Source: Massilia rubra (GTDB lineage: Bacteria > Pseudomonadota > Gammaproteobacteria > Burkholderiales > Burkholderiaceae_D). Taken from it: a DNA stretch of 64,000 nucleotides. Both the position numbers and the translations under genes were made by a program. The notes under the pieces were generated by a model. That model saw nothing but the letters and a program-made list of their open reading frames with translations. It did no database searches and was not told the DNA's origin. Positions 1-64,000 of this stretch are shown here, piece after piece; the first letter of the stretch is position 1, and every line of letters begins with the position of its first letter. Location: positions 1 to 64,000 of the forward strand of contig NZ_VUYU01000017.1 in assembly GCF_011682065.1 (NCBI RefSeq), read 5' to 3'.

Positions 1-50
1 CCCCCCGGGGCCCCCGCGCGGCCCCCCCCCCCCCCGGGGGGCGGCCCGCC
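1..50. repeat. G/C homopolymer-rich low-complexity start
   Basis: The first 50 bases are almost only runs of C and G, with no dyad or coding pattern. This resembles a contig end or a poorly resolved G/C run more than a biological element. The rest of the stretch to the first gene at 391 holds only one dispersed repeat copy (182-236). Confidence 0.5.
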
Positions 51-181
51 GATTCCAAATATGGCTCCGCTGGGGCCCCACCCCGGTGTCGTTTACCGCT
101 TCAGTTCGGGTTTTCCATGCAGGTGGGCAGCAAATCTGCGGTTTCAGCTGGTGTTCGATGATGAAAAGTTTCCTGGCCGGC

Positions 182-236
182 GGCAGAGTTCCGACTCAAA
201 ACCTTTTTATTGCTAATCAGAGGTCAGACCCCGGTT
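182..236. repeat. Solitary copy of the GGTCAGACCCC dispersed repeat
   Basis: The segment reads like one half-unit of the three-copy array at 30591-30876. It has the 'ccgactc' stretch, an AT-rich middle, then GAGGTCAGACCCCGGTT identical over 17 bases. The partner arm GGGGTCTGACCTC is missing, so it would not form the hairpin seen in the array. Two separated sites in one window suggest a dispersed family. Confidence 0.6.
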
Positions 237-390
237 GGGAAGCGATGGTGCCGGGGAAATGTGGAATTTTTTGCTTGGAAATTAATTCTTGTCTTATGTG
301 CGGAAACGAACTGATCTGTTTTGAACTCAGCAGTAAGATGGCTTCACTACATCGCCACTCTTGGCCATGAGCACTTCAAGGAGCCTTACC

Positions 391-570
391 ATGAACAAAG
401 ATCAAGTCAACGGCAAACTGCAAGACATCGGCGGCAAAATTCAGGAAGAAGCTGGCAAACTGGTCGGTAGCACCGAACAGCAAGCTAAAGGCCTGGAAAA
501 CCAGATCGAAGGCAAAACCCAGGAAAAAATCGGCGACCTCAAAGAAGCCGTCAAGGATGCGACCAACTAA
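391..570 (+). CDS. CsbD family stress-response protein
   Basis: A 59-residue, highly charged, Lys/Glu/Gln-rich protein beginning MNKDQVNGKLQDIGGKIQEE. It matches the CsbD family: short helical hydrophilic proteins induced by general stress, with no defined biochemical activity. The repeated GK.Q...GK pattern is typical. An earlier in-frame TTG exists at 361, but the ATG at 391 has an AAGGAG Shine-Dalgarno at 378-383 and gives the normal family length. A strong terminator follows at 590-620, so the gene is probably monocistronic. The preceding 390 bases hold no other supported gene. Confidence 0.9.
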   Translation: MNKDQVNGKLQDIGGKIQEEAGKLVGSTEQQAKGLENQIEGKTQEKIGDLKEAVKDATN

Positions 571-589
571 TTGGTTCGCTTCATATGAA

Positions 590-620
590 AACAGCCGCGG
601 ATCTCGCGGCTGTTTTTTTT
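590..620 (+). terminator. Rho-independent terminator after csbD
   Basis: Perfect 10-bp stem AACAGCCGCG / CGCGGCTGTT (590-599 / 605-614) with a 5-base loop, running into eight T residues. It ends the csbD transcript. The convergent S9 peptidase gene ends at 647. Confidence 0.9.
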
Positions 621-646
621 CGTCCAGCGCTTTGCGCCGCTTACGC

Positions 647-2863
647 TTACTTCGGCGCGTCGGCCAGGTTCTTCTTGAAGAACGCTTCGATGGTGCCATA
701 CACGTGGCGCTGCCCCGGCCGCGATGAAATCCCGTGCTTGGCGCCCGGGTAGGTCATCAGGTCGAAACGCACGTTGCGGTTGACCAGGCCATCGATCAGG
801 CGCGTGGTGTTGGTGAACAGGACGTTATCGTCGGCCATGCCGTGCACCAGCAGCAGCGGGGACTTCAAGCCGTCCAGGTGCGCGAACACGCCGCTGGCCT
901 TGTACGCGTCCGGCTGCCCCTTCGGCGTGCCGCCCACGTAACGCTCGGTGTAGTGGGTGTCGTACAGCGCCCAGTCAGTCACCGGCGCGACCGAGACGCC
1001 CATCGCTATTTTGTCGGACGCGGCCGCCAGCAGGCGCAGTGTCATGTAGCCGCCGTAGCTCCAGCCGAATACGCCGATCCGTTTGGGGTCCACGAAACCC
1101 TGCTTGCCCAGCCAGTCGATGCCGGTCAGCTGATCTTCGACTTCGTGCTTGCCCAGGCCATTGTAGATCGCGTCGGTGAAGGCGCGCTCGCGCCGGTACG
1201 AGCCGCGGTTATCGAGGCGGAATACCACGAAGCCCTGCTGCGCCATGTACTGGTCGAAGTAGTTGCCCCACTTGCGCGAGACGTGCTGCGAATGCGGCCC
1301 GCCATATGTCGACAGGTACACAGGGTACTTTTTCGCGGCGCTGAAGTCCGACGGCTTGATCATCGAGTAGTACAAGGTCTGGCCGTCGTTGGCCTTGATG
1401 GTGCCGTATTCGGTGGCCAGGTGGTCGGCTTTGTATTTGGCATACGGGTGCGCGCCATTGAGCTCGTTCTGTTCGAGCCAGCCGACCATCGAACCGTCCG
1501 GCCGGCGGATCGAAATCTGCGGCGGGGTCGACGGGTCGGAGAAGGTGTCGACGAACACTTCGCCGTTGCGCGAGAACGCCGCTTCGTGCCAGCCGTCGCC
1601 CTTGGTGATGCGCACCGGCTTGTCGGCCCCGCTGCCGTCGAGCGCCAGGGCGTAGGTCTGCTTGTCGATCACCGCGTCGCGGTTCGAGGCGACGTACACG
1701 CGGCCGGCCTTTTCGTCCACCGCCAGCACATTGTCGATGCCCCATTCGCCGCCCGATACCGGGTGCAGCAGCTTGCCATCGAGGTCGTACAAATACAGGT
1801 GATTGCGCCCGCTGCGCTCGGACGCCCACAGGAAGGCATTGCGCTTGGAGAGGAAGCGCAGGTCGTCATGGATGCTGACCCAGGTCTTCGATGTTTCGGT
1901 CAAGAGGGTGCGCTGCGCCAGGGTGGCGGCATCGACCGAGATCAGGTCGAGGCGCTTCTGGTCGCGCGACTGCAGTTGGTACAGCAGCTGCTTGCTGTTG
2001 GCGCTCCAGTCGGCGCGCACCAGGTACACGTCGCGGTCCGGACCCAGGTCGACCTTGCGCTGCGCGCCGGTGGTTGGCGAGACGATCATCAGCTCGACCA
2101 GCACGTTGGCGTCGCCGGCGGCAGGGTAGCGCTGTTCGACGACGTCGGTGCGGTCGGCAAAAATCTCGAAGCGGCGCACCACCGGCACCGGCGACTCGTC
2201 GTAGCGTTTGTAGGCGATGGCCGAATCGTCCGGCGCCCAGTAGTAGCCGGTGCGCTGGCCCATTTCTTCCTGTGCCACGAATTCGGCTTCGCCGTTGAAG
2301 ATGGTGCCGGCGCCGTCGCTGGTGAGCTGTTTTTCAGCGCCCGAGACCAGGTCGATCACGTACAGGTTCTGCTTGCGCACGAACGAGACATAACGGCCCT
2401 TGGGCGAAATCTTCGGATCGGCCACATTGCCCGAGGCGACCTTGCGCGCGGCCTGCGGCTTGGCCGCGTCGACCAGGTACAAGTCGCCGCCGATCGGCAC
2501 CAGCAACTGCTTGCCGTCCGGCGACCAGCTGTAATTGAGGATGCCGGTCAGGCTGGCGGTGCGCGCGCGCTCGCGCCTGGCCTGTTCTTCGGGCGAGATG
2601 GTCTCGTTCGGAACCAGCAGTTTGGAGTCGACCAGGCGCTTCGAGGTCTTGTCCTTCATGTTGAATTCCCACAGGTCGAGCTGGAACTGGTTGTCCTGGC
2701 GCCCGCGCAGGTAGGTCACGCGCGCGCCGTCGGGCGACACGCGCAGGTTGCGCACGCCCGGTCCCGCCAGCGCCGGGTCGGCGTGGATGCGGTCCAGTGT
2801 CAGGCGTTCGGCGGATGCGGGAACGCTGGACAATGCGGCTAAAAAACAGAGAAGAAATCGCAT
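647..2863 (-). CDS. S9 family peptidase (dipeptidyl peptidase IV-like), secreted
   Basis: A 738-residue serine peptidase of the prolyl oligopeptidase clan. Residues 1-18 (MRFLLCFLAALSSVPASA) form a signal peptide, so it acts in the periplasm or outside. A long N-terminal beta-propeller (DPP IV N-terminal type) precedes a C-terminal alpha/beta-hydrolase domain. The nucleophile lies in GWSYGGYM (Ser602, codon 1058-1060); the Asp of HGMADDNV and the His of PGAKHG complete the triad. Family members cleave dipeptides, often after Pro or Ala, from peptide N-termini. The frame continues 30 codons further upstream, but the signal peptide fixes the ATG at 2863. The MATE gene on the same strand ends 94 bp upstream. 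Confidence 0.93.
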   Translation of the reverse strand: MRFLLCFLAALSSVPASAERLTLDRIHADPALAGPGVRNLRVSPDGARVTYLRGRQDNQFQLDLWEFNMKDKTSKRLVDSKLLVPNETISPEEQARRERARTASLTGILNYSWSPDGKQLLVPIGGDLYLVDAAKPQAARKVASGNVADPKISPKGRYVSFVRKQNLYVIDLVSGAEKQLTSDGAGTIFNGEAEFVAQEEMGQRTGYYWAPDDSAIAYKRYDESPVPVVRRFEIFADRTDVVEQRYPAAGDANVLVELMIVSPTTGAQRKVDLGPDRDVYLVRADWSANSKQLLYQLQSRDQKRLDLISVDAATLAQRTLLTETSKTWVSIHDDLRFLSKRNAFLWASERSGRNHLYLYDLDGKLLHPVSGGEWGIDNVLAVDEKAGRVYVASNRDAVIDKQTYALALDGSGADKPVRITKGDGWHEAAFSRNGEVFVDTFSDPSTPPQISIRRPDGSMVGWLEQNELNGAHPYAKYKADHLATEYGTIKANDGQTLYYSMIKPSDFSAAKKYPVYLSTYGGPHSQHVSRKWGNYFDQYMAQQGFVVFRLDNRGSYRRERAFTDAIYNGLGKHEVEDQLTGIDWLGKQGFVDPKRIGVFGWSYGGYMTLRLLAAASDKIAMGVSVAPVTDWALYDTHYTERYVGGTPKGQPDAYKASGVFAHLDGLKSPLLLVHGMADDNVLFTNTTRLIDGLVNRNVRFDLMTYPGAKHGISSRPGQRHVYGTIEAFFKKNLADAPK

Positions 2864-2957
2864 GGATGTCTCGGGTAAGGTGGATGTGGAGAACTGAGGA
2901 CAATACCAGAGTTCCGCACCCGTGGGCACCCCCGGCGCCGGCCCCGATCGCACCCGC

Positions 2958-4343
2958 TCAGGCCTGCGCGCGGGTGCGTGACAGGTGCTGTAAAGACCAC
3001 GTGAGCAGCACCGCCGCCACGGTCAGGCCCAGTACCAGTCCGATCCAGAAGCCGGCGGCGCCCATCGGCGCTGCCGGCGACCAGGCGAACCACTCAGGCG
3101 CGAGGCCAAGTACATACCCGAGCGGCATGGCGAAGCCCCAGAAGGCGAGCAGCTGGATCTGCATCGGCTGGCGCGTGACCTTGTAGCCGCGGATGGCGCT
3201 CGAGGTGGCAACCTGGGTGGCGTCGGACAACTGGAACAGCGCCGCGAACAGCAGCAGGTGCGCGCACAGTTCCTGCACCGCCGGGTCGGACGTATAGGCG
3301 CGCGCGATCTCCCAGCGGAACACGGCGATCAGCGCCGCCGACAGCAGCGCAAAGGCGAGCGACATGCCCACGCCAACCCAGGCCACGAAGCGCGCCCGCA
3401 CCGCGTTGCCTTCGCCGAGCGCATGGCCGACGCGGGTCATGAGGCCAATGCCGAAACTGAGCGGCACCATGAACACCAGCGATGAAAAATTGAGGGCGAT
3501 CTGGCTGGCCGAGACCTGCACCACGCCAAAGCGCGCGATCATCAGGCTGACCGCGCCGAAGGCGCTCACTTCGGCCAGGTAGGTCACGCCGATCGGCAGG
3601 CCAAGGCGCAGCATGCTGCCGATTTCCGGCCAGTTGGGCCATTCCCATTGGGTGAACGGGTAGGTCTGGCGGTAGGCCGGGGCGATGCGGATCCAGGCCA
3701 GCATGGCGCCGAGCATGAGCCACAGGCAGATCCCGGTGGCCACCGCGCAGCCAACTCCGCCCAGCTTGGGCATGCCCCAGTTCCCGAACACCAGCAGCCA
3801 GTTAACGAAGATGTTAAACAGCAGCCCGCAAACGGCGATCACCATCACGGGCTTGGTCTGGTTGATGCTGGCGGTGTAGCCGTACAGCGCGCGGTAGCAG
3901 GCAAAGGCCGGCATGCCGATGCTGATCGCATGGACGAACATGGAGGCGTTGGCGGCGACGTCCGGCGTCAAGCCGATATGGTCGAACACGAGCGTCGACA
4001 GGTTGGCCGCCAGGCAGGCCACCAGGCCCACGCCAAGGCCCATCCACAGCCCCTGGCGCACCACGTGCGGAATGCGGCCGAACTGCCCGGCCCCGGTTTC
4101 GTGCGCGACCACGGTGTTAATCGCCATCATGGTGCCCATCACGGTCACCAGGATGATCGACCAGACCGACGCGCCGAGCGACACGGCGGCCAGTTCGCTG
4201 GCGCTGACGTGGCCCGTCATCGCCACGTCGGCCACGCCCATGCCCACGCTGGCCAACTGGCCGACCAGCACGGGCCAGGACAGGCGCCACATGGCGGCAA
4301 CTTCGGTGCGGATGGGGGCGGGCTGGGTGAGAATGGCGGACAT
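2958..4343 (-). CDS. MATE family efflux transporter
   Basis: A 461-residue polytopic inner-membrane protein with about 12 hydrophobic segments and the MATE N-terminal signature (LSWPVLVGQLASVGMGVADV). MATE exporters such as NorM/MdtK use Na+ or H+ gradients to expel cationic drugs and toxic compounds. The length is usual for the family. Its substrate cannot be read from sequence. The gene runs in the same direction as the downstream S9 peptidase and could be co-transcribed with it; nothing else links their functions. Confidence 0.93.
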   Translation of the reverse strand: MSAILTQPAPIRTEVAAMWRLSWPVLVGQLASVGMGVADVAMTGHVSASELAAVSLGASVWSIILVTVMGTMMAINTVVAHETGAGQFGRIPHVVRQGLWMGLGVGLVACLAANLSTLVFDHIGLTPDVAANASMFVHAISIGMPAFACYRALYGYTASINQTKPVMVIAVCGLLFNIFVNWLLVFGNWGMPKLGGVGCAVATGICLWLMLGAMLAWIRIAPAYRQTYPFTQWEWPNWPEIGSMLRLGLPIGVTYLAEVSAFGAVSLMIARFGVVQVSASQIALNFSSLVFMVPLSFGIGLMTRVGHALGEGNAVRARFVAWVGVGMSLAFALLSAALIAVFRWEIARAYTSDPAVQELCAHLLLFAALFQLSDATQVATSSAIRGYKVTRQPMQIQLLAFWGFAMPLGYVLGLAPEWFAWSPAAPMGAAGFWIGLVLGLTVAAVLLTWSLQHLSRTRAQA

Positions 4344-4517
4344 GGGAGCGGCGGTGGAAGCAAACAGTGATTTTACCGGCTAATGGCGTGCAGGGTCGGC
4401 GGGTGTTGCTTTAACCAGAGCCGCGTAAAGACTTGTTACACATCTCAGTGCCTGGCCACTGGCGCTGCGGGCGCGGGATGGTCCACAATCGGGGCATTGC
4501 ATATCGAGGACCATCCC

Positions 4518-5381
4518 ATGCTCAAAACTCCCTTCGCACTCGCGCTGCTGCTCGGCGCCACCGCTTTTGCCCACGCCGGCGAACTGACCCTGTTTTCGCG
4601 CGATGGTTTCGATGGCCGCGAGATGACCGTGCGCGCCACCACTCCCAACCTGGTCGACACCGGCTTCAATGACCGCGCCTCGAGCATGATCGTGCGCTCC
4701 GGGCGCTGGGAGCTGTGCGAGGATGTCGGCTTCGAAGGGCGCTGCGCGGTGTACGGGCAGGGCGAGTATCCGACCCTGGAGCGCTTCAACGACCGCATTT
4801 CGTCGGCGCGCGAGATCATGCCCGAACGCGGACATGGCGGCCCCCGCCCGCGCGACGGCAAGCGCGGGATGATGACGCTGTTTTCGGAGCGTGGCCTGGA
4901 CGGCGACGCCAAGCGCCTGCGGCGCGACGCCGACGATTTCGACGAGATCAATTTCAACGACAGCGCCGCCAGCGCCCAGGTCATCGAAGGCAACTGGCAG
5001 TTGTGCAGCGATGCCGGCTTTCGCGGTACCTGCCGCATCTTCGCGCCGGGCAGTTACGAGGACCTGGGACGCGGCCTGCGCGGGCGGGTGTCGTCGGCGC
5101 GCCTGGTCGACGATGACGGCGGCGGCCAGCGCGATGGCGATGTGGAGCTGTTTTCGTCGAGCGGCTTTTCGGGCCAGCGCCTGGTGCTGCGCGACGATAC
5201 GCGCGACCTGACCGACGTCGGTTTCAACGACCGCGCCGACGCCCTGATCGTGCATCGCGGCCGCTGGGAGTTCTGCAAGCACGCCGATTTCGGCGGGCGC
5301 TGCATGACTTACGGGCCGGGCCGTTACGAGCGTCTCGGTCCTATGGGCAACATGATTTCGTCGGTGCGCCGCGTCCGGTAA
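4518..5381 (+). CDS. Secreted beta/gamma-crystallin-like protein with three repeats
   Basis: A 287-residue protein with signal peptide MLKTPFALALLLGATAFAHA, followed by three repeats of about 80 residues. Each starts like 'LTLFSRDGFDG', contains 'FNDRASS(M)IV', a 'G.WE(L/F)C....F.GRC' segment, and ends 'YGPGRYERL...ISS.R'. This is the beta/gamma-crystallin pattern, with two conserved Cys per repeat that may pair. The second and third repeats follow acidic/Gly-rich linkers. Microbial members often bind calcium or stabilise extracellular structures; no role is known here. The start is the ATG at 4518, with SD CGAGGA at 4505-4510. The gene looks monocistronic. Confidence 0.85.
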   Translation: MLKTPFALALLLGATAFAHAGELTLFSRDGFDGREMTVRATTPNLVDTGFNDRASSMIVRSGRWELCEDVGFEGRCAVYGQGEYPTLERFNDRISSAREIMPERGHGGPRPRDGKRGMMTLFSERGLDGDAKRLRRDADDFDEINFNDSAASAQVIEGNWQLCSDAGFRGTCRIFAPGSYEDLGRGLRGRVSSARLVDDDGGGQRDGDVELFSSSGFSGQRLVLRDDTRDLTDVGFNDRADALIVHRGRWEFCKHADFGGRCMTYGPGRYERLGPMGNMISSVRRVR

Positions 5382-5480
5382 ACAGCTTGGTCAATCGCTT
5401 GGTAAATACACAAGGCAAGCGTGCGCTGCGTCCTTCGGCCGCGTTGTAGGATAATCAAAACCGATCCTGGAGCGCCGCCC

Positions 5481-6404
5481 GTGGAATACAAGGACTACTA
5501 CAAGACCCTCGGTATCGACAAAGGCGCCACCGCCGAGGACATCAAGAAGGCGTACCGCAAGCTGGTACGTAAATACCATCCCGACGTGAGCCACGCGCCC
5601 GACGCCGACCACATGACCAAGGAAGTGAACGAGGCTTACGGCGTGCTGGGCGACGCCGACAAGCGCGCCGCCTACGACGCGCTTGGCCGCAACCGCCGTG
5701 CCGGTGAGCAATTCCACCCGCCGCCCGACTGGGGCTCCGGCTTCGACAACGACGGCGCGGCCGGTTCCAGCGATTTCTTTTCCGACCTGTTCGCCCACGT
5801 GGGCCGCCGTGTGCGTCCCGGCGCACAAGGCTTCCAGGCGCGCGGGGACGATATCCACGCGGCCATCGCCATCGACCTGACCGACGCCTATCACGGCTCC
5901 ACCCGCGCGGTGACCCTGCGCGTGCCCCAACATGATGCGCAGGGCAGGGTGGTGACGCGCGAACGCACCGTCCATGTCAACATTCCCAAGGGCGTGCTGC
6001 CGGGCCAGCAACTGCGCCTGGCGGGCCAGGGCCATCCGGGCAGCGGCGGCGCGGATGCGGGCGACCTGTTCCTGGAAATTCAGTTCCATCCCGATCCGCG
6101 CTACCGGGTCGAGGGCCGCCACGTGTACACCGGCGTGCCGGTGGCGCCGTGGGAGGCCGCGCTTGGGGCCACCATCCATGTGCCGACGCCGTCCGGCCAG
6201 GTCGAGGTGAGCGTGCCGGCCGGCTCGCAGACGGGGCGCAAGCTCCGGCTGAAGGGACGCGGCATTCCGGGCAATCCGGCGGGCGACCTGTATCTCATTC
6301 TCGAGGTGGTGCTGCCGCCGGCCACCAGCGACCGGGCGCGCGAACTGTATCGCACCATGGCGCGCGAGATGGCGTTTAATCCGCGCGCGCAGGCGGGGGC
6401 CTAA
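5481..6404 (+). CDS. cbpA: DnaJ-class co-chaperone CbpA
   Basis: A 307-residue J-domain protein. The N-terminal J domain (about residues 3-68) keeps the HPD motif (KYHPDVS) needed to stimulate DnaK ATPase. A linker and a C-terminal DnaJ substrate-binding domain (about 115-300) follow, and there is no zinc-finger cysteine module. This is the CbpA (curved-DNA-binding protein) architecture. The GTG at 5481 is chosen because the J domain begins there and an SD (CTGGAG, 5467-5472) precedes it; upstream in-frame codons encode unrelated sequence. The partner cbpM starts 3 bp after the stop. Confidence 0.93.
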
Positions 6405-6407
6405 CAC

Positions 6408-6737
6408 ATGGAAACGACCACCATCGTGGGCGTGCTGCTCGACGACGCGGCGCTCGACCTGCACGAACTGGCGCGCACCTGCGGCGTCGAACCGGACTGG
6501 GTGGTGCGCCATGTGTGCGACGGCTTGCTGGGCGCGGACGACATCATCGCCCTGGGCATTGACGAGCCAGCCCGTGCGCAGTGGCGCTTTCGCAGCGGCG
6601 ACTTGCAGCGCGCGCGGCGCCTGGTGAGCCTGGAGCGCGATCTTGACGCCAACGAAGAAATCGCCGCCCTCGTGCTCGACCTGGCCGACGAGGTGAGCCG
6701 GCTGCGCACGCGCTTGCGGGTGCTCGGCGGGCTGTAA
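6408..6737 (+). CDS. cbpM: Chaperone modulator CbpM
   Basis: A 109-residue protein with a MerR-like N-terminal helical region (LDLHELARTCGVEPDWVVRH) and a charged C-terminal helix, as in CbpM. CbpM binds the J domain of CbpA and inhibits its co-chaperone and DNA-binding activity. Its position 3 bp after cbpA is the usual two-gene operon, which supports both names. A large palindrome begins at its stop codon (6738-6861). Confidence 0.85.
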   Translation: METTTIVGVLLDDAALDLHELARTCGVEPDWVVRHVCDGLLGADDIIALGIDEPARAQWRFRSGDLQRARRLVSLERDLDANEEIAALVLDLADEVSRLRTRLRVLGGL

Positions 6738-6861
6738 TGGGGGCCTCGAAAAACCGTAGCGAGCGGCTTCAGTTTCGCCCGAGAAGCGCAGCCGTACGAA
6801 GGTACGGTGAGCATCGCAGGGCGAAAATGACGCCGCGCAGTAGGTTTTTCGAGGTCCCCTC
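6738..6861. repeat. 124-bp interrupted palindrome (REP-like element)
   Basis: Arms GGGGCCTCGAAAAACC near 6740-6756 and GGTTTTTCGAGGTCCCC at 6843-6859 are near-perfect reverse complements. Pairing continues inward (agcggcttcagtttcgccc against gggcgaaaatgacgccgcgc), and a central GCCGTAC/GTACGGT hairpin sits at the apex. The element begins at the cbpM stop codon, so as RNA it would form one long hairpin protecting or ending the cbpAM transcript. It has no coding evidence and is probably a dispersed repeat. Confidence 0.75.
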
Positions 6862-6948
6862 ATGTCGAAGCGGGCGACACGGTTGCGCAAGGGCTTTTAC
6901 AATCCTCCTTCAATATTAACTATAAATTAATAGTGCAAAGGAGTTCAC

Positions 6949-7539
6949 ATGGAACAAAACAATGGCCAGGCCCTCAAGGGCAAGCGTGTGGCGGTACTGA
7001 TGACCGATGGCGTCGAGCAAATCGAATATACCTCGCCGCGTAGTTTCCTTGAGGAACACGGCGCGACGGTAACCTTGATTTCGCCCAAGGCCAAGGGGGA
7101 CAAGGTGCAGGGCTTTAACCATGCCGACAAGGGCGACAGTTTCGAGGTCGAGCTGCACATTGCGCAGGCCTCGCCGCGCGAGTTCGACGCGCTGCTGTTG
7201 CCGGGTGGCGTCTCCAATCCGGACGCCTTGCGCCTCGACAAGGCGTCGATCGATTTCATCCGCGCCTTCGGCGCCGAAGAAAAGCCGATTGCCGCCATCT
7301 GCCATGGTCCCTGGACCCTGATCGACGCCGGCGTCGCCAAGGCGAAGCACATGACCAGCTGGCCGAGCCTGCAGAACGACCTGCGCAACGCCGGCGCCGA
7401 GTGGACCGATGAGGAAGTGGTCATCGACGGCCGCCTGATCACCAGCCGCAAGCCGGATGACTTGCCAGCTTTCAACAAAGCCATGCTCAAGCTGCTGTCA
7501 ATTGATCCGGCCACGGCCGATCGCGGTCCTTCTTCCTGA
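6949..7539 (+). CDS. DJ-1/PfpI family protein (type 1 glutamine amidotransferase-like)
   Basis: A 196-residue cytosolic protein of the DJ-1/ThiJ/PfpI superfamily. The nucleophile elbow AICHGPW (Cys118-His119) and the conserved acidic residue in DGVEQIEY (Glu23) are present, as in YhbO/YraA/PfpI. Family members are linked to stress protection, deglycase/glyoxalase-like chemistry or peptidase activity, and the choice cannot be made from sequence. SD AAAGGAG (6937-6943) lies 5 bases before the ATG. The promoter region just upstream is AT-rich, unlike its neighbours. A hairpin CAAAGCCGTTGA/TCAACGGCTTTG (about 7559-7586) follows but lacks a T tract. Confidence 0.9.
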   Translation: MEQNNGQALKGKRVAVLMTDGVEQIEYTSPRSFLEEHGATVTLISPKAKGDKVQGFNHADKGDSFEVELHIAQASPREFDALLLPGGVSNPDALRLDKASIDFIRAFGAEEKPIAAICHGPWTLIDAGVAKAKHMTSWPSLQNDLRNAGAEWTDEEVVIDGRLITSRKPDDLPAFNKAMLKLLSIDPATADRGPSS

Positions 7540-7696
7540 GTTTGGACCATACCAACGACAAAGCCGTTGACGCATCAACGGCTTTGCGCGTCGCTGGCGG
7601 CGCTTACCTAAACGCGCTCAGCGCTGACGCGCATGGCGGCTCGCGGCCGGCCGGCTCTGTTACGATGGTGTTTTTCTCATCAACAACGTTCCACGG

Positions 7697-8233
7697 ATGA
7701 CTACTCTGCTCGCCATTTCAGGCAGCTTGCGCCGGGACTCGGCCAATACGATGCTGCTGCGCGCCGCAGTCGCGCTGGCGCCCGCCGGCGTGCGGATTGT
7801 GCTGTACGAGGGCGTGGACCAGTTGCCGTTTTTCAATCCCGATATCGAGACCGCGCCACCGCCAGTGGTGCGCGAGCTGCGTGGCATGCTGAGCGCGGCC
7901 GATGGCATCATCGTGGCCAGTCCGGAGTACGCGCACGGCGTGCCCGGTGCGTTCAAGAATGCGCTGGACTGGCTGGTTGGCTGCGCTGAGTTGGGCAGCA
8001 AGCCGGTGGCGCTGATGAATACGTCGGCGCGGGCGGTGCATGCGCATGCCGCGTTGGCGGAAATCCTGACGACGATGGGGTGGACGGTGATTGCGGCGGC
8101 CTCGCCGGTGATTGCGGTTGCCAACCGGGGATTCGATGCAGCGCACATCGCGGCCGATCCGGCGCTGGCCGGGCCGTTGCGGGCGGCTATCGAGGCGCTG
8201 GTTCTCGCTACGCGGGCCGAGGTCACGCCATGA
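7697..8233 (+). CDS. NADPH-dependent FMN reductase
   Basis: A 178-residue flavodoxin-like protein with the N-terminal phosphate loop ISGSLRRDSANT and the SPEYAHGVPGAFKNALDWL segment that defines NADPH-dependent FMN reductases (ChrR/ArsH/azoreductase-like). It is expected to reduce FMN, quinones or xenobiotics with NAD(P)H. The ATG at 7697 starts exactly at the first beta strand. The stop overlaps a possible 23-codon ORF (ATGA at 8230). No specific substrate can be assigned. Confidence 0.9.
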   Translation: MTTLLAISGSLRRDSANTMLLRAAVALAPAGVRIVLYEGVDQLPFFNPDIETAPPPVVRELRGMLSAADGIIVASPEYAHGVPGAFKNALDWLVGCAELGSKPVALMNTSARAVHAHAALAEILTTMGWTVIAAASPVIAVANRGFDAAHIAADPALAGPLRAAIEALVLATRAEVTP

Positions 8234-8301
8234 CGGATTTTCAGTGTCCCCGCTGCGACCGGGCATGTCACGCGCCGTTGCCATCTCACATGGCTGCTTG
8301 A
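8230..8301 (+). CDS. Possible 23-residue CxxC peptide (doubtful)
   Basis: A 23-codon ORF overlaps the FMN reductase stop (ATGA) and encodes MTDFQCPRCDRACHAPLPSH plus three residues. The CPRC...C arrangement recalls the first half of a zinc ribbon, and translational coupling is geometrically possible. It is too short to judge and may be chance or the remnant of a longer gene. It precedes the DUF5063 gene by 11 bp. Confidence 0.15.
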   Translation: MTDFQCPRCDRACHAPLPSHMAA

Positions 8302-8312
8302 ACAGGGTTAGG

Positions 8313-8816
8313 ATGGACAACACGACAATTTTCGTGCAATCGGCCCGGGATTTTTGCCAGTGGGCCGAAGGCGATTTGCAGCCGGGCGAGGCGCAGGTGC
8401 CGATCGCCCGCCGTCACCTGGCGCGGCTGTATGCGCAAGCGCTCGATCTGCCGCAGCGCGATTGCGATTGGGGCGATGAGGCAGCGCAGGTGTCGCATGC
8501 AGCATGGCAAGCGATGTTCGCGCGGTTTGGGGCGCTTCCGCTCAATTACTACTCACAGAGCGCCAATGCGCTCGATGTTGTGTGCAGCGAGATGATGATT
8601 GGCGACCTGGCCGATGACCTGGCCGACATATGGCGTGACCTGAAGCACGGCCTCAACTTGCTCGATGGCGGCAATCCCGATGCCGCTGTGTTTCAGTGGC
8701 GCGAAAAATTCATCATTCATTGGGGGAGCCATGCCGCCAGCGCCTTGCATGTATTGCAGTGCTGGCAACAGGACTCGCCTGGTCCGGACGCCGCTAAAAG
8801 CCATTCCCACGCATGA
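8313..8816 (+). CDS. DUF5063 domain-containing protein
   Basis: A 167-residue acidic cytosolic protein. It has the Trp/Asp-rich pattern of DUF5063 proteins (FCQWAEG near the start; DVVCSEMMIGDLADDLADIW and QWREKFIIHWGSHAASALHVL towards the C-terminus). No function is established for the family. The ATG at 8313 lies in the short gap after the possible mini-ORF, with only a weak purine-rich SD. It may be co-transcribed with the FMN reductase. It converges on the HEAT-like gene that ends at 8876. Confidence 0.75.
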   Translation: MDNTTIFVQSARDFCQWAEGDLQPGEAQVPIARRHLARLYAQALDLPQRDCDWGDEAAQVSHAAWQAMFARFGALPLNYYSQSANALDVVCSEMMIGDLADDLADIWRDLKHGLNLLDGGNPDAAVFQWREKFIIHWGSHAASALHVLQCWQQDSPGPDAAKSHSHA

Positions 8817-8875
8817 TCTGGTGGATTTCCTGGTATTGACTGCGGCGACGCGACAGGTCCGGCCGTGACCCTGAT

Positions 8876-9346
8876 TTAGCTGGCGCCGATGCGCTCGGCA
8901 AAATCGGTGCGCAACTCCCAGCGCCGCAAGCATTCCCGGGCGTATTTCCTGAGCATCTGATCCGTGCTCTCTGCAAGTTCTTCCAGCGCAAGACGCGAAC
9001 CGATGGTGCCGATGGCGGCCAGGGCGTAGGCGCACTTGCGCTGAAACGAATGCTGGTTGTCGGAGTTCACCAGATAGTCGAGATAGGTATTGGCGGCCTG
9101 GAATATCGGCGTGACGGTGTGCGGGTGCGCCAGCTCGGCAAGATCGAACACCATTTCTTCGTGTGAAAAGTGCCAGGGCTCCAGCAGCAGCTTACTTAAC
9201 ATGGGGGCAACGCTGGGGTCCAGGGGCCAGGCGTTGCCGCATTCGCGCGCATCGTCGGCGTTTTTGACGCCAGGGCCTTGGCAATCAGCGCAGCTTGCAT
9301 GGCGTTCCGTGAAATGATGGCCTGCTATCCACGCATTATGGCGCAA
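8876..9346 (-). CDS. HEAT repeat-like hypothetical protein
   Basis: Up to 156 residues, all-helical, with repeating motifs such as HTVTPIFQAANTYLDYL and RKCAYALAAIGTIGSRLALEEL that look like HEAT repeats. The longest frame starts at a TTG (9346) inside the end of the class C beta-lactamase gene, with GGAG just upstream. The first ATG is at 9202 and starts where the repeat-like pattern begins, so the start is uncertain. The first 48 residues do not resemble the rest. It could be an N-terminally shortened HEAT protein. It is the last gene of the bla operon by position; no function is known. Confidence 0.6.
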   Translation of the reverse strand: MRHNAWIAGHHFTERHASCADCQGPGVKNADDARECGNAWPLDPSVAPMLSKLLLEPWHFSHEEMVFDLAELAHPHTVTPIFQAANTYLDYLVNSDNQHSFQRKCAYALAAIGTIGSRLALEELAESTDQMLRKYARECLRRWELRTDFAERIGAS

Positions 9347-10499
9347 GTTGCTCCAGGATCGCGTGGCCCGCTTTGACGCGGTCCGGAATCGGATAATTTT
9401 TGTTCGCCAGAATCACGACGGCGATGTTCTTCGCCGGCACGAATGCCGCGTAGTTACCGAATCCGCCCGTCGAACCGGTCTTGTTGAACAGCGTCGGCGC
9501 GGATGGCGCCTTGGGGGCGCTGATGCGCTTGGCCGCGTTCGCTTGCGTGATCATGCCGCGCGAGTTGCCGGCCTGCAGTTGCTTGAGGCTGACAGGCCAG
9601 GGATATTGCTCCCAGCCGAGCCCCTGCACCATCGCGCCCACCTGGAAGTAGCCGACATGGGTGCCTTGCACCGCGCGTCGCACCGGCTCGTCCAGCTGGC
9701 CCGGTGCGATGTTGACCTGCATGAAGCGGATCATGTCGGCGCTGCCCGAATGCACGCCGTAAGCTTGCGGCGCCAGTACGCCCGGGTCCATGCGGCGCGC
9801 CTGGTTGTTCTCGTCGTAGCCCCACGCCTGCTTGGCCATGGCGCTGGACGGCACGCGCAGGTAGCTGTTTGTCAGTCCCAGTTGCGCCAACAGTTGCTCC
9901 ATCGCCTCGGTAAAATCGCGCTTGAGCGCCAATGCCGTCACATGCCCGAACAGGCCAAGACTCGGATTGGAATAGCGGCGTTGCGTGCCGGGGGCGCTCG
10001 CCGGCGTCCATTGCCGGAAATAGTCGGCCATCTGGTCGTCGCTTAACGCTTCAGGAAACTGCAGCGGCAAGCCGCCGGCGGTGTAGGTTCCCAGGTTGAG
10101 CACGCTCGCCTTGTCGATGCCGCTGCCTTTCAGTTGCACCATGTAGGCGCTCGGGTGCGCGTCCAGCGACAGCTTGCCGCTCGCCTGCGCGTACGAGGCC
10201 AGGGTCGCCGTCAGCGTCTTGCTGATGGAGCCCAGTTCGAACAGGGTCGCCTCGCTCACCGGGGTCTGGTCCTTGACCGACGCCAGGCCGTAGTTGAAGA
10301 AATAGGCCTTGCCGCCCACCGTCACGGCCACCGCCATGCCCGGTACGTCATGCTCGGTCATGATGGGGGCGATGGCCTTGTCGACAATGGCGCGCAGGCG
10401 CGCGCTGTCGTCGGCAGCCCGGCTGGACAGGGGCGCGCAGCATGCCGCGATGAGGGCCAAGGCGATGTGGCTGGTAAATCTTTTCGGCGAAGTGGACAC
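9336..10499 (-). CDS. Class C beta-lactamase
   Basis: A 387-residue secreted serine beta-lactamase with signal peptide (residues 1-28, ending LSSRA). All class C motifs are present: Ser91-Ile-Ser-Lys94 (SxxK), Tyr176-Ser-Asn178 (YxN) and Lys340-Thr-Gly342 (KTG). It should hydrolyse cephalosporins in the periplasm through an acyl-serine intermediate. It is not next to an ampR gene. It lies 45 bp after the B3 enzyme gene, in an operon headed by blaI-blaR1. That suggests BlaI/BlaR control rather than the usual AmpR/AmpD control of class C genes. Confidence 0.92.
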   Translation of the reverse strand: MSTSPKRFTSHIALALIAACCAPLSSRAADDSARLRAIVDKAIAPIMTEHDVPGMAVAVTVGGKAYFFNYGLASVKDQTPVSEATLFELGSISKTLTATLASYAQASGKLSLDAHPSAYMVQLKGSGIDKASVLNLGTYTAGGLPLQFPEALSDDQMADYFRQWTPASAPGTQRRYSNPSLGLFGHVTALALKRDFTEAMEQLLAQLGLTNSYLRVPSSAMAKQAWGYDENNQARRMDPGVLAPQAYGVHSGSADMIRFMQVNIAPGQLDEPVRRAVQGTHVGYFQVGAMVQGLGWEQYPWPVSLKQLQAGNSRGMITQANAAKRISAPKAPSAPTLFNKTGSTGGFGNYAAFVPAKNIAVVILANKNYPIPDRVKAGHAILEQLAP

Positions 10500-10544
10500 A
10501 GCGGTGCTTCCTTTTCTGATGGCGGTGGTCGATGCAAAGGGTGT

Positions 10545-11405
10545 TTACTGTTGGGCCGCTTCGGCGGCCAGCTTGCGTGCCAGCCTGTCGCGCGCAGCGT
10601 TGGCGTAGTCTCGGCAGGCGTTGCGGTCGATAAAGGCGGCGTTGCCCAGTGTCGGCTGTCGGGCCAGGCGCTCCCACAGGTCGCTCCCCTCCGGATGGGC
10701 CGAAACCAGCACGTCGCAATCGAACGCGGCGACGGTGGCGATCGATTTTTCGAGCTCGGCGCGCACTTGCGGGTAGGTGGTGTTGGCGCTGTAGCGAAAC
10801 GGGCCGGCGCTGAACGCATTCAGGCTGTCGGCATACACCATGGCGGCCGTCTTGCCGCCCTCGGACGAGCGCCAGGTCCAGCTGGTGCCGCCCTGCGCGT
10901 GGCCCGGCGTGTAGTGCGCGGTGACCGACAAGGGGCCGAGCTTGATGATCTCGCCATCCTTGACGGCGCGTGTGTTGGCCACGGTGGCCGTGGTCGGCGG
11001 CAGGTTGGTGTATTGCGGGTCGCCCTTGCTGGTGGCGCCGGTGCGCAGGACTTGCTCGCCGTGCACGCTGGCCAGCACGGTGGCGCCCGACAGGCGCTGC
11101 AGTTCGGCAATGCCGCCGGCGTGGTCGAAGTGCTCGTGCGAATTGAGGATGTACTTCACGTCCCCGATCTTGAAGCCCAGTTGGCCGATGTGCCGCACGA
11201 TCTGGACTGCTGATTCCGGACTGCCGCCGTCGATCAGGATGTGCCCGGCAGGGGAGGTGATCAGGACCGCGCTCAGGCCGCGCACGCCGACGTAGTAGGT
11301 GTTGCCGAACAGGGCGAACGGTTCTTGCGGGTCGTTCCAGTCGGCGCCAAGCGCTGGCGTGAGCGGCAGGGCGGCCAGCAGCGTGGCAATGAGCAGGTGT
11401 TTCAT
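10545..11405 (-). CDS. Subclass B3 metallo-beta-lactamase
   Basis: A 286-residue protein with signal peptide (MKHLLIATLLAALPLTPALG). Zinc ligands follow the B3 pattern: His90-x-His92-x-Asp94-His95 (HEHFDH), His169 in TPGHAQGGTSW and His237 in SAHPEG. B3 enzymes bind two Zn2+ and hydrolyse most beta-lactams, including carbapenems, in the periplasm. It lies 24 bp behind blaR1 and 45 bp ahead of the class C gene, all on the minus strand. The family motif is usually H-A-H-F-D-H; Glu at the second position is a mild variation that does not remove a ligand. Confidence 0.93.
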   Translation of the reverse strand: MKHLLIATLLAALPLTPALGADWNDPQEPFALFGNTYYVGVRGLSAVLITSPAGHILIDGGSPESAVQIVRHIGQLGFKIGDVKYILNSHEHFDHAGGIAELQRLSGATVLASVHGEQVLRTGATSKGDPQYTNLPPTTATVANTRAVKDGEIIKLGPLSVTAHYTPGHAQGGTSWTWRSSEGGKTAAMVYADSLNAFSAGPFRYSANTTYPQVRAELEKSIATVAAFDCDVLVSAHPEGSDLWERLARQPTLGNAAFIDRNACRDYANAARDRLARKLAAEAAQQ

Positions 11406-11428
11406 GTTGTCTCCTTGGTGAGGTGGGT

Positions 11429-13273
11429 TTACTTGAGCGCGTCCAGGCGGGCAGGCAGCTCGCGCAGGAATGATTTTTTGGTCCTGGTGCCGGCCGCCTG
11501 CCCTTCCTGGCGTGGATCGAGCACCAGGCGCGCGAAGATCACGGTGCGGCCGCCCTTGCTTGCCCAGCCAACAAACCAGCCGTATTCGTGCTTGGGATCA
11601 TCGGGACCGGCAACGGTGACTGGCGCCGAGGTGCCGGTTTTGCCGTGGATTTCCCAGCCGTTTTGCAGGTTGTCGAGCCTGGTGATGCGGGCGGTCATGT
11701 CGTACGCCGCCGGCGTCAGCCCGAGCTCGCGGTTGACTATTTTGCGCAGGAAGGCAACCTGTTCGACAGGTGAAATTGCCAGGGTCGAACTGATCCAGGA
11801 AAGCGGGAGGACCTTGTCCTTGCCGGCGTCGCCCAGTACGTTGCGGTTACCGTAGTCGAAGCCATTGATATAGCGCTGAAGTTGTGCCGCGCCAAGGTGA
11901 GCGGTGACTTGCTGGGCGTACCACACGGTGGAATTGCGCATCCAGCTGGTCGGGTCGGTGCTCGCGCGCCAGGAATCGATCCAGTCGGCATAGCCTTCCT
12001 TGAACGCCAGTACCGGGGCGTGTTCGTCGCGCAGGAAGCCGCTGTCGTAGCCCATCAGGCTGACGACAATGTTGAAGGTCGACGCCGGCGTGACGCGCTC
12101 GTCGCACTGGCCTTCGTGCACCAGCCGCTGGCCGCTGGCGGCGTCGATCATTTCCGTGCAGCTCAGCAAGACGGATGATGCGCTGGCGCTGGCCGGCGCC
12201 GGCGATGCGTTCTGTGCCGCGTGCGGGGCGGCGTCGATTCGCCAGGCCAATGCGGGCTGGAAGGCAAGGCTGCCCAGCACGATGCCTGCGAGACTGGCGA
12301 GCGCGGCGCAGCGTGCCCACGGGGTGCGCGGCGCGCTGGCCGGTTCGCGGATCAGCGCGATGCGCGCCGCCACGCTGCGCTCGCTGACGCCGCCGAAGGC
12401 CAGCGCTGTCGCGACTGTGTGGTGCTGCAGGCGCAGTTGCGCCACCAATGCCGCCGCGTAGGCCTTGCGCTGGACCTGGGGACGACCGCGCAAAACATCG
12501 CGATCGCAGCCGAGTTCCTGCGCCCAGGACAGGTTGACCCGCAGCAGCCGCATGAAGGGGTTGAACCAGAGCAGGGTCTGGAGCAGCACGCCGGCGCTCA
12601 TCCATTGTAGGTCGTGGCGCCGCAGGTGGGTCAGTTCGTGGGCCACGATCAATTCCTGCTGCACCGGCGCCAGGCTGCGCAGGTGGCGCGGCAGCAGCAG
12701 GCGCGGCTTGAGGAGGCCGAACAGCATGGGCGAGATGGGGGCGTCGACTTCAATCACGTCCGGCGTGCCTGCCGCTTGCGCGGGACCGGCAAAGCCGTCG
12801 TGCGGGTGCGGGCTGGTCATGCGCGATCCGGTCGCGGCCAGGCCGTTGAGCATGCGCCGGGCACGCACCAGCTTGGTGATCGAATAGCCCAGGCCGAGCA
12901 GGTAGATCAGCAGCCAGGCTTGTGCGCCGCTGGCAAGCCAGGGTTTGTCGCGCGCCTGGATGGGTGGGTTGGCCGGTGTGCCGGCCCCTGGCGCGGCTGC
13001 GGCTGTGGTGGCTGGGGTGGGCACGCTCGCTTGCCTCGCAGGCTCCAGGTCGATCTGCGGGATGATGCGCAGGCGTTCGCTGTGCGGTAGCAAGATCACC
13101 AGGAAGGCCGCCACGATCGTGATCTGGCTCAGCAGCCACAGAGAGCGCTGCGCGGCGAAATCGGGCAGGCTGCGCCGGCACAGCGCGGTGACGGCCCACA
13201 CGGCCAAGCCGGCGGCCAGGCAACCGCCGCTGGCCAGCAGGAAGCGCGATATCAACAGGTCGGCCGGGCTCAT
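11429..13273 (-). CDS. blaR1: BlaR1-type M56 metallopeptidase with class D-like sensor domain (STFN)
   Basis: A 614-residue integral membrane receptor. About four membrane segments (near 10-30, 45-62, 117-132, 322-340) frame an M56 zinc peptidase with His212-Glu-Leu-Thr-His216 and the following Glu253/CD motif. A periplasmic class D beta-lactamase domain (about 368-614) follows, with Ser448-Thr-Val, Tyr474-Gly-Asn, Trp493, Lys545-Thr-Gly and YGWFVGW. The nucleophile box is Ser398-Thr-Phe-Asn401: the carbamylated lysine of the usual STFK/STYK is replaced by Asn (codon 12071-12073, AAC). BlaR1 proteins sense beta-lactams by acylation and signal to inactivate BlaI. The ATG overlaps the blaI stop by 4 bp. 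Confidence 0.88.
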   Translation of the reverse strand: MSPADLLISRFLLASGGCLAAGLAVWAVTALCRRSLPDFAAQRSLWLLSQITIVAAFLVILLPHSERLRIIPQIDLEPARQASVPTPATTAAAAPGAGTPANPPIQARDKPWLASGAQAWLLIYLLGLGYSITKLVRARRMLNGLAATGSRMTSPHPHDGFAGPAQAAGTPDVIEVDAPISPMLFGLLKPRLLLPRHLRSLAPVQQELIVAHELTHLRRHDLQWMSAGVLLQTLLWFNPFMRLLRVNLSWAQELGCDRDVLRGRPQVQRKAYAAALVAQLRLQHHTVATALAFGGVSERSVAARIALIREPASAPRTPWARCAALASLAGIVLGSLAFQPALAWRIDAAPHAAQNASPAPASASASSVLLSCTEMIDAASGQRLVHEGQCDERVTPASTFNIVVSLMGYDSGFLRDEHAPVLAFKEGYADWIDSWRASTDPTSWMRNSTVWYAQQVTAHLGAAQLQRYINGFDYGNRNVLGDAGKDKVLPLSWISSTLAISPVEQVAFLRKIVNRELGLTPAAYDMTARITRLDNLQNGWEIHGKTGTSAPVTVAGPDDPKHEYGWFVGWASKGGRTVIFARLVLDPRQEGQAAGTRTKKSFLRELPARLDALK

Positions 13274-13653
13274 TGCTCGTCACCGTTGTCGTCGGGCCAG
13301 TCGGTGAGCAGTTGCTCGAGCCGGGTCAGCTCGGCGTCATCGACGAGCTTGCTGCCGGTAAACATCGTGACCGGCAAGGGCGCGTCCATCTCCATCACGC
13401 GCTTGCCGAAGTCGTGCGCGAAGGAGGCGAGGGTGCCAATTTTTTCCAGGACGGCTTGATACACCTGCACGCCATGCAAGGTGGATTGGGTGATGGAACC
13501 CTTTTCCAGCATGCGTTCGAGGGTCTTGCGCGTGGAGGAGTACGACCAGCCAAGTTCGGCTTCAACCTGCTGGTGGATTTCGCGCGCGCTCAGGGGCTGC
13601 TGCCGCCACAGCGATTTGAGGACGATCAGTTCGGAGATGGAGGGGATGGCCAT
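13270..13653 (-). CDS. blaI: BlaI/MecI/CopY family transcriptional repressor
   Basis: A 127-residue winged-helix repressor (MAIPSISELIVLKSLW..., recognition region SYSSTRKTLERMLEKG) of the BlaI/MecI/CopY family. These dimers repress bla genes until a BlaR1/MecR1 receptor triggers their inactivation. It is the first gene of the operon and overlaps blaR1 by 4 bp (ATGA). The ATG at 13653 is chosen because homologous sequence begins there; 11 extra upstream codons are possible. A palindromic operator sits inside its own promoter (13685-13714), which indicates autoregulation. Confidence 0.92.
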   Translation of the reverse strand: MAIPSISELIVLKSLWRQQPLSAREIHQQVEAELGWSYSSTRKTLERMLEKGSITQSTLHGVQVYQAVLEKIGTLASFAHDFGKRVMEMDAPLPVTMFTGSKLVDDAELTRLEQLLTDWPDDNGDEQ

Positions 13654-13684
13654 GGGATTTTTTATGTGTGCGACGAGTGCCACC

Positions 13685-13714
13685 ATTATGTGACATATGT
13701 CGCACCAACGTCAA
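13685..13714 (-). promoter_or_regulatory. bla operon promoter with embedded BlaI operator
   Basis: On the minus strand, TTGACG (13709-13714) and CATAAT (13685-13690) are separated by 18 bp. Between them lies TGTGACATATGTCGCA (13689-13704), a dyad around the perfect 10-base palindrome GACATATGTC. The core ACATATGT equals the centre of known BlaI operators, which follow the TACAnnTGTA pattern. The -10 lies about 32 bp upstream of the blaI ATG. Confidence 0.7.
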
Positions 13715-13789
13715 GCGCGATGATGCTGGCGTTTTCGGGGCGCAGCACCAGGTCGCCTGTTACTGAATGTCTTGATGGAGCCGCCGTCG

Positions 13790-14320
13790 ATGCGCACCGT
13801 TGTAGCCTGTTTGCTTGCCGCCCAGTTTGCCGCCTCCGGCGCGATGGCTTGTCAGCCCCTGGAAGCCAAGTTGTGGGCTGAAACGCCGCGCCGGGTGAAG
13901 TCCAATTTTGATGGCGCGCAGTTTGTCGTGGCAGCTAGCGTGATCGACGTGAAAATGATGCATGAGGCCAGGCCGCCTCATCCGGATTTCAAGATGACAT
14001 TCGAGCGCGCCAAATTTCGGGTCGACCGGATGTTCAAGGGGACGGTGAAGGCCGGCGATACGTTTGTGGTCGACTCGGGAATCTCCTCATGCGGGCGCGG
14101 CGTGAATCCGGACATCATGAGCGTGACTGGCTCCGGTTCTAAAATGGCGCGTTCGCAGGACTATCCGAAGCAGTGGCTGATTTATCACACGAGTCAGCCG
14201 CACTTCCCTGATTCGCAGTTCCAGTCCCCCGCGTTTGAAATCCAGGACTCGCCGTTGAGCAGGCCGCTCGAACAGGCTTCCTATGATGTGGAAATCCTTG
14301 AGAAACTGCCTGGCGGCTGA
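13790..14320 (+). CDS. Secreted protein of unknown function, netrin/TIMP-like pattern
   Basis: A 176-residue protein with signal peptide MRTVVACLLAAQFAASGAMA and a Cys directly after the predicted cleavage site. The body has FVVAASVIDV, KFRVDRMFKGTVKAGDTFVV and ISSCGRG followed by WLIYHT. This order resembles the NTR/TIMP-like fold of small secreted proteins, but the match is only by eye. The ATG at 13790 follows TGGAG at 13776-13780. It is divergent from blaI, and its upstream region contains the bla promoter; no link to beta-lactams is evident. Confidence 0.7.
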   Translation: MRTVVACLLAAQFAASGAMACQPLEAKLWAETPRRVKSNFDGAQFVVAASVIDVKMMHEARPPHPDFKMTFERAKFRVDRMFKGTVKAGDTFVVDSGISSCGRGVNPDIMSVTGSGSKMARSQDYPKQWLIYHTSQPHFPDSQFQSPAFEIQDSPLSRPLEQASYDVEILEKLPGG

Positions 14321-14597
14321 CGCTCCGGCCTGTATGGCGCGCTCTCCGTGCGCCGAATCCCGCCCGTCTGCGCAGGGCAGCATTGCCATCGGATCGCAGT
14401 GCATCGCAAGCTGTCCACAGCGCTCGGTTGCGGCTTTTTTGTGCCCTTCAGCAACGAATTATCTAAATGTAAGATTGCTTTCTCGACAAAGTTGAGAGCG
14501 CTCAGTAGACTGGAAATGCTCAAATGCAACGTGTAGATGGGACACGGAAGCGTGCGCTTCCGCCCCGTCGCACGCTCATCAATTTACCAAGGGTCTC

Positions 14598-16127
14598 ATG
14601 ATGCTTCTCCGTTTGTCGCCGGTTTCCCTCACCGGGTTCGTCCTTTCAGCAGCGTTGTCCCTGCACGCTACCAGCGCCGTCGCCGGCGCCTTGGGTAGCG
14701 AATATGCGCTCACTTCCTATCCATCGACCGGGCGCAACATGGTCTACTGTAACAAAGCCCCCAACGGCGACCGCCTGGTGCTGTGGAGCCTCGGGGAAGA
14801 CAATTTCACGCTCATGCTGAACCGGGTCGATGCGAATCGCAATCAGATCGGACCCGTGGCGGACATGCGGCTCGACGCCGACGTGCTCGCAGTTGCCAGC
14901 AATAAGGTCGGTGGCTTTGTTGTGTTGCGAAAAGTGATCAGCGACAGTACCGCGAATCTCTATGCGACCGTCTACAACCGCGCTGGCAACATCGTCGTCC
15001 CTGCGGTGCAGGTGAACACGGCTCCCGCACCGAGCCAGGTCTACGGCGATATCGCTATGGCGCCCGATGGCAGCTTTACCGTGGCGTGGTACACCTGGGA
15101 GAAGTTTCCTAATGTACTTTACGCACGACGCTTTTCCGCAGCGGGGGAGTCGCAGACGTATCAGACGATCATTGCCTCCGGTGTGGAACTGAGACTGCAA
15201 AATCTGGCGATCGATGCGGGGGGCAACCAAGTGATTACGTACGCTTCCGTGGACACCGGCGTGCGCTTCGATCTCTGGCAGAGCCGTTTCGATTACGCCA
15301 ACGACCGCTATGAGAAGCCCTCGCGCGTGAATGTGGATGTGACCCGCTCGCATATGGGCGGCAGGCTGTCGATGAATGAAAGCGGTAACTATGTGGTGAC
15401 ATGGAGCGCGCCGACGGAGGATGTGAACAAGCACAAGGTCTACGCCCAGTTATTCTATCGAAATGGCGCGCGTGCCCCTGGGCCTGTCGTCGTCTCCGAG
15501 ACAGCGTCGTACGATGCCCAGACTGGTTCGGCCCTGTTCGCTAACAATAGTTATGCGGTCACCTGGGCGGAAGTCATTGGGGGCCTGCGTTACATCAAGT
15601 CCCGTCAGGTTGATGGGGCCAACGGGAATTTTCTAGCGGAGTTGGTGGTGTCGCCCGGTTTGCAGAACGTAACCACGAATGCCTTGTGTTCGGATCCAAG
15701 CGGTAGCTATTCAGTGCTGTGGGGAGATGTGCGTGGCTTTAATACGCCCCAGGCGACGGGGGACGTGAGGGTGCGCGATTATGCTGCTGATACGATGCCC
15801 GTCATCGTTCCGATTGGCAACAACCAGATGGCGACGAATATGTCGGCGCAGACCGGTTATTGGCGCTATTTTAAGGTGACGGTACCGGCCAATACCAGCG
15901 GGTTGCGCGTCGCTTTGAGTTCGCAAAGTACGCCAGCCAGCGGGAATGCCGATCTGTATGTGCGGTATGCGGGACTGCCGACCTTGAGTACCTTCGATGG
16001 GCGTACGAGTACAGTCGGTAATACCGAGGCGCTGCAGTTCGGCGCTGTGCCGCCAGGGGCGTTTTATGTAGGCGTGTTTGCGCAGGCAGGGTATGCGGGG
16101 GCGAATTTGAGCGTTAGTTACTACTGA
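14598..16127 (+). CDS. Large secreted protein with beta-propeller-like body and PPC-like C-terminus
   Basis: A 509-residue protein with a signal peptide (residues 1-29). The long body has repeated motifs like 'G.Y.V.W', 'APDGSFTVAWYT' and 'DPSGSYSVLWGD' that suggest a beta-propeller. The C-terminal about 100 residues (TGYWRYFKVTVPANTSGLRVALSS ... NADLYVRYAG ... GAFYVGVFAQ) resemble a bacterial pre-peptidase C-terminal (PPC) domain, which usually sits behind secreted peptidases. No catalytic motif was found. Tandem ATG codons lie at 14598 and 14601 with SD AAGGG. A terminator follows at 16228-16252. Base composition is lower in G+C than its neighbours. Confidence 0.75.
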   Translation: MMLLRLSPVSLTGFVLSAALSLHATSAVAGALGSEYALTSYPSTGRNMVYCNKAPNGDRLVLWSLGEDNFTLMLNRVDANRNQIGPVADMRLDADVLAVASNKVGGFVVLRKVISDSTANLYATVYNRAGNIVVPAVQVNTAPAPSQVYGDIAMAPDGSFTVAWYTWEKFPNVLYARRFSAAGESQTYQTIIASGVELRLQNLAIDAGGNQVITYASVDTGVRFDLWQSRFDYANDRYEKPSRVNVDVTRSHMGGRLSMNESGNYVVTWSAPTEDVNKHKVYAQLFYRNGARAPGPVVVSETASYDAQTGSALFANNSYAVTWAEVIGGLRYIKSRQVDGANGNFLAELVVSPGLQNVTTNALCSDPSGSYSVLWGDVRGFNTPQATGDVRVRDYAADTMPVIVPIGNNQMATNMSAQTGYWRYFKVTVPANTSGLRVALSSQSTPASGNADLYVRYAGLPTLSTFDGRTSTVGNTEALQFGAVPPGAFYVGVFAQAGYAGANLSVSYY

Positions 16128-16227
16128 TTTTTTTCAGGCGTACGCTGCGGCGATGGCTGAAGGCGCCGGGATGCGATTCTCGCTGGCCGCTTGAGCTTAG
16201 GTTTCTTTTGTGAATGATGCAGAGAAG

Positions 16228-16252
16228 AAAAAACCGCCGAGGGCGGTTTTTT
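16228..16252 (+). terminator. Terminator after the secreted PPC-like protein
   Basis: AAAAAACCGCC-GA-GGGCGGTTTTTT is a symmetric hairpin with A and T tracts on both sides, about 100 bp after the stop at 16127. It could work in both directions. Confidence 0.85.
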
Positions 16253-16313
16253 AAGTGCAGAGGCGAAAGGCAAGAAATCGCGCAGCGATTTCCCTCTGGT
16301 CAGGGAATCGGAG

Positions 16314-16447
16314 AGCCTTGCGCTTGCAAGCGCAAGTCGCTTCGTGGGCGCCGGGCATGCCCGGCGAATTCCCGGATAGTAGCCTCGCGCTTGCAAGCGC
16401 GAGTCGCTCCATCGGCGTCGGGCATGCCCGACGAATTCCCGATTCCG
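16314..16447. repeat. Two tandem 67-bp units with compensated palindromes
   Basis: Two adjacent 67-bp units (16314-16380 and 16381-16447) each contain two perfect 18-base palindromes. Unit 1 has TTGCGCTTGCAAGCGCAA and CGCCGGGCATGCCCGGCG. Unit 2 has TCGCGCTTGCAAGCGCGA and CGTCGGGCATGCCCGACG. The differences fall in symmetric pairs, so both copies stay self-complementary. The stretch from 16253 to 16493 contains nothing else supported. Confidence 0.8.
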
Positions 16448-16493
16448 CCCCCGACGCCCGCGGCTTCGATTCCCGCCGCCCGTTAGCGCAAAC

Positions 16494-16523
16494 GAAAAAA
16501 AACCGCCCAGTGGGCGGTTTTTA
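16494..16523 (-). terminator. ssrA terminator
   Basis: Hairpin AAACCGCCCA-G-TGGGCGGTTT with a T run on each strand. Read on the minus strand it lies about 9 bp beyond the tmRNA 3' end, as expected for the ssrA transcript. Confidence 0.85.
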
Positions 16524-16531
16524 GGATGCTA

Positions 16532-16891
16532 TGGTGGAGGCGGCGGGAATCGAACCCGCGTCCGCAAGCACTCTACAGACAGTTCTACATACTTAGCACT
16601 GCCATTTAATTTAACCGGTACAACGCGGACGTGCACGCTGTGTACAAGCGAGTTACCTATTATTTAGTCCGGAACTAAGTAACCCAGTTCAAGACGAGTC
16701 CCTGTAAATGACTCTAGAGCTTTTGACGGCCCACCCCAGGGACGAGGTGTTCTAGAGCTAGCAGCAATTAAGCTGCGAGTGCGTACGAGTTATCGTTTGC
16801 AGTTAAGTTTTTCAGGTTGTATTTACGAGGTAGCCCGCCCTCGGTATGCCCTGCGCTGCTTTGCAACCCACGTCGAAACCAGGTCGCCCCC
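16532..16891 (-). ncRNA. ssrA: tmRNA (ssrA)
   Basis: The minus strand starts GGGGGCGACCTGGTTTCGACG and ends with a T-arm (GGTTCGATTCCCGCC) and CGCCTCCACCA. The first seven and last seven acceptor bases pair, with a G3:U70 wobble, the identity element for alanyl-tRNA synthetase. The total of 360 nt is normal for bacterial tmRNA. It rescues stalled ribosomes together with SmpB. The tag reading frame at 16768-16800 encodes ANDNSYALAA followed by TAA, starting at a GCA resume codon. The CCA is encoded. A -10-like TACAAT lies upstream at 16903-16908, and the terminator is at 16494-16523. Confidence 0.97.
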
Positions 16892-16902
16892 ACAGAACAG
16901 CC

Positions 16903-16932
16903 ATTGTACCTCAAATCCACAACACTGTGCCA
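16903..16932 (-). promoter_or_regulatory. Candidate ssrA promoter
   Basis: TACAAT (16903-16908 on the minus strand) is a good -10 sequence 12 bases before the mature tmRNA 5' end, which allows a short leader removed by RNase P. TGGCAC at 16927-16932 is a weak -35 at 18 bp. A consensus TTGACA exists at 16939-16944 but is too far away for this -10. Confidence 0.45.
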
Positions 16933-17112
16933 CTCTCGTGTCAAGCAAAACATCGTGGTCAAGGTGTCAAAAAATGACCACAAAAGAAAACAAAATTTCT
17001 CAAATGCATCAAATTAATTGCCACATGGCACTTTTACAGCTATTCTCTTGGCTGTGACGATGACTTCGCAGTCCAGTCAAACCCTCTAACCGATCTCCAG
17101 GAGAACAGCATC

Positions 17113-17460
17113 ATGATGACCAAGACGACCTTCCGCCTTTGCGCAGCACTGATCGTGGCAGCGACCGCCAACGTGGCATTCGCAGCTGACGTACCAGCGG
17201 TGTTCGACGCCAAAAGCTGCAAGGCCGACTATCCTAAAGCATCGTTGATGAACGAAGAGCAGGGCGTCGTCAGCATGGCTTTCCTGGTGTCGGCCGAAGG
17301 CAAAGTGCTGGAAGCGAAACTGGACAAGACCAGCGGTTTCAAGAGTCTGGACAAAGCCGCGATGAGCGCCATCAGCGCCTGCAAATTCAAGCCGGGCAGC
17401 AAAGACGGCCGTCCTGACAGCACCTGGACCAAAGTCGAATACAACTGGACCCTGAGCTGA
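17113..17460 (+). CDS. Small secreted TonB C-terminal domain protein
   Basis: A 115-residue protein with signal peptide (to about residue 25, NVAFA). The remaining 90 residues form a TonB C-terminal-like domain (GVVSMAFLVSAEGKVLEAKLDKTSGFKSLDKAA, then ACKFKPG and a final Y-W-T-L strand). It lacks the proline-rich spacer and obvious permanent anchor of classical TonB, so it is probably periplasmic and not a full energy transducer. The SD AGGAGA lies just before tandem ATGs at 17113/17116. The gene at 53447-53869 has the same layout. A terminator follows at 17519-17558. Confidence 0.82.
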   Translation: MMTKTTFRLCAALIVAATANVAFAADVPAVFDAKSCKADYPKASLMNEEQGVVSMAFLVSAEGKVLEAKLDKTSGFKSLDKAAMSAISACKFKPGSKDGRPDSTWTKVEYNWTLS

Positions 17461-17518
17461 TCGATCAACGCCGGACCATGCGCCAGTAAAAGGCGCATCG
17501 TCTCTCGTCGAATCAACA

Positions 17519-17558
17519 ACGCCTGGCCGACGCTTGAAAAAGCGGGGCCAGGCGTTTT
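17519..17558 (+). terminator. Terminator after the TonB-C protein
   Basis: Stem ACGCCTGGCC / GGCCAGGCGT (17519-17528 / 17546-17555) with a 17-base loop and TTTT at its end. It separates the gene from convergent gph. Confidence 0.75.
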
Positions 17559-17623
17559 GTCGTTGGCGGCGTGCGACGGCGCCCGCCAGGGCGCGATAGT
17601 GAGCCTGAGCCGGCCGTCGCGCT

Positions 17624-18331
17624 TTACGCCACCAGCGCCGCCGGGGTGGTCGCACCGACCGTCGTGCGCAGCAATTCCAGCAGGTCCTGCGGCGTGTCGA
17701 GCAGGTAGTCGGCGCCCCATTGGGTCGGTTCGACCGCGCCGCAATAGCCCCAGGCACAGGCCACGGTGATCATGCCGGCCGCGCGCCCGGCTTCGATGTC
17801 GCGCAGGTCGTCGCCCACATACCAGCACTGCTCGGCCGCAATGCCGAGCCGGCGCGCGCCTTCGAACAGCGGCGCCGGATGCGGCTTGGCGTGCGCGGTG
17901 GTGTCGCCGGAAACGATGCAGCCGGCGTGCTCGAGGCCGATCAGGGGAATCAAGGGGTCGGTGAAGCGCGCCGGTTTGTTGGTGACGATGCCCCACGCTA
18001 TGCCTGCTTCGCTGATGCCGGCGAGCAGTTCCGGCACGCCGCCGAACAGGGTGCTGTGCGATGCCATGTCGGCCTGGTAGTAGTCGAACCATTTCACCCG
18101 CAACGCTTCGTAGCCGGCGTCGCCGGGCGCAAGGCCAAACGCGGCGCCGATCATGCCGCGCGCGCCGGCCGAGGCGGTCGGGCGCAACAGCGCGTACGGG
18201 GTCGGCTCCAGGCCTCGGTCGGCGCGCAGGCGGTTGACCGCCGCAGCCAGGTCGGGGGCGGTGTCGGCCAGGGTGCCGTCAAGGTCGAACAGGACGGCGC
18301 GCGGCGCCGCTGGGGAGGAAGGGAAGGTCAT
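17624..18331 (-). CDS. gph: Phosphoglycolate phosphatase (HAD superfamily)
   Basis: A 235-residue HAD hydrolase. Motif I DLDGTLADT supplies the nucleophilic Asp, motif II is in IVTNKP, and motifs III/IV are K in HAKPHPAPL and GDDLRDIEAG. Gph removes phosphate from 2-phosphoglycolate formed during DNA repair and oxidative metabolism. The start is the ATG at 18331, just before the beta strand of motif I; an upstream ATG would overlap ubiG. It follows ubiG by 28 bp on the same strand, the usual betaproteobacterial pair. Confidence 0.9.
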   Translation of the reverse strand: MTFPSSPAAPRAVLFDLDGTLADTAPDLAAAVNRLRADRGLEPTPYALLRPTASAGARGMIGAAFGLAPGDAGYEALRVKWFDYYQADMASHSTLFGGVPELLAGISEAGIAWGIVTNKPARFTDPLIPLIGLEHAGCIVSGDTTAHAKPHPAPLFEGARRLGIAAEQCWYVGDDLRDIEAGRAAGMITVACAWGYCGAVEPTQWGADYLLDTPQDLLELLRTTVGATTPAALVA

Positions 18332-18359
18332 GGCGGCGGCTCGGCGGTCGAGTGGGACT

Positions 18360-19055
18360 TTACAGGGGACGGCTGCAGGCAACCAGGTAGTTGACGCTGG
18401 TGTCCTGGTTCAGGGAGTAGATCTTGGTCAGCGGATTGTAGGTCATGCCCTTGAGGCCGTCTACCTGGAGTCCGGCTTCACGCGCGAATTGCGCCAGTTC
18501 CGACGGGGTGATGAATTTGCCGTAGTCATGGGTGCCCTTGGGCAGCATGCGCAGCAGGTATTCGGCGCCGACCACGGCGTATAAATAGGCTTTGGGATTG
18601 CGGTTGATGGTCGAGAAAAACACGTGCCCGCCCGGCTTGACCAGGGTCGCGGCAGCTTTCACGATGGCGCCCGGATCGGGAACGTGCTCGAGCATTTCCA
18701 TGCAGGTCACCACGTCGTATTGCCCGGCTTCGCGCGCGGCCATGTCTTCGGCGGCAATCAGTTCGTAGCGCACTTGCACGCCGGACTCCAGGCTGTGCAG
18801 GTCGGCTACCTTGAGCGCCTTGTCGGACAGGTCGATGCCGGTGGCGTCGGCGCCTTTGCGCGCCATCGATTCGGTCAGGATGCCGCCGCCGCAGCCGATG
18901 TCGATCACTTTCTTGCCGGACAGCGCGGCGCGCGCGTTGATCCATTCGAGGCGCAGCGGGTTGATTTCGTGCAGGGGCTTGAACTCGGACGTCGGGTCCC
19001 ACCAGCGGTGGGCAAGTTCGCTAAATTTCTGGATTTCTAGAGGGTCGGCATTCAT
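18360..19055 (-). CDS. ubiG: Ubiquinone biosynthesis O-methyltransferase UbiG
   Basis: A 231-residue class I SAM-dependent methyltransferase beginning [20 protein letters not shown], with the glycine-rich SAM loop [16 protein letters not shown]. UbiG carries out both O-methylations in ubiquinone synthesis (bifunctional 3-demethylubiquinol / polyprenyl-catechol methyltransferase). The RWWD...[16 protein letters not shown]-terminus is diagnostic. The ATG at 19055 is used; the frame stays open much further upstream but encodes unrelated sequence overlapping hxlR. It is probably co-transcribed with gph. Confidence 0.95.
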
Positions 19056-19123
19056 ACGCGGAATAATAGCGGGAAATCGGGGAATGCGACGGACGCATGC
19101 ATAAAAAAACCCGGTCGCCGCCC

Positions 19124-19507
19124 TCAGTCCCGATCCGTCCCGGCGCCGCTCGCGTCGATGCTGATCTTGCCGCTGTCTTGCTCCACCTTGAGCCGTTCGC
19201 CGATACGGGCGATTTCGTTGATGGCCGGAAGCAGTTCCCGCCCCAGCACGGACAGGCCATATTCGGCCGAGGGCGGCGAGGTGGCCATCAGCGTGCGGAT
19301 GATGACGCCTTTCTCTTCCAGGTCTTTCAGCCGGCCCGACAAGACCTTGGCGGAAATGCCGGGAATGTCGGCGCGCAGTTCGCCGAAGCGGCGCGCGCCG
19401 CCGCTGAGGTTCCACAGCAGGGTCGGGGTCCAGGCGCCGCCCAGCAGCCACATGCAGGTACCCACCGCGCAGCGTGGTATCGGCATGGCGACTTTACTCT
19501 TGCGCAT
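19124..19507 (-). CDS. HxlR family transcriptional regulator
   Basis: A 127-residue winged-helix protein of the HxlR/MarR-like class. It has an N-terminal Cys pair ([18 protein letters not shown]) and the [30 protein letters not shown]-binding region. Many HxlR proteins sense electrophiles or oxidants through that N-terminal Cys. The ATG at 19507 is preferred; codons up to 19570 are open but would run into the operator. It is divergent from a glutathione S-transferase gene with palindromic GTTACC sites between them, which suggests it controls that gene and itself. Confidence 0.88.
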
Positions 19508-19559
19508 CTTTAAGGCCATTCCGAATGCCGCTCCCATCAATGACTTACCGTGCGGTGAC

Positions 19560-19624
19560 TTAGTTACCAAACGGAAACCGGATTATTCTTCTGACCCTGG
19601 GTTACCAGGTATCCTTTGGTAACC
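19560..19624. promoter_or_regulatory. HxlR-type operator between hxlR and gst
   Basis: GGTTACCA (19600-19607) and TGGTAACC (19617-19624) form a perfect 8-bp inverted repeat with a 9-bp spacer. A third half site, TTAGTTACCAAAC, lies at about 19560-19572. The dyad sits about 50 bp before the gst ATG, where it could block its promoter; the single half site is closer to hxlR. Confidence 0.65.
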
Positions 19625-19672
19625 ATGGCCGCTATTATACGGACCTTCTTCTCCACCGAAAGGATTGTCCTG

Positions 19673-20293
19673 ATGAAGCTGTACTATTCCCCCGGCGCTT
19701 GCTCGCTGGCGCCGCATATCGTCTTGTGCGAAGCGGGTGTGCCGCACCAATTGATCAAGGTCGACCTGCGCCGCCATCAGTTGCCCGACGGCGCCGATTA
19801 CTATGCCATCAACCCCAAGGGCGGCGTGCCGGCCATCGACATCGGCGAGGGGGTGGTGTTGACCGAGGGTGTGGCGGTGCTGCAGTACCTGGCCGAGCGG
19901 CACGCGCCGGCGCTGGCGCCGGCCAAGGGCACGCTGGAGCGCGCCCGCTTGCACGAAATATTGAACTATGTGTCGTCCGATTATGCCAAGGCGTATACGC
20001 CGTTGTTTTACCTGGCCGAGGGCGCCAGCCGCGCCGATGCACAGCGCCCGGTGATCGCAAAACTGGGCTACCTCGACAGCCTGCTGGCCGATGGCCGCGC
20101 CTTTATCCTGGGGCCGCAATTCTCGGTGGCGGATGCGTATTTGTTCGCCGTGACCCGCTGGGCCAGCGACTTCGGCATCGGCCTCGACGCCGTGCCGGCA
20201 TTGCAGGCCTACATGGCGCGGGTGGCGGCGCGCGCGGCGGTGCAACAGGCGCTGCTGGCGGAAGGACTGGCTGTGCGCAGCGCGCAGGGCTGA
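19673..20293 (+). CDS. gstA: Glutathione S-transferase, beta class
   Basis: A 206-residue GST. The N-terminal thioredoxin-fold domain starts MKLYYSPGACSLAPHI, with Ser/Cys near position 10 as in beta-class bacterial GSTs, and contains NPKGGVPAI with the cis-Pro and the ..LTEGVAVLQYLA segment that binds glutathione. The all-helical C-terminal domain has FILGPQFSVADAYLF. Function is conjugation or reduction of electrophiles with GSH. The ATG at 19673 follows SD AAAGGA (19660-19665). The divergent HxlR regulator and shared operator suggest electrophile-inducible expression. Confidence 0.92.
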   Translation: MKLYYSPGACSLAPHIVLCEAGVPHQLIKVDLRRHQLPDGADYYAINPKGGVPAIDIGEGVVLTEGVAVLQYLAERHAPALAPAKGTLERARLHEILNYVSSDYAKAYTPLFYLAEGASRADAQRPVIAKLGYLDSLLADGRAFILGPQFSVADAYLFAVTRWASDFGIGLDAVPALQAYMARVAARAAVQQALLAEGLAVRSAQG

Positions 20294-20306
20294 CGATGGC
20301 AGCAGG

Positions 20307-20336
20307 CAAAAAAACACCCCTGCGCGAGGGGTGTTC
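20307..20336 (-). terminator. Terminator shared by gst and ompA
   Basis: Stem AACACCCCT-GCGCG-AGGGGTGTT with seven A residues on its left, which read as a T tract on the minus strand. It best serves the minus-strand ompA-like gene. Confidence 0.8.
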
Positions 20337-20418
20337 ATTTGACGATGCGAATCGTCGTCCCAGTCAGCTTGCCGGCCCGACCGAACGGCCGTGCAGGACA
20401 AGCTGTCAGGCGCGCAGC

Positions 20419-21126
20419 TTACTTGGCGCGGGTGCCGACGACTTCCACTTCAACGCGGCGGTTCTTGGCGCGGCCTTCAGCGGACTTGTTGTCTGCCACT
20501 GGCTGCGTTTCGCCCTTGCCTTCGGTGTAGATGCGGTTCGCTTCGATGCCTTTGGCTTGCAGGTAAGCCTTGACAGCTTCGGCGCGGCGGATCGACAGCT
20601 TCTGGTTGTAGGCATCGGTACCGACCGAGTCGGTGTGGCCGACGGCGATGATGACTTCCAGGTTCACGCCTTGCAGTTTCGAGCCCAGGTCGTCCAGCTT
20701 GCTCTTGCCTTCCGCTTTCAGGACCGACTTGTCGAAGTCGAACAGCGCGTCAGCGGAGAAACTCACTTTTTCCGACGTCACGACTGGACCTGCAGGCTGT
20801 GCTGGCTTTGCGTCCGGGGTGATCGGTGGCTGCACAATCGCTGCTACTGGCGGCGTGACGCATTTGCCGTTTTCCAGTTTCGCTGGCTCGACGCACAGGG
20901 GCAGGTCGCAACCTGGGACGGCATCGGCCGGGGTCCAGTAGCCGGTACGCCAGCACAGGCCGAAAGGATCGCGCGCGATCACGCCACGGGCATCCTGGAC
21001 ATAGGCGCTGTTTGGTTTCGGTGCCATGATGTCGGTGGTCACAGGTGCGAACGGTGGCGACTGTTGTGCCAGTGCGCTGCCTGCGATCGCGGAGGCGGCG
21101 AGCATGAGCGAGACGAGTTTTTTCAT
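20419..21126 (-). CDS. OmpA family outer membrane protein
   Basis: A 235-residue protein with signal peptide MKKLVSLMLAASAIAGSALA, a short Pro-rich middle part with a Cys-containing segment (GLCWRTGYWTPADAVPGCDLPLC), and a C-terminal OmpA/Pal-like peptidoglycan-binding domain (LFDFDKSVLKAEGKSKLD ... VGHTDSVGTDAYNQKLSIRRAEAVKAYL ... GKGETQPVADN ... RVEVEV). There is no eight-strand N-terminal barrel, so it is a short, probably periplasmic or lipid-free OmpA-like protein linking envelope and murein. The ATG at 21126 has SD AAAGGAAG. Nearby ubiG and gyrA are common neighbours in related genomes. Confidence 0.9.
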   Translation of the reverse strand: MKKLVSLMLAASAIAGSALAQQSPPFAPVTTDIMAPKPNSAYVQDARGVIARDPFGLCWRTGYWTPADAVPGCDLPLCVEPAKLENGKCVTPPVAAIVQPPITPDAKPAQPAGPVVTSEKVSFSADALFDFDKSVLKAEGKSKLDDLGSKLQGVNLEVIIAVGHTDSVGTDAYNQKLSIRRAEAVKAYLQAKGIEANRIYTEGKGETQPVADNKSAEGRAKNRRVEVEVVGTRAK

Positions 21127-21381
21127 AGTTTTTCTTCCTTTCGGGGGTGATATCCGCAGCTTTATAGCTGCGCAACTTTTCGAGCGTGGACAAGATAGTA
21201 ACAGCTTGCCCCAGCCATTACCCGTGACAGTTTCGTGACAGCTTATGAAACAGGCAATTAACTTCTGGGTCATTCTGCCACATGCGCTTAATTAGCACGA
21301 AGGCTGTTAAAACTTTCGTGCCGCAATGGGCTGCATCATGTTGTATTCGTGCAACATCGTGTCTGGCTTGTCATCATCGGG

Positions 21382-21477
21382 TTGACAAAATATGAACGTT
21401 TTTATGATTTCGATCAGCCTTGTTCCATTGCCTTACATTTAGGATTTGCGCAACTGCCATACCGCGCATGCTAAAAT
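21382..21477 (+). promoter_or_regulatory. Candidate gyrA promoter region
   Basis: The 523-bp gap between the ompA-like gene and gyrA has no ORF of interest. It contains TTGACA (21382-21387) with TATGAT at 21403-21408 (15-bp spacer). It also has an extended -10 TGCTAAAAT at 21469-21477 without a good -35. Either could start the gyrA transcript, leaving a leader of about 170-240 nt. Confidence 0.4.
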
Positions 21478-21649
21478 CCCACGCTTGTCTGTAGCTAAGT
21501 CGGTGGGCGCACCATCGTTGTGCACCTGTCGCACTGGCGGCATCGAACATGCAGCAGGGGACGTCGCACATTGCGCAGAGCAGCCGGTGTCGATGTTCCA
21601 GCAATTTGCGTACAGCTAATATAACCACAGCCTGAGATCAGTCCCGCCA

Positions 21650-24268
<2,619 letters not shown>

Positions 24269-24277
24269 AAACGGCAT

Positions 24278-24333
24278 GGGGCCGGTCTTGTTTTCGCACT
24301 TCGTGCGAGAATGACGCCGGCCCTCTTTTTTTT
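24278..24333 (+). terminator. gyrA terminator
   Basis: GGGGCCGG and CCGGCCC close a long stem with an inner TCGCACTTCGTGCGA hairpin, followed by CTTTTTTTT. It lies directly after the gyrA stop. Confidence 0.75.
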
Positions 24334-24376
24334 GGCGCTTGACCTGACCATCCACGTTTCCATTTGGAGAGTTTCC

Positions 24377-24922
24377 ATGAAAAAACTGACCGCCATCTGT
24401 TGTACCGCGCTGGCCCTGATGGCCGCGCCAGTGTTTGCCCAGACGGCCGCGATCGACCCGGCTACCGACAAGGCCACGCGCGCGCTGCTCGAATCGATGG
24501 GCACGCGCAAGATGATCAAGGATAGCTTCGAGCAGATGAAGGCGACCATGCCGCAGATGATTCTCGACAACGCGACCGCCGTCATTAACAGCAATACGCG
24601 CTTGAGCGCCAAGCAGAAGAAGGCGGCCATCGCCGAAGCGACCAAGAAAGTGCCGGACGTCGCCGCGCGCCTCCAGCACGTGTTCGAAGAGCCCGCCCTG
24701 GTCGAGGAGATGGTCGAAGCAGTTGTGCCGCTCTACGCGAGCCGCTTTACGGTGGCCGAAATCGAGCAGATCGCCGCGTTTTACCGTAGCCCGGTGGGCG
24801 CCAAGATGCTGGCCGCCACGCCGCAGATCGTGAACGAGTCCATGCAGATGAGTCAAAAGATCATGATGCCGCGCATGGGTAAGATCATGCAGGAAGCCGC
24901 CGCCGCCGCCACCGCCAAATAG
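24377..24922 (+). CDS. DUF2059 domain-containing periplasmic protein
   Basis: A 181-residue protein with signal peptide MKKLTAICCTALALMAAPVFA and a helical body. The DUF2059 signature lies in the second half (VPLYASRFTVAEIEQIAAFYRSPVGAKML). The family is periplasmic and of unknown function. The ATG at 24377 follows TTGGAGAG. Its place between gyrA and serC is often conserved in related bacteria, but no role in either process is known. It is 27 bp from serC and may be co-transcribed with it. Confidence 0.88.
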   Translation: MKKLTAICCTALALMAAPVFAQTAAIDPATDKATRALLESMGTRKMIKDSFEQMKATMPQMILDNATAVINSNTRLSAKQKKAAIAEATKKVPDVAARLQHVFEEPALVEEMVEAVVPLYASRFTVAEIEQIAAFYRSPVGAKMLAATPQIVNESMQMSQKIMMPRMGKIMQEAAAAATAK

Positions 24923-24949
24923 TCGTTCATCCCACTTGCAAGGACCTCC

Positions 24950-26041
24950 GTGACCCAGATCTACAACTTCTCCGCCGGCCCCGCCGTCCTGCCCAAGGAA
25001 GTGCTGCAGGAAGCCGCCGCCGACATGCTCGACTGGCACGGCAGCGGCATGTCGGTGATGGAGATGAGTCACCGCGGCCCCGAGTTCATCTCGATCTACG
25101 AAGCGGCCGTGCGCGACCTGCGCCTGCTGCTGGACGTCCCCGCCAACTACAAGATCCTGTTCCTGCAAGGCGGCGGCCTGGGCGAAAACGCCATCGTGCC
25201 GATGAACCTGGTTGGCCGCGTAGCCGCGCCGGCGACCATCGACTTCGTCCAGACCGGCTCCTGGTCCGGCAAGTCGATCAAGGAAGCGGCGCGCTACGCC
25301 AGGGTCAACCTGGCCGCCAGCAGTGAAGGCACGCGCTTTACCACGGTGCCGCCGCAAAGCGAGTGGAAGCTCACCCCCGGCGCGGCCTACCTGCACCTGT
25401 GCACCAACGAAACCATCGACGGCGTCGAATACAACTTCGTCCCCGAACTGGCCGGCGATACGCCGATCGTGGCCGACATGTCCTCGCACATTTTGTCGCG
25501 CGTGATCGACGTGAGCAAATACGGCGTCATTTTCGGCGGCGCGCAAAAGAATATCGGCCCCGCCGGCCTGACGGTGGTCATCGTGCGCGACGACCTGCTC
25601 GGGCACGCGCTGCCGATTTGCCCGTCCGCTTTCGACTGGAGCATCGTCGCCGCGCACGACTCGATGTACAACACGCCGCCGACCTACGGCATCTACATCG
25701 CCGGCCTGGTGTTCGCGCACCTGCTGCGCCAGGGCGGCGTGGCCGCCATGGAGCAGCGCAACATCGCCAAGGCCGACCTGCTGTACGGCGCGCTCGACGT
25801 CGACGATTTTTACCAGAACCGCGTGGCGAAAGACTGCCGCTCGCGCATGAACGTCCCGTTCTACCTGCGCGATGAAACGCTCAACGACAAATTCCTGGCC
25901 GGTGCAAAAGCGCGCGGCCTGCTGCAGCTCAAGGGCCACAAGTCCGTGGGCGGTATGCGCGCATCGATCTACAACGCGATGCCGATCGAGGGCGTGCAAG
26001 CCCTGGTCGATTACCTGAACGAGTTCGCCGGCCGTACGTAA
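24950..26041 (+). CDS. serC: Phosphoserine aminotransferase
   Basis: A 363-residue PLP-dependent class V aminotransferase beginning (V/M)[18 protein letters not shown]. It converts 3-phosphohydroxypyruvate and glutamate to phosphoserine, and the analogous step of pyridoxine synthesis. The PLP lysine is in [11 protein letters not shown]. The GTG at 24950 is used, with SD AAGGA 5 bases upstream; no ATG lies close by. The gene starts the serC-pheA-hisC-tyrA-aroA-cmk-rpsA block, linking serine and aromatic amino acid synthesis to nucleotide and translation genes. Confidence 0.97.
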
Positions 26042-26098
26042 CAAGAGGGGATCTTCCCCTACGCGAACACCCGATTCACCGCAAACCATGCCGCATTC

Positions 26099-27169
26099 AT
26101 GACAGACAAACTCACACCATTGCGCGAACAGATCGATGCGATCGACGCGCAGATTCTCACCTTACTCAGCCAGCGAGCGCGCCTGGCGCAGGAAGTCGGC
26201 CACGTCAAGGCCGAAACCAGCGCCCCGGTGTTTCGCCCCGAACGCGAAGCGCAGGTGCTGCGCGGCGTGGCCGACCGCAATCCGGGGCCGCTCAAGGCGG
26301 CCGAAGTGCAAACCATCTTCCGCGAGATCATGTCGGCCTGCCGCTCGCTCGAAAAACGGGTCACGGTGGCCTACCTCGGGCCGTCCGGCACCTTCACCGA
26401 GCAGGCCGCGTTCCAGCAGTTCGGTAGCGCCATCGAAGGGCTGCCGTGCATCTCGATCGACGAGGTATTTCGCGCGACCGAAGCCGGCACCGCCGATTTC
26501 GGCGTGGTCCCGGTCGAAAACTCGTCGGAAGGAGCGGTCAACCGCACGCTCGACCTGATGCTCGGCACCACCACCACCATCAGCGGCGAGATCTCGATTC
26601 CCGTGCACCACAGCCTGATGACCAAGACCGGCAACATGGATGGCGTGACGGTGGTGTGCGCGCACTCGCAGGCCCTGGCCCAGTGCCAGGTCTGGCTGAA
26701 CCAGAACTACCCCGGCATCGAGCGGCGCGCGGTGGTATCGAACGCCGAAGCGGCCGTCATGGCCAGCAAGGACGCGACCATGGCGGCGATTGCCAGCGAA
26801 ATGGCGGGCGAACAGTATCGCCTCGGCGTGGTCAAGGGCCATATCCAGGACGACCCGCACAACCGCACGCGTTTTGCCGTCATCGGCCATTTGCAGACCA
26901 ACCCCTCGGGCAGCGACCAGACCTCGCTGGTGCTGGCGGTGCCGAACAAGGCGGGCGCGGTCTACAACCTGCTCGCGCCGCTGGCCGTGAACGGCGTATC
27001 GATGACGCGTTTCGAATCGCGCCCGGCCCGCATCGGCACCTGGGAATACTACTTCTACGTCGACATCGAAGGCCACGTGCAGGACCCGGCGGTGGCCAAG
27101 GCGCTCGACGAGCTGCGCGACAACGCCGCCTTCTTCAAGGTGCTCGGCTCGTACCCGCTTAGTCTTTGA
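26099..27169 (+). CDS. pheA: Bifunctional chorismate mutase / prephenate dehydratase
   Basis: A 356-residue P-protein. An AroQ-type chorismate mutase domain (about 1-85; LREQIDAIDAQILTLLSQRA) is fused to prephenate dehydratase (about 88-265; YLGPSGTFTEQAA, with VPVENSSEGAV and the HNRTRF catalytic motif) and a C-terminal ACT domain with ESRPARIGTWEYYFYVD for phenylalanine feedback. It makes phenylpyruvate from chorismate. A four-codon ORF (ATG at 26088) ends with a TGA that overlaps the pheA ATG. No leader-peptide attenuator was seen. Confidence 0.97.
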   Translation: MTDKLTPLREQIDAIDAQILTLLSQRARLAQEVGHVKAETSAPVFRPEREAQVLRGVADRNPGPLKAAEVQTIFREIMSACRSLEKRVTVAYLGPSGTFTEQAAFQQFGSAIEGLPCISIDEVFRATEAGTADFGVVPVENSSEGAVNRTLDLMLGTTTTISGEISIPVHHSLMTKTGNMDGVTVVCAHSQALAQCQVWLNQNYPGIERRAVVSNAEAAVMASKDATMAAIASEMAGEQYRLGVVKGHIQDDPHNRTRFAVIGHLQTNPSGSDQTSLVLAVPNKAGAVYNLLAPLAVNGVSMTRFESRPARIGTWEYYFYVDIEGHVQDPAVAKALDELRDNAAFFKVLGSYPLSL

Positions 27170-27204
27170 TTTTCAAAACTTAAAACAACTACAGAGATAA
27201 AACC

Positions 27205-28311
27205 ATGTCCCAGCAATTCGGTCCAGAATACGTCCGCGCCATCGCCCCCTACCAGGCGGGCAAACCGATCGCCGAAGTCGCGCGCGAGTTCGGCCTCGAC
27301 GAAGCGAACATCGTCAAACTGGCGTCGAACGAAAATCCGTTCGGCGTGCCCGCATCGAGCCAGCAAGCCATGGCCGCGGCGGTGGCCGACCTGGGACGCT
27401 ACCCCGACGCCAACGGTTTTGATTTGAAAGCGGCGCTGTCGAAGCGCTACGAAGTGCCGGCCGACTGGATCACCCTGGGCAACGGCAGCAACGACATCCT
27501 CGAGATCGCCGCCCACGCGTTCGTGCAAAAAGGCCAGGCCGTGGTGTACTCGCAGTACTCGTTCGCCGTGTACGCGCTGGCGACGCAAGGCGTGGGCGCG
27601 CGCGCCATCGTGGTGCCGGCCAGGGATTACGGCCACGACCTCGACGCCATGGCGGCGGCGATCGACGCCGACACGCGCCTGGTCTTCATCGCCAACCCGA
27701 ACAACCCGACCGGCACCTTTATTGCGGCCGCGCAGATCGAAGCATTCCTGGGCAAGGTGCCGGCCAACGTGGTCGTGGTGCTGGACGAAGCCTACAACGA
27801 GTTCCTCGCGCCCGAGCACCAGTTCGAGTCAAGCCAGTGGGCGCGCAAGTACCCGAATTTGCTGGTCTCGCGCACCTTCTCCAAAGCCTATGGCCTGGCC
27901 GGCCTGCGCGTCGGTTTTGCGATTGCGCAGCCGGCCCTGACCGACCTGATGAACCGCATCCGGCAACCGTTCAACGTCAATTCGCTGGCGCAGGCGGCGG
28001 CGATTGCCGCCCTGAACGACAAGCCCTTCCTGGAGCAGGGCGCCAAGAACAACGCCGCCGGCTACGCCCAGTTTGTCGAAGCCTTCGACGAGCTGGAATT
28101 GCAGTACGTGCCATCGTTCGGTAATTTCGTGCTGGTCAAGGTCGGCGACGACGATGGCGCCGGCAGCCGCGTGAACCTGGCGCTGCTCAAGCAAGGCGTG
28201 ATCGTGCGCCCGGTCGGCAACTACGGCCTGCCGCAATGGCTGCGCATCTCGATCGGCCTGCCGGCCGAAAACGCGATCTTCATCGCCGCCCTCAAGAAAG
28301 CGCTGGCCTGA
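27205..28311 (+). CDS. hisC: Histidinol-phosphate / aromatic aminotransferase
   Basis: A 368-residue class I/II PLP aminotransferase with NPNNPTG, DEAYNEF and the PLP lysine in SRTFSKAYGLAGLRVG. HisC family enzymes transaminate imidazole acetol phosphate. When encoded between pheA and tyrA they commonly also act on phenylpyruvate, prephenate or hydroxyphenylpyruvate (HisC2 type). The context therefore favours an aromatic role, possibly with a second hisC elsewhere. It ends one base before the tyrA GTG, indicating translational coupling. Confidence 0.93.
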   Translation: MSQQFGPEYVRAIAPYQAGKPIAEVAREFGLDEANIVKLASNENPFGVPASSQQAMAAAVADLGRYPDANGFDLKAALSKRYEVPADWITLGNGSNDILEIAAHAFVQKGQAVVYSQYSFAVYALATQGVGARAIVVPARDYGHDLDAMAAAIDADTRLVFIANPNNPTGTFIAAAQIEAFLGKVPANVVVVLDEAYNEFLAPEHQFESSQWARKYPNLLVSRTFSKAYGLAGLRVGFAIAQPALTDLMNRIRQPFNVNSLAQAAAIAALNDKPFLEQGAKNNAAGYAQFVEAFDELELQYVPSFGNFVLVKVGDDDGAGSRVNLALLKQGVIVRPVGNYGLPQWLRISIGLPAENAIFIAALKKALA

Positions 28312-28312
28312 C

Positions 28313-29218
28313 GTGTTCAATAAAGTCGTCATCTTCGGCGTTGGGCTGATCGGCGGCTCGTTCGCGCGCGCGCTGCGCCATGCCGGCGTGGTAAGCACCC
28401 TGGTCGGCGTGGGGCGCTCGCCGCAAGCGATGGCGCGCGCGCTCGAACTGGGCATCATCGACCAGGCGGCGGCCTCGGTGCAGGATGCGATGGCGGGCGC
28501 CGACTTGGTGCTGATCGCCGCGCCGGTGGCGCAGACCGCAGCGATCCTGGCCTCGCTGCTGCCGTACCTGGAAGCGGGCACCATCGTCACCGACGCCGGC
28601 AGCACCAAGTCCGACGTGGTGGCGGCGGCGCGCGCCGTGATGAAAGGGCGTGTCGGCCAGTTCGTGCCGGGGCACCCGATCGCCGGGCGCGAAACCAACG
28701 GGCCGGACGCCGCCATCGTCGACCTGTACCACGGCAAAAAAACCGTGCTCACGCCGCTGCCCGAAAATACGGCCGGCGATGTTGACAAGGTGGCTGCCGC
28801 GTGGAGCGCGTGCGGCGCCATCATCCACAAGCTCTCGCCGCAGGAACACGACACCGTGTTCGCCTCGGTCAGCCACCTGCCGCACTTGCTGGCGTATGCG
28901 CTGGTCGACGACATCGCCCGAAAGCCCCACGCCGGCCTGTTGTTCCAGTACGCCGCCAGCGGCTTTCGAGACTTCACGCGCATCGCCGGCTCGTCGCCCG
29001 AGATGTGGCGCGACATCTCGCTGGCCAACCAATCGGCCCTTCTGGGCGAGTTGGACGCATATCTGGCACAATTAACAGTGATGCGCGCCATGCTCGCCAG
29101 CGGCGACGGCGTGGCGCTCGAAGCGGTCTACGCCAACGCCCAGCGCGCGCGCTGCCGCTGGATCGAAGCGATCGAAACGGCCGAAGCGCCGCCGGCGCCA
29201 GGCAGCAGTCCGGAATAA
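28313..29218 (+). CDS. tyrA: Prephenate dehydrogenase
   Basis: A 301-residue NAD(P)-dependent dehydrogenase with N-terminal Rossmann motif [22 protein letters not shown] and the helical dimerisation domain. It oxidises prephenate (or arogenate) to give hydroxyphenylpyruvate for tyrosine. It starts with GTG at 28313, one base after the hisC stop. In many pseudomonads tyrA is fused to aroA; here they are separate genes 25 bp apart, as in other Burkholderiales. Confidence 0.95.
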
Positions 29219-29243
29219 ACCCAGTATCTCAAGGAACCCCAGC

Positions 29244-30578
29244 ATGACCCAGCAGAAGCAGTACCCGCACCATATCGATCTCAAGCCCGTCATGCACGTC
29301 GAGGGCGTGGTGCGGCTGCCGGGGTCCAAGAGCATTTCCAACCGCACCTTGCTGCTGGCCGCGCTGGCCGAAGGCAGCACCACCATCATCGACCTGCTGG
29401 CCTCGGACGACACCCTGGTCATGCTGGGCGCGCTGCGCTCGCTGGGCCTGAAATGGGACCAGGTCGACGAGCACACCCACATCGTGCATGGCGGCGGCGG
29501 CGCGTTGCCGGTGCACGAAGCCGATCTGTTCATGGGTAACGCCGGCACCGCGATCCGCCCGCTGACGGCGGCGCTGGCCGTCATTGGCGGCGACTACACG
29601 CTGCACGGCGTCACGCGCATGCACGAGCGTCCGATCGGCGACCTGGTCGACGCATTGAATGCCATCGGCGCGCAGATCGAATACACCGGCGTGGAAGGTT
29701 TTCCGCCGCTGCGCATCCGGCGCGGGCATATCCACGCGCAGCGCCTGTCGGTGCGCGGCAACGTATCGAGCCAGTTCCTGACCGCCTTGCTGATGGCCGC
29801 GCCGCTGATGGCGCGCGAGCAGCCGGTGACGATCGACGTGGTCGGAGAACTGATCTCCAAGCCGTATATCGAGATTACCCTGAACCTGATGCGGCGCTTC
29901 GGCGTGACGGTGGAGCAGGATGGCTGGCAATCGTTCACCGTGCAGCCGGGGCAGCGCTACACCAGTCCGGGCACGATTCATGTGGAAGGCGATGCCTCGT
30001 CGGCCTCGTACTTTTTGGCGGCGGGCGCGATTGGCGGCGGTCCGATCCGGGTTGAGGGAGTAGGGCGCGACAGCATCCAGGGCGACGTGCGCTTTGCCGA
30101 AGCGCTCGAGCAGATGGGCGCGACGATCACGCGCGGCGACAACTGGATCGAAGCGCGCTCGAACGGTGTACTGAAAGCCATCGACGCCGACTTCAATCAC
30201 ATTCCCGACGCGGCGATGACGATTGCGGTGGCCGCGCTGTACGCCGACGGCACCACGACCTTGCGCAACATCGCCAGCTGGCGCGTGAAAGAGACCGACC
30301 GGCTGGCCGCGATGGCGACCGAATTGCGCAAGCTTGGCGCGATTGTCGTGGAAGGGCCCGATTTCATCTCCGTGACGCCGCCCGAGGGCGAGCTGAGCGC
30401 GGCGACGATCGACACGTATGACGACCACCGGATGGCGATGTGTTTCTCGCTGGCGAGCCTGGATGGCAAAGCGCGGCGCGGCAACACGATGCGCATCAAC
30501 GACCCCAAGTGCGTCGCCAAGACCTTCCCCGACTACTTTGCCGCCTTCGCCGGCATCGCCCAGGAGAATCTGATTTAG
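29244..30578 (+). CDS. aroA: 3-phosphoshikimate 1-carboxyvinyltransferase (EPSP synthase)
   Basis: A 444-residue EPSP synthase. The N-terminal [20 protein letters not shown] and [14 protein letters not shown] loops bind phosphoenolpyruvate and shikimate-3-phosphate, and the C-terminal [13 protein letters not shown] motif is present. It catalyses the sixth shikimate-pathway step. The GNAGTAIRP pattern is the glyphosate-sensitive class I type. A triplicated palindromic repeat (30591-30876) begins 12 bp behind its stop, before cmk. Confidence 0.97.
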
Positions 30579-30590
30579 TTGCACAACCGA

Positions 30591-30876
30591 GACGTTCATC
30601 GGGGTCTGACCTCTGATTCGAAATATTTCTTAATTGAGGTCAGACCCCGGTTAAGCAGGGGCAGCGCTCCGACTCGGGACATTTCCTAATCGGGGTCAGA
30701 CGTTCACCGGGGTCTGACCTCTGATTCGAAATATTTCTTAATTGAGGTCAGACCCCGGTTAAGCAGGGGGGCAGCGCTCCGACTCGGGACATTTCCTAAT
30801 CGGGGTCGGACGTTCACCGGGGTCTGACCTCTGATTCGAAATATTTCTTAATTGAGGTCAGACCCCGGTTAAGCAA
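30591..30876. repeat. Three tandem copies of a ~108-bp palindromic repeat
   Basis: Copies start at 30591, 30699 and 30809, each with GACGTTCAYC. Units 1 and 2 are 108 and 110 bp; the third is partial. Each contains GGGGTCTGACCTC and GAGGTCAGACCCC, a perfect 13-bp inverted repeat around an AT-rich 22-base loop. Copies are almost identical. The array fills most of the 346-bp aroA-cmk gap. A lone half unit lies at 182-236. Confidence 0.9.
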
Positions 30877-30924
30877 GTTGTTGTTTTTGTACGTTTTATA
30901 GTGATTTCACCAGGACACCGTCCC

Positions 30925-31596
30925 ATGCCACATTCGCATATTCCCGTCATCGCCATCGATGGCCCCACCGCTTCCGGCAAGGGCACCGTCGCCCACAAGG
31001 TGGCCGATCGGCTCGGCTTCCATTACCTCGATTCCGGCGCCTTGTACCGTCTTACCGCGCTGATGGCCTTGCGCAAGGGGACGGCGGTCAATGACGAGCA
31101 CGCCCTCGCCAAGCTGGCCGAACACCTCCCCGCCAGCTTCAGCGGCGGCGAAATCCTGCTGGCGAACGAACATGTCACCCAACTCATCCGCGCGGAAGAG
31201 GTTGGCAACATGGCGTCGAAGATCGCGGCGCTGCCCGCCGTGCGCCAGGCTTTGTTCGCCCTGCAACTGGGCTTTCGCCGGGCCCCCGGACTGGTCGCCG
31301 ATGGCCGCGACATGGGCACGGTAATCTTTCCGCACGCGCAACTGAAGGTGTTTCTCACCGCCAGTACCGAGGCGCGCGCGCAACGCCGATATAAGCAATT
31401 GATTGACAAGGGGTTTTCTGCTAATATAGAAGACCTCCTGTCCGATTTGAAGGCGCGCGACGACCGTGATACTTACCGGGCCATCGCGCCATTGATGCCG
31501 GCAGAAGGGGCGCACCTGCTCGACACCTCGAATATGACCGCTGACGAAGCGGTCGAGGAAGTGCTGAAATGGTATGCGCACGCTAAGCAGTCGTAG
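30925..31596 (+). CDS. cmk: Cytidylate kinase
   Basis: A 223-residue P-loop kinase: Walker [22 protein letters not shown], and the CMP-binding [12 protein letters not shown] segment. It phosphorylates CMP and dCMP with ATP. The ATG at 30925 fits the family N-terminus; a GTG at 30901 is also open. A consensus sigma-70-like promoter (31403-31430) sits within its coding sequence and probably drives rpsA. The operon partner aroA is separated by the repeat array, so cmk may depend on read-through or a local promoter. Confidence 0.96.
31403..31430 (+). promoter_or_regulatory. Promoter inside cmk, probably for rpsA
   Basis: TTGACA (31403-31408), a 16-bp spacer and TATAGA (31425-31430) lie in a locally AT-rich part of cmk, 284 bp before the rpsA start. 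The local base composition differs from the rest of the gene. In E. coli rpsA promoters also lie in the upstream cmk region. The remaining gap (31597-31713) holds a TTGCAATTGCAA palindrome. Confidence 0.6.
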
Positions 31597-31713
31597 TCTG
31601 AAGTAGCAATGGGTGCTTGCAATTGCAATAGTGCCATTGCAGGCGTTGAATCAACCTATAACCCAGTTTAAGTCGCATGGTGCGATCTCTGCTGGCTAAC
31701 TCGTGTACAAACT

Positions 31714-33426
31714 ATGTCAACAGCAACAACTGAAGCAACCGGTATGGAAAGTTTTGCAGCGCTCTTCGAGGAATCGTTGTCGCGCCAAGATATGCGCTCC
31801 GGCGAAGTTATTTCCGCTGAAGTCGTGCGTCTCGACCACAATTTCGTGATCGTCAACGCTGGCCTCAAATCCGAAGCTTTCATTCCTATCGAAGAATTCA
31901 AGAACGACCAGGGCGAACTGGAAGTTCAAGTCGGCGATTTCGTTTCCGTAGCGATTGAGTCGCTGGAAAACGGCTTCGGCGACACCATCCTGTCGCGCGA
32001 CAAGGCAAAACGCCTGGCGTCGTGGCTGGCACTGGAAAAAGCCATGGAATCGGGCGAGATCGTCGTCGGTACCGTCAATGGCAAAGTCAAGGGCGGCCTG
32101 ACCGTTCTGACCAACGGCATCCGCGCGTTCCTGCCGGGTTCGCTGGTCGACACCCGTCCTGTCAAGGACACCACCCCGTTCGAAGGCAAGACCCTGGAAT
32201 TCAAGGTCATCAAGCTCGACCGTAAGCGTAACAACGTGGTTCTGTCCCGCCGCGCCGTCATCGAAGCTTCGATGGGCGAAGAGCGTCAGAAACTGATGGA
32301 AACGCTGAAAGAAGGCACCGTGGTTACCGGCGTCGTCAAAAATATCACCGACTACGGCGCGTTCGTGGATCTGGGCGGTATCGATGGCCTGCTGCACATC
32401 ACCGACCTGGCATGGCGTCGTGTGCGTCACCCGTCGGAAGTGCTGACCGTTGGCCAGGAAATCACCGCCAAAGTCCTGAAGTACGATCAGGAAAAGAACC
32501 GTGTTTCGCTGGGCGTGAAGCAACTGGGCGACGATCCTTGGACCGGTCTGTCCCGTCGTTACCCACAAAGCACCCGTCTGTTCGGCAAAGTAACGAACCT
32601 CACCGACTACGGCGCGTTCGTGGAAGTCGAGCAGGGTATCGAAGGTCTGGTCCACGTTTCCGAAATGGACTGGACCAACAAGAACGTGGCGCCAAACAAA
32701 GTTGTCCAGCTGGGCGACGAAGTGGAAGTCATGGTTCTCGAGATCGACGAAGAGCGTCGCCGTATTTCGCTGGGCATGAAGCAGTGCAAAGCCAATCCTT
32801 GGGATGACTTCGGCGTTACCCATAAAAAGGGCGACAAAGTCCGCGGCGCGATCAAGTCGATCACCGACTTCGGCGTGTTCATCGGCCTGGCCGGCAACAT
32901 CGATGGTCTGGTGCACCTGTCCGACCTGTCCTGGACCGAAACCGGCGAAGAAGCTGTCCGTCGTTTCAAAAAGGGCGACGAACTGGAAGCCATCGTGTTG
33001 GCAATCGACGTCGAGCGCGAGCGCGTTTCCCTGGGTGTCAAGCAACTCGAAGGCGACCCATTCAACAACTTCGCTGCAATGAACGACAAAGGCTCCCTGG
33101 TAACGGGTACGGTCAAGTCGGTCGAGCCTAAGGGCGCTGTGATCCAGCTGTCCGAAGAAGTTGAAGGCTACCTGCGTGCTTCCGAAATCTCGCGCGACCG
33201 CGTTGAAGATGCCGGTACCCACCTGAAGGTTGGCGATTCGGTTGAAGCACTGGTGATCAACATTGACCGCAAAGCGCGCAGCATCCAGCTGTCGATCAAA
33301 GCGAAAGACAATGTCGACACCCAGGAAGCGATGCAGAAAATTGCTTCGACCTCCGACAACAATGCAGCATCGGGCACCACCAGCCTGGGCGCACTGTTGA
33401 AAGCTAAGTTCGACAACAAGAACTAA
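31714..33426 (+). CDS. rpsA: 30S ribosomal protein S1
   Basis: A 570-residue protein with six S1 (OB-fold) RNA-binding domains; the repeats [42 protein letters not shown] and [21 protein letters not shown] are clear. S1 brings mRNA to the 30S subunit. The ATG at 31714 has no visible Shine-Dalgarno (GTGTACAAACT precedes it), and neither does the next ATG (31744). The E. coli gene is likewise translated without a strong SD and is autoregulated. Codon choice is visibly biased to highly expressed codons. ihfB follows 18 bp later. Confidence 0.98.
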
Positions 33427-33444
33427 GACACTCGGAATCGACAG

Positions 33445-33750
33445 ATGACGAAGTCCGAGTTGATTAACCGCCTGGCTGAGCGCTATTCTCAGCTGGTGGC
33501 CAAGGATGCGGAGTACGCTGTCAAGACCATTCTCGATGCCATGACCAACGCTTTGGCGACTGGCCAGCGCATCGAGATCCGTGGTTTTGGTAGTTTTGCC
33601 CTGAACAGCCGGCCGCCGCGCATCGGACGCAATCCCAAGTCCGGCGACAAGGTGATGGTGCCCGAAAAACGGGTACCGCACTTCAAGCCGGGCAAGCAAT
33701 TGCGCGAACGGGTAGATGCGATGGTCGGGCAGCCGATTATTGAAGACTGA
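33445..33750 (+). CDS. ihfB: Integration host factor subunit beta
   Basis: A 101-residue HU/IHF family DNA-bending protein. [14 protein letters not shown], the dimer core [26 protein letters not shown] and the DNA-inserting beta arm ending [22 protein letters not shown] are all present. The proline of RPPRIGRNP intercalates at IHF kinks. With IhfA it organises the nucleoid and assists regulators and recombination. It is co-transcribed after rpsA and ends at a strong terminator (33771-33798). Confidence 0.97.
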
Positions 33751-33770
33751 GTCGTTTGTCGACACAGAAG

Positions 33771-33798
33771 AACGGCATCCTTGGATGCCGTTTTTTTT
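33771..33798 (+). terminator. Terminator of the rpsA-ihfB unit
   Basis: AACGGCATCC-TT-GGATGCCGTT is a perfect 10-bp stem followed by a T run to 33798. Confidence 0.93.
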
Positions 33799-33842
33799 CG
33801 TCCGCAAAGTTGTAAACCAGGGATCGACACCAATTTTGTCGT

Positions 33843-33936
33843 CGTCCCCGCGCAGGCGGGGATCCATAGCACCTATGCTCATAGGTGCTATAGGCCCCCG
33901 CCTGCGCGGGGGCGACGGCCGAGAGGCCGTCGTTTT
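33843..33936. repeat. REP doublet (REPIN-like) plus a GNRA-loop hairpin
   Basis: Inverted REP arms GTCCCCGCGCAGGCGGGG (about 33843-33860) and CCCCCGCCTGCGCGGGGGCGAC (about 33895-33916) bracket an inner hairpin ATAGCACCTATG/ATAGGTGCTAT. A second hairpin GACGGCC-GAGA-GGCCGTC followed by GTTTT (about 33914-33936) comes directly after and could be a terminator. The same REP core flanks the IS at 38630-40133. Confidence 0.8.
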
Positions 33937-33982
33937 GGTGTAATATGCGACACTTGCGACCTTTTCAGACTGGACCTGGCTG

Positions 33983-34288
33983 ATGAAATTTGTATCCACC
34001 ATCGTTGGATTTATTCTGTTTATCCTGTTTTTCGGCTTCGCTCTGAAGAACACGCAGGAAGTCGACCTGCACTTTTTCCTCAATTACGAACTGCGCGGCC
34101 CGCTGGTGCTGATGCTGCTGGGCTTTTTCGTGGCCGGCGCCGCCCTCGGCATCCTGGCCGTCACGCCCACCGTGTTCCGCCACCGCCGCGAAACGTCGAA
34201 GCACAAGAACACCATCGTCGCCCTGCAAACCGTGGCGCGCACCACTGTGGCCCAACCGCAGCCGGACAGCGTCAGTACTCAACAGTAA
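33983..34288 (+). CDS. lapA: LapA family protein (LPS assembly regulator, DUF1049)
   Basis: A 101-residue inner-membrane protein with two transmembrane segments (about 5-22 and 41-62) and a charged cytosolic tail. It matches the LapA/DUF1049 family. LapA works with LapB, a scaffold that directs FtsH to degrade LpxC and thereby limits LPS synthesis. lapB follows 41 bp downstream, the conserved pair. The SD before the ATG at 33983 is weak. Confidence 0.9.
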   Translation: MKFVSTIVGFILFILFFGFALKNTQEVDLHFFLNYELRGPLVLMLLGFFVAGAALGILAVTPTVFRHRRETSKHKNTIVALQTVARTTVAQPQPDSVSTQQ

Positions 34289-34329
34289 CCCCGCAGTAAG
34301 CCATCTGAAAAACTAACAAAAAGAACCGC

Positions 34330-35505
34330 ATGGAATTAGAAACCTGGATGTTGCTTGGCATCCCCTTGTTTTTCGCCCTGGGATGGATCGCCGCGCGCGT
34401 TGACATCAAGCAACTGCTGTCCGAATCGCGCACATTGCCGCGAGGATATTTTCGCGGCCTGAACTTTCTGCTCAACGAGCAACCCGACAAGGCCATCGAT
34501 GCTTTCATCGACATCGTCAAGCTCGATCCCGAAACGGTGGAGATGCACTTCGCCCTCGGCAACCTGTTCCGCCGCCGTGGCGAGATCGAGCGCGCCATCC
34601 GCGTGCACCAGAACCTGCTCTCGCGTGCCGACCTGCCGGCCGATGAAAAGGCGCACGGCCAGTACGAACTGGGCATGGATTACCTCAAGGCTGGCCTGCT
34701 CGACCGCGCCGAGGAAACCTTCAACCTGCTGCTCGACACGCCCTACGGCGCCCAGGCGCGCCGCGCCTTGCTCGAAATCTACCAGCGCGAAAAAGAATGG
34801 CCGCGCGCGATCGAAGCCGCCCTCGGGCTGCAAGAGTCGGGCGCCGGCGCGCGCCAGAAGGAAATCGCCCAGTTCTACTGCGAGCTGGCCCAGGATGCGC
34901 TGGTCCACATGCACACCGACGACGCCCTGGCCCTGCTCGACAAAGCCCTGCAGGCCGACCGCAAGAACGTGCGCGCCACCTTGTTGACCGGCGACGCCCA
35001 ACTGGTCAAGGATGATGTCGAAGGCGCGCTGGTGACCTGGCGCCGCGTCGAACAGCAAAGCGTGCCGCACGTGGCCCTGGTCGCGCAGCGCTTGATGGAC
35101 GGCTACCGCAAGGTCGGCCGCCCGCAGGAGGGTGTCAACCTGTTGCGCTCCTACCTGGCCGAAGCATCCTCGATCGACCTGATCGAAGTGGTGTTCAAGG
35201 CCGTCATCGAACTCGATGGGGTGGACGCGGCCAAGCAGTTGATGATCGATGAACTGCGCCGCAATCCGACCCTGCTCGGCCTCGACAAACTGCTCGAAGC
35301 GCGCCTGATGGACGCCCCGGCCGATGTCTGGGAAGAGCTGTCGATGGTGAAGAACCTGGTGCGTGGTTACACCCAGAAGCTGGCGCGCTACCAGTGCAGC
35401 CACTGCGGCTTCAAGGCGCGCCAGTTCTACTGGCAGTGCCCGGGATGCAGCCGCTGGGAGACCTACCCGCCGCGCCGCACCGAAGAACTCAATGTCATGA
35501 ATTAA
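34330..35505 (+). CDS. lapB: Lipopolysaccharide assembly protein LapB
   Basis: A 391-residue protein with one N-terminal membrane anchor (LLGIPLFFALGWIAARVD), about nine tetratricopeptide repeats and a C-terminal rubredoxin-like metal domain (YQCSHCGFKARQFYWQCPGC, two CxxC pairs). LapB (YciM) recruits FtsH to LpxC and coordinates LPS and phospholipid synthesis. All expected parts are intact. Downstream rfaE1, a heptose kinase for the LPS core, fits an LPS-related transcription unit. Confidence 0.95.
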   Translation: MELETWMLLGIPLFFALGWIAARVDIKQLLSESRTLPRGYFRGLNFLLNEQPDKAIDAFIDIVKLDPETVEMHFALGNLFRRRGEIERAIRVHQNLLSRADLPADEKAHGQYELGMDYLKAGLLDRAEETFNLLLDTPYGAQARRALLEIYQREKEWPRAIEAALGLQESGAGARQKEIAQFYCELAQDALVHMHTDDALALLDKALQADRKNVRATLLTGDAQLVKDDVEGALVTWRRVEQQSVPHVALVAQRLMDGYRKVGRPQEGVNLLRSYLAEASSIDLIEVVFKAVIELDGVDAAKQLMIDELRRNPTLLGLDKLLEARLMDAPADVWEELSMVKNLVRGYTQKLARYQCSHCGFKARQFYWQCPGCSRWETYPPRRTEELNVMN

Positions 35506-35532
35506 ACGTAACCGATTAAGCGTATCCGAACG

Positions 35533-36516
35533 ATGACCAATCCCACCGCCACTCCGGCGCGCCTGCTCAGCGCCGACAGCCATCCCTTCATCGCCGCGCC
35601 CGACCTGGCCGCGGTGCGCATCCTGGTCGTCGGCGACGTGATGCTGGACCGTTACTGGTTCGGTGACGTCAGCCGCATCTCGCCCGAAGCGCCGGTGCCG
35701 ATCGTGCGCATCGAAAGGCGCGAAGAGCGCCTGGGTGGCGCCGCCAACGTGGCGCGCAATGCGGCGGCCCTCGGCGCCCACTGTGGCCTGCTGGGCGTGG
35801 TCGGCGCCGACGAGGCGGGCGAGCAGGTGGCGCAGCTGCTGGCCGAGTCGCGCATCGACAGCTACCTGCAGCGCGACGCCGCCATTTCCACCATCATCAA
35901 GCTGCGCGTGATCGGCCGCCAGCAGCAACTGCTGCGCATCGACTTCGAAGACGCGCCCACCGACACCGTCCTGCGCGACAAGCTCACCCAGTTCAACGCA
36001 CTGCTGCCCGATTTCGACGTGGTGATCCTGTCCGACTACAACAAGGGCAGCCTGGTGAACGTGGCGCACATGATCGAGGCGGGCCGCGCGGCCGGCAAGA
36101 TCGTCATGGTCGACCCCAAGGGCGACGATTTTTCGCGCTACGCCGGGGCCACCGTGCTCACGCCGAACAAGTCGGAGTTCCGCCGCATCGTCGGCAGCTG
36201 GTCGTCCGAAGAACAGCTCACCGCCAAGGCCCAGGCCCTGCGCACCGAACTGCGCCTGGACGCGCTGCTGCTGACGCGCTCGGAAGAGGGAATGAGTTTG
36301 TACACCGCCCATGAGGTGCTGCACATGCACGCCGACGCGCGCGAAGTGTTCGACGTCTCCGGCGCGGGCGACACGGTCATCGCCACCATGGCCTCGATGC
36401 TCGGCGCCGGCATGCCGATGGCCGACGCCATCATGACGGCCAACCGCGCCGGCGGCATCGTCGTAGGCAAGCTCGGCACGGCGACCGTGACGCGCGAGGA
36501 ACTGTTCGGCCTGTAG
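35533..36516 (+). CDS. rfaE1: D-glycero-beta-D-manno-heptose-7-phosphate kinase
   Basis: A 327-residue PfkB/ribokinase-fold kinase with LVVGDVMLDRYWFGDVSRISPE near the N-terminus and the C-terminal anion-hole motif DVSGAGDTVIATMAS. It phosphorylates heptose-7-phosphate at C1 for ADP-heptose, a precursor of the LPS inner core. Only the kinase half is present: the nucleotidylyl-transferase domain of bifunctional HldE is absent, so a separate rfaE2 is expected elsewhere. It lies 27 bp after lapB. Confidence 0.95.
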   Translation: MTNPTATPARLLSADSHPFIAAPDLAAVRILVVGDVMLDRYWFGDVSRISPEAPVPIVRIERREERLGGAANVARNAAALGAHCGLLGVVGADEAGEQVAQLLAESRIDSYLQRDAAISTIIKLRVIGRQQQLLRIDFEDAPTDTVLRDKLTQFNALLPDFDVVILSDYNKGSLVNVAHMIEAGRAAGKIVMVDPKGDDFSRYAGATVLTPNKSEFRRIVGSWSSEEQLTAKAQALRTELRLDALLLTRSEEGMSLYTAHEVLHMHADAREVFDVSGAGDTVIATMASMLGAGMPMADAIMTANRAGGIVVGKLGTATVTREELFGL

Positions 36517-36652
36517 AACAGCAGAGCCTGCCTACACGATTGGCGTTTTGTTGTTCTGATAGCGCTCAATCGGAGCGGTCAACATTGTGCCGGGTCATCC
36601 GTTAGCTTGTTGGGGCCGCACTCGCGTCCCTCTAATCTGAAGGAGATACAAC

Positions 36653-37021
36653 ATGATCCGACAATTGATGCTGGCCGTTGCAACGCTGGTGGCCGCGATG
36701 AGCATGGCGTTTGCCCAGGTCGACGTGAACAAGGCCGATGCAGCCGCACTCGACAGTGTGAAGGGCATCGGCCCCTCTACCTCCAAGCTGATCCTGGAAG
36801 AACGCACCAAGGGTGGCGAGTTCAAGGACTGGGCCGACTTTTCCAAGCGCGTCAAGGGCGTGGGCGACAAGCGCGCGGTGAAGCTCTCGCAAGCCGGCTT
36901 GCAGGTCGCGGGCAAGCCGTTTGACGGCGCCGGCGCCGCGCCGGCGACGGCGGGCAAGTCCGCACCGGCCGCCAAGCCCGCAACAGCGGCCAAGCCGGCG
37001 CCGGCGCCCGCCAAAATGTAA
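36653..37021 (+). CDS. ComEA-like helix-hairpin-helix protein
   Basis: A 122-residue protein with a signal peptide (to about residue 21, MAFA) and one HhH DNA-binding module (VDVNKADAAALDSVKGIGPSTSKLILEERTKGGEF, then DWADFSKRVKGVGDKRA). An Ala/Lys/Pro-rich tail follows. ComEA proteins bind incoming double-stranded DNA in the periplasm during natural transformation; short homologues like this one are widespread and not always involved in competence. No other competence gene lies nearby. SD AAGGAG precedes the ATG. A terminator follows. Confidence 0.88.
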   Translation: MIRQLMLAVATLVAAMSMAFAQVDVNKADAAALDSVKGIGPSTSKLILEERTKGGEFKDWADFSKRVKGVGDKRAVKLSQAGLQVAGKPFDGAGAAPATAGKSAPAAKPATAAKPAPAPAKM

Positions 37022-37038
37022 GCGCCGTGCGTCTCGCC

Positions 37039-37071
37039 AAAAAACCCGCCGCCAACGCCGCGGGTTTTTTT
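37039..37071 (+). terminator. Terminator after the ComEA-like gene
   Basis: AAAAAACCCGC ... GCGGGTTTTTTT stem with a GC-rich loop and a T tract, 18 bp after the stop. Confidence 0.88.
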
Positions 37072-37191
37072 CATGGATGCGCAGCTTGCGCGAGCGTGGT
37101 TTTTTCGCTGTATGGACGCACTTGCGCACGCGGGGTCGTGAGAAGATAACGGCGCTGCGTTTTTAACCTCGCCCGTCGCAAAGGACCCCTC

Positions 37192-38571
37192 ATGGCATCT
37201 GTCCCGTTCACCCAATCCCTGCTGGCCACCCTGCTCGCCGCCGCCGGCGCTGCCTGCGCCGCCGCTCCGGCAAGCCCCGACATTGCGCGCCACCAGGCCC
37301 AGGTCGACAAGATCGTGGCCGATATTTCGCCGCAGCGCATCGAAGCGCATGTGCGCAAACTGGTCGGCTTCAAGACGCGCCACACCATGTCCGATACGGT
37401 CTCGGAGACGGTCGGCATCGGCGCCGCGCGGCGCTGGATCAAGGCCGAACTGGAACGCTGCGGCGCCGCCGCCGGCGGGCGACTGCAAGTGAGTTTCGAC
37501 AGCCATGTCACGCCGGTGTCGGCGCGCATTTCGCGTCCGACCGAGATCGTCAACGTGGTGGCGACCCTGCCCGGCACGCAGGCGGCGTCGAAGGAGCGCA
37601 TCTACGTCGTCAGCGGCCACTACGACTCGCGCAATACCGAGATCATGGACGCCAGCGGCGAGGCGCCCGGCGCCAACGATGACGCTTCCGGCACCGCCGC
37701 CGTCATGGAAATGGCATGCGTGATGGCGCGCCACCAGTTCGACGCGACCATTGTCTTCATGGCGGTAGCGGCCGAGGAGCAGGGCTTGCTGGGCGCGGCG
37801 CATTGGGCCGAGCAGGCCAGGCTCAAGAACCTGAACCTGCAAGGCATGTTCACCAACGATATCATCGGCAGCTCGCGCGCCGACGATGGCCGTGTCGATG
37901 ACAGGCAGGTGCGCCTGTTCGCCGAATCGATCCCGGCGACCAAAGAAAACAGCGACAGCAATCGCGCCCTGCTGGCGACCGGCGGCGAAAACGACTCCAC
38001 CTCGCGCCAGCTGGCGCGCCATGTGAAGGAAGTGGGGGAGCGTTACGTGCCCGGGTTTACGGTCAATGTGATCCAGCGGCGCGACCGTTACCTGCGCGGG
38101 GGCGACCATATGCCGTTCCTGGAGCGCGGTTATCCGGCGCTGCGCTTCACGGAGCCGAACGAAGACTTCACGCACCAGCACCAGAACGTGCGCAAGGAAG
38201 GCGCGCTGCAGTATGGCGACCTGCCCGAGTTCAACGACTACAACTACATCGCAAAAGTGGCGCGGGTGAATGCGGCGGCGCTGGCGACCTTGTCGCTGGC
38301 CCCGGCCGCGCCGCAGAAGGTGCAGATGCGCACCGCGAAGCTGGAGAACGATTCGTCGCTGGTATGGCAGGCCAACGGCGAGCCTGACCTGGCCGGCTAC
38401 CGCATCGTCTGGCGCGACACCACCGCCGCGCAGTGGCAGGGGGCTTTGTTTGTGGGGAATGTGACCGAGGCGACCGTCAAGCTATCGAAGGATAACTACT
38501 TCTTCGGGGTGCAGGCGGTGGACAAGGAGGGCAATGTGAGCGTGGCGACGTATCCGACGCCGCTCAGGTAA
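37192..38571 (+). CDS. Secreted M28 family metallopeptidase
   Basis: A 459-residue zinc aminopeptidase-like protein with signal peptide (about 1-22). The M28 zinc ligands are visible in order: His/Asp of VVSGHYDSR, Asp of PGANDDASGTA, the catalytic Glu-Glu of VAAEEQG, and a late His in RGGDHMPFL/DFTHQHQN. The C-terminal about 90 residues (VQMRTAKLENDSSLVWQANGE ... YRIVWRDT) look like a fibronectin III-type domain. It should remove N-terminal residues from peptides outside the cytoplasm. The ATG is at 37192 with upstream AAGGAC. The IS element begins 58 bp behind its stop. Confidence 0.9.
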   Translation: MASVPFTQSLLATLLAAAGAACAAAPASPDIARHQAQVDKIVADISPQRIEAHVRKLVGFKTRHTMSDTVSETVGIGAARRWIKAELERCGAAAGGRLQVSFDSHVTPVSARISRPTEIVNVVATLPGTQAASKERIYVVSGHYDSRNTEIMDASGEAPGANDDASGTAAVMEMACVMARHQFDATIVFMAVAAEEQGLLGAAHWAEQARLKNLNLQGMFTNDIIGSSRADDGRVDDRQVRLFAESIPATKENSDSNRALLATGGENDSTSRQLARHVKEVGERYVPGFTVNVIQRRDRYLRGGDHMPFLERGYPALRFTEPNEDFTHQHQNVRKEGALQYGDLPEFNDYNYIAKVARVNAAALATLSLAPAAPQKVQMRTAKLENDSSLVWQANGEPDLAGYRIVWRDTTAAQWQGALFVGNVTEATVKLSKDNYFFGVQAVDKEGNVSVATYPTPLR

Positions 38572-38585
38572 AAAACTTCACCATC

Positions 38586-38629
38586 GTTCCCGCGCAGGTA
38601 AGAACACCACCGTCGTTCCCGCGCAGGCG
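38586..38629. repeat. REP copies flanking the IS on the left
   Basis: Two copies of TTCCCGCGCAGG (starting about 38586 and 38615) end directly at the IS left end. The second reads caccaccgtcgttcccgcgcaggcg, the reverse complement of the sequence just right of the IS (40134 onward). Confidence 0.75.
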
Positions 38630-40133
38630 CTACAGCTTGCCCACATCTCTGCAACATTCGTCTTTGGCGAATGTCGAAACGATGATGTCAGATTGTGGAG
38701 GCGGCGATGGAGGCGACAATGTTGGTAGCCGATGCTCCTTGCATCGGGGAGTTTGGTGATAAGCGGCTTTGCAGGACCGGATCACTGCTCTATAGTCGTA
38801 TGATTGAACGTGGCACGGTGTGTTTGCGGCAGTTGAGCGATGACCGTGCCACTCAGAGACGTTTCCACCGATTGCTGGAGCATCACAGCGTGACTTCAGG
38901 TGAGATCATTCGTTATGGCAGCGAACGCACCGCGCAAGCGGCGGCGGGTCGGCACGTGCTGGCAATTCAAGACACCAGTGAACTGGACTACAGTGCGCAT
39001 GCTCGACGCACTAGTGGATTGGGCGGCATCAGCAATAACAAGGGTTGCGGGCTGTTTATCCATCCTGTGCTGGCCGTCGATGCTGAAAACAACGCCTGTC
39101 TCGGCATCGCGCACGAGGTGGCATGGGTGCGTGAGGCGCGCAGTACAGCAAAGCGGACACGACGGCCCATTGAGGAAAAGGAATCGATGTGCTGGCTGGA
39201 AGGCGCGCAGGGAGCGCAGCGCTGTTTGCAACAGGCAGCGCTCGTGACAGTGGTGGCAGATCGCGAAAGCGACATCTACGAACAGTGGGACCGTATCCCG
39301 GATGGCCATGTGCATCTGCTTACGCGTGCACGGTGGGACCGCCAGATCGAGGAGGGTGACACCTTATGTGGGTGGCTGAGCAAGCAACCAGCCATGGCCT
39401 GCCAGATCCTTGATATTTCGGCGCGGCCAGCGGGAAAGGCCTATCGGAGCACCGATGGTGCGCGCAAGAGCGCCCGCACAGCGCACCTGGCCCACATGGA
39501 ACTGCGCTATGGGCGCGTCCGGATCCGACGTCCACAAGATTGCCGCGCGAGCCAGACCAGCATCGCGCTATCAGTGGTGGAATTGAAAGAGCGTCCCGAT
39601 ACAGTGTTGCCTGGCGAGCAGCCGGTGCACTGGATACTGCTTACCTCCCATGACGTAGAAACGGCCGAACAGGCATTGCAGGTAGTGAACTGGTATGAGC
39701 AACGGTGGCAGATCGAGCAGTTGTTCCGTACGTTGAAGCGGCAAGGGCTGGGGCTGGAATCGAGTCAGTTGGCAGAGGCGAGCGAATTGTTGAAGTTGGC
39801 TAGTATTGCGACGCTGGCGGCAACGCGCACGCTGCAGCTGGTCAATGCGCGCGATGGCAAGACCAAGCAACCTGCGAGCGACGCATTCGACGGCGACGAG
39901 GTGGTCGTACTGGAAAAATTGCAGGGTAAATTCGAGGGGAAGACCGCCAAGCAGAAAAACCCCCACCCAGTGCACAGCATGGCGTGGGCTAGCTGGACAA
40001 TTGCCCGGCTGGGGGGATGGACCGGCTACGCCAGCGATGCCAAGCCTGGCCCGATCACCATGCTGCGCGGATTACAGCGCTTTGAAAGCATGGTGCAGGG
40101 CTGGCAACTTGCAAAGATGTGGGCATAGCATAG
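38630..40133 (+). mobile_element. IS4-family insertion sequence (about 1.5 kb)
   Basis: Imperfect terminal inverted repeats of 25 bp define the ends: CTACAGCTTGCCCACATCTC... at 38630 and, reversed from 40133, CTATGCTATGCCCACATCTT.... They match at about 19-20 of 25 positions, best in GCCCACATCT.TGCAA. One intact transposase gene fills it. Both flanks are inverted copies of the same REP sequence, so the element appears to have landed in the middle of a REP doublet. A clear 9-bp direct duplication could not be separated from this palindromic target. Confidence 0.85.
38707..40128 (+). CDS. IS4 family (Tn5-like) transposase
   Basis: About 473 residues. An N-terminal Tn5-type DNA-binding region (FGDKRLCRTGSLLYSRM, RATQRRFHRLLEH) precedes an RNase H-like DDE core. 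The three acidic residues lie in LAIQDTSELDYS, VVADRESDIYE and WYEQRWQIEQLFRTLK; the last matches the YREK signature (Y-2-R-3-E-6-K) of IS4 transposases. The frame is intact, so the element may be active. Starts at GTG 38695, ATG 38707 and ATG 38719 are all possible, with GGAG before the ATGs. The stop lies inside the right inverted repeat. Confidence 0.9.
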   Translation: MEATMLVADAPCIGEFGDKRLCRTGSLLYSRMIERGTVCLRQLSDDRATQRRFHRLLEHHSVTSGEIIRYGSERTAQAAAGRHVLAIQDTSELDYSAHARRTSGLGGISNNKGCGLFIHPVLAVDAENNACLGIAHEVAWVREARSTAKRTRRPIEEKESMCWLEGAQGAQRCLQQAALVTVVADRESDIYEQWDRIPDGHVHLLTRARWDRQIEEGDTLCGWLSKQPAMACQILDISARPAGKAYRSTDGARKSARTAHLAHMELRYGRVRIRRPQDCRASQTSIALSVVELKERPDTVLPGEQPVHWILLTSHDVETAEQALQVVNWYEQRWQIEQLFRTLKRQGLGLESSQLAEASELLKLASIATLAATRTLQLVNARDGKTKQPASDAFDGDEVVVLEKLQGKFEGKTAKQKNPHPVHSMAWASWTIARLGGWTGYASDAKPGPITMLRGLQRFESMVQGWQLAKMWA

Positions 40134-40245
40134 CGCCTGCGCGGGAACGACGGTGGTGGTAGCGGGAACGACGGTGGTGGTAGCGCAAGCGACGGTGGTG
40201 GTAGCGGGAACGACGGTGGTGGTAGCGCAAGCGACGGTGGCGGCA
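40134..40245. repeat. REP arm followed by five 21-bp minisatellite units
   Basis: After the IS right end comes CGCCTGCGCGGGAACGACGG, then five 21-bp units in the order A-A-B-A-B. A is gggaacgacggtggtggtagc and B starts gcaagc in place of gggaac; the last unit has two further changes. The array lies between the IS and the stop of the oxidoreductase gene at 40262 and codes for nothing supported. Confidence 0.85.
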
Positions 40246-40261
40246 GCGCCACCACCGCCGC

Positions 40262-42001
40262 CTACTTCACCGCCAGATACGCATGCAACTGCGCCACCAC
40301 CGCCGCGCCTTCTCCCACGGCCGCGGCCACGCGCTTGGTCGACCCGGCCCGCACATCCCCGATCGCAAACACGCCCGGCACCGTGGTTTCCAGGTTCCCG
40401 TGCAGCGAGCCGTCCGGGTTGAGCATCTGCCCCGTCACCCGGCAACGGGCCAGCATCACATCGGTCCCGGTCATCACGAACCCGTGCTGGTCGACCTGCA
40501 CGCCGCAATCGGCCAGCCAGCCCGAATTCGGATCGGCCCCCACGAACAGGAATACGCTGCGCACCACGTGGCTTTCTTCCTGCTCGTCGCGATGCTGCCA
40601 GCGCACGCCGCTCAAGCGTTGCCCGTCGCCTTCCAGCCTGGTCAAGCTGGTATGCGTGTGCAGCACGATATTCGGCGTCGCCGCAATCCGCTCGATCAGA
40701 TAACTCGACATGCTCGCCGCCAGCCCCGCACCGCGAATGAGCATGTGCACCGTTCTGGCGTGGCTTGACAAGAACACGGCCGCCTGGCCGGCCGAATTGC
40801 CGCCGCCGACCAGCACCACATCCTCGCCCTGGCACTGGCGTCCTTCCAGCGGCGAGGCCCAGTAATACACGCCGCAGCCTTCGTACGCGGCCAGGTCGGC
40901 CAGGTCGGGCTTGCGGTAGCGCGCGCCGCAGGCCAGCACCACCGCGCGCGCCTGTACCTGCCCGCCATCGGCCAGCGACAGGCGCAGCGGATACTGGTCG
41001 CACAGCAGTTTGTCGGCGGCGGCCGGAATGGCCACCTGCGCGCCGAATTTTTGCGATTGCACAAACGCCCGCCCGGCCAGCGCGCGCCCCGAAATCCCGG
41101 TCGGGAATCCCAGGTAGTTTTCGATGCGCGCGCTGGCGCCGGCCTGGCCGCCGAAGGCGCGGTTTTCCACTACCAGCACCGACAGGCCTTCCGACGCCGC
41201 ATATACCGCCGTCGCCAGGCCGGACGGGCCGGCGCCCACCACCAGTACGTCGTACACCTTGTCCGGGTCGAGGTCGGGCAGCATGCCGAGGCAGTATCCC
41301 AGTTCGGCCAGGCTCGGATTTTTCTTCACCACGCCGTCCGGGCACACCACCAGCGGCAGCTCGTGGGGGCCGGGCTGGTACATGCGGATCAGCGCTTCGG
41401 CGTTCGGGCTGGTGGCCGGGTCGAGCACCATGTGCGGATGGCCGTTGCTGGTCAGGAAGGTCTGCAGGCGGAACAGGTCGGCGCTGCCGGCCGGGCCGAC
41501 CAGCACCGGCGCGCTGGTGCCGGCTTCGATCAGCCCCACGCGCCGCAGGATCAGTGCGCGCATGATGCGCTCGCCCAGCTCGGCCTCGGCCACCACCAGC
41601 GCGCGCAGCGCTTCGGGCGTGACGATCAAGGCCTCGACCGTGCCGGCCGCGTGCGCGCTCACCAGCGCCGGGCTGCCCGACAACTGGCCCACGTCCGCCG
41701 TGAAGTGGCCCGGCCCGTGTTCGACGATCGTGTGGCTGTTGCCCATGCCGTCGCACTGGCTGATGCGCACCTTGCCCGAGAGGATGATCATCATGCCGGG
41801 ATTGCCGCCGCCGGCGACGAAAATGGCTTGCCCGTCGTCCCAGTGCCCCTCGCTGCCGAAGCGGCGCAGGCGCGCGATCTCGGCGCCGGTCAGGACCGGA
41901 AACATCTGGTCGCGGCGCGTCTCGTACTTGCTCAGCGAGCTTTGGGCGCGCTCCTGGATGCTGTTGTCGGGGATGAAGTCGGGGGCGGGCAGGGTGCTCA
42001 T
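40262..42001 (-). CDS. cNMP-binding, thioredoxin reductase-like FAD oxidoreductase
   Basis: A 579-residue three-part protein. Residues about 35-160 form a cyclic nucleotide-binding fold (LSGKVRISQCDGMG, GHFTADVGQLSG). Residues about 165-240 look like a glutaredoxin-type domain without cysteines. Residues about 247-579 are a TrxR-like FAD/NAD(P)H domain (VLVVGAGPSGLATAVYAASEG; VVLVGGGNSAGQAA; VFAIGDV). The CxxC of thioredoxin reductases is replaced by YYWA in GCGVYYWASPLEGRQC, so disulfide chemistry of the normal kind is unlikely. The family occurs in many bacteria; its substrate is unknown. The gene stands alone and is divergent from cysM. Confidence 0.88.
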   Translation of the reverse strand: MSTLPAPDFIPDNSIQERAQSSLSKYETRRDQMFPVLTGAEIARLRRFGSEGHWDDGQAIFVAGGGNPGMMIILSGKVRISQCDGMGNSHTIVEHGPGHFTADVGQLSGSPALVSAHAAGTVEALIVTPEALRALVVAEAELGERIMRALILRRVGLIEAGTSAPVLVGPAGSADLFRLQTFLTSNGHPHMVLDPATSPNAEALIRMYQPGPHELPLVVCPDGVVKKNPSLAELGYCLGMLPDLDPDKVYDVLVVGAGPSGLATAVYAASEGLSVLVVENRAFGGQAGASARIENYLGFPTGISGRALAGRAFVQSQKFGAQVAIPAAADKLLCDQYPLRLSLADGGQVQARAVVLACGARYRKPDLADLAAYEGCGVYYWASPLEGRQCQGEDVVLVGGGNSAGQAAVFLSSHARTVHMLIRGAGLAASMSSYLIERIAATPNIVLHTHTSLTRLEGDGQRLSGVRWQHRDEQEESHVVRSVFLFVGADPNSGWLADCGVQVDQHGFVMTGTDVMLARCRVTGQMLNPDGSLHGNLETTVPGVFAIGDVRAGSTKRVAAAVGEGAAVVAQLHAYLAVK

Positions 42002-42139
42002 GGGCGGTTCGCTAAGGGAAGGTAGTCAGCCCTCAGTCTAGCAGCAAGCCGGGGCAAACTACAGCAAGCTGACCCGTCTCATACGGACAAGAGCATCGTG
42101 GATTAGAATGATGTTTTGTTGAACTGCAAAGAGTAACCC

Positions 42140-43042
42140 ATGCCTTACATGACCATCGAAGATACGATCGGCAATACCCCGCTGGTGCGCCTGGTGCGCC
42201 TGCCGGGCGCCGACGCGGCCGCGCGTAACAACATCATCCTCGGCAAAATGGAAGGCGACAATCCGGCCGGTTCGGTCAAGGACCGCGCCGCCATGTCGAT
42301 GCTGCGCCGCGCCGAAGAACGCGGCCAGATCAAGCCGGGCGATACCCTGATCGAAGCGACCAGCGGCAACACCGGTATCGCGCTGGCGATGGCGGCGGCG
42401 ATCCGCGGCTACAAGATGCTGCTGCTGATGCCCGAGTACCTGTCGATCGAGCGGCGCCAGAGCATGGCCGCCTACGGCGCTCAGATCATCCTCACGCCCA
42501 AGACCGGCGGCATGGAATACGCGCGCGACATGGCCGAGCAGTTGCAGCGCGACGGCAAGGGCATCATCCTCGACCAGTTCGGCAACCTTGACAACCCGCG
42601 CGCCCACTACGAGTCGACCGGTCCCGAGATCTGGCGCGACACCAATGGCGGCGTCACGCACTTTGTCAGCGCCATGGGCACCACCGGCACCATCATGGGC
42701 GTGTCACAGTATTTAAAAGAGCAAAACCCGGCGGTCCAGATCATCGGCGCCCAGCCCGAGGACGGCTCGCAGATCCCCGGCATCCGCAAGTGGCCCGAAG
42801 CCTACCTGCCGAAAATCTTCGACAAGGCGCGCGTCGACCAGGTTGAGAACGTGAGCCAGGCCGCAGCCGAGCAGATGGCGCGCCGCATGGCGGCCGAAGA
42901 GGGCATTTTCTGCGGCATTTCGGCCGCCGGCGCCTGCGAGATCGCCCTGCGCATCTCGCAGACGGTGGAAAACGCTACCATCGTGTTCATCGTGTGCGAC
43001 CGTGGCGACCGTTACCTGTCAACCGGCGTGTTCCCCGCATAA
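42140..43042 (+). CDS. cysM: Cysteine synthase B (O-acetylserine sulfhydrylase)
   Basis: A 300-residue PLP enzyme of the cysteine synthase family. The PLP lysine is Lys47 (NPAGSVKDRAA), the SGNTGIALA loop binds substrate, and GTTGTIMGVSQYL binds phosphate. The sequence GGMEYARDMAEQLQ and the family-specific loops are CysM-like. It makes cysteine from O-acetylserine (or O-phosphoserine) with sulfide or thiosulfate. The ATG is at 42140. It has its own strong terminator (43071-43125). Confidence 0.95.
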   Translation: MPYMTIEDTIGNTPLVRLVRLPGADAAARNNIILGKMEGDNPAGSVKDRAAMSMLRRAEERGQIKPGDTLIEATSGNTGIALAMAAAIRGYKMLLLMPEYLSIERRQSMAAYGAQIILTPKTGGMEYARDMAEQLQRDGKGIILDQFGNLDNPRAHYESTGPEIWRDTNGGVTHFVSAMGTTGTIMGVSQYLKEQNPAVQIIGAQPEDGSQIPGIRKWPEAYLPKIFDKARVDQVENVSQAAAEQMARRMAAEEGIFCGISAAGACEIALRISQTVENATIVFIVCDRGDRYLSTGVFPA

Positions 43043-43070
43043 ACCCGGCGCAAGCGCGGGGCGCAAAAAC

Positions 43071-43125
43071 AAACGCCTTCCACCGCGAACGAGTCGGACT
43101 CGTTCATGGTGGAAGGCGTTTTTTT
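43071..43125 (+). terminator. cysM terminator
   Basis: A long stem AACGCCTTCCACC..GAACGAGTC / GACTCGTTC..GGTGGAAGGCGTT with a minimal loop and seven T residues. It is unusually long (about 22 paired bases). Confidence 0.92.
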
Positions 43126-43208
43126 GTGCTTCCCGTGCGCGGCCCCCCACAGGGCAAGGCACGGGCTTATCTGGCTGCGCCTTGCGGCACGCCCGACCGA
43201 TCCCGCTA

Positions 43209-43535
43209 TTACGCTGGATCGCCTTCTTTTGGCTTGAACTGTTTGTCGCTGATGCGGAACTTGTTGCGGCGGTCGCCCATCAAGTAGCGCAGGTCGCGGA
43301 TCGACAGGTCGCTCACTTCGTGCATGCGGATCAGCAGGGAGGCGCCGACCGGCAGGCGGTGGTGGCGGATCTTCGAGATCACTGGCGGCGCCACTTCCAG
43401 CGCGCGCGACAGGGCTGCATCGTTCTTGAGACGCAGATTTTCAATCAGCGTGTCGAGTAAACGATTTGGGTTGTATTGCAGCAGATCATCGGAGTCCGAA
43501 TCGCTGTTCATATCAATGCCGACTTGGTTTGTCAT
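43209..43535 (-). CDS. Small helix-turn-helix protein
   Basis: A 108-residue protein with an acidic N-terminus (DSDSDDLLQYN) and a Cro/C1-like HTH (NLRLKNDAALSRALEVAPPVISKIRHHRLPVGASLLIRMHEVSDLSIRDLRYLMG). It ends in a basic tail with FRISDKQFKPKEG. It is probably a DNA-binding regulator; the target is unknown. The ATG at 43535 has only GGAATTATTGACATC before it, a weak SD at some distance; an internal ATG exists at 43511. The AT-rich spacer upstream contains an 11-bp inverted repeat (43675-43715) that could be its operator. Confidence 0.72.
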   Translation of the reverse strand: MTNQVGIDMNSDSDSDDLLQYNPNRLLDTLIENLRLKNDAALSRALEVAPPVISKIRHHRLPVGASLLIRMHEVSDLSIRDLRYLMGDRRNKFRISDKQFKPKEGDPA

Positions 43536-44034
43536 GATGTCAATAATTCCTATTGTGAGTGGTGCTGCTAAGTCAAACACGCGGAGCTCTCGCTGCTGGT
43601 CAACCACCGTCGAAGTGCGCTTGCGAATTTATCTTGGGTAACACTTTTTAAAAAATATACACAATTGTACAACGTTTTGTAATCTAATACCGATAAGCAA
43701 TAACAGATTACAAAATGATGTCGGTTGTGTTGTCTGATCGCAACATAGCCGCATTGCAATTCTCTCACAAAATCACCGAAAAACTAATTGTTTTCCCAGA
43801 AAACTTAAGTGTAAGACAATTTAGATGCATCCGCCGCACAATTCTAAAGAGAACTGGCTTATTAGCAACATGTTTCTGAGTATATTAACGCAAGAGGCAT
43901 TTCTATGGGGCACGAATGGATATGCGGAGGAATACGCACGACCCGCGCGGACCGCTGTGCGCGTCACAATCGGTCCGAAAAGATGCTCAGGTCGTTACAT
44001 TCTTTTACAAAGTTTCCGCTGAGGCAAGAGGGTG
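43536..44034. promoter_or_regulatory. AT-rich intergenic region with an 11-bp inverted repeat
   Basis: This 499-bp stretch is far richer in A+T than the surroundings. TTTTGTAATCT (43675-43685) and AGATTACAAAA (43705-43715) form a perfect 11-bp inverted repeat with a 19-bp spacer, about 140 bp before the HTH gene. A possible 65-codon ORF at 43825-44022 has no family features and was not called. Confidence 0.5.
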
Positions 44035-45201
44035 TCAAGGCCGGTTTTGGCGGATTGCGCGGCCCAATTCGATCACTGACATGGCGTAGAAGTAAGAACG
44101 GTTGTATTGCGTAATAGCGAAAAAATTATCGGTGGCGATCCGGTACTCGGTCGGGTCGGGGCCGTTGGGCAGGTCGATCAGGCCGAAACGCTGGTTCGCA
44201 GGCAACACGGCGCTGGTGCTGACACCGCCCGCGCGCAAGTCCTCGGCGCGGAACTTGGCCGCCAGGCCCTGGTTGAGCAAACTTTCCCAGGCCCGGTCGT
44301 CGGACACGCTGGCCGGATACACAAGCGGCCCGGTCTGCTTGGCCTGCCAGCCGTGCTGGACCAGGAAGCTAGCCACGCTACCGATCGCGTCCACCGCCGA
44401 GCCGCGCAAGTCGATGCTGCCATTGTTGTCGTAGTCGACCCCGTAGGCCAGCACGCTGCCGGGCATGAACTGCGGCATGCCGATGGCGCCGGCAAACGAA
44501 CCGAGCAGCGAGAGCGGCTCGATGTTGGACTTGCGCGCCAGCACCAGCGCGTTTTCCAGCTCGCCTCGGAAGAAGGCCATGCGCGCGGCCCGGTTGGGCG
44601 CCTCGGGATAGGCGAAGGCCAGGGTGGTGAGCACGTCGAGCACGCGGAAGCGCCCCGTCTGGCGCCCGTAGATGGTCTCCACGCCGATGATGCCGACGAT
44701 GATTTCGGCCGGTACGCCATACTCGGCCTGGGCGCGCGCCAGCACGGCGGCGTGCTGGTTCCAGAACGCCACGCCGGCCTTGATGCGGATCGGCTCGATC
44801 GTCACCCGGCTGTAGTTCTGCCAGTTCTTGGGCTTGCCCTTGGGCGCCGGCTTGACCAGCTGGACGGCGGTATCGATGTAGCGGATCTGGCCGATCAGCG
44901 CGGCGAGCTCGGCGCGCGGAAAGCCGTGCCGCAGCGCCACCTCGTCGGCGAAGGCGTTGACCGCCTCCGACTCGCTGAACACGACGGCGTCGCCGGCCTC
45001 GGCCGCCGTCAGCGCGGTGGCGGCCACGGCGGCCGGAACGGCCACGGAAGCGCCGGCCTTGCGCGCGCCCTTGGCCTTGGCCTTGGCCTTGGCCTTGGAA
45101 TGGGACTGGGCACTTTTCTTGCCGGGTTTTTTGGCAGGCGCAGCCTGGCTCAGGGGACTTGCCGACACGGCAAGTGCCAGCAAGAGAGAAGTAAATTTCA
45201 T
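44035..45201 (-). CDS. mltB: Lytic murein transglycosylase B
   Basis: A 388-residue periplasmic protein. A signal peptide (about 1-20) is followed by a Lys/Ala-rich linker (KAKAKAKAKG region) and a GH103 MltB domain with catalytic Glu175 in IIGVETIYGRQTG, then GSFAGAIGMPQFMPGSVLAYG and YDNNGSIDL. It cleaves the MurNAc-GlcNAc bond of peptidoglycan, forming 1,6-anhydro ends. No lipobox Cys is seen, so it may be soluble, unlike E. coli MltB. The ATG at 45201 overlaps the transglutaminase stop (TAATG), so it is the last gene of the moxR operon. Confidence 0.92.
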   Translation of the reverse strand: MKFTSLLLALAVSASPLSQAAPAKKPGKKSAQSHSKAKAKAKAKGARKAGASVAVPAAVAATALTAAEAGDAVVFSESEAVNAFADEVALRHGFPRAELAALIGQIRYIDTAVQLVKPAPKGKPKNWQNYSRVTIEPIRIKAGVAFWNQHAAVLARAQAEYGVPAEIIVGIIGVETIYGRQTGRFRVLDVLTTLAFAYPEAPNRAARMAFFRGELENALVLARKSNIEPLSLLGSFAGAIGMPQFMPGSVLAYGVDYDNNGSIDLRGSAVDAIGSVASFLVQHGWQAKQTGPLVYPASVSDDRAWESLLNQGLAAKFRAEDLRAGGVSTSAVLPANQRFGLIDLPNGPDPTEYRIATDNFFAITQYNRSYFYAMSVIELGRAIRQNRP

Positions 45202-47231
45202 TAAATGTTGTTCAGCAAACTTTTCAGGGTGGAGGCGAGCCCGGGAGCGGGCGGCCGGGCACTGTATTTGTGGGCACTGTAGAGGGCCAGGAAGCGCTTG
45301 ATGGCAGCCGTCTTGTCCGGCGCCAGGCTGCCTTGCGCAAGCCGGGCGGCGTAGGCGTTGGGGCCTTCGTCGGCGGCGCGCGCCATGCCAAGCTGGCTCA
45401 TCTTTCGACACAGGGCCGAGTATAGCGCATCGACCGGATCGGTCCCGCGCCGCAGCCGTACAGCGCGCCACAGCAGCAACAGCGCGCCGATGGCGGCCAG
45501 GATGGCAAGGCTGCGCCAGTGCGCCAGGCCGAGCTTGAGGCTGTCGAGAAAGCCGCTCTGGCGCTCCGGCGTGTAGTTCAGCACCCACTGGTTCCAGCCA
45601 TTGTTGACGGCGTCGAGGCGAAAGCGCAGTTGTTCGAGCAAGGCGTTGCGCTCGCCGCTCAAGCCGAGCAGCCCGCCCAGGCCGGCAAAAGCGGGCGGAT
45701 TTTGCGGCAGCGCGCTCGACAGGCCGCGCTGCACCCGTTCCGGCGCCACGGCGGCGGTGGGGTCGACCCGCAGCCAGCCACGCCCGGCGATCCAGACTTC
45801 GGCCCAAGCGTGCGCTTCCGACTGGCGCACCGACAAAAAGCCGTCGATGGGATTGAATTCGCCGCCCTGGTAGCCCATCACCACGCGCGCCGGCACGCCG
45901 GCGGCGCGCATCAGCACCGCGAAGGCGCTGGCGTAGTGCTCGCAAAAGCCGGCGCGTGTCCTGAACAGGAAGTCGTCGACCGAGTCGCGCCCCAGCAGCG
46001 GTGGCTGCAGCGTGTACGAAAACGGCTGGCTGGTAAACATCGCCAGGACCGCACGGACGCGCTGTTCGGGATCGCTCTGCGCCTGGCCGATGTTGGCGCC
46101 GGCCAGCAGCGCCCGCGGGTTGAAGCCGGCGGGCAGGTCCAGCCAGCGCGCGCGCTCGGCCAGTTCGGGGGTGTCGTCGAGGCTGTAATCGATGTGCGAA
46201 CTCATGTCGTAGCGCACGCGCTTGTCGAGCGCGGAACTGGTCGACAGTTCCAGTTCGTTCGACACATGCGCCGCATTGTCTTCCAGGACCGGCAGGCGGT
46301 CCGGCAGGTCGAGCGCGAACAGCCAGTTGTTCGACGAGGGCTCCAGGGTCAGTTCATAACGGATCGCCGGCCCGCGCACACGCATCGAAATCTGGTCGGC
46401 CACGCGGCGCGGCGCGCGCCGCACCTTGGTCCAGGTGCGCCCGTCGAACTCGCCCAGCACCACGCCGCGCCAGTACAGTTGCGCCTTCGATGGCGGCGGA
46501 TCGAGAAAGCGCACCTGGAACACCGGATCGTCCGATTGCGCCAGGTTCGACATATTCCCCGGCGCCATGCTGTTCGACAGGCCCATGCGAGCCCCCTGGG
46601 CGTCGCTCGGCATGCCCCACAGCGGCCCCTGGATGCGCGGGAATACGAAGAACAGCAGCACCGCCAGCGGCGCGGCCAGCAGGAACACGCGCGCGCCCAT
46701 CCACAGGCGCCGGCCCAGCGGCGGCACCGCGCCGGTGAACTGGAACGACAGCTGCGCGGTGAGCAGCGCAATGATCGAGGCGACCATCATCAAGGCCGTG
46801 AAAATGCTCTGCGAGTAGAAGAAATTGGTCAGCACCAGGAAGAACGACAGGAAGATCACCACGAACAGGTCGCGCCGCGCGTGCATTTCCAGCATCTTGA
46901 AGGCCACCAGCAGCACCAGCATGGCCACCCCGGCGTCGCGCCCGAACAGGGTCTTGTAACTCATGAACACGCCCGCCATGGCCGCCATCGACAGCGGCAG
47001 CAGCACCAGCGCCGACGGCATGCGCGTGCCGCGCAGGGTGGCCATGGCGCGCCACAGCAAGGTCAGGCCGCACAGGGCGGACACCCACAGCGGCAGGTGG
47101 CCGGCATGGGGCGAGAGCACCATCAACGCCGCCACCAGCAGCAGCAGGGTGTCGGCCTTGTCGCGCGGTAGCTGGGCGAGCAGGCGGGTCATGCCAGCGC
47201 CGCCCTGCGCGTTGGTCTTGAACGCGCTCAT
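45201..47231 (-). CDS. DUF3488 / transglutaminase-like membrane protein (TgpA-like)
   Basis: A 676-residue inner-membrane protein. N-terminal DUF3488 supplies about six TM segments to residue 200. A periplasmic transglutaminase-like domain (about 350-540) follows with catalytic Cys in TRAGFCEHYASAFAVLMR, His in EAHAWAEVW and Asp in RVDPTAAV, then a final TM segment and cytosolic tail. The layout equals Pseudomonas TgpA, an essential periplasmic transglutaminase-like protein thought to act on the cell wall. It overlaps the DUF58 gene upstream by 4 bp and mltB by 1 bp. Confidence 0.92.
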   Translation of the reverse strand: MSAFKTNAQGGAGMTRLLAQLPRDKADTLLLLVAALMVLSPHAGHLPLWVSALCGLTLLWRAMATLRGTRMPSALVLLPLSMAAMAGVFMSYKTLFGRDAGVAMLVLLVAFKMLEMHARRDLFVVIFLSFFLVLTNFFYSQSIFTALMMVASIIALLTAQLSFQFTGAVPPLGRRLWMGARVFLLAAPLAVLLFFVFPRIQGPLWGMPSDAQGARMGLSNSMAPGNMSNLAQSDDPVFQVRFLDPPPSKAQLYWRGVVLGEFDGRTWTKVRRAPRRVADQISMRVRGPAIRYELTLEPSSNNWLFALDLPDRLPVLEDNAAHVSNELELSTSSALDKRVRYDMSSHIDYSLDDTPELAERARWLDLPAGFNPRALLAGANIGQAQSDPEQRVRAVLAMFTSQPFSYTLQPPLLGRDSVDDFLFRTRAGFCEHYASAFAVLMRAAGVPARVVMGYQGGEFNPIDGFLSVRQSEAHAWAEVWIAGRGWLRVDPTAAVAPERVQRGLSSALPQNPPAFAGLGGLLGLSGERNALLEQLRFRLDAVNNGWNQWVLNYTPERQSGFLDSLKLGLAHWRSLAILAAIGALLLLWRAVRLRRGTDPVDALYSALCRKMSQLGMARAADEGPNAYAARLAQGSLAPDKTAAIKRFLALYSAHKYSARPPAPGLASTLKSLLNNI

Positions 47232-48235
47232 GGCGCCTCTCCCAGGCCGTGCAGGGCCAGCGCGCGCAGGCAGGCCGCCTGGTGCGCTTCGCCGCTGGAG
47301 GCCTCGAAATCGATGGCGCCGATGCGAAACGCGTAGGGCAGGGCGCGCTGTTCGGCCTCGAGCACCCAGCGCGTCATGCGCGACAGGCGCAGTTCCAGGT
47401 TCATGATGGACGGCAGGGCGTGAAAGTCGAGCACCAGCTCATCGATCGCGCCGCCTTCGAAATGCTTGGTCACCAGCTGGCCGCCGTCGGCCGGGTCGAG
47501 CCGCGCGATCTGGCGCCAGGCCATGTGGCGCATCGGGTCGCCCGGCTGGTAGCTGCGGATGCCGGCGAAGTCGTCGTGGCCGGCGTGGCCGTGGCCGTCG
47601 GCGCTCTCGACGCCCGACATCGGCAGCGGCGGCGCGTTTTCTTCGGGGAAGGGGTAGACCAGGGCGGACAGGTCCGGCTGCCAGTAGCTCCAGGCGCGCA
47701 ACAGGCCGAGCGGAAAACGGGTGGACAGGCGAATCCGCGGCGCCGCCAGCCAGCCGCGTTCGAGGCTCGGCGCCGACAGGATCACCGCGCTGCTGGCGCC
47801 GGCCGCCACGTCCGTCACGTGGCGCGCTTCGCCGGCCTCGATGAAGTCGATCCACAGCGCATACCGGTCCAGCTTGGTGCGGTTGACCACGTGCAGTTCG
47901 AACTGCGCCACTTCGCCGGCGAACACCGGCTGCGCGCGGCCCGGGCGCAGGTGCAGGTGCGCCATGTTTTTATAGGTCAGGAAAATGTCGACCATGGCGC
48001 AGGTGCCCATGGTGAAGGTCAGCGCAAAGCCCAGGCCGAGCGAATAGTTGATCGAACCGATCAGCAAGGTCAGGATCAGCGCGGCGAATCCCATGCCGGC
48101 CCCGCTGGGCAGGATGAACACGCGGCGCTGCGCCAGGAAGGTTTCGCCCGGATCGACCCCGCGCTTCTGGAACAGCCAGGTGTCCGCCTTGGCGCGTACC
48201 GCGGCGGGAATGAAACGTGTCAGCAAGGCGGCCAT
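47228..48235 (-). CDS. DUF58 domain-containing membrane protein
   Basis: A 335-residue protein with two N-terminal TM segments (about 42-62 and 65-85) and the DUF58 signature DDFAGIRSYQPGDPMRHMAWR. DUF58 proteins are regularly encoded with MoxR AAA ATPases and transglutaminases; the C-terminal part often resembles a von Willebrand A fold. Their role is thought to be assembly or quality control of a complex, but the substrate is unknown. It overlaps the downstream gene by 4 bp and lies 4 bp behind moxR. Confidence 0.9.
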   Translation of the reverse strand: MAALLTRFIPAAVRAKADTWLFQKRGVDPGETFLAQRRVFILPSGAGMGFAALILTLLIGSINYSLGLGFALTFTMGTCAMVDIFLTYKNMAHLHLRPGRAQPVFAGEVAQFELHVVNRTKLDRYALWIDFIEAGEARHVTDVAAGASSAVILSAPSLERGWLAAPRIRLSTRFPLGLLRAWSYWQPDLSALVYPFPEENAPPLPMSGVESADGHGHAGHDDFAGIRSYQPGDPMRHMAWRQIARLDPADGGQLVTKHFEGGAIDELVLDFHALPSIMNLELRLSRMTRWVLEAEQRALPYAFRIGAIDFEASSGEAHQAACLRALALHGLGEAP

Positions 48236-48239
48236 TGCC

Positions 48240-49160
48240 TCACACCGGCACGGATTTCTGCAATTGCAGGACCAGGTCGCGGCTGGCCAGCGCCACCCCG
48301 TGCGCCGACTTCAAGGGACGCAGGCGGTGCGCGCACACCGGCACCAGCACCGCCTGGATATCTTCCGGCACCACGTGGTCGCGCCCTTCCATGGCGGCCC
48401 AGGCGCGCGCGGCCTGCAGCAGCGCGATCGAGGCGCGCGGCGACAAGCCTTCGGCGAACATGCCGTTCTGGCGCGAGGCCTGGGCCAGCGCCTGCACATA
48501 ATCGATCAGCGAGGCCGAGGTATGGATTTCGCGCAGCGCCTTTTGCGCCACCGTCAGTTCGGCCGGCTGCATGGCCGCCGGCAAGGTCTTGAGCATGCTG
48601 CGGCGGTCCTCGCCCATCAGCAGCGCGCGTTCGGCGGCGGCGTCGGGGTAGCCGAGCGACAGGCACATCAAAAAGCGGTCCAGCTGCGACTCGGGCAGCG
48701 CGAAGGTGCCCACCTGGTGCAGCGGATTTTGCGTGGCGATGACGAAAAACGGCGCCGGCAGGGCGCGCGTGACCCCGTCGGCGGTCACCTGGCGCTCTTC
48801 CATCGCCTCTAACAGGCCCGATTGGGTCTTCGGCGTGGCGCGGTTGATTTCGTCGGCCAGCAGCACTTGCGTGAAGATCGGGCCCGGATGGAACACGAAG
48901 CCGTTCTTTTCGCGTTCGTACACCGAAATGCCGGCCACGTCGGCCGGCAGCAGGTCGCTGGTGAACTGCACGCGGTTGAATTTGAGGCCCAGCGAGATCG
49001 CCAGCGCGTGCGCCAGGGTGGTCTTGCCGACACCGGGCACGTCTTCGATCAGCAGGTGGCCGTTGGCCAGCAGGCAGGTCAGCGCCTGGCGCACCTGCAA
49101 GTCCTTGCCGACGACAATCTGGCTGACCTGGCGGGCGACGGCGTGCATCTTTTTGAACAT
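48240..49160 (-). CDS. MoxR family AAA+ ATPase
   Basis: A 306-residue AAA+ ATPase. Walker A is EDVPGVGKTTLAHALA, Walker B VLLADEINRATPKTQSGLLEAMEE, sensor 1 FFVIATQNP, with the MoxR C-terminal helical lid. MoxR proteins act as chaperones that activate partner complexes. It heads the operon moxR - DUF58 - transglutaminase - mltB. The ATG at 49160 (MFKKMHAVARQVSQIVVGK) gives the normal N-terminus; an upstream extension and an ATG at 49148 are less and equally possible, respectively. Confidence 0.93.
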   Translation of the reverse strand: MFKKMHAVARQVSQIVVGKDLQVRQALTCLLANGHLLIEDVPGVGKTTLAHALAISLGLKFNRVQFTSDLLPADVAGISVYEREKNGFVFHPGPIFTQVLLADEINRATPKTQSGLLEAMEERQVTADGVTRALPAPFFVIATQNPLHQVGTFALPESQLDRFLMCLSLGYPDAAAERALLMGEDRRSMLKTLPAAMQPAELTVAQKALREIHTSASLIDYVQALAQASRQNGMFAEGLSPRASIALLQAARAWAAMEGRDHVVPEDIQAVLVPVCAHRLRPLKSAHGVALASRDLVLQLQKSVPV

Positions 49161-49336
49161 GGCGGTTATCTTTACAGTGTACGGTGGGTGGTCGTGCGCA
49201 CCGGCGTGGGGCACGGCATGGTAGATTAGCGCCTTCGGCACCACTACTGCGTCATCACGACCCGTTTCTCCAAGATTCTATGCGAGAACGGCGTTTCCGG
49301 TGCAACATTGATGACGCCGCTAATGAAATCACGCAC

Positions 49337-50269
49337 ATGAGCACAGCCATTTACAGCCACCCCGATTGCAGCCGCCACGACATGGGCGAATGGCATCCGG
49401 AGTCGCCCGCGCGCCTGCAGGCGATCGAAGACCAATTGATCCTGGCCCGCATCGATGGCCTGGTCGAGCGGCGCGAGGCGCCGCTGGCCGAAATTCCCGC
49501 CATCGGCCGCAATCACACCCTGGAAGCGATCGCGCTGGTGCGCGACAATACGCCCACCACCGAAGGCGATGTGTATCCCCTCGATGGCGACACCTCGCTC
49601 TGTTCGCACAGCTACCAGGCCGCCCTGCGCGCCGCCGGCGCCGCGCTGGCCGCCACCGACGCCGTCATCGCAGGCAGCATTTCCAACGCCTTCTGCGCCA
49701 TCCGCCCGCCTGGCCACCACGCGCTGCCGACCGAGCCGATGGGCTTCTGCCTGTTTAACAACGTGGCCATCGCCGCGCGCCACGCGCTCGACTCGCACGG
49801 CCTGGCGCGGGTGGCGATCATCGACTTCGACGTCCATCACGGTAACGGCACCGCCGAATCGTTTCGCGACGATCCGCGCGTGCTGATGGCCAGTTTTTTC
49901 CAGCATCCGTTTTATCCGTACACCGAGCCGGAGCCGCAAACGGCCACCTGCGTGAACATTCCGGTACCCGCGCGCAGCGGCGGCGACGTGGTGCGCAAGC
50001 TGGTCACCGAGCACTGGCTGCCGGCGCTGCACGACTTCAAGCCCGAGATGATCTTCATTTCGGCCGGCTTCGACGCCCACCGCGAGGACGACGTCGGCGG
50101 CATGGGCCTGGTCGAAGCCGATTACGCCTGGATCACGCGCGAAGTGATGACCGTGGCGCGCCTGTACGCGCAAGGGCGCATCGTCAGCTGCCTGGAAGGG
50201 GGCTACAACCTGTCGGCGCTGGGGCGCAGCGTGGCGGCGCATATCAAGGTATTGGCCGAGCTGGAGTAG
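49337..50269 (+). CDS. Histone deacetylase family protein
   Basis: A 310-residue arginase/deacetylase-fold protein beginning MSTAIYSHPDCSRHDMGEWHPE. The zinc site and catalytic His pair of the HDAC/acetylpolyamine amidohydrolase family are seen in RPPGHHALPTEPMGFCLFNN, IIDFDVHHGNGT and ISAGFDAHREDDVGG. Bacterial members deacetylate polyamines or other small amides, or proteins such as acetyl-CoA synthetase; which applies here is unknown. The ATG at 49337 lacks a good SD, and an ATG at 49280 is in frame. Confidence 0.9.
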   Translation: MSTAIYSHPDCSRHDMGEWHPESPARLQAIEDQLILARIDGLVERREAPLAEIPAIGRNHTLEAIALVRDNTPTTEGDVYPLDGDTSLCSHSYQAALRAAGAALAATDAVIAGSISNAFCAIRPPGHHALPTEPMGFCLFNNVAIAARHALDSHGLARVAIIDFDVHHGNGTAESFRDDPRVLMASFFQHPFYPYTEPEPQTATCVNIPVPARSGGDVVRKLVTEHWLPALHDFKPEMIFISAGFDAHREDDVGGMGLVEADYAWITREVMTVARLYAQGRIVSCLEGGYNLSALGRSVAAHIKVLAELE

Positions 50270-50348
50270 CCGCATTCGCCCGATTTACGGCGCAGCGGGC
50301 CAGCCCCCGGTAAAATAGCGCCTTAAACGAGAATTCCGAAAGCACAGC

Positions 50349-51296
50349 ATGTCGATACAATGGTACCCGGGCCACATGAACGCCGCCCGCAAGAAGGCGG
50401 CCGAACAGATGGAGAACACCGATCTGGTGATCGAGGTGCTCGACGCGCGCCTGCCCGAGGCGAGCTGCAACCCCATGGTCGAGGAACTGCGCCTGTTCCG
50501 CCAGCGTCCCTGCCTCAAGATCCTCAACAAGGTCGACCTGGCCGATCCGGCCGCCACCGCCGCCTGGAGCGCCTACTACAACGCCCAGGAAGGCGTGACC
50601 GCCTACGCCATGACCACCAAGAAGCCCGGCGACGTGGCCAAGATCCCGGACCTGTGCCAGTCGCTGGCGCCGCACCGGGGCGTGCCCACCAAGCCGCTGC
50701 GCATCATGATCATGGGTATTCCCAACGTCGGTAAATCGACGCTCATGAACGCGCTGCTGAAAAAGAAGGTGGCCAAGGTGGGCGACGAGCCGGCCGTGAC
50801 CAAGATGCAGCAGAAGCTTTACCTCGGCAAGAACATCATCCTGGTCGATACCCCCGGCATGCTGTGGCCGAAAATCGCGCTCGCCAGCGATGGCCTGATG
50901 CTCGCCGCCAGCCACGCCATCGGCTCGAACGCCCTCATCGAAGATGAAGTGGCGGTGTTCCTGGCCGACGAACTGCTGGTGCGCTACCCGGCGCTGCTCA
51001 CCGCGCGCTATGGCTTCAAGACCGAAGGCATGGACGGCATCGCCGTGGTCGAAGGCGTGGCGGCGCGGCGCGGCTACCGCCAGAAGGGCGGCGACCTCGA
51101 TTTCGAAAAAGCCTCGCACATCTTCCTGCAGGATTACCGCACCGGCGCGCTCGGGCGCATCAGCCTCGAAACGCCGGAAACGCGTGCCGTGCGCCTGGCC
51201 CAGCACGCGGCCGAGATGGCCGCCAAGGCGGCCAAGGCAGCGGCCATCGCGGCCGAAAAAGCGGCCAATTCGGCGCGCGGCAAGCGCGGCACCTGA
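50349..51296 (+). CDS. ylqF: Ribosome biogenesis GTPase YlqF/RbgA
   Basis: A 315-residue circularly permuted GTPase: G4 (LNKVDLAD) precedes G1 (GIPNVGKSTLMNAL) and G3 (DTPGML), as in the YlqF/RbgA family. MSIQWYPGHMNAARKK is the conserved start. RbgA promotes late 50S subunit assembly. The C-terminal 40 residues form an Ala/Lys-rich tail (AAKAAKAAAIAAEKAA) longer than the core needs. It lies 80 bp after the deacetylase gene. Confidence 0.95.
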   Translation: MSIQWYPGHMNAARKKAAEQMENTDLVIEVLDARLPEASCNPMVEELRLFRQRPCLKILNKVDLADPAATAAWSAYYNAQEGVTAYAMTTKKPGDVAKIPDLCQSLAPHRGVPTKPLRIMIMGIPNVGKSTLMNALLKKKVAKVGDEPAVTKMQQKLYLGKNIILVDTPGMLWPKIALASDGLMLAASHAIGSNALIEDEVAVFLADELLVRYPALLTARYGFKTEGMDGIAVVEGVAARRGYRQKGGDLDFEKASHIFLQDYRTGALGRISLETPETRAVRLAQHAAEMAAKAAKAAAIAAEKAANSARGKRGT

Positions 51297-51336
51297 CCAA
51301 TGATCGCCTTTCCGGGAAATCCGGAAGGGCTTCCGA

Positions 51337-51897
51337 ATGGAACTTCCCATGCGTGCAGCGCGTCCCCCTGCGATCTATACCGACACCAGGCAGCTTGCGT
51401 GGATGTTGCTGCCGTCAAGCGCGATCATCATCGCCTTGGGCGCGCGCGCGCTCAGTCAGGGCGAGAAGGGCTTTGCGGCCTTTTTCCTGGCGCTCGGCGT
51501 GTGGGCCGCCGTGATGTGCATTTGCCAGTTTGCGAGCAATGGCAAGCAGGCATCGATGACGGTCGGCGACGAGGGCGTCAGTTTTGCCGACGGCACCGTT
51601 GTTCCTTTCCGCGATGTGCAGAACATCACCGTGACGGAGCAATTTGGCCAGATGCCGGTGCAGTGCCTGTCGATTATCTTTTACGTGGGGCCGGAGGTGC
51701 CGGTCAAACAGGGCGGGCGCAGCTTGCGCAGGTCTTTTATGTTGTCGCATGTGTACGGCAATATCAGCTTCGTCGGCAAGCGCAGGATGTTTTGCTTCAT
51801 GACCCCGGGCTTGCGCATCATGGGCGGCAAGATGCAGAACGACGACGACGTCAGCGCGGAATTGTTCGGCCGCTTCGAGGCTTTTCAACAGCGCTGA
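51337..51897 (+). CDS. Two-TM protein with PH-like cytosolic domain (paralogue A)
   Basis: A 186-residue protein with two TM helices (about 19-38 and 44-64) and a soluble domain of about 110 residues with bPH-like strands (SMTVGDEGVSFADGTVVPFRDVQNITV, GNISFVGKRRMFCFMTPGLR). It is clearly related to the gene at 54060-54611: both share 'R.PP.AYTD', 'DxGV', 'VPF.DV', 'VKQ.GR', 'GNIS..GK..M..FMTPGLR' and the C-terminal F-R-F-x-x-F-Q-x-R. Function is unknown. SD GGAAGGG precedes the ATG at 51337; another in-frame ATG lies at 51349. Confidence 0.78.
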   Translation: MELPMRAARPPAIYTDTRQLAWMLLPSSAIIIALGARALSQGEKGFAAFFLALGVWAAVMCICQFASNGKQASMTVGDEGVSFADGTVVPFRDVQNITVTEQFGQMPVQCLSIIFYVGPEVPVKQGGRSLRRSFMLSHVYGNISFVGKRRMFCFMTPGLRIMGGKMQNDDDVSAELFGRFEAFQQR

Positions 51898-52013
51898 ACC
51901 ACCATTGTCCTGGCGCTGCGCCTATTTAGCGCTGTTCAAGGTCGCCAGCTCCGCTTTGATGGCCCTGGCTGCGGCGCTCCTGCCCTGGCGGGCATACAGC
52001 GCCGCCAGGCTGT

Positions 52014-53450
52014 TCAAGCTGGCCACCAACATGGCGTCATCCCGCGTGCCGCCGGCGGATTGCCTGGCGATTGCCACCAGCGCCGTGTAGTGTGCGCCAG
52101 CTTGCCCTGCGCGGCCGCCAGGTCCGCCAGTTCGAGGCGTGCCTCGACCGCGTTCGGATGATCGGCGCCCAGGTCCTGCTCGGCGATCGCGTACGCGCTC
52201 TGCTGGAGCTGCTCGGCTTGCGCCAGCATGCCCCTGGAGCGCAGCAGGACGCCAAGGCCATACGAGGCATGGCCGACCAGGGGCGAGTTGCCCGACTTTT
52301 TATCTTTCAACAATGCCAGCGCACGCCGATACTGCGCCTCCGCCTCGTCCAGCCTTTGCTGGCTGTGGTAAAGCTCGCCAGAAGAAATCAGCAGGAAAAT
52401 GAGGGCATTTTGCTGCGCGAGCATCTCGCCGCGCGCCGCCTCGAGGGCGCGTTGCCGCGCCGGTTCGCCCTCCGCCGCCGCAGTTGCGGGAGCGCTCCCG
52501 AGTCGCGTGAGTGCCCCGGCCAGGCTCGCTTGCTTCGCCTGCGCCGCGCGCAACTGCTCGTCCATCTTCCCGATGGCGCCCGCCAGGTCGCCGCGCCGGT
52601 ACAGGGCGGCCACGCCGCCATCGCGCTCCAGCGGCGACAAAGCCGCCACCTGGACCTTGCGGCCGGTGGCCGCGACCAGCTGGCGGGCGCGCTCGCGCTG
52701 CTTGTCGCCCTCGTCCAGGCGCCCCAGGGCATACAGCGCGGCGGCGTGGTCATTGAGCGCACCGATCAACGAACCCGCGTGCGCCGCCGCGCCGCTGTCG
52801 ATATGGCGCAGCGCCGTGCGCGCGTATTGCTCCGCCATGTCGAAAGCGCGGTAGCGGTAGGCCAGATCGCCCAGATCGAGGTACAGCGCGGGCTCTTGCG
52901 CGCCGAGCGCCGGCGCGGCCGCCAGCGCGGCGGCCATCCGCTGATACAGCGGCGCGGCCAGCGACGCCTGCCTGTTGACGCGATACAACTTCGTCAGGTC
53001 GCTCATGATGCCGATGGTGACAAGATGGCGGTCGCCGGCGGACCCGAACGCCATGCCGAAGGCGATGTTGTACAAGGCTTGCGCGCCGTCGCAGTCGGTT
53101 TGCCGATGATATCGTTGGGCCTGTTGCCTGATGCGCGCGGCCAATTCGATCGACGGCTTCTGGCGCTCCCAGATGCCGCTCACGATCTTTGTCGTGGCGG
53201 CCGAATCGGTAAAACGTCCACGGCTAAACTGAACCAGTGCAAAGGTTTGGATGGCATCCACATTGGCCAGGTCCGCCTTTATCAGACCATGTTTGACGGC
53301 CAGTTCGGTGAGGGGCGCCATGGCATGCGCCTGCACGCCCGGCCGCTGCGCCGAATTGCGCGATTCGCAATGAAACGATGTCAGCGCGCGCTGCTCCGCC
53401 CCGACGGCGCACAAGGGCAGGCAGAGAGCCAGGGCGAGAATGTGTTTCAT
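52014..53450 (-). CDS. TPR repeat protein with signal peptide (frameshifted 3' end)
   Basis: As read, 478 residues: signal peptide MKHILALALCLPLCAVGA, then several tetratricopeptide repeats (for example LYLDLGDLAYRYRAFDMAEQYARTALRHID and SSGELYHSQQRLDEAEAQYRRALALL). The last about 25 residues (TTRRWWQSPGNPP...) are unlike a TPR. Shifting frame at 52085-52094 restores YTALVAIARQSAGG ... DAMLVASLNSLAALYARQGR and a natural stop at 51922-51924. The gene therefore probably spans 51922-53450 and carries a 2-base insertion (AC repeat) or sequencing error. It overlaps the TonB-C gene by 4 bp (ATGA) and is probably translated with it. It is likely a periplasmic protein-interaction scaffold. Confidence 0.75.
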   Translation of the reverse strand: MKHILALALCLPLCAVGAEQRALTSFHCESRNSAQRPGVQAHAMAPLTELAVKHGLIKADLANVDAIQTFALVQFSRGRFTDSAATTKIVSGIWERQKPSIELAARIRQQAQRYHRQTDCDGAQALYNIAFGMAFGSAGDRHLVTIGIMSDLTKLYRVNRQASLAAPLYQRMAAALAAAPALGAQEPALYLDLGDLAYRYRAFDMAEQYARTALRHIDSGAAAHAGSLIGALNDHAAALYALGRLDEGDKQRERARQLVAATGRKVQVAALSPLERDGGVAALYRRGDLAGAIGKMDEQLRAAQAKQASLAGALTRLGSAPATAAAEGEPARQRALEAARGEMLAQQNALIFLLISSGELYHSQQRLDEAEAQYRRALALLKDKKSGNSPLVGHASYGLGVLLRSRGMLAQAEQLQQSAYAIAEQDLGADHPNAVEARLELADLAAAQGKLAHTTRRWWQSPGNPPAARGMTPCWWPA

Positions 53451-53869
53451 TCGAGCGAGAAGACGAAACGGCTCCCGCCATAACCGCGGACAGGCTTGCC
53501 ATTGATTGTCGCCGGGCGAAATTTGCAGGTCAGGAAACCGGCAAGTGCCGCGTTGTCGAGCTTGCGGAACCCGCTGCTGCGTGCGATGGACTTTTTCAGG
53601 ATCGTCCCATCCGCGGCAATCTTGAACCACACGTTGACCGTACCGGTTTCGTTATCCCGCACCGAGTCATTGGGATAATACGGCTTTTCGCATGCATCGA
53701 ACGAGACCGGCTCGGCGGATTGTTCGACGCGCGCAAAGCGCGGCACGAAGGGGCGCACGGCGGGGGAGGCGGCCGCCGTCACAACGGGCCTGGCCCTGGC
53801 AGCGGCCGGCGGTAACGCTGCCGCCACGGACAGGACGAGCGCCGCGCATGCTTGCTTGTGTATTTGCAT
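53447..53869 (-). CDS. TonB C-terminal domain protein
   Basis: A 140-residue protein with an N-terminal hydrophobic segment (about 8-24, signal peptide or anchor), a short Ala/Pro/Arg-rich linker and a TonB-C domain (TGTVNVWFKIAADGTILKKSIARSSGFRKLDNAALAGFLTCKFRP ... RFVFSLE). It resembles the protein at 17113-17460 in domain sequence and size. It lacks the long Pro-rich periplasm-spanning region of a full TonB. It is translationally coupled to the TPR gene, suggesting a TPR/TonB-C partner pair rather than iron-uptake energising. The start at 53869 gives the best signal sequence. Confidence 0.8.
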   Translation of the reverse strand: MQIHKQACAALVLSVAAALPPAAARARPVVTAAASPAVRPFVPRFARVEQSAEPVSFDACEKPYYPNDSVRDNETGTVNVWFKIAADGTILKKSIARSSGFRKLDNAALAGFLTCKFRPATINGKPVRGYGGSRFVFSLE

Positions 53870-54059
53870 GCGGCGATTATAGCGCTCAGCGCCGCCGGCA
53901 TCAGGCCCCGGATTTACAAGAAATAGTTCGACGATGTATTTATGGAAGGGAAAGGTGAAACGCGGCGATGTAAAGACGCCATGCATTATTAGCGGGGCGC
54001 GGGGAATACTTGTCATTCATTAAAATGTTATACTTCGCGCCATTTTTAGTGGAGTTTAT

Positions 54060-54611
54060 ATGAATCAAACGCGTCCTCCGATTGCTTATACCGATTCCAA
54101 ATCGTTTGGTTACTGGGCCATTGTGCTGGGTGCCGCCGTTGGGGTGATCGGCATTTTCTCCTTCGTCAAGCAGATCAGCATGGGCCTGGGCGCCGTCATG
54201 GCTTTTTGCGCGGTTTATATGTTCGCGGCGGCGTTTTTTCATTTGACGATGAATGGCAAGCGCACCGTGATCACTGTCAGCGACGATGGCGTCGCTTATG
54301 AAGGCGGCCTGATCGTGCCATTTTCCGATGTCGACAAGATCTGGGCCGGCAATCCGTTTCCGACCATTCCCGGCGATATTCTCAATATCGTGCTGCATCT
54401 GAAACCGGATGCGCCGGTAAAACAGGCAGGGCGCGGATGGAAAGCCATCTTCTTCCTCACTTATGTCGGCGGCAATATCAGCATGATCGGCAAGAAGAAA
54501 ATGATCAGCTTCATGACGCCCGGCCTGCGTCCCGTCAGCGGCCAGAAAATGGATCAGGACGACATTCTGGAAGACCTGTTCGAACGCTTCGACGACTTCC
54601 AGAACCGCTGA
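54060..54611 (+). CDS. Two-TM protein with PH-like cytosolic domain (paralogue B)
   Basis: A 183-residue homologue of the protein at 51337-51897 over its whole length. Two TM helices (about 17-38 and 42-64) precede a bPH-like domain (VITVSDDGVAYEGGLIVPFSDVDKIWA, YVGGNISMIGKKKMISFMTPGLRP) and a C-terminal acidic/aromatic helix (LFERFDDFQNR). SD GGAG at 54051-54054 precedes the ATG at 54060. The two copies flank the minus-strand TPR/TonB-C genes, which suggests duplication with the operon in between or a four-gene functional group. Function is unknown. Confidence 0.78.
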   Translation: MNQTRPPIAYTDSKSFGYWAIVLGAAVGVIGIFSFVKQISMGLGAVMAFCAVYMFAAAFFHLTMNGKRTVITVSDDGVAYEGGLIVPFSDVDKIWAGNPFPTIPGDILNIVLHLKPDAPVKQAGRGWKAIFFLTYVGGNISMIGKKKMISFMTPGLRPVSGQKMDQDDILEDLFERFDDFQNR

Positions 54612-54793
54612 GCGAGCAGCAAAGAATTGACTTTTGTTCAACTATCAAGCCTAATGCGTGGGTCGTGCAAACGATTTCAGAGCGGCTGATGGTTGACTGA
54701 TCGTCCTGAGCACCGGACTGCCGGTTGACGAATTCGTCGCTAGAGGGCGCCAGAGCTGGCGCCACCGATTACGTCAACCGAAATGGAGTCCAC

Positions 54794-55768
54794 ATGCGAT
54801 TCATGCTGCGTCCCACCCTCATTTGTCAAACCCTAGTCGCCGGTTTGTTCGCCGGCGCCGCCCAGGCGGCCACGCCGGTGTCGCTCACGTACGTCGTCAA
54901 CAATCCATGGGCAGGCGGTTACTGCGCCATCGTGAAGGTGTTCAATCCGAATGCGGAGGCGGTGCAGTGGAGCGGTTCGATGCCGGTACGCGGCACGGTG
55001 ACGTCGCTGTGGAATGCGGTAGGCAAGCAGTCCGGCGGCGCGCTCGTCTTCACCGGCGGGCTCGATTGGAACAAAACCATCGCGGGCAAGTCGTCGATGG
55101 AGGCGGCCGGCTTTTGCGCGACGGATGCCGTGACGCCGACGCCGACGCCAACGCCAACGCCATCACCCGGCGCACTGTCTCCCACCTACAAAGGCGAAGG
55201 CACGTTTTACGGCGCAACGGGCGAGGGCAATTGCAGCTACGACGCGAGTCCGGACAACCTGATGGTCGCCGCCATGAACCAGGCCGATTACGCCAACAGC
55301 GCGGCGTGCGGCGAGTACGTTGTCGTCACCGGCCCCAAAGGCAAGGTCACGGTGAGAATCACCGACCGCTGCCCGGAGTGCAAACCGGGCGACATCGACC
55401 TGAGCGAACAAGCCTTCGTCAAAGTGGCCGAAAAAAGCGCGGGCCGGGTGCCGATCAGCTGGAACGTGGTGGCCGGCGAGACCACCGGAACGGTGAGCTA
55501 CCGCTACAAGGAAGGCAGCACCATCTACTGGCAGGGCATCCAGGTGCTCAATCACCGCCTGCCGATCACGAAGCTGGAAATCCGTCCGAGCGGCAGCGCT
55601 AACTGGATCGCCGTCAAACGCGAGGAATACAACTACTTCGTCTATCCAAGCGCGATTGCTCCCGGCCCGATGCAGGTCCGGATTACCGGTCTTGGCGGCG
55701 CAACGCTGATGCAAACGCTGCCCCAGCCGCAGGGTGGCCTGGTCGTCACGGGCAGCAACCAGTTCTGA
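54794..55768 (+). CDS. Bacterial expansin with N-terminal CBM2-like domain
   Basis: A 324-residue secreted protein. A signal peptide (1-25, AAQA) is followed by a CBM2-like cellulose-binding domain (about 27-110; exposed Trp in NNPWAGGY, VQWSG, SLWNAV and LDWNKT; Cys44 and Cys108 placed to pair). A TPTPTPTPTPSP linker precedes an expansin: D1 double-psi beta-barrel (about 133-215; ACGEYVVV, ITDRCPECKPGDIDLS) and D2/CBM63 domain (about 222-315; YWQG, NWIAVKREEYNYF). Expansins loosen cellulose-matrix contacts without hydrolysis; bacterial ones help colonise plant tissue. The ATG at 54794 follows TGGAG. Confidence 0.88.
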   Translation: MRFMLRPTLICQTLVAGLFAGAAQAATPVSLTYVVNNPWAGGYCAIVKVFNPNAEAVQWSGSMPVRGTVTSLWNAVGKQSGGALVFTGGLDWNKTIAGKSSMEAAGFCATDAVTPTPTPTPTPSPGALSPTYKGEGTFYGATGEGNCSYDASPDNLMVAAMNQADYANSAACGEYVVVTGPKGKVTVRITDRCPECKPGDIDLSEQAFVKVAEKSAGRVPISWNVVAGETTGTVSYRYKEGSTIYWQGIQVLNHRLPITKLEIRPSGSANWIAVKREEYNYFVYPSAIAPGPMQVRITGLGGATLMQTLPQPQGGLVVTGSNQF

Positions 55769-55799
55769 CCTGACGAGATCAGGCCGCGCCGGTGGGCTG

Positions 55800-56618
55800 T
55801 TACGGCGCCACCGGTTCCCCGAAGCGAAAACTCGACACCGCCAGGTGGCCGAAAAATTCATCTTCGTGATACACGCACGCCGCATCCTCCGCTTCGGCCG
55901 CACCGAGCGCCACCATCAGCGGCATCAGATGTTCTTCGCGCGGGTGCGCGTTGCGCGCGTATGGCGCCTGGCCCCAGTGCAGCAGGGCGGTGGTGCGCTC
56001 CGATGGCGGCAGCTTGAGGACCATTTGCAGCCAGTCGTCGAACTGGTGCGACGCCAGCCTGCCTTCCGGCCCGAACTGGCGCAGGTTATGGTAGCTCAGG
56101 CCACTGCCGATAATCAAAACTCCCTCGTCGCGCAGCGGCGCCAGCGCGCGCCCGATCTTCACGTGGGTCAGCGGATCGAAGCCGTGTTTGAGCGAGAGTT
56201 GCACCACCGGCACGTCGGCCTCCGGGTACACCGGATACAGCATCGAAAACGTGCCGTGGTCAAAACCGCGCTGCGCATCGAGCGAGACCGCATGCCCGGC
56301 TGCGGCCAGCAAGTCGGCCGCGCGTGCGGCCAGTTGCGGCGAGCCGGGGGCCGGATACTTGATCTGGTAGGTGTGGGCCGGAAAGCCGCCGTAATCGTAG
56401 ATCATCGGCGGCTGCGCGGCGGACGAGAGCATCAGCTCCTGTTCTTCCCAGTGGCCGGAAATGACCAGCACCGCGGCCGGCTTGACGTCGCCGATCTGGC
56501 GCCGCATGTCCACCAACGACGCTTCCAGCACGGCGTAGGTGTCGCCGTACTGTTCCTTCATGAACGGCCACGGGCCACCGCCGTGCGAGACGAAATAGCT
56601 TGGGAGACGCGTGTTCAT
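55800..56618 (-). CDS. DODA-type extradiol aromatic ring-opening dioxygenase
   Basis: A 272-residue LigB-superfamily protein starting MNTRLPSYFVSHGGGPWPF. Metal-ligand histidines lie in FVSHGG, ISGHWEE, GFDHGTFSML and the later GSGLSYHN, the pattern of YgiD/4,5-DOPA dioxygenases. These zinc/iron enzymes open catechol rings. The true substrate is unknown. The ATG at 56618 is chosen by family start; a frame open to 56666 adds 16 unlikely residues. The region upstream (56619-56760) is AT-rich and holds its promoter and that of the divergent orphan gene. Confidence 0.9.
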   Translation of the reverse strand: MNTRLPSYFVSHGGGPWPFMKEQYGDTYAVLEASLVDMRRQIGDVKPAAVLVISGHWEEQELMLSSAAQPPMIYDYGGFPAHTYQIKYPAPGSPQLAARAADLLAAAGHAVSLDAQRGFDHGTFSMLYPVYPEADVPVVQLSLKHGFDPLTHVKIGRALAPLRDEGVLIIGSGLSYHNLRQFGPEGRLASHQFDDWLQMVLKLPPSERTTALLHWGQAPYARNAHPREEHLMPLMVALGAAEAEDAACVYHEDEFFGHLAVSSFRFGEPVAP

Positions 56619-56760
56619 ATTGGTACCGGAAGTTGATATATATCCTCCATATGCGGACGTGTACACTCGTTTTCAACCCGATGATTTACTATGCGTTCGC
56701 GGCTATGGCGTTCTGTGGCGCGTTTTCTTAGACAAATAAAACGGGCTCTTTTAGAGGGAT

Positions 56761-57252
56761 TTGACGGGACTTTATTATCTGGCACTGCTACTCATATGGT
56801 TCTTCGTGCTCCGGATTGTGGCCAAAGGCGTCACATGGATGCTGTATAGCCGGGATAAGCGCATGACCGTCATTATTTTCATGGTTATCGTATATCCCCT
56901 GCCGCTTGCAGACGAACTTGTTGGAGCAGTGCAGTTTGGCATGCTATGCGCAAGCCAGGAAGCGTATGTCGCCCCGGATGCGGAGAAAAAGAAGGGAACA
57001 AACGTCCTTGCGATCATTCATGAAGATGAGTATTTGGCCGGCAAGGCCATTCCGATGACATCGACGGTACATGAGGTCGTTAGTGAAAGCGATAAATCAT
57101 TGATTGTCCGATTTGTCACTGTCACGGCGCACAATGGGTTCCTTACCAGGAAGTTCCAATTGAACGAAGGCGGTAGCCCGTTGTTGTTTTCAGGCTATTG
57201 CGACCAAAAAGTAAGACATACACTCTTTACTGATTACAATTTCATCAATTAA
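56761..57252 (+). CDS. Orphan membrane-anchored protein of unknown function
   Basis: A 163-residue protein with an N-terminal hydrophobic helix (LYYLALLLIWFFVLRIVAKG), a second hydrophobic stretch (MTVIIFMVIVYPLPLADELVGAVQFG) and a soluble C-terminal region with FVTVTAHNGFLTRKFQLNEGG. I do not recognise a family. The only start near the N-terminus is a TTG at 56761, 3-4 bases behind an AGAGG sequence, so the start is uncertain. G+C content is well below that of its neighbours, a possible sign of transfer. Confidence 0.5.
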   Translation: MTGLYYLALLLIWFFVLRIVAKGVTWMLYSRDKRMTVIIFMVIVYPLPLADELVGAVQFGMLCASQEAYVAPDAEKKKGTNVLAIIHEDEYLAGKAIPMTSTVHEVVSESDKSLIVRFVTVTAHNGFLTRKFQLNEGGSPLLFSGYCDQKVRHTLFTDYNFIN

Positions 57253-57366
57253 TCTTATTGATAAGGAAAAGCATATTCGCGACAGCGTCCGGCGGCGGTC
57301 CCGCTTCTCCAGCCGGCGGCTGCCGTGCCAGGGCAATCACCGCAAAACCGGTGAATAGCGGCTATA

Positions 57367-58245
57367 TCAAGCCATGCGCGTGCGCGCCAGGTCGATCAGG
57401 GCGAACAGGCGCGCGCTGCGCATCCAGCCGATGACGACGACCGCCGCCTGCGTGAGCAGCAGCGCCCCGGCAAAGCTCAGTGCATCGACGCCCGCCGTGT
57501 GGGCGCGCGCCAGCGACAGCAGGGCGGCCAGCGCGAGGCCGACGATGCTGATGCCGATGTAGGAGCCCAGCGCGGCCAGCGGATGGCGCGCCAGCAGCAT
57601 GCAGCCCGCCAGCCAGGCCGACCAGGCGGCGCGTTTGCGCGGGTCGTACGCCAGGAACGCGCGGCCGGCGTCGAGCGACGCCGCGGCAAGCCCCATCAGC
57701 AGCACCGTGAGCGCTTGCGCCAGCATCATCGGCAGCGCCGCTTCGCCGCTCGCGGCGACCCTGGTGGCGTGCATGGCTGCCGCTTCCATGGCGGTCGTGC
57801 CAACCATGAACGCCGCGCCGAGCGGCAGCGCGCCCCAGGCCAGCATGCGCAGCATCGGCGCGTAGTAGTCGACGCCGCCGCGCGTGAGCGCCGCAAAGCC
57901 GGGCGCCTTGTCGGCCCGCGCCGCCGTCGCCGCCATCCCCGAGAGCATCGGCGAAATCAGCAAGGTGGCGATCAGCGCCATGGCGCCGGCCTGGGTGAAC
58001 GCCACCTGGTTGCGGCCGTGGATGGCCAGCAGGTCGCTGATGGCGGTCATGTCGAGCGCGCGCGCCAATGTTTGCGCGTGCACCGAATAATCGAGGTGCG
58101 TCGACAGCAGGTGCCAGGCCGGCAGCGCCAGGATCAGGGTTGGCACGAGCATCCACAGGGTCCACAGCAGCAGCAGGCGCCATTGCAGCGCCGCGCGCGC
58201 CGCACGCGGTACGGATGCCATCGAAAAGGCGGGCGTCTGGTTCAT
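57367..58245 (-). CDS. Polytopic membrane protein linked to the M1 peptidase
   Basis: A 292-residue, very hydrophobic, Ala/Leu-rich protein with about six TM helices (first LLLLWTLWMLVPTLILALPAW; last ALLLTQAAVVVIGWM). No transporter signature was recognised. Its ATG overlaps the stop of the M1 metallopeptidase gene by one base (TGATG), so the two are co-translated. That suggests a membrane partner for the secreted peptidase, for example in localisation or peptide uptake, but this is inference. The start at 58245 (MNQTPAFSM) is preferred over an upstream GTG inside the peptidase gene. Confidence 0.78.
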   Translation of the reverse strand: MNQTPAFSMASVPRAARAALQWRLLLLWTLWMLVPTLILALPAWHLLSTHLDYSVHAQTLARALDMTAISDLLAIHGRNQVAFTQAGAMALIATLLISPMLSGMAATAARADKAPGFAALTRGGVDYYAPMLRMLAWGALPLGAAFMVGTTAMEAAAMHATRVAASGEAALPMMLAQALTVLLMGLAAASLDAGRAFLAYDPRKRAAWSAWLAGCMLLARHPLAALGSYIGISIVGLALAALLSLARAHTAGVDALSFAGALLLTQAAVVVIGWMRSARLFALIDLARTRMA

Positions 58246-60329
58246 CACACGGTCGCAATCAGGGAAAAGAGGATGTTGAAAAACGCCGCCACATCGCCGC
58301 TCCATCTGCGCGAGGCGCTGCCATCGGGCGCCAGTGTGCGGCTGTCATCGAGTTTGCTGGTGTCGAGGTAGTGCTGGCGCTTGGGATCGAGTTCGGCCGA
58401 TACCGCCTTGGCCGGCTTGACCCAACTGAAGGTGCGCCAGCGCTGCTGGTCGTCCCACACCACGGTCTCGCTGCTGCCGTCGGCAAATTTGACCAGCAGG
58501 CTTTGCGCCACCGGCGCGCCGCGCCGCTGCAAGGTGACGCTGGTGCGCCACGGGCGCGCGGCGCCGGCCTTGGCGGCGACTTCTTCCTCGCTCGAAAAGC
58601 GCGAGATGCGGTCGTCCACGCTGGCAGCGGCGTACACCTGCTGCGCGAACGCCGCGTACACGGCGGCGCGCTGGCCGCTTACCTCGGCCAGCGTCTCGCG
58701 CAGGTCGGCGATGCTCGGATGGCGGAACTTCCAGCGCTTGTAGTATTCCTTGAAGGCGCGTTCGGTCGCCTCCTTGCCGATGCGCTCTTCCAGGTCGCGC
58801 AGCATGGTGGCGCTGCGCACGTACACCGGGCCGATCCCCTGCAAGCGCATGTGGGCGTTCTGCCCGATCGGGTCGGCCGGCTCATGACGCGGGGCGTCGT
58901 GGCGTTCGACATCGAAGCCCTTGAAAGCGGGCGCCAGGCCGAGCGCCTTGAGCCAGCGCGGGCCCAGATACACCTGCTGGCCGGTCTCGCGCAGCATGCG
59001 GTAGTCCCAGTATTCGTTCAGGCCTTCGTCGAGCATCGGCTCCTCGAATTCGTTGGACGCGACGATGCCGTAAAAGTAGCCGTGGCCGACTTCGTGGATG
59101 GTGACGAAATCGAGGTCGAAGGCGCCGGCCGTGCCGGGCACCACCTTGTCGTGGCCGGTGGCGGTGATGAAGGTCGGGTACTCCATGCCGCCGGCGTCGT
59201 CGGCGTTGAACGGCGGGATCACGATGGTCAGCGTTTTGTACGGATACGGGCCGAGCGTCTTCGAAAAATAGCTCAGCGCATCGGTGGCGGCCTTGAGCGC
59301 CGGCGCGGCGCTGGCCGCACGGTCGGGCGGGAACAGCACCGTCAACGCTACCTGGGCGCTGCCCGGCGCGCTCCAGGTGCCGCGCAGGGGCGGCGCGGTG
59401 CGCTTGTCGGCGGTCCAGGCGAAGTCGTGGACGTCGCCCTGCACGTAGTGGTGGGTCAGCATGCCGCCGCGTTCGACCGGCGCCCCTTGCAGCTCGCCCG
59501 TGGCGCCCACCGTATAGCCCTTGGGCGCGGTGAGCTTGACGTCGTAGCGGCCGAAGTCGGCGTAGAACTCGGACTCGTGGTGGTACTCGTGCACGTTCCA
59601 GCGCGCGCGCGTGGCGCCGCGTTCGCCGGGCAGTTCGAGCACGCCGATCTTGGGGAACCACTGGGCCACCAGGTGAAAGCTGCCGAAGTAGCCGGTGTCG
59701 CACACCACGCGCGGCAGCTTGGTCAAGAAGGCGATGTCGACACTGGTGGAGGCGCCCGGCGCCACCGGCGCCGGCAGGTCGAAGCGCACCACGGTCTGGT
59801 CGCTGGCGGGGCCGTTGTCGGGATGAACAAACGACCAGCCGACCTTGGCCCCGCCCTGGGTCACGCTGCGCAGCGACATATCGCCCCACTCGCCGGGCCG
59901 GATGGTGGCATCATTGCCGGCCTCGCGCTGCTCGGTGAAGTAAGTGCTGCCCGCGCTCTTGAAGGCGTTCATGTACAGGTGCAGGTAGACGCTGCGCACG
60001 GTCTCCTTGCTGCGGTTGCGCCAGGTGAGCTTTTGCTTGCCGTCGATCGTGTGCGCGACCGGGTCGAGCGTCGCTTCGATCTGGTAATCCACCACGCGCT
60101 CCGACAGGGTCGGCTCGTTGCCGGTGCGCGGACCGCCCCACGCGTCCGGGGCGCTCGGCACGTTCACCGCGCCGGCCGACGGCAGGGCAAAGCCGATCCC
60201 GACATCGGTCACCGGTTCGGGGATCGGCGTGATGCTGATGTCGGCCTGCGCCAGCAGCTCGGCGCCGGCGACGGCGGCAGCGGCGAGCAGCAGCGCCTTG
60301 AGGGCCATGGTTCGGGTTCGGGCTTGCAT
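58245..60329 (-). CDS. Secreted M1 family metallopeptidase
   Basis: A 694-residue zinc aminopeptidase-like protein with a hydrophobic signal segment (about 8-28). The gluzincin motif HEVGH (His412, His416) is followed exactly 18 residues later by Glu435 (in LDEGLNEYW), and an exopeptidase-type GGMEYP motif lies at about residue 385. The N-terminal beta domain and C-terminal helical part are present. It should trim N-terminal residues of peptides in the periplasm. SD AGGAGA precedes the ATG at 60329. The polytopic protein gene follows with a 1-bp overlap. Confidence 0.9.
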   Translation of the reverse strand: MQARTRTMALKALLLAAAAVAGAELLAQADISITPIPEPVTDVGIGFALPSAGAVNVPSAPDAWGGPRTGNEPTLSERVVDYQIEATLDPVAHTIDGKQKLTWRNRSKETVRSVYLHLYMNAFKSAGSTYFTEQREAGNDATIRPGEWGDMSLRSVTQGGAKVGWSFVHPDNGPASDQTVVRFDLPAPVAPGASTSVDIAFLTKLPRVVCDTGYFGSFHLVAQWFPKIGVLELPGERGATRARWNVHEYHHESEFYADFGRYDVKLTAPKGYTVGATGELQGAPVERGGMLTHHYVQGDVHDFAWTADKRTAPPLRGTWSAPGSAQVALTVLFPPDRAASAAPALKAATDALSYFSKTLGPYPYKTLTIVIPPFNADDAGGMEYPTFITATGHDKVVPGTAGAFDLDFVTIHEVGHGYFYGIVASNEFEEPMLDEGLNEYWDYRMLRETGQQVYLGPRWLKALGLAPAFKGFDVERHDAPRHEPADPIGQNAHMRLQGIGPVYVRSATMLRDLEERIGKEATERAFKEYYKRWKFRHPSIADLRETLAEVSGQRAAVYAAFAQQVYAAASVDDRISRFSSEEEVAAKAGAARPWRTSVTLQRRGAPVAQSLLVKFADGSSETVVWDDQQRWRTFSWVKPAKAVSAELDPKRQHYLDTSKLDDSRTLAPDGSASRRWSGDVAAFFNILFSLIATV

Positions 60330-60455
60330 GCGTTCTCCTGCGCCGGCGGGGCGCTGACTCGATAAAAGGGTAAATACGGGGTTTGCCGGGCGGCCGGCGC
60401 GCCGCACAGCATGCCACAACGCGCGCCGCCACGCAGTCCGGATGGCGACTCCGAT

Positions 60456-60461
60456 TATAAT
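60456..60461 (+). promoter_or_regulatory. -10 element ahead of the cobalamin riboswitch
   Basis: TATAAT lies about 10 bases before the first conserved riboswitch bases. No convincing -35 was found at 16-18 bp upstream. It probably starts the btuB-btuF transcript. Confidence 0.5.
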
Positions 60462-60469
60462 GGCGCAGT

Positions 60470-60606
60470 TTTGGTGCCCGCCCGCGTCTTCACGCCGGCA
60501 GTTAAACGGGAAACACGGAGATAGACTCTTAGTGTGCTGCCCCCGCAACGGTAAGCCAGGCGCGCCATGAGCGCCTTGCCAGCCCGGATACCGGCCAAAA
60601 CAGGTG
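60470..60606 (+). promoter_or_regulatory. Cobalamin (B12) riboswitch
   Basis: The leader contains the conserved order of the cobalamin aptamer: TTGGTGCCC at the start, TTAAACGGGAAACACGG, GCTGCCCCCGCAACGGTAA, and the B12 box GCCAGCCCGGATACCGGCC (60578-60596). It ends about 85 bp before the receptor ATG at 60690. Ligand binding by such RNAs lowers expression of B12 uptake genes, usually by masking the ribosome-binding site or ending transcription. The bases 60607-60689 would be the expression platform. Confidence 0.93.
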
Positions 60607-60689
60607 GACACGATGCCGCAACGCGCATCGGTCCGTGCAATCCGGCTTGCGGGGACGCAGGCCTGGACTCATTTTCTGAAGACGACATC

Positions 60690-62675
60690 ATGATTTTTGC
60701 AGTATCGCCGCGCCGCGCGCTCTCCGCCAGGCCGCTCGCGCTGGCTTCCGCCCTGTCCCTGTGTTTTGCCTCCGGCGCCGCGCTGGCGGCCCAGGCCCTG
60801 CCTGAAGTAACCATCACCGGTGCGCGCTTCGCCAGCGACCCGGCGCTCGCTCCGATCGGTGCGACCGTCATCAGCGCCGACGACATCCGCCGCGCCGGCG
60901 CGGCCGACGTCAACCAGGCCATCCGCAAGGTCGGCGGCGTGTACGGCCGCCAGAGCCTGGACGGTTCGCCCGATTTCAGCCTCGATTTGCGCGGCTTCGG
61001 CACCAACAGCAGCCAGAACATGGTCGTCACGCTCGACGGCGTGCGCATGTCCGAGAGTGAATTGAGCAATGCGACCCTGTCGTCGATCCCGATCGAGACG
61101 GTCGAGCGCATCGAAATCATTCGCGGCGGCGCCAGCGTGCTGTATGGCGAAGGCGCCACCGGTGGCGTGATCCACATCGTCACGAAACGTCCGCAAGCGA
61201 ACGGCCGGCGCGGCATGCTGCGCGCCGAAATGGGCCAGTTCGGCCAGCGCGACCTGCGCGCCGCGCTGGCGCAGTCGTGGAACGGCTTCGCACTCGACGC
61301 CTCGGTCGGCAGCGCCCGCACCGACAACTACCGCGACCACAACGCGTTCGAGCTCGATACCTTCAGCGGCGGCGCCCAGTGGGCTTACCAGGGAGGCCGC
61401 GCCGGCGTGCGTTACGACCGCGCGCGCCAGGAGTCCGACCTGCCGGGCGCCCTGAGCGCGCGCCAGTTCGGCGACAACCCGCGCCAGGCCAATACGCCGG
61501 ACGATGTCGGCGCGCTCGACTCGGACCGCCTGACCGCGTTTGCCGAGCAGCGCATCGGCGCCGTCGACCTGGCCGCCGAGCTGTCGCGCCGCGAGCGCAC
61601 CGCCCGTTCGACCTATTTCTACACGCTCGAAGGTGCGCGCGTGGCATCGAAGGCGACCTACGAGAGCGTGCAGACGCAGTTCTCGCCGCGCGTGCGCCAC
61701 CTGGGGCAAATGGGCGGCATGCTCAACGAACTGGTGGCCGGCGTCGACCTGGTCAAATGGACGCGCGTGACCGATTCGGATTATTCGAACGCGGACGCGA
61801 CGCAAAAGTCAAAGGCGCTGTACCTGCGCGATGAACTCACCTTCGGCGGCGAGCACAAGGCCCGCGTGGCTGTGGGTGCGCGCCGCGAGCGCTTCGAGAA
61901 GGAAGCGACCGATACGCTCGCCTTCGCCAAGCCTTACGACACCAGGCAAACCCTCAACGCATGGGAAGTGCAGGGCAGTGTCGATGTCATGCCGGCCGTG
62001 AACCTGTACGCCAAGGCCGGACGCAGCTACCGCGTGGCCAACGTCGATGAAAACGGCTACCGTTCCTCGCCCGGCTTGCTGGCGCCGCAAACCTCGCGCG
62101 ACCTGGAACTGGGCCTTGTCTACGGCACCGCGAGCCTGGGCGCGAGCGCGCGCATGTTCCGCCACCAGCTGCGCAACGAGATCTTCTACGACCCGAGCGT
62201 GAATGGCGGTTACGGCGCCAACACCAACCTCGATCCGACCCAGCGCAAAGGGGTGGAAGTCGACGCCCATGCCAGCATCGCGCGCGACTGGCGCGTGAGC
62301 GGCAACTGGCAGTACGTGCGGGCGCGCTTCACCGAAGGGCGCAACGCCGGCAGCGAGATGGTGCTGGTGCCGAAGAACGTGGTCTCGGCGCGCCTGGCCT
62401 GGGTGCCGGGCAATGGCCATAGCGCCGACATCGGCGCCCAGTGGGCCGGCAAACAGCGCTTCGGCGCCGACTTTGCCAACACCTGCGGCGTGCGCATTTC
62501 GTCGGCCACCACTTTCGACGCGCGGTATGCGCGCCAGATGGGCGCCTGGGAGTTTGCCGTGGCCGGCCTGAACCTGGCCGACAAACGCTACACCAGCAAC
62601 GCCTTCGGCTGCAACAGCGGCATCTATCCGGCCGACGGACGCCAGGTGAAGGTCTCGGCGCGCTACGACTTCTGA
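60690..62675 (+). CDS. btuB: TonB-dependent outer-membrane receptor, probable vitamin B12 receptor
   Basis: A 661-residue protein with signal peptide (about 1-32, AALAAQA). The plug domain includes VTITGARF as TonB-box region, DLRGFGTNSSQNMVVTLDGVRM and EIIRGGASVLYGEGATGGVIHI. A 22-strand-type barrel ends in the outer-membrane C-terminal Phe (VKVSARYDF). The cobalamin riboswitch in its leader and the overlapping btuF gene identify cobalamin or a corrinoid as substrate. The ATG at 60690 fits the signal peptide; upstream codons in frame belong to the riboswitch. Confidence 0.92.
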   Translation: MIFAVSPRRALSARPLALASALSLCFASGAALAAQALPEVTITGARFASDPALAPIGATVISADDIRRAGAADVNQAIRKVGGVYGRQSLDGSPDFSLDLRGFGTNSSQNMVVTLDGVRMSESELSNATLSSIPIETVERIEIIRGGASVLYGEGATGGVIHIVTKRPQANGRRGMLRAEMGQFGQRDLRAALAQSWNGFALDASVGSARTDNYRDHNAFELDTFSGGAQWAYQGGRAGVRYDRARQESDLPGALSARQFGDNPRQANTPDDVGALDSDRLTAFAEQRIGAVDLAAELSRRERTARSTYFYTLEGARVASKATYESVQTQFSPRVRHLGQMGGMLNELVAGVDLVKWTRVTDSDYSNADATQKSKALYLRDELTFGGEHKARVAVGARRERFEKEATDTLAFAKPYDTRQTLNAWEVQGSVDVMPAVNLYAKAGRSYRVANVDENGYRSSPGLLAPQTSRDLELGLVYGTASLGASARMFRHQLRNEIFYDPSVNGGYGANTNLDPTQRKGVEVDAHASIARDWRVSGNWQYVRARFTEGRNAGSEMVLVPKNVVSARLAWVPGNGHSADIGAQWAGKQRFGADFANTCGVRISSATTFDARYARQMGAWEFAVAGLNLADKRYTSNAFGCNSGIYPADGRQVKVSARYDF

Positions 62676-63556
62676 TGGGCCAGCGCCTCGCCGTCGCCGC
62701 GCTGGCACTGTGGGCCGGCCTTGCCGGCGCCGCCCCGGTCACGGTGGTGGACGACGCCGGCCGGCGCGTGGTCCTGGACGCGCCGGCAAAGCGCATCGTC
62801 TCGATGGCGCCGCACATCACCGAGCTGCTGTTCGCGGCCGGTGGCGGCGCACGCATTGTCGGGGCGATGAGCTACAGCGATTACCCGGCGGCGGCCAGAA
62901 CGATCCCGCTGGTGGGCGACAACAGCCAGATCGATATCGAACGCGTGCTGGCCCTCAAACCGGACCTGCTGGTGGTCTGGCAGAGCGGGAATACGGCGCG
63001 CCAGCTGGAGCAGTTGCGCCAGCTCGGCATTCCGATTTTCTACAGCGAGCCGGCGCGCCTTGGCCAGGTGGCCGACAGCATGCTGCGTTTCGGCCAGCTG
63101 CTCGGCACCGACACGGTGGCGCGCGCGGCGGCGGCATCGTTCCAGGCCGATATCGCGGCCCTGGGCGCCCGTTATGGCAAGCGCTCCCCGGTCAAGGTGT
63201 TTTACCAGGCCTGGGACAAGCCGCTGTACACCCTCAACGGCCAGCAGGTGGCCAGCGACGCGATTCGCCTGTGCGGCGGCGAGAATATTTTCGCCGCGCT
63301 GGCGGTCAAGGCGCCGTCGGTCGGGATCGAGGCGGTGTTGCAGGCCAATCCGGAAGCGCTGGTGGCCAGCGTGCCGCACGACCCGTCGGACGCGGGCCTG
63401 GCAATGTGGGCGCCGTACAAGACCCTGTTGGCGGTGCGCAATGGCAATTTATTCACGCTCGATGGCGAATTGCTGACCCGGCCCGGGCCGCGCCTGGTCC
63501 AGGGCGCCGCCATCCTGTGCGAAAAACTCGAACTGGCGCGTCAACGGCGCCGCTAG
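62675..63556 (+). CDS. btuF: Cobalamin-binding periplasmic protein BtuF
   Basis: A 293-residue class III solute-binding protein with a short signal peptide (MGQRLAVAALALWAGLAGA). The BtuF/FecB pattern is clear: RIVSMAPHITELLFAAGGG, GAMSYSDYPAAA, LKPDLLVVWQSGN and a C-terminal RPGPRLVQGA. It passes B12 to the BtuCD ABC transporter. Its ATG overlaps the receptor stop (TGATG). No btuC/btuD or corrinoid-remodelling gene follows within the window; dsbA is next. The permease genes must be elsewhere. Confidence 0.93.
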   Translation: MGQRLAVAALALWAGLAGAAPVTVVDDAGRRVVLDAPAKRIVSMAPHITELLFAAGGGARIVGAMSYSDYPAAARTIPLVGDNSQIDIERVLALKPDLLVVWQSGNTARQLEQLRQLGIPIFYSEPARLGQVADSMLRFGQLLGTDTVARAAAASFQADIAALGARYGKRSPVKVFYQAWDKPLYTLNGQQVASDAIRLCGGENIFAALAVKAPSVGIEAVLQANPEALVASVPHDPSDAGLAMWAPYKTLLAVRNGNLFTLDGELLTRPGPRLVQGAAILCEKLELARQRRR

Positions 63557-63709
63557 GCGCGCCGTTTACCGACTGTGATCTCGCTGTGATCCGGCCCAGC
63601 CGCGACGGCATTTGCAACGCAATGTAAAATGCGGGACCTTGGCCGGGGGCCTGCCGCAAAAAGTGGTAATCTCGCGATCGTCGTCTCAACTTAAACATGA
63701 AGGATATTT

Positions 63710-64000
63710 ATGCGTTTCCTGCGTATTGCTCTCGCCGTCGCCAGTCTGGTTGCCACCACGGCGTTCGCTTCGCCCGCCGATCCGAAAGACGGCGCCGAAT
63801 ATGTCACGCTGGCGAGCCCGCAGCCGACCAAGACCGTCGGTAAGAAAGTCGAAGTCATCGAATTTTTCATGTACCACTGCCCAGCCTGCAACGCGCTGGA
63901 ACCGCACCTGGCCGAGTGGGTCAAAAAGCAGGGCGACAATATCGTCTTTCGCCGTGTTCACTTCCCGGTGAGCGGTCCCAACGATCCCGAGGCGCATTTG
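63710..64000 (+). CDS. dsbA: Thiol:disulfide interchange protein DsbA (5' part, runs off the window)
   Basis: The first 97 codons of a DsbA: signal peptide MRFLRIALAVASLVATTAFA, then GAEYVTLASPQPT...KVEVIEFFMYHCPACNALEPHL. The redox motif is Cys57-Pro-Ala-Cys60; E. coli DsbA has CPHC. Position 59 affects redox potential, and Ala is not unusual in betaproteobacteria. DsbA introduces disulfides into periplasmic proteins and needs DsbB. SD AAGGA precedes the ATG at 63710. The 3' end is outside the window. Confidence 0.92.
   Translation, partial: MRFLRIALAVASLVATTAFASPADPKDGAEYVTLASPQPTKTVGKKVEVIEFFMYHCPACNALEPHLAEWVKKQGDNIVFRRVHFPVSGPNDPEAHL

What the first reader, a model, noticed from the sequence alone, without database searches (positions are those of the whole stretch)
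12060..12090. BlaR1 sensor domain has STFN instead of STFK: the catalytic lysine is Asn
Seen directly: codon AAC (12071-12073) gives Ser398-Thr-Phe-Asn401 while every other class D motif (STV, YGN, Trp493, KTG, YGWFVGW) is intact. In class D enzymes and BlaR1 this lysine, when carbamylated, activates the serine and drives deacylation. Engineered substitutions at this lysine in OXA enzymes slow or stop turnover and can trap acyl-enzyme. A natural Asn might make a receptor that is acylated slowly but irreversibly, or one that senses without acylation. That part is inference.
Basis: partly seen in the sequence, partly recalled or inferred. Interest (0 to 1): 0.75.

Follow-up and report, generated by a model that had tools for sequence, protein, structure and literature searches.

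The report
Beta-lactam receptor without catalytic lysine
A family of soil and water bacteria built an antibiotic alarm protein out of a penicillin-destroying enzyme and replaced the lysine that lets the enzyme release the drug with asparagine, which should make the alarm hold on to the drug and stay on.

Summary
Observation confirmed: codon AAC at 12071-12073 (minus strand) gives S398-T-F-N401 in a 614-aa protein, an M56 metalloprotease fused to a class D beta-lactamase domain. Not an error or private mutation: 186 of 195 distinct M56-class D fusions compared (Massilia, Duganella, Janthinobacterium, Rugamonas and kin) have Asn; 72 of 72 free or class C-fused class D domains and 120 of 120 further free enzymes have Lys. 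Ser398, Ser448, Trp493 and KTG are invariant in the 186; the sensor is under purifying selection. A second residue changes with it: Ser453 to Ala in 183 of 186. The gene lies in a blaI-blaR1-B3-class C operon behind a BlaI-type operator found twice in the 7.57-Mb genome; 53 of 58 Asn loci have a beta-lactamase gene directly downstream. Best reading: a beta-lactam receptor acylated at Ser398 that cannot deacylate because the carbamylated lysine is gone. Classical BlaR1 keeps the lysine and has a polar SxV residue; these keep a hydrophobic one. A side lineage keeps Lys, has Trp493 to Glu, and in 5 of 6 loci precedes a TonB-receptor gene. Acylation and kinetics are untested.

The parts
11429..13273 (-). 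blaR1-type fusion gene: M56 metalloprotease + class D sensor, 614 aa
   Evidence: Pfam PF05569 (112 bits) and PF00905 (137 bits); NF000270 299.7 bits
12356..13219 (-). Peptidase_M56 domain, residues 19-306
   Evidence: H212, E213, H216, E253, D257 invariant in 80 aligned fusions; HExxH found in 194 of 195 fusions, the exception a 376-aa fragment
12626..12640 (-). zinc motif HELTH, residues 212-216
11438..12172 (-). class D sensor domain, residues 368-612
12080..12082 (-). nucleophile Ser398
   Evidence: 186 of 186 Asn fusions
12071..12073 (-). Asn401 codon AAC, position of the carbamylated lysine (SAND 73 by my mapping)
11930..11932 (-). Ser448 of the SxV motif (SAND 118)
   Evidence: 186 of 186 Asn fusions
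11915..11917 (-). Ala453 (SAND 123), Ser in the enzymes
   Evidence: Ala in 183 of 186 Asn fusions, Ser in 72 of 72 enzymes
11795..11797 (-). Trp493 of the omega loop (SAND 157)
   Evidence: 186 of 186 Asn fusions; Glu in 6 of 9 Lys fusions
11639..11641 (-). Lys545 of the KTG motif
   Evidence: 186 of 186
13270..13653 (-). blaI-like repressor, 127 aa (the listed ORF starts at 13686; the ATG at 13653 lies after the operator)
   Evidence: PF03965 66 bits; start chosen by comparison with relatives, an inference; 4-base overlap with the fusion gene
13689..13704 (.). BlaI-type operator TGCGACATATGTCACA (minus strand)
   Evidence: recurrent palindrome, two places in the whole genome, reversed control none
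13685..13714 (-). promoter-like site: -35 TTGACG (13714-13709), 18-nt spacer, -10 CATAAT (13690-13685), overlapping the operator
   Evidence: 1 found; shuffles mean 0.1
10545..11405 (-). subclass B3 metallo-beta-lactamase, 286 aa (best model MSI-1 family, below that model's own cut-off)
   Evidence: NF033105 325.9 bits, cut-off 240
9336..10499 (-). class C beta-lactamase, 387 aa
   Evidence: NF033085 503.5 bits, cut-off 415

Best explanation
The gene encodes a working beta-lactam receptor of the BlaR1 kind whose sensor was recruited from a free class D beta-lactamase. Loss of the carbamylatable lysine (Asn401), nearly always with Ser453 changed to Ala, removes the general base that activates the deacylating water, so a beta-lactam that acylates Ser398 stays bound. 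The long-lived acyl state is passed through the membrane helices to the M56 protease, BlaI leaves the operator at 13689-13704, and the blaI-blaR1-B3-class C operon is expressed. Shown here: conservation, architecture, gene order, operator sequence, one fusion clade, contrast with the enzymes. Inferred: acylation, lack of deacylation, protease signalling, BlaI binding to the palindrome, co-transcription.
For: Asn in 186 of 195 distinct fusions, Lys in 72 of 72 non-fusion class D domains and in 120 of 120 further free enzymes. S398, S448, W493, K545, T546, G547 are 186 of 186 in the Asn fusions. Both Asn codons are used (AAC 42, AAT 38 of 86 rows, some genomes twice); dN/dS of the sensor domain 0.20-0.32 between the window gene and 8 relatives. 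53 of 58 Asn loci have a beta-lactamase gene under 300 nt downstream on the same strand, 56 of 58 one in the held flank. Operator and promoter. Engineered Lys-to-Asp/Ala class D enzymes trap acyl-enzymes (PMC7864059, PMC9293634, passages). Stable acylation is what BlaR1 needs: in S. aureus, K392 decarboxylation is called critical for the long-lived acyl state (PMC5957439, passages).
Against: No kinetic or induction data for this clade were found or made. The lysine also activates the serine (PMC12389319, figure legend seen), so acylation may be very slow; K84D of OXA-24/40 held ertapenem unacylated in one crystal (PMC9293634). Three fusions (P0079, P0087, P0101) keep both Lys and Trp and differ from enzymes only by Ala453 among the three sites. 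Asn arose perhaps once and at most a few times: the tree needs 3 changes at 401, and one clade of Asn rows is not rejected (AU p 0.339). The exact operator pattern is missing in the two nearest relatives L003 and L004, where a look-alike stands, and was found upstream in 41 of 64 fusion loci, some of which held little upstream sequence.
Confidence: 0.72

Rival explanations
1. Non-covalent receptor: the domain binds a beta-lactam or a peptidoglycan peptide without acylation and the Asn is a binding residue.
For: The lysine also activates the serine in class D enzymes (PMC12389319), so its loss could stop acylation; in B. licheniformis a peptidoglycan dipeptide acts on BlaI (PMC3305447, passages).
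Against: Ser398, Ser448 and KTG, which serve covalent chemistry, are 186 of 186; published K-to-A/D mutants still acylate.
Confidence: 0.17
2. Dead or decaying sensor carried along in the operon.
For: Loss of a residue called universally conserved in class D enzymes (PMC12389319, passages).
Against: dN/dS 0.20-0.32, invariant motifs, Asn kept across the clade while its codon changes, recurrent gene order and operator.
Confidence: 0.03
3. Slow hydrolase and sensor at once: another residue serves as base and the domain still deacylates slowly.
For: Curated model NF000270 scores it as class D beta-lactamase (299.7 bits, cut-off 280); three fusions of the same clade keep Lys and Trp.
Against: The carbamylated lysine is the deacylation base in the class D enzymes reviewed (PMC12389319); Ser453 is changed as well.
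Confidence: 0.08

Closest known systems
BlaR1/MecR1 of Firmicutes (S. aureus, B. licheniformis)
   Different: It keeps the SxxK lysine (S. aureus K392) and a polar third residue in SxV (N439; PMC5957439; 'most BlaR-homologs', PMC9045261 section 18). Here Lys is Asn and the SxV residue is V 111, L 72, F 1, A 1, Y 1 of 186. NF000326 153.5 bits, cut-off 400.
Oxalobacteraceae BlaR homologues and the class D-annotated gene next to LRA-13-like enzymes
   Same: By family, architecture and context the same fusion proteins (not matched by accession here): PMC9045261 (sections 6, 18, 19 and passages read) reports 14 representative M56-class D sequences in Oxalobacteraceae; PMC5967600 (whole text read) reports a class D/BlaR1 gene upstream of LRA-13 homologues.
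   Different: Neither text as read mentions Asn in SxxK, the Ala453 or Glu493 changes, the operator or the regulon. Supplementary Table S1 of PMC9045261 could not be read here and may list the motif.
Class D enzymes 6ni0 (Burkholderia thailandensis) and 9hpt (OXA-57)
   Different: Lys where the sensor has Asn401 (alignments); free enzymes, no protease domain.
Engineered deacylation-deficient OXA enzymes (OXA-1 K70D, OXA-24/40 K84D, OXA-48 K73A)
   Different: Laboratory mutants with Asp or Ala; here a naturally fixed Asn in a receptor.

Membership tests
Classical BlaR1 (NF000326) | M56 protease domain with HExxH, N-terminal to the sensor | tested here: met
Classical BlaR1 (NF000326) | score above the curated cut-off (400) | tested here: not met
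   153.5 bits
Classical BlaR1 (NF000326) | SxxK lysine that is carboxylated and loses CO2 on acylation | tested here: not met
   Asn401
Classical BlaR1 (NF000326) | polar third residue of the SxV motif | tested here: not met
   Val450 here; V 111, L 72, F 1, Y 1, A 1 of 186; feature from PMC9045261
Classical BlaR1 (NF000326) | BlaI repressor partner and operator beside a beta-lactamase gene | tested here: met
   (by sequence only)
Classical BlaR1 (NF000326) | acylation of the sensor serine activates the protease | not testable with these tools
   needs protein chemistry
Class D beta-lactamase (NF000270) | score above cut-off 280 | tested here: met
   299.7 bits
Class D beta-lactamase (NF000270) | carbamylatable lysine in SxxK | tested here: not met
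   Asn401; Lys in 72 of 72 and 120 of 120 enzymes
Class D beta-lactamase (NF000270) | stand-alone enzyme | tested here: not met
   fused behind M56 in one 614-aa frame
Class D beta-lactamase (NF000270) | hydrolyses beta-lactams | not testable with these tools
   no assay

The most novel reading that the evidence does not exclude
This family of Gram-negatives turned a class D enzyme into receptors by breaking the carbamate pocket instead of the SxV gate used by classical BlaR1, and did so in two ways that follow the regulon: Lys401 to Asn (with Ser453 to Ala) in receptors of beta-lactamase operons, and Trp493 to Glu with Lys kept in receptors placed before TonB-dependent receptor genes. The Asn type would be a natural penicillin receptor acylated with no SxxK lysine at all; the Glu type may sense another ligand.
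Probability: 0.45. Interest if true: 0.82.

Novelty: new variant of a known kind. Interest (0 to 1): 0.7.

Why it matters
The SxxK lysine is described as universally conserved in class D enzymes (PMC12389319, passages). Here is a large natural clade without it, under selection, placed with beta-lactamase genes. It gives a natural test of whether this fold can acylate without that lysine and of how an enzyme becomes a receptor, with enzyme and receptor side by side in several genomes. It also matters for resistance-gene calling: many of these receptors bear the NCBI name 'class D beta-lactamase', and the class D model passes its cut-off on this one although the catalytic lysine is absent.

Tried and rejected
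Sequencing error or private mutation: rejected, Asn is in many separate genomes with both codons. Pseudogene: rejected. RNA element near the operon: no Rfam match at gathering score in 8000-15000. Fusions outside the family: among 399 genomes of the order, 9 matched at E 1e-30; going by open-frame length only G000 and G033, both of the window's family, have a fusion. Distances were wrong, because stop-to-stop frames overlap, and were replaced. One search chose poor start codons for blaI in part of the rows, so operator positions were read from the palindrome itself. I wanted to measure distances between residues 401, 453 and 493 in the model, but no coordinates are laid out, and block 491-500 of the model is only at pLDDT 71; that Ser453 touches the carbamate is recalled for OXA-1 Ser120, not shown here (a word search for it found no paper). 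The fold search covers residues 365-612; the M56 part was not tested by fold. The second structure job was not used. Of 279 distinct class D rows, 12 under 200 bits were dropped before the counts: 10 have STFK or STYK, and two are pieces of L163, one with Lys and one not covering the site.

Full report

Is Asn real and conserved? Of the 120 best relatives by protein search, all with both Pfam domains and 60-100% identical over the sensor, 117 have Asn at the site and 3 Lys (P0090 and P0111 have a neighbouring residue changed but keep Asn). In all, 267 distinct class D domains above 200 bits were compared, from two protein searches, the genome-contig scan and the genus and family surveys: 186 Asn fusions, 9 Lys fusions, 64 free class D, 8 class D-class C fusions of the LRA-13 kind. 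Position 401 is Asn in none of the 72 non-fusion domains. A further 120 free enzymes found with another query all have Lys401 and Trp493, and 119 have Ser453 (one Thr); they were not checked for overlap with the 72. Asn receptor and Lys enzyme are neighbours in several genomes, for example L005, L007, L009 and L010.

What else changes. Position 453 is Ser in 72 of 72 non-fusion domains and Ala in 183 of 186 Asn fusions; position 404 shifts from Ile/Leu to Val in 173 of 186. Six of the nine Lys fusions have Glu instead of Trp493 and Pro at 496; the other three have Lys, Trp and Ala453. Thus 195 of 195 fusions lack at least one of Lys401, Ser453, Trp493, while 72 of 72 non-fusion domains have all three. 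Trp157 (our 493) holds the carbamate in class D enzymes and forms a wall of the lysine pocket (PMC12389319 and PMC9578422, passages). In SAND numbers, by my mapping, 401 is 73, 448 is 118, 450 is 120, 453 is 123. A contact of 453 with the carbamate is recalled from OXA-1 and was not measured.

Constraint. S398, S448, W493, K545, T546 and G547 are 186 of 186. The protease residues H212, E213, H216, E253, D257 are invariant in 80 aligned fusions; HExxH is in 194 of the 195, the exception being a 376-aa fragment. Simple pairwise dN/dS of the sensor domain between the window gene and eight relatives is 0.20-0.32; the M56 part gives 0.16-0.45. In 86 rows (some genomes twice) Asn is AAC 42 times and AAT 38 times, Lys AAG 4 and AAA 2. 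The serine and the Asn are both kept.

History. On a tree of 131 domains with the trait columns left out and rooted by me on an alphaproteobacterial enzyme (L013), all 84 fusions fall on one side of a branch (SH-aLRT 92, not starred) among the free enzymes, so one fusion event fits. Position 401 needs 3 changes, 453 needs 4, 493 one. The six Lys/Glu fusions form one group (support 94), and they and the three Lys/Trp fusions lie among Asn rows; one clade of Asn rows is nevertheless not rejected (AU p 0.339). So Asn arose perhaps once, with or without reversals, and counts of sequences are not counts of events.

Circuit. [quoted passage not shown] Upstream lies TTGACG, 18 nt, CATAAT with the palindrome TGCGACATATGTCACA at 13689-13704. 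The pattern TGYGACANNTGTCRCA is found at two places in the 7.57-Mb genome, this one and one before a second blaI / M56-M23 peptidase / TonB receptor locus, and the reversed control at none. In 17 genomes examined it occurs at 1 to 4 places each, controls 0 in all 17. In 16 of these, one fusion has no blaI beside it in the stretch held; there the operator stands directly before the fusion gene, and a blaI lies elsewhere in the genome. In G356 and G293 an unlinked copy stands about 50 bases before another B3 gene (NF033105 318.0 and 320.2 bits, cut-off 240). Against a strict pattern: the exact palindrome is absent in L003 and L004, the nearest relatives, where a look-alike stands, and was found upstream in 41 of 64 fusion loci, some with little upstream sequence held.

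Survey. Of 392 genomes of the family, 141 have a class D match at 1e-10; 63 have a fusion: 57 with Asn (58 loci) and 6 with Lys/Glu (the list was cut at its weak end). Of the 58 Asn loci, 53 have a beta-lactamase gene (B3, C, D or D-C) under 300 nt downstream on the same strand; three more have a divergent one upstream; L062 and L098 have none in the stretch held. Of the 6 Lys/Glu loci, 5 have a TonB-dependent receptor gene downstream and no beta-lactamase; one (L115) has B3 and class D genes (Pfam for L109 and L118; the others by similarity to these). Among 399 genomes of the order no fusion outside the family showed at E 1e-30.

Mechanism. In class D enzymes the carbamylated lysine is the base for deacylation, and loss of the carbamate is expected to turn substrates into stable acyl adducts (PMC12389319, passages; PMC7864059 and PMC9293634, passages, on K73A, K84D and others). 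In S. aureus BlaR1 the lysine is decarboxylated on acylation, and this gives the long-lived signal (PMC5957439, passages); most BlaR homologues carry a polar third residue in SxV (PMC9045261, section 18). The Asn receptors would reach the same end by another path: SxV stays hydrophobic (V 111, L 72, F 1, A 1, Y 1 of 186) and the lysine itself is gone. What activates Ser398 is open; Lys545 through Ser448 is my guess.

Prior work. PMC5967600 (whole text) and PMC9045261 (sections 6, 18, 19 and passages) describe Oxalobacteraceae fusions of this kind; neither text as read mentions the missing lysine. A search for 'STFN' with 'beta-lactamase' gave one unrelated paper. Supplementary tables were not readable and subscription papers are mostly not held, so the motif may be listed elsewhere.

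Verdict. A real, conserved and functionally placed change that makes a new variant of the BlaR1 kind of receptor. Its chemistry is inferred.

Noticed in passing
G000:C74:97303-101447 (L177:2304-6448): A second blaI gene, an M56 protease fused to a Peptidase_M23 domain, and a TonB-dependent receptor, behind the only other exact copy of the operator in the genome.
   Followed up: partly
L109, L113, L117, L118, L119: Fusions that keep Lys401 but have Glu493 and Pro496 and are followed by a TonB-dependent receptor gene instead of a beta-lactamase.
   Followed up: partly
P0079, P0087, P0101: Three fusions with Lys401 and Trp493 but Ala453; neighbourhoods unknown.
   Followed up: no
L178:2038 and L180:1989: Unlinked operator copies just before another B3 metallo-beta-lactamase gene in two genomes, suggesting a small regulon.
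   Followed up: partly
L179:2161 and L181:2124: Operator copies in two genomes: in L179 just past the end of a carbonic anhydrase gene, in L181 about 80 bases before an acyltransferase gene; target unclear.
   Followed up: partly
L163 and L164: Broken class D pieces some 3 kb or more from a doubled operator; in G016 (L164) an M56 gene lies between. Described only.
   Followed up: no
L107, L112, L114, P0111: Asn fusions with S-I-F-N: Thr399 is also replaced.
   Followed up: no
window 8876-9346: A 156-aa minus-strand ORF overlapping the end of the class C gene, without Pfam or NCBIfam match; it may end the operon.
   Followed up: no
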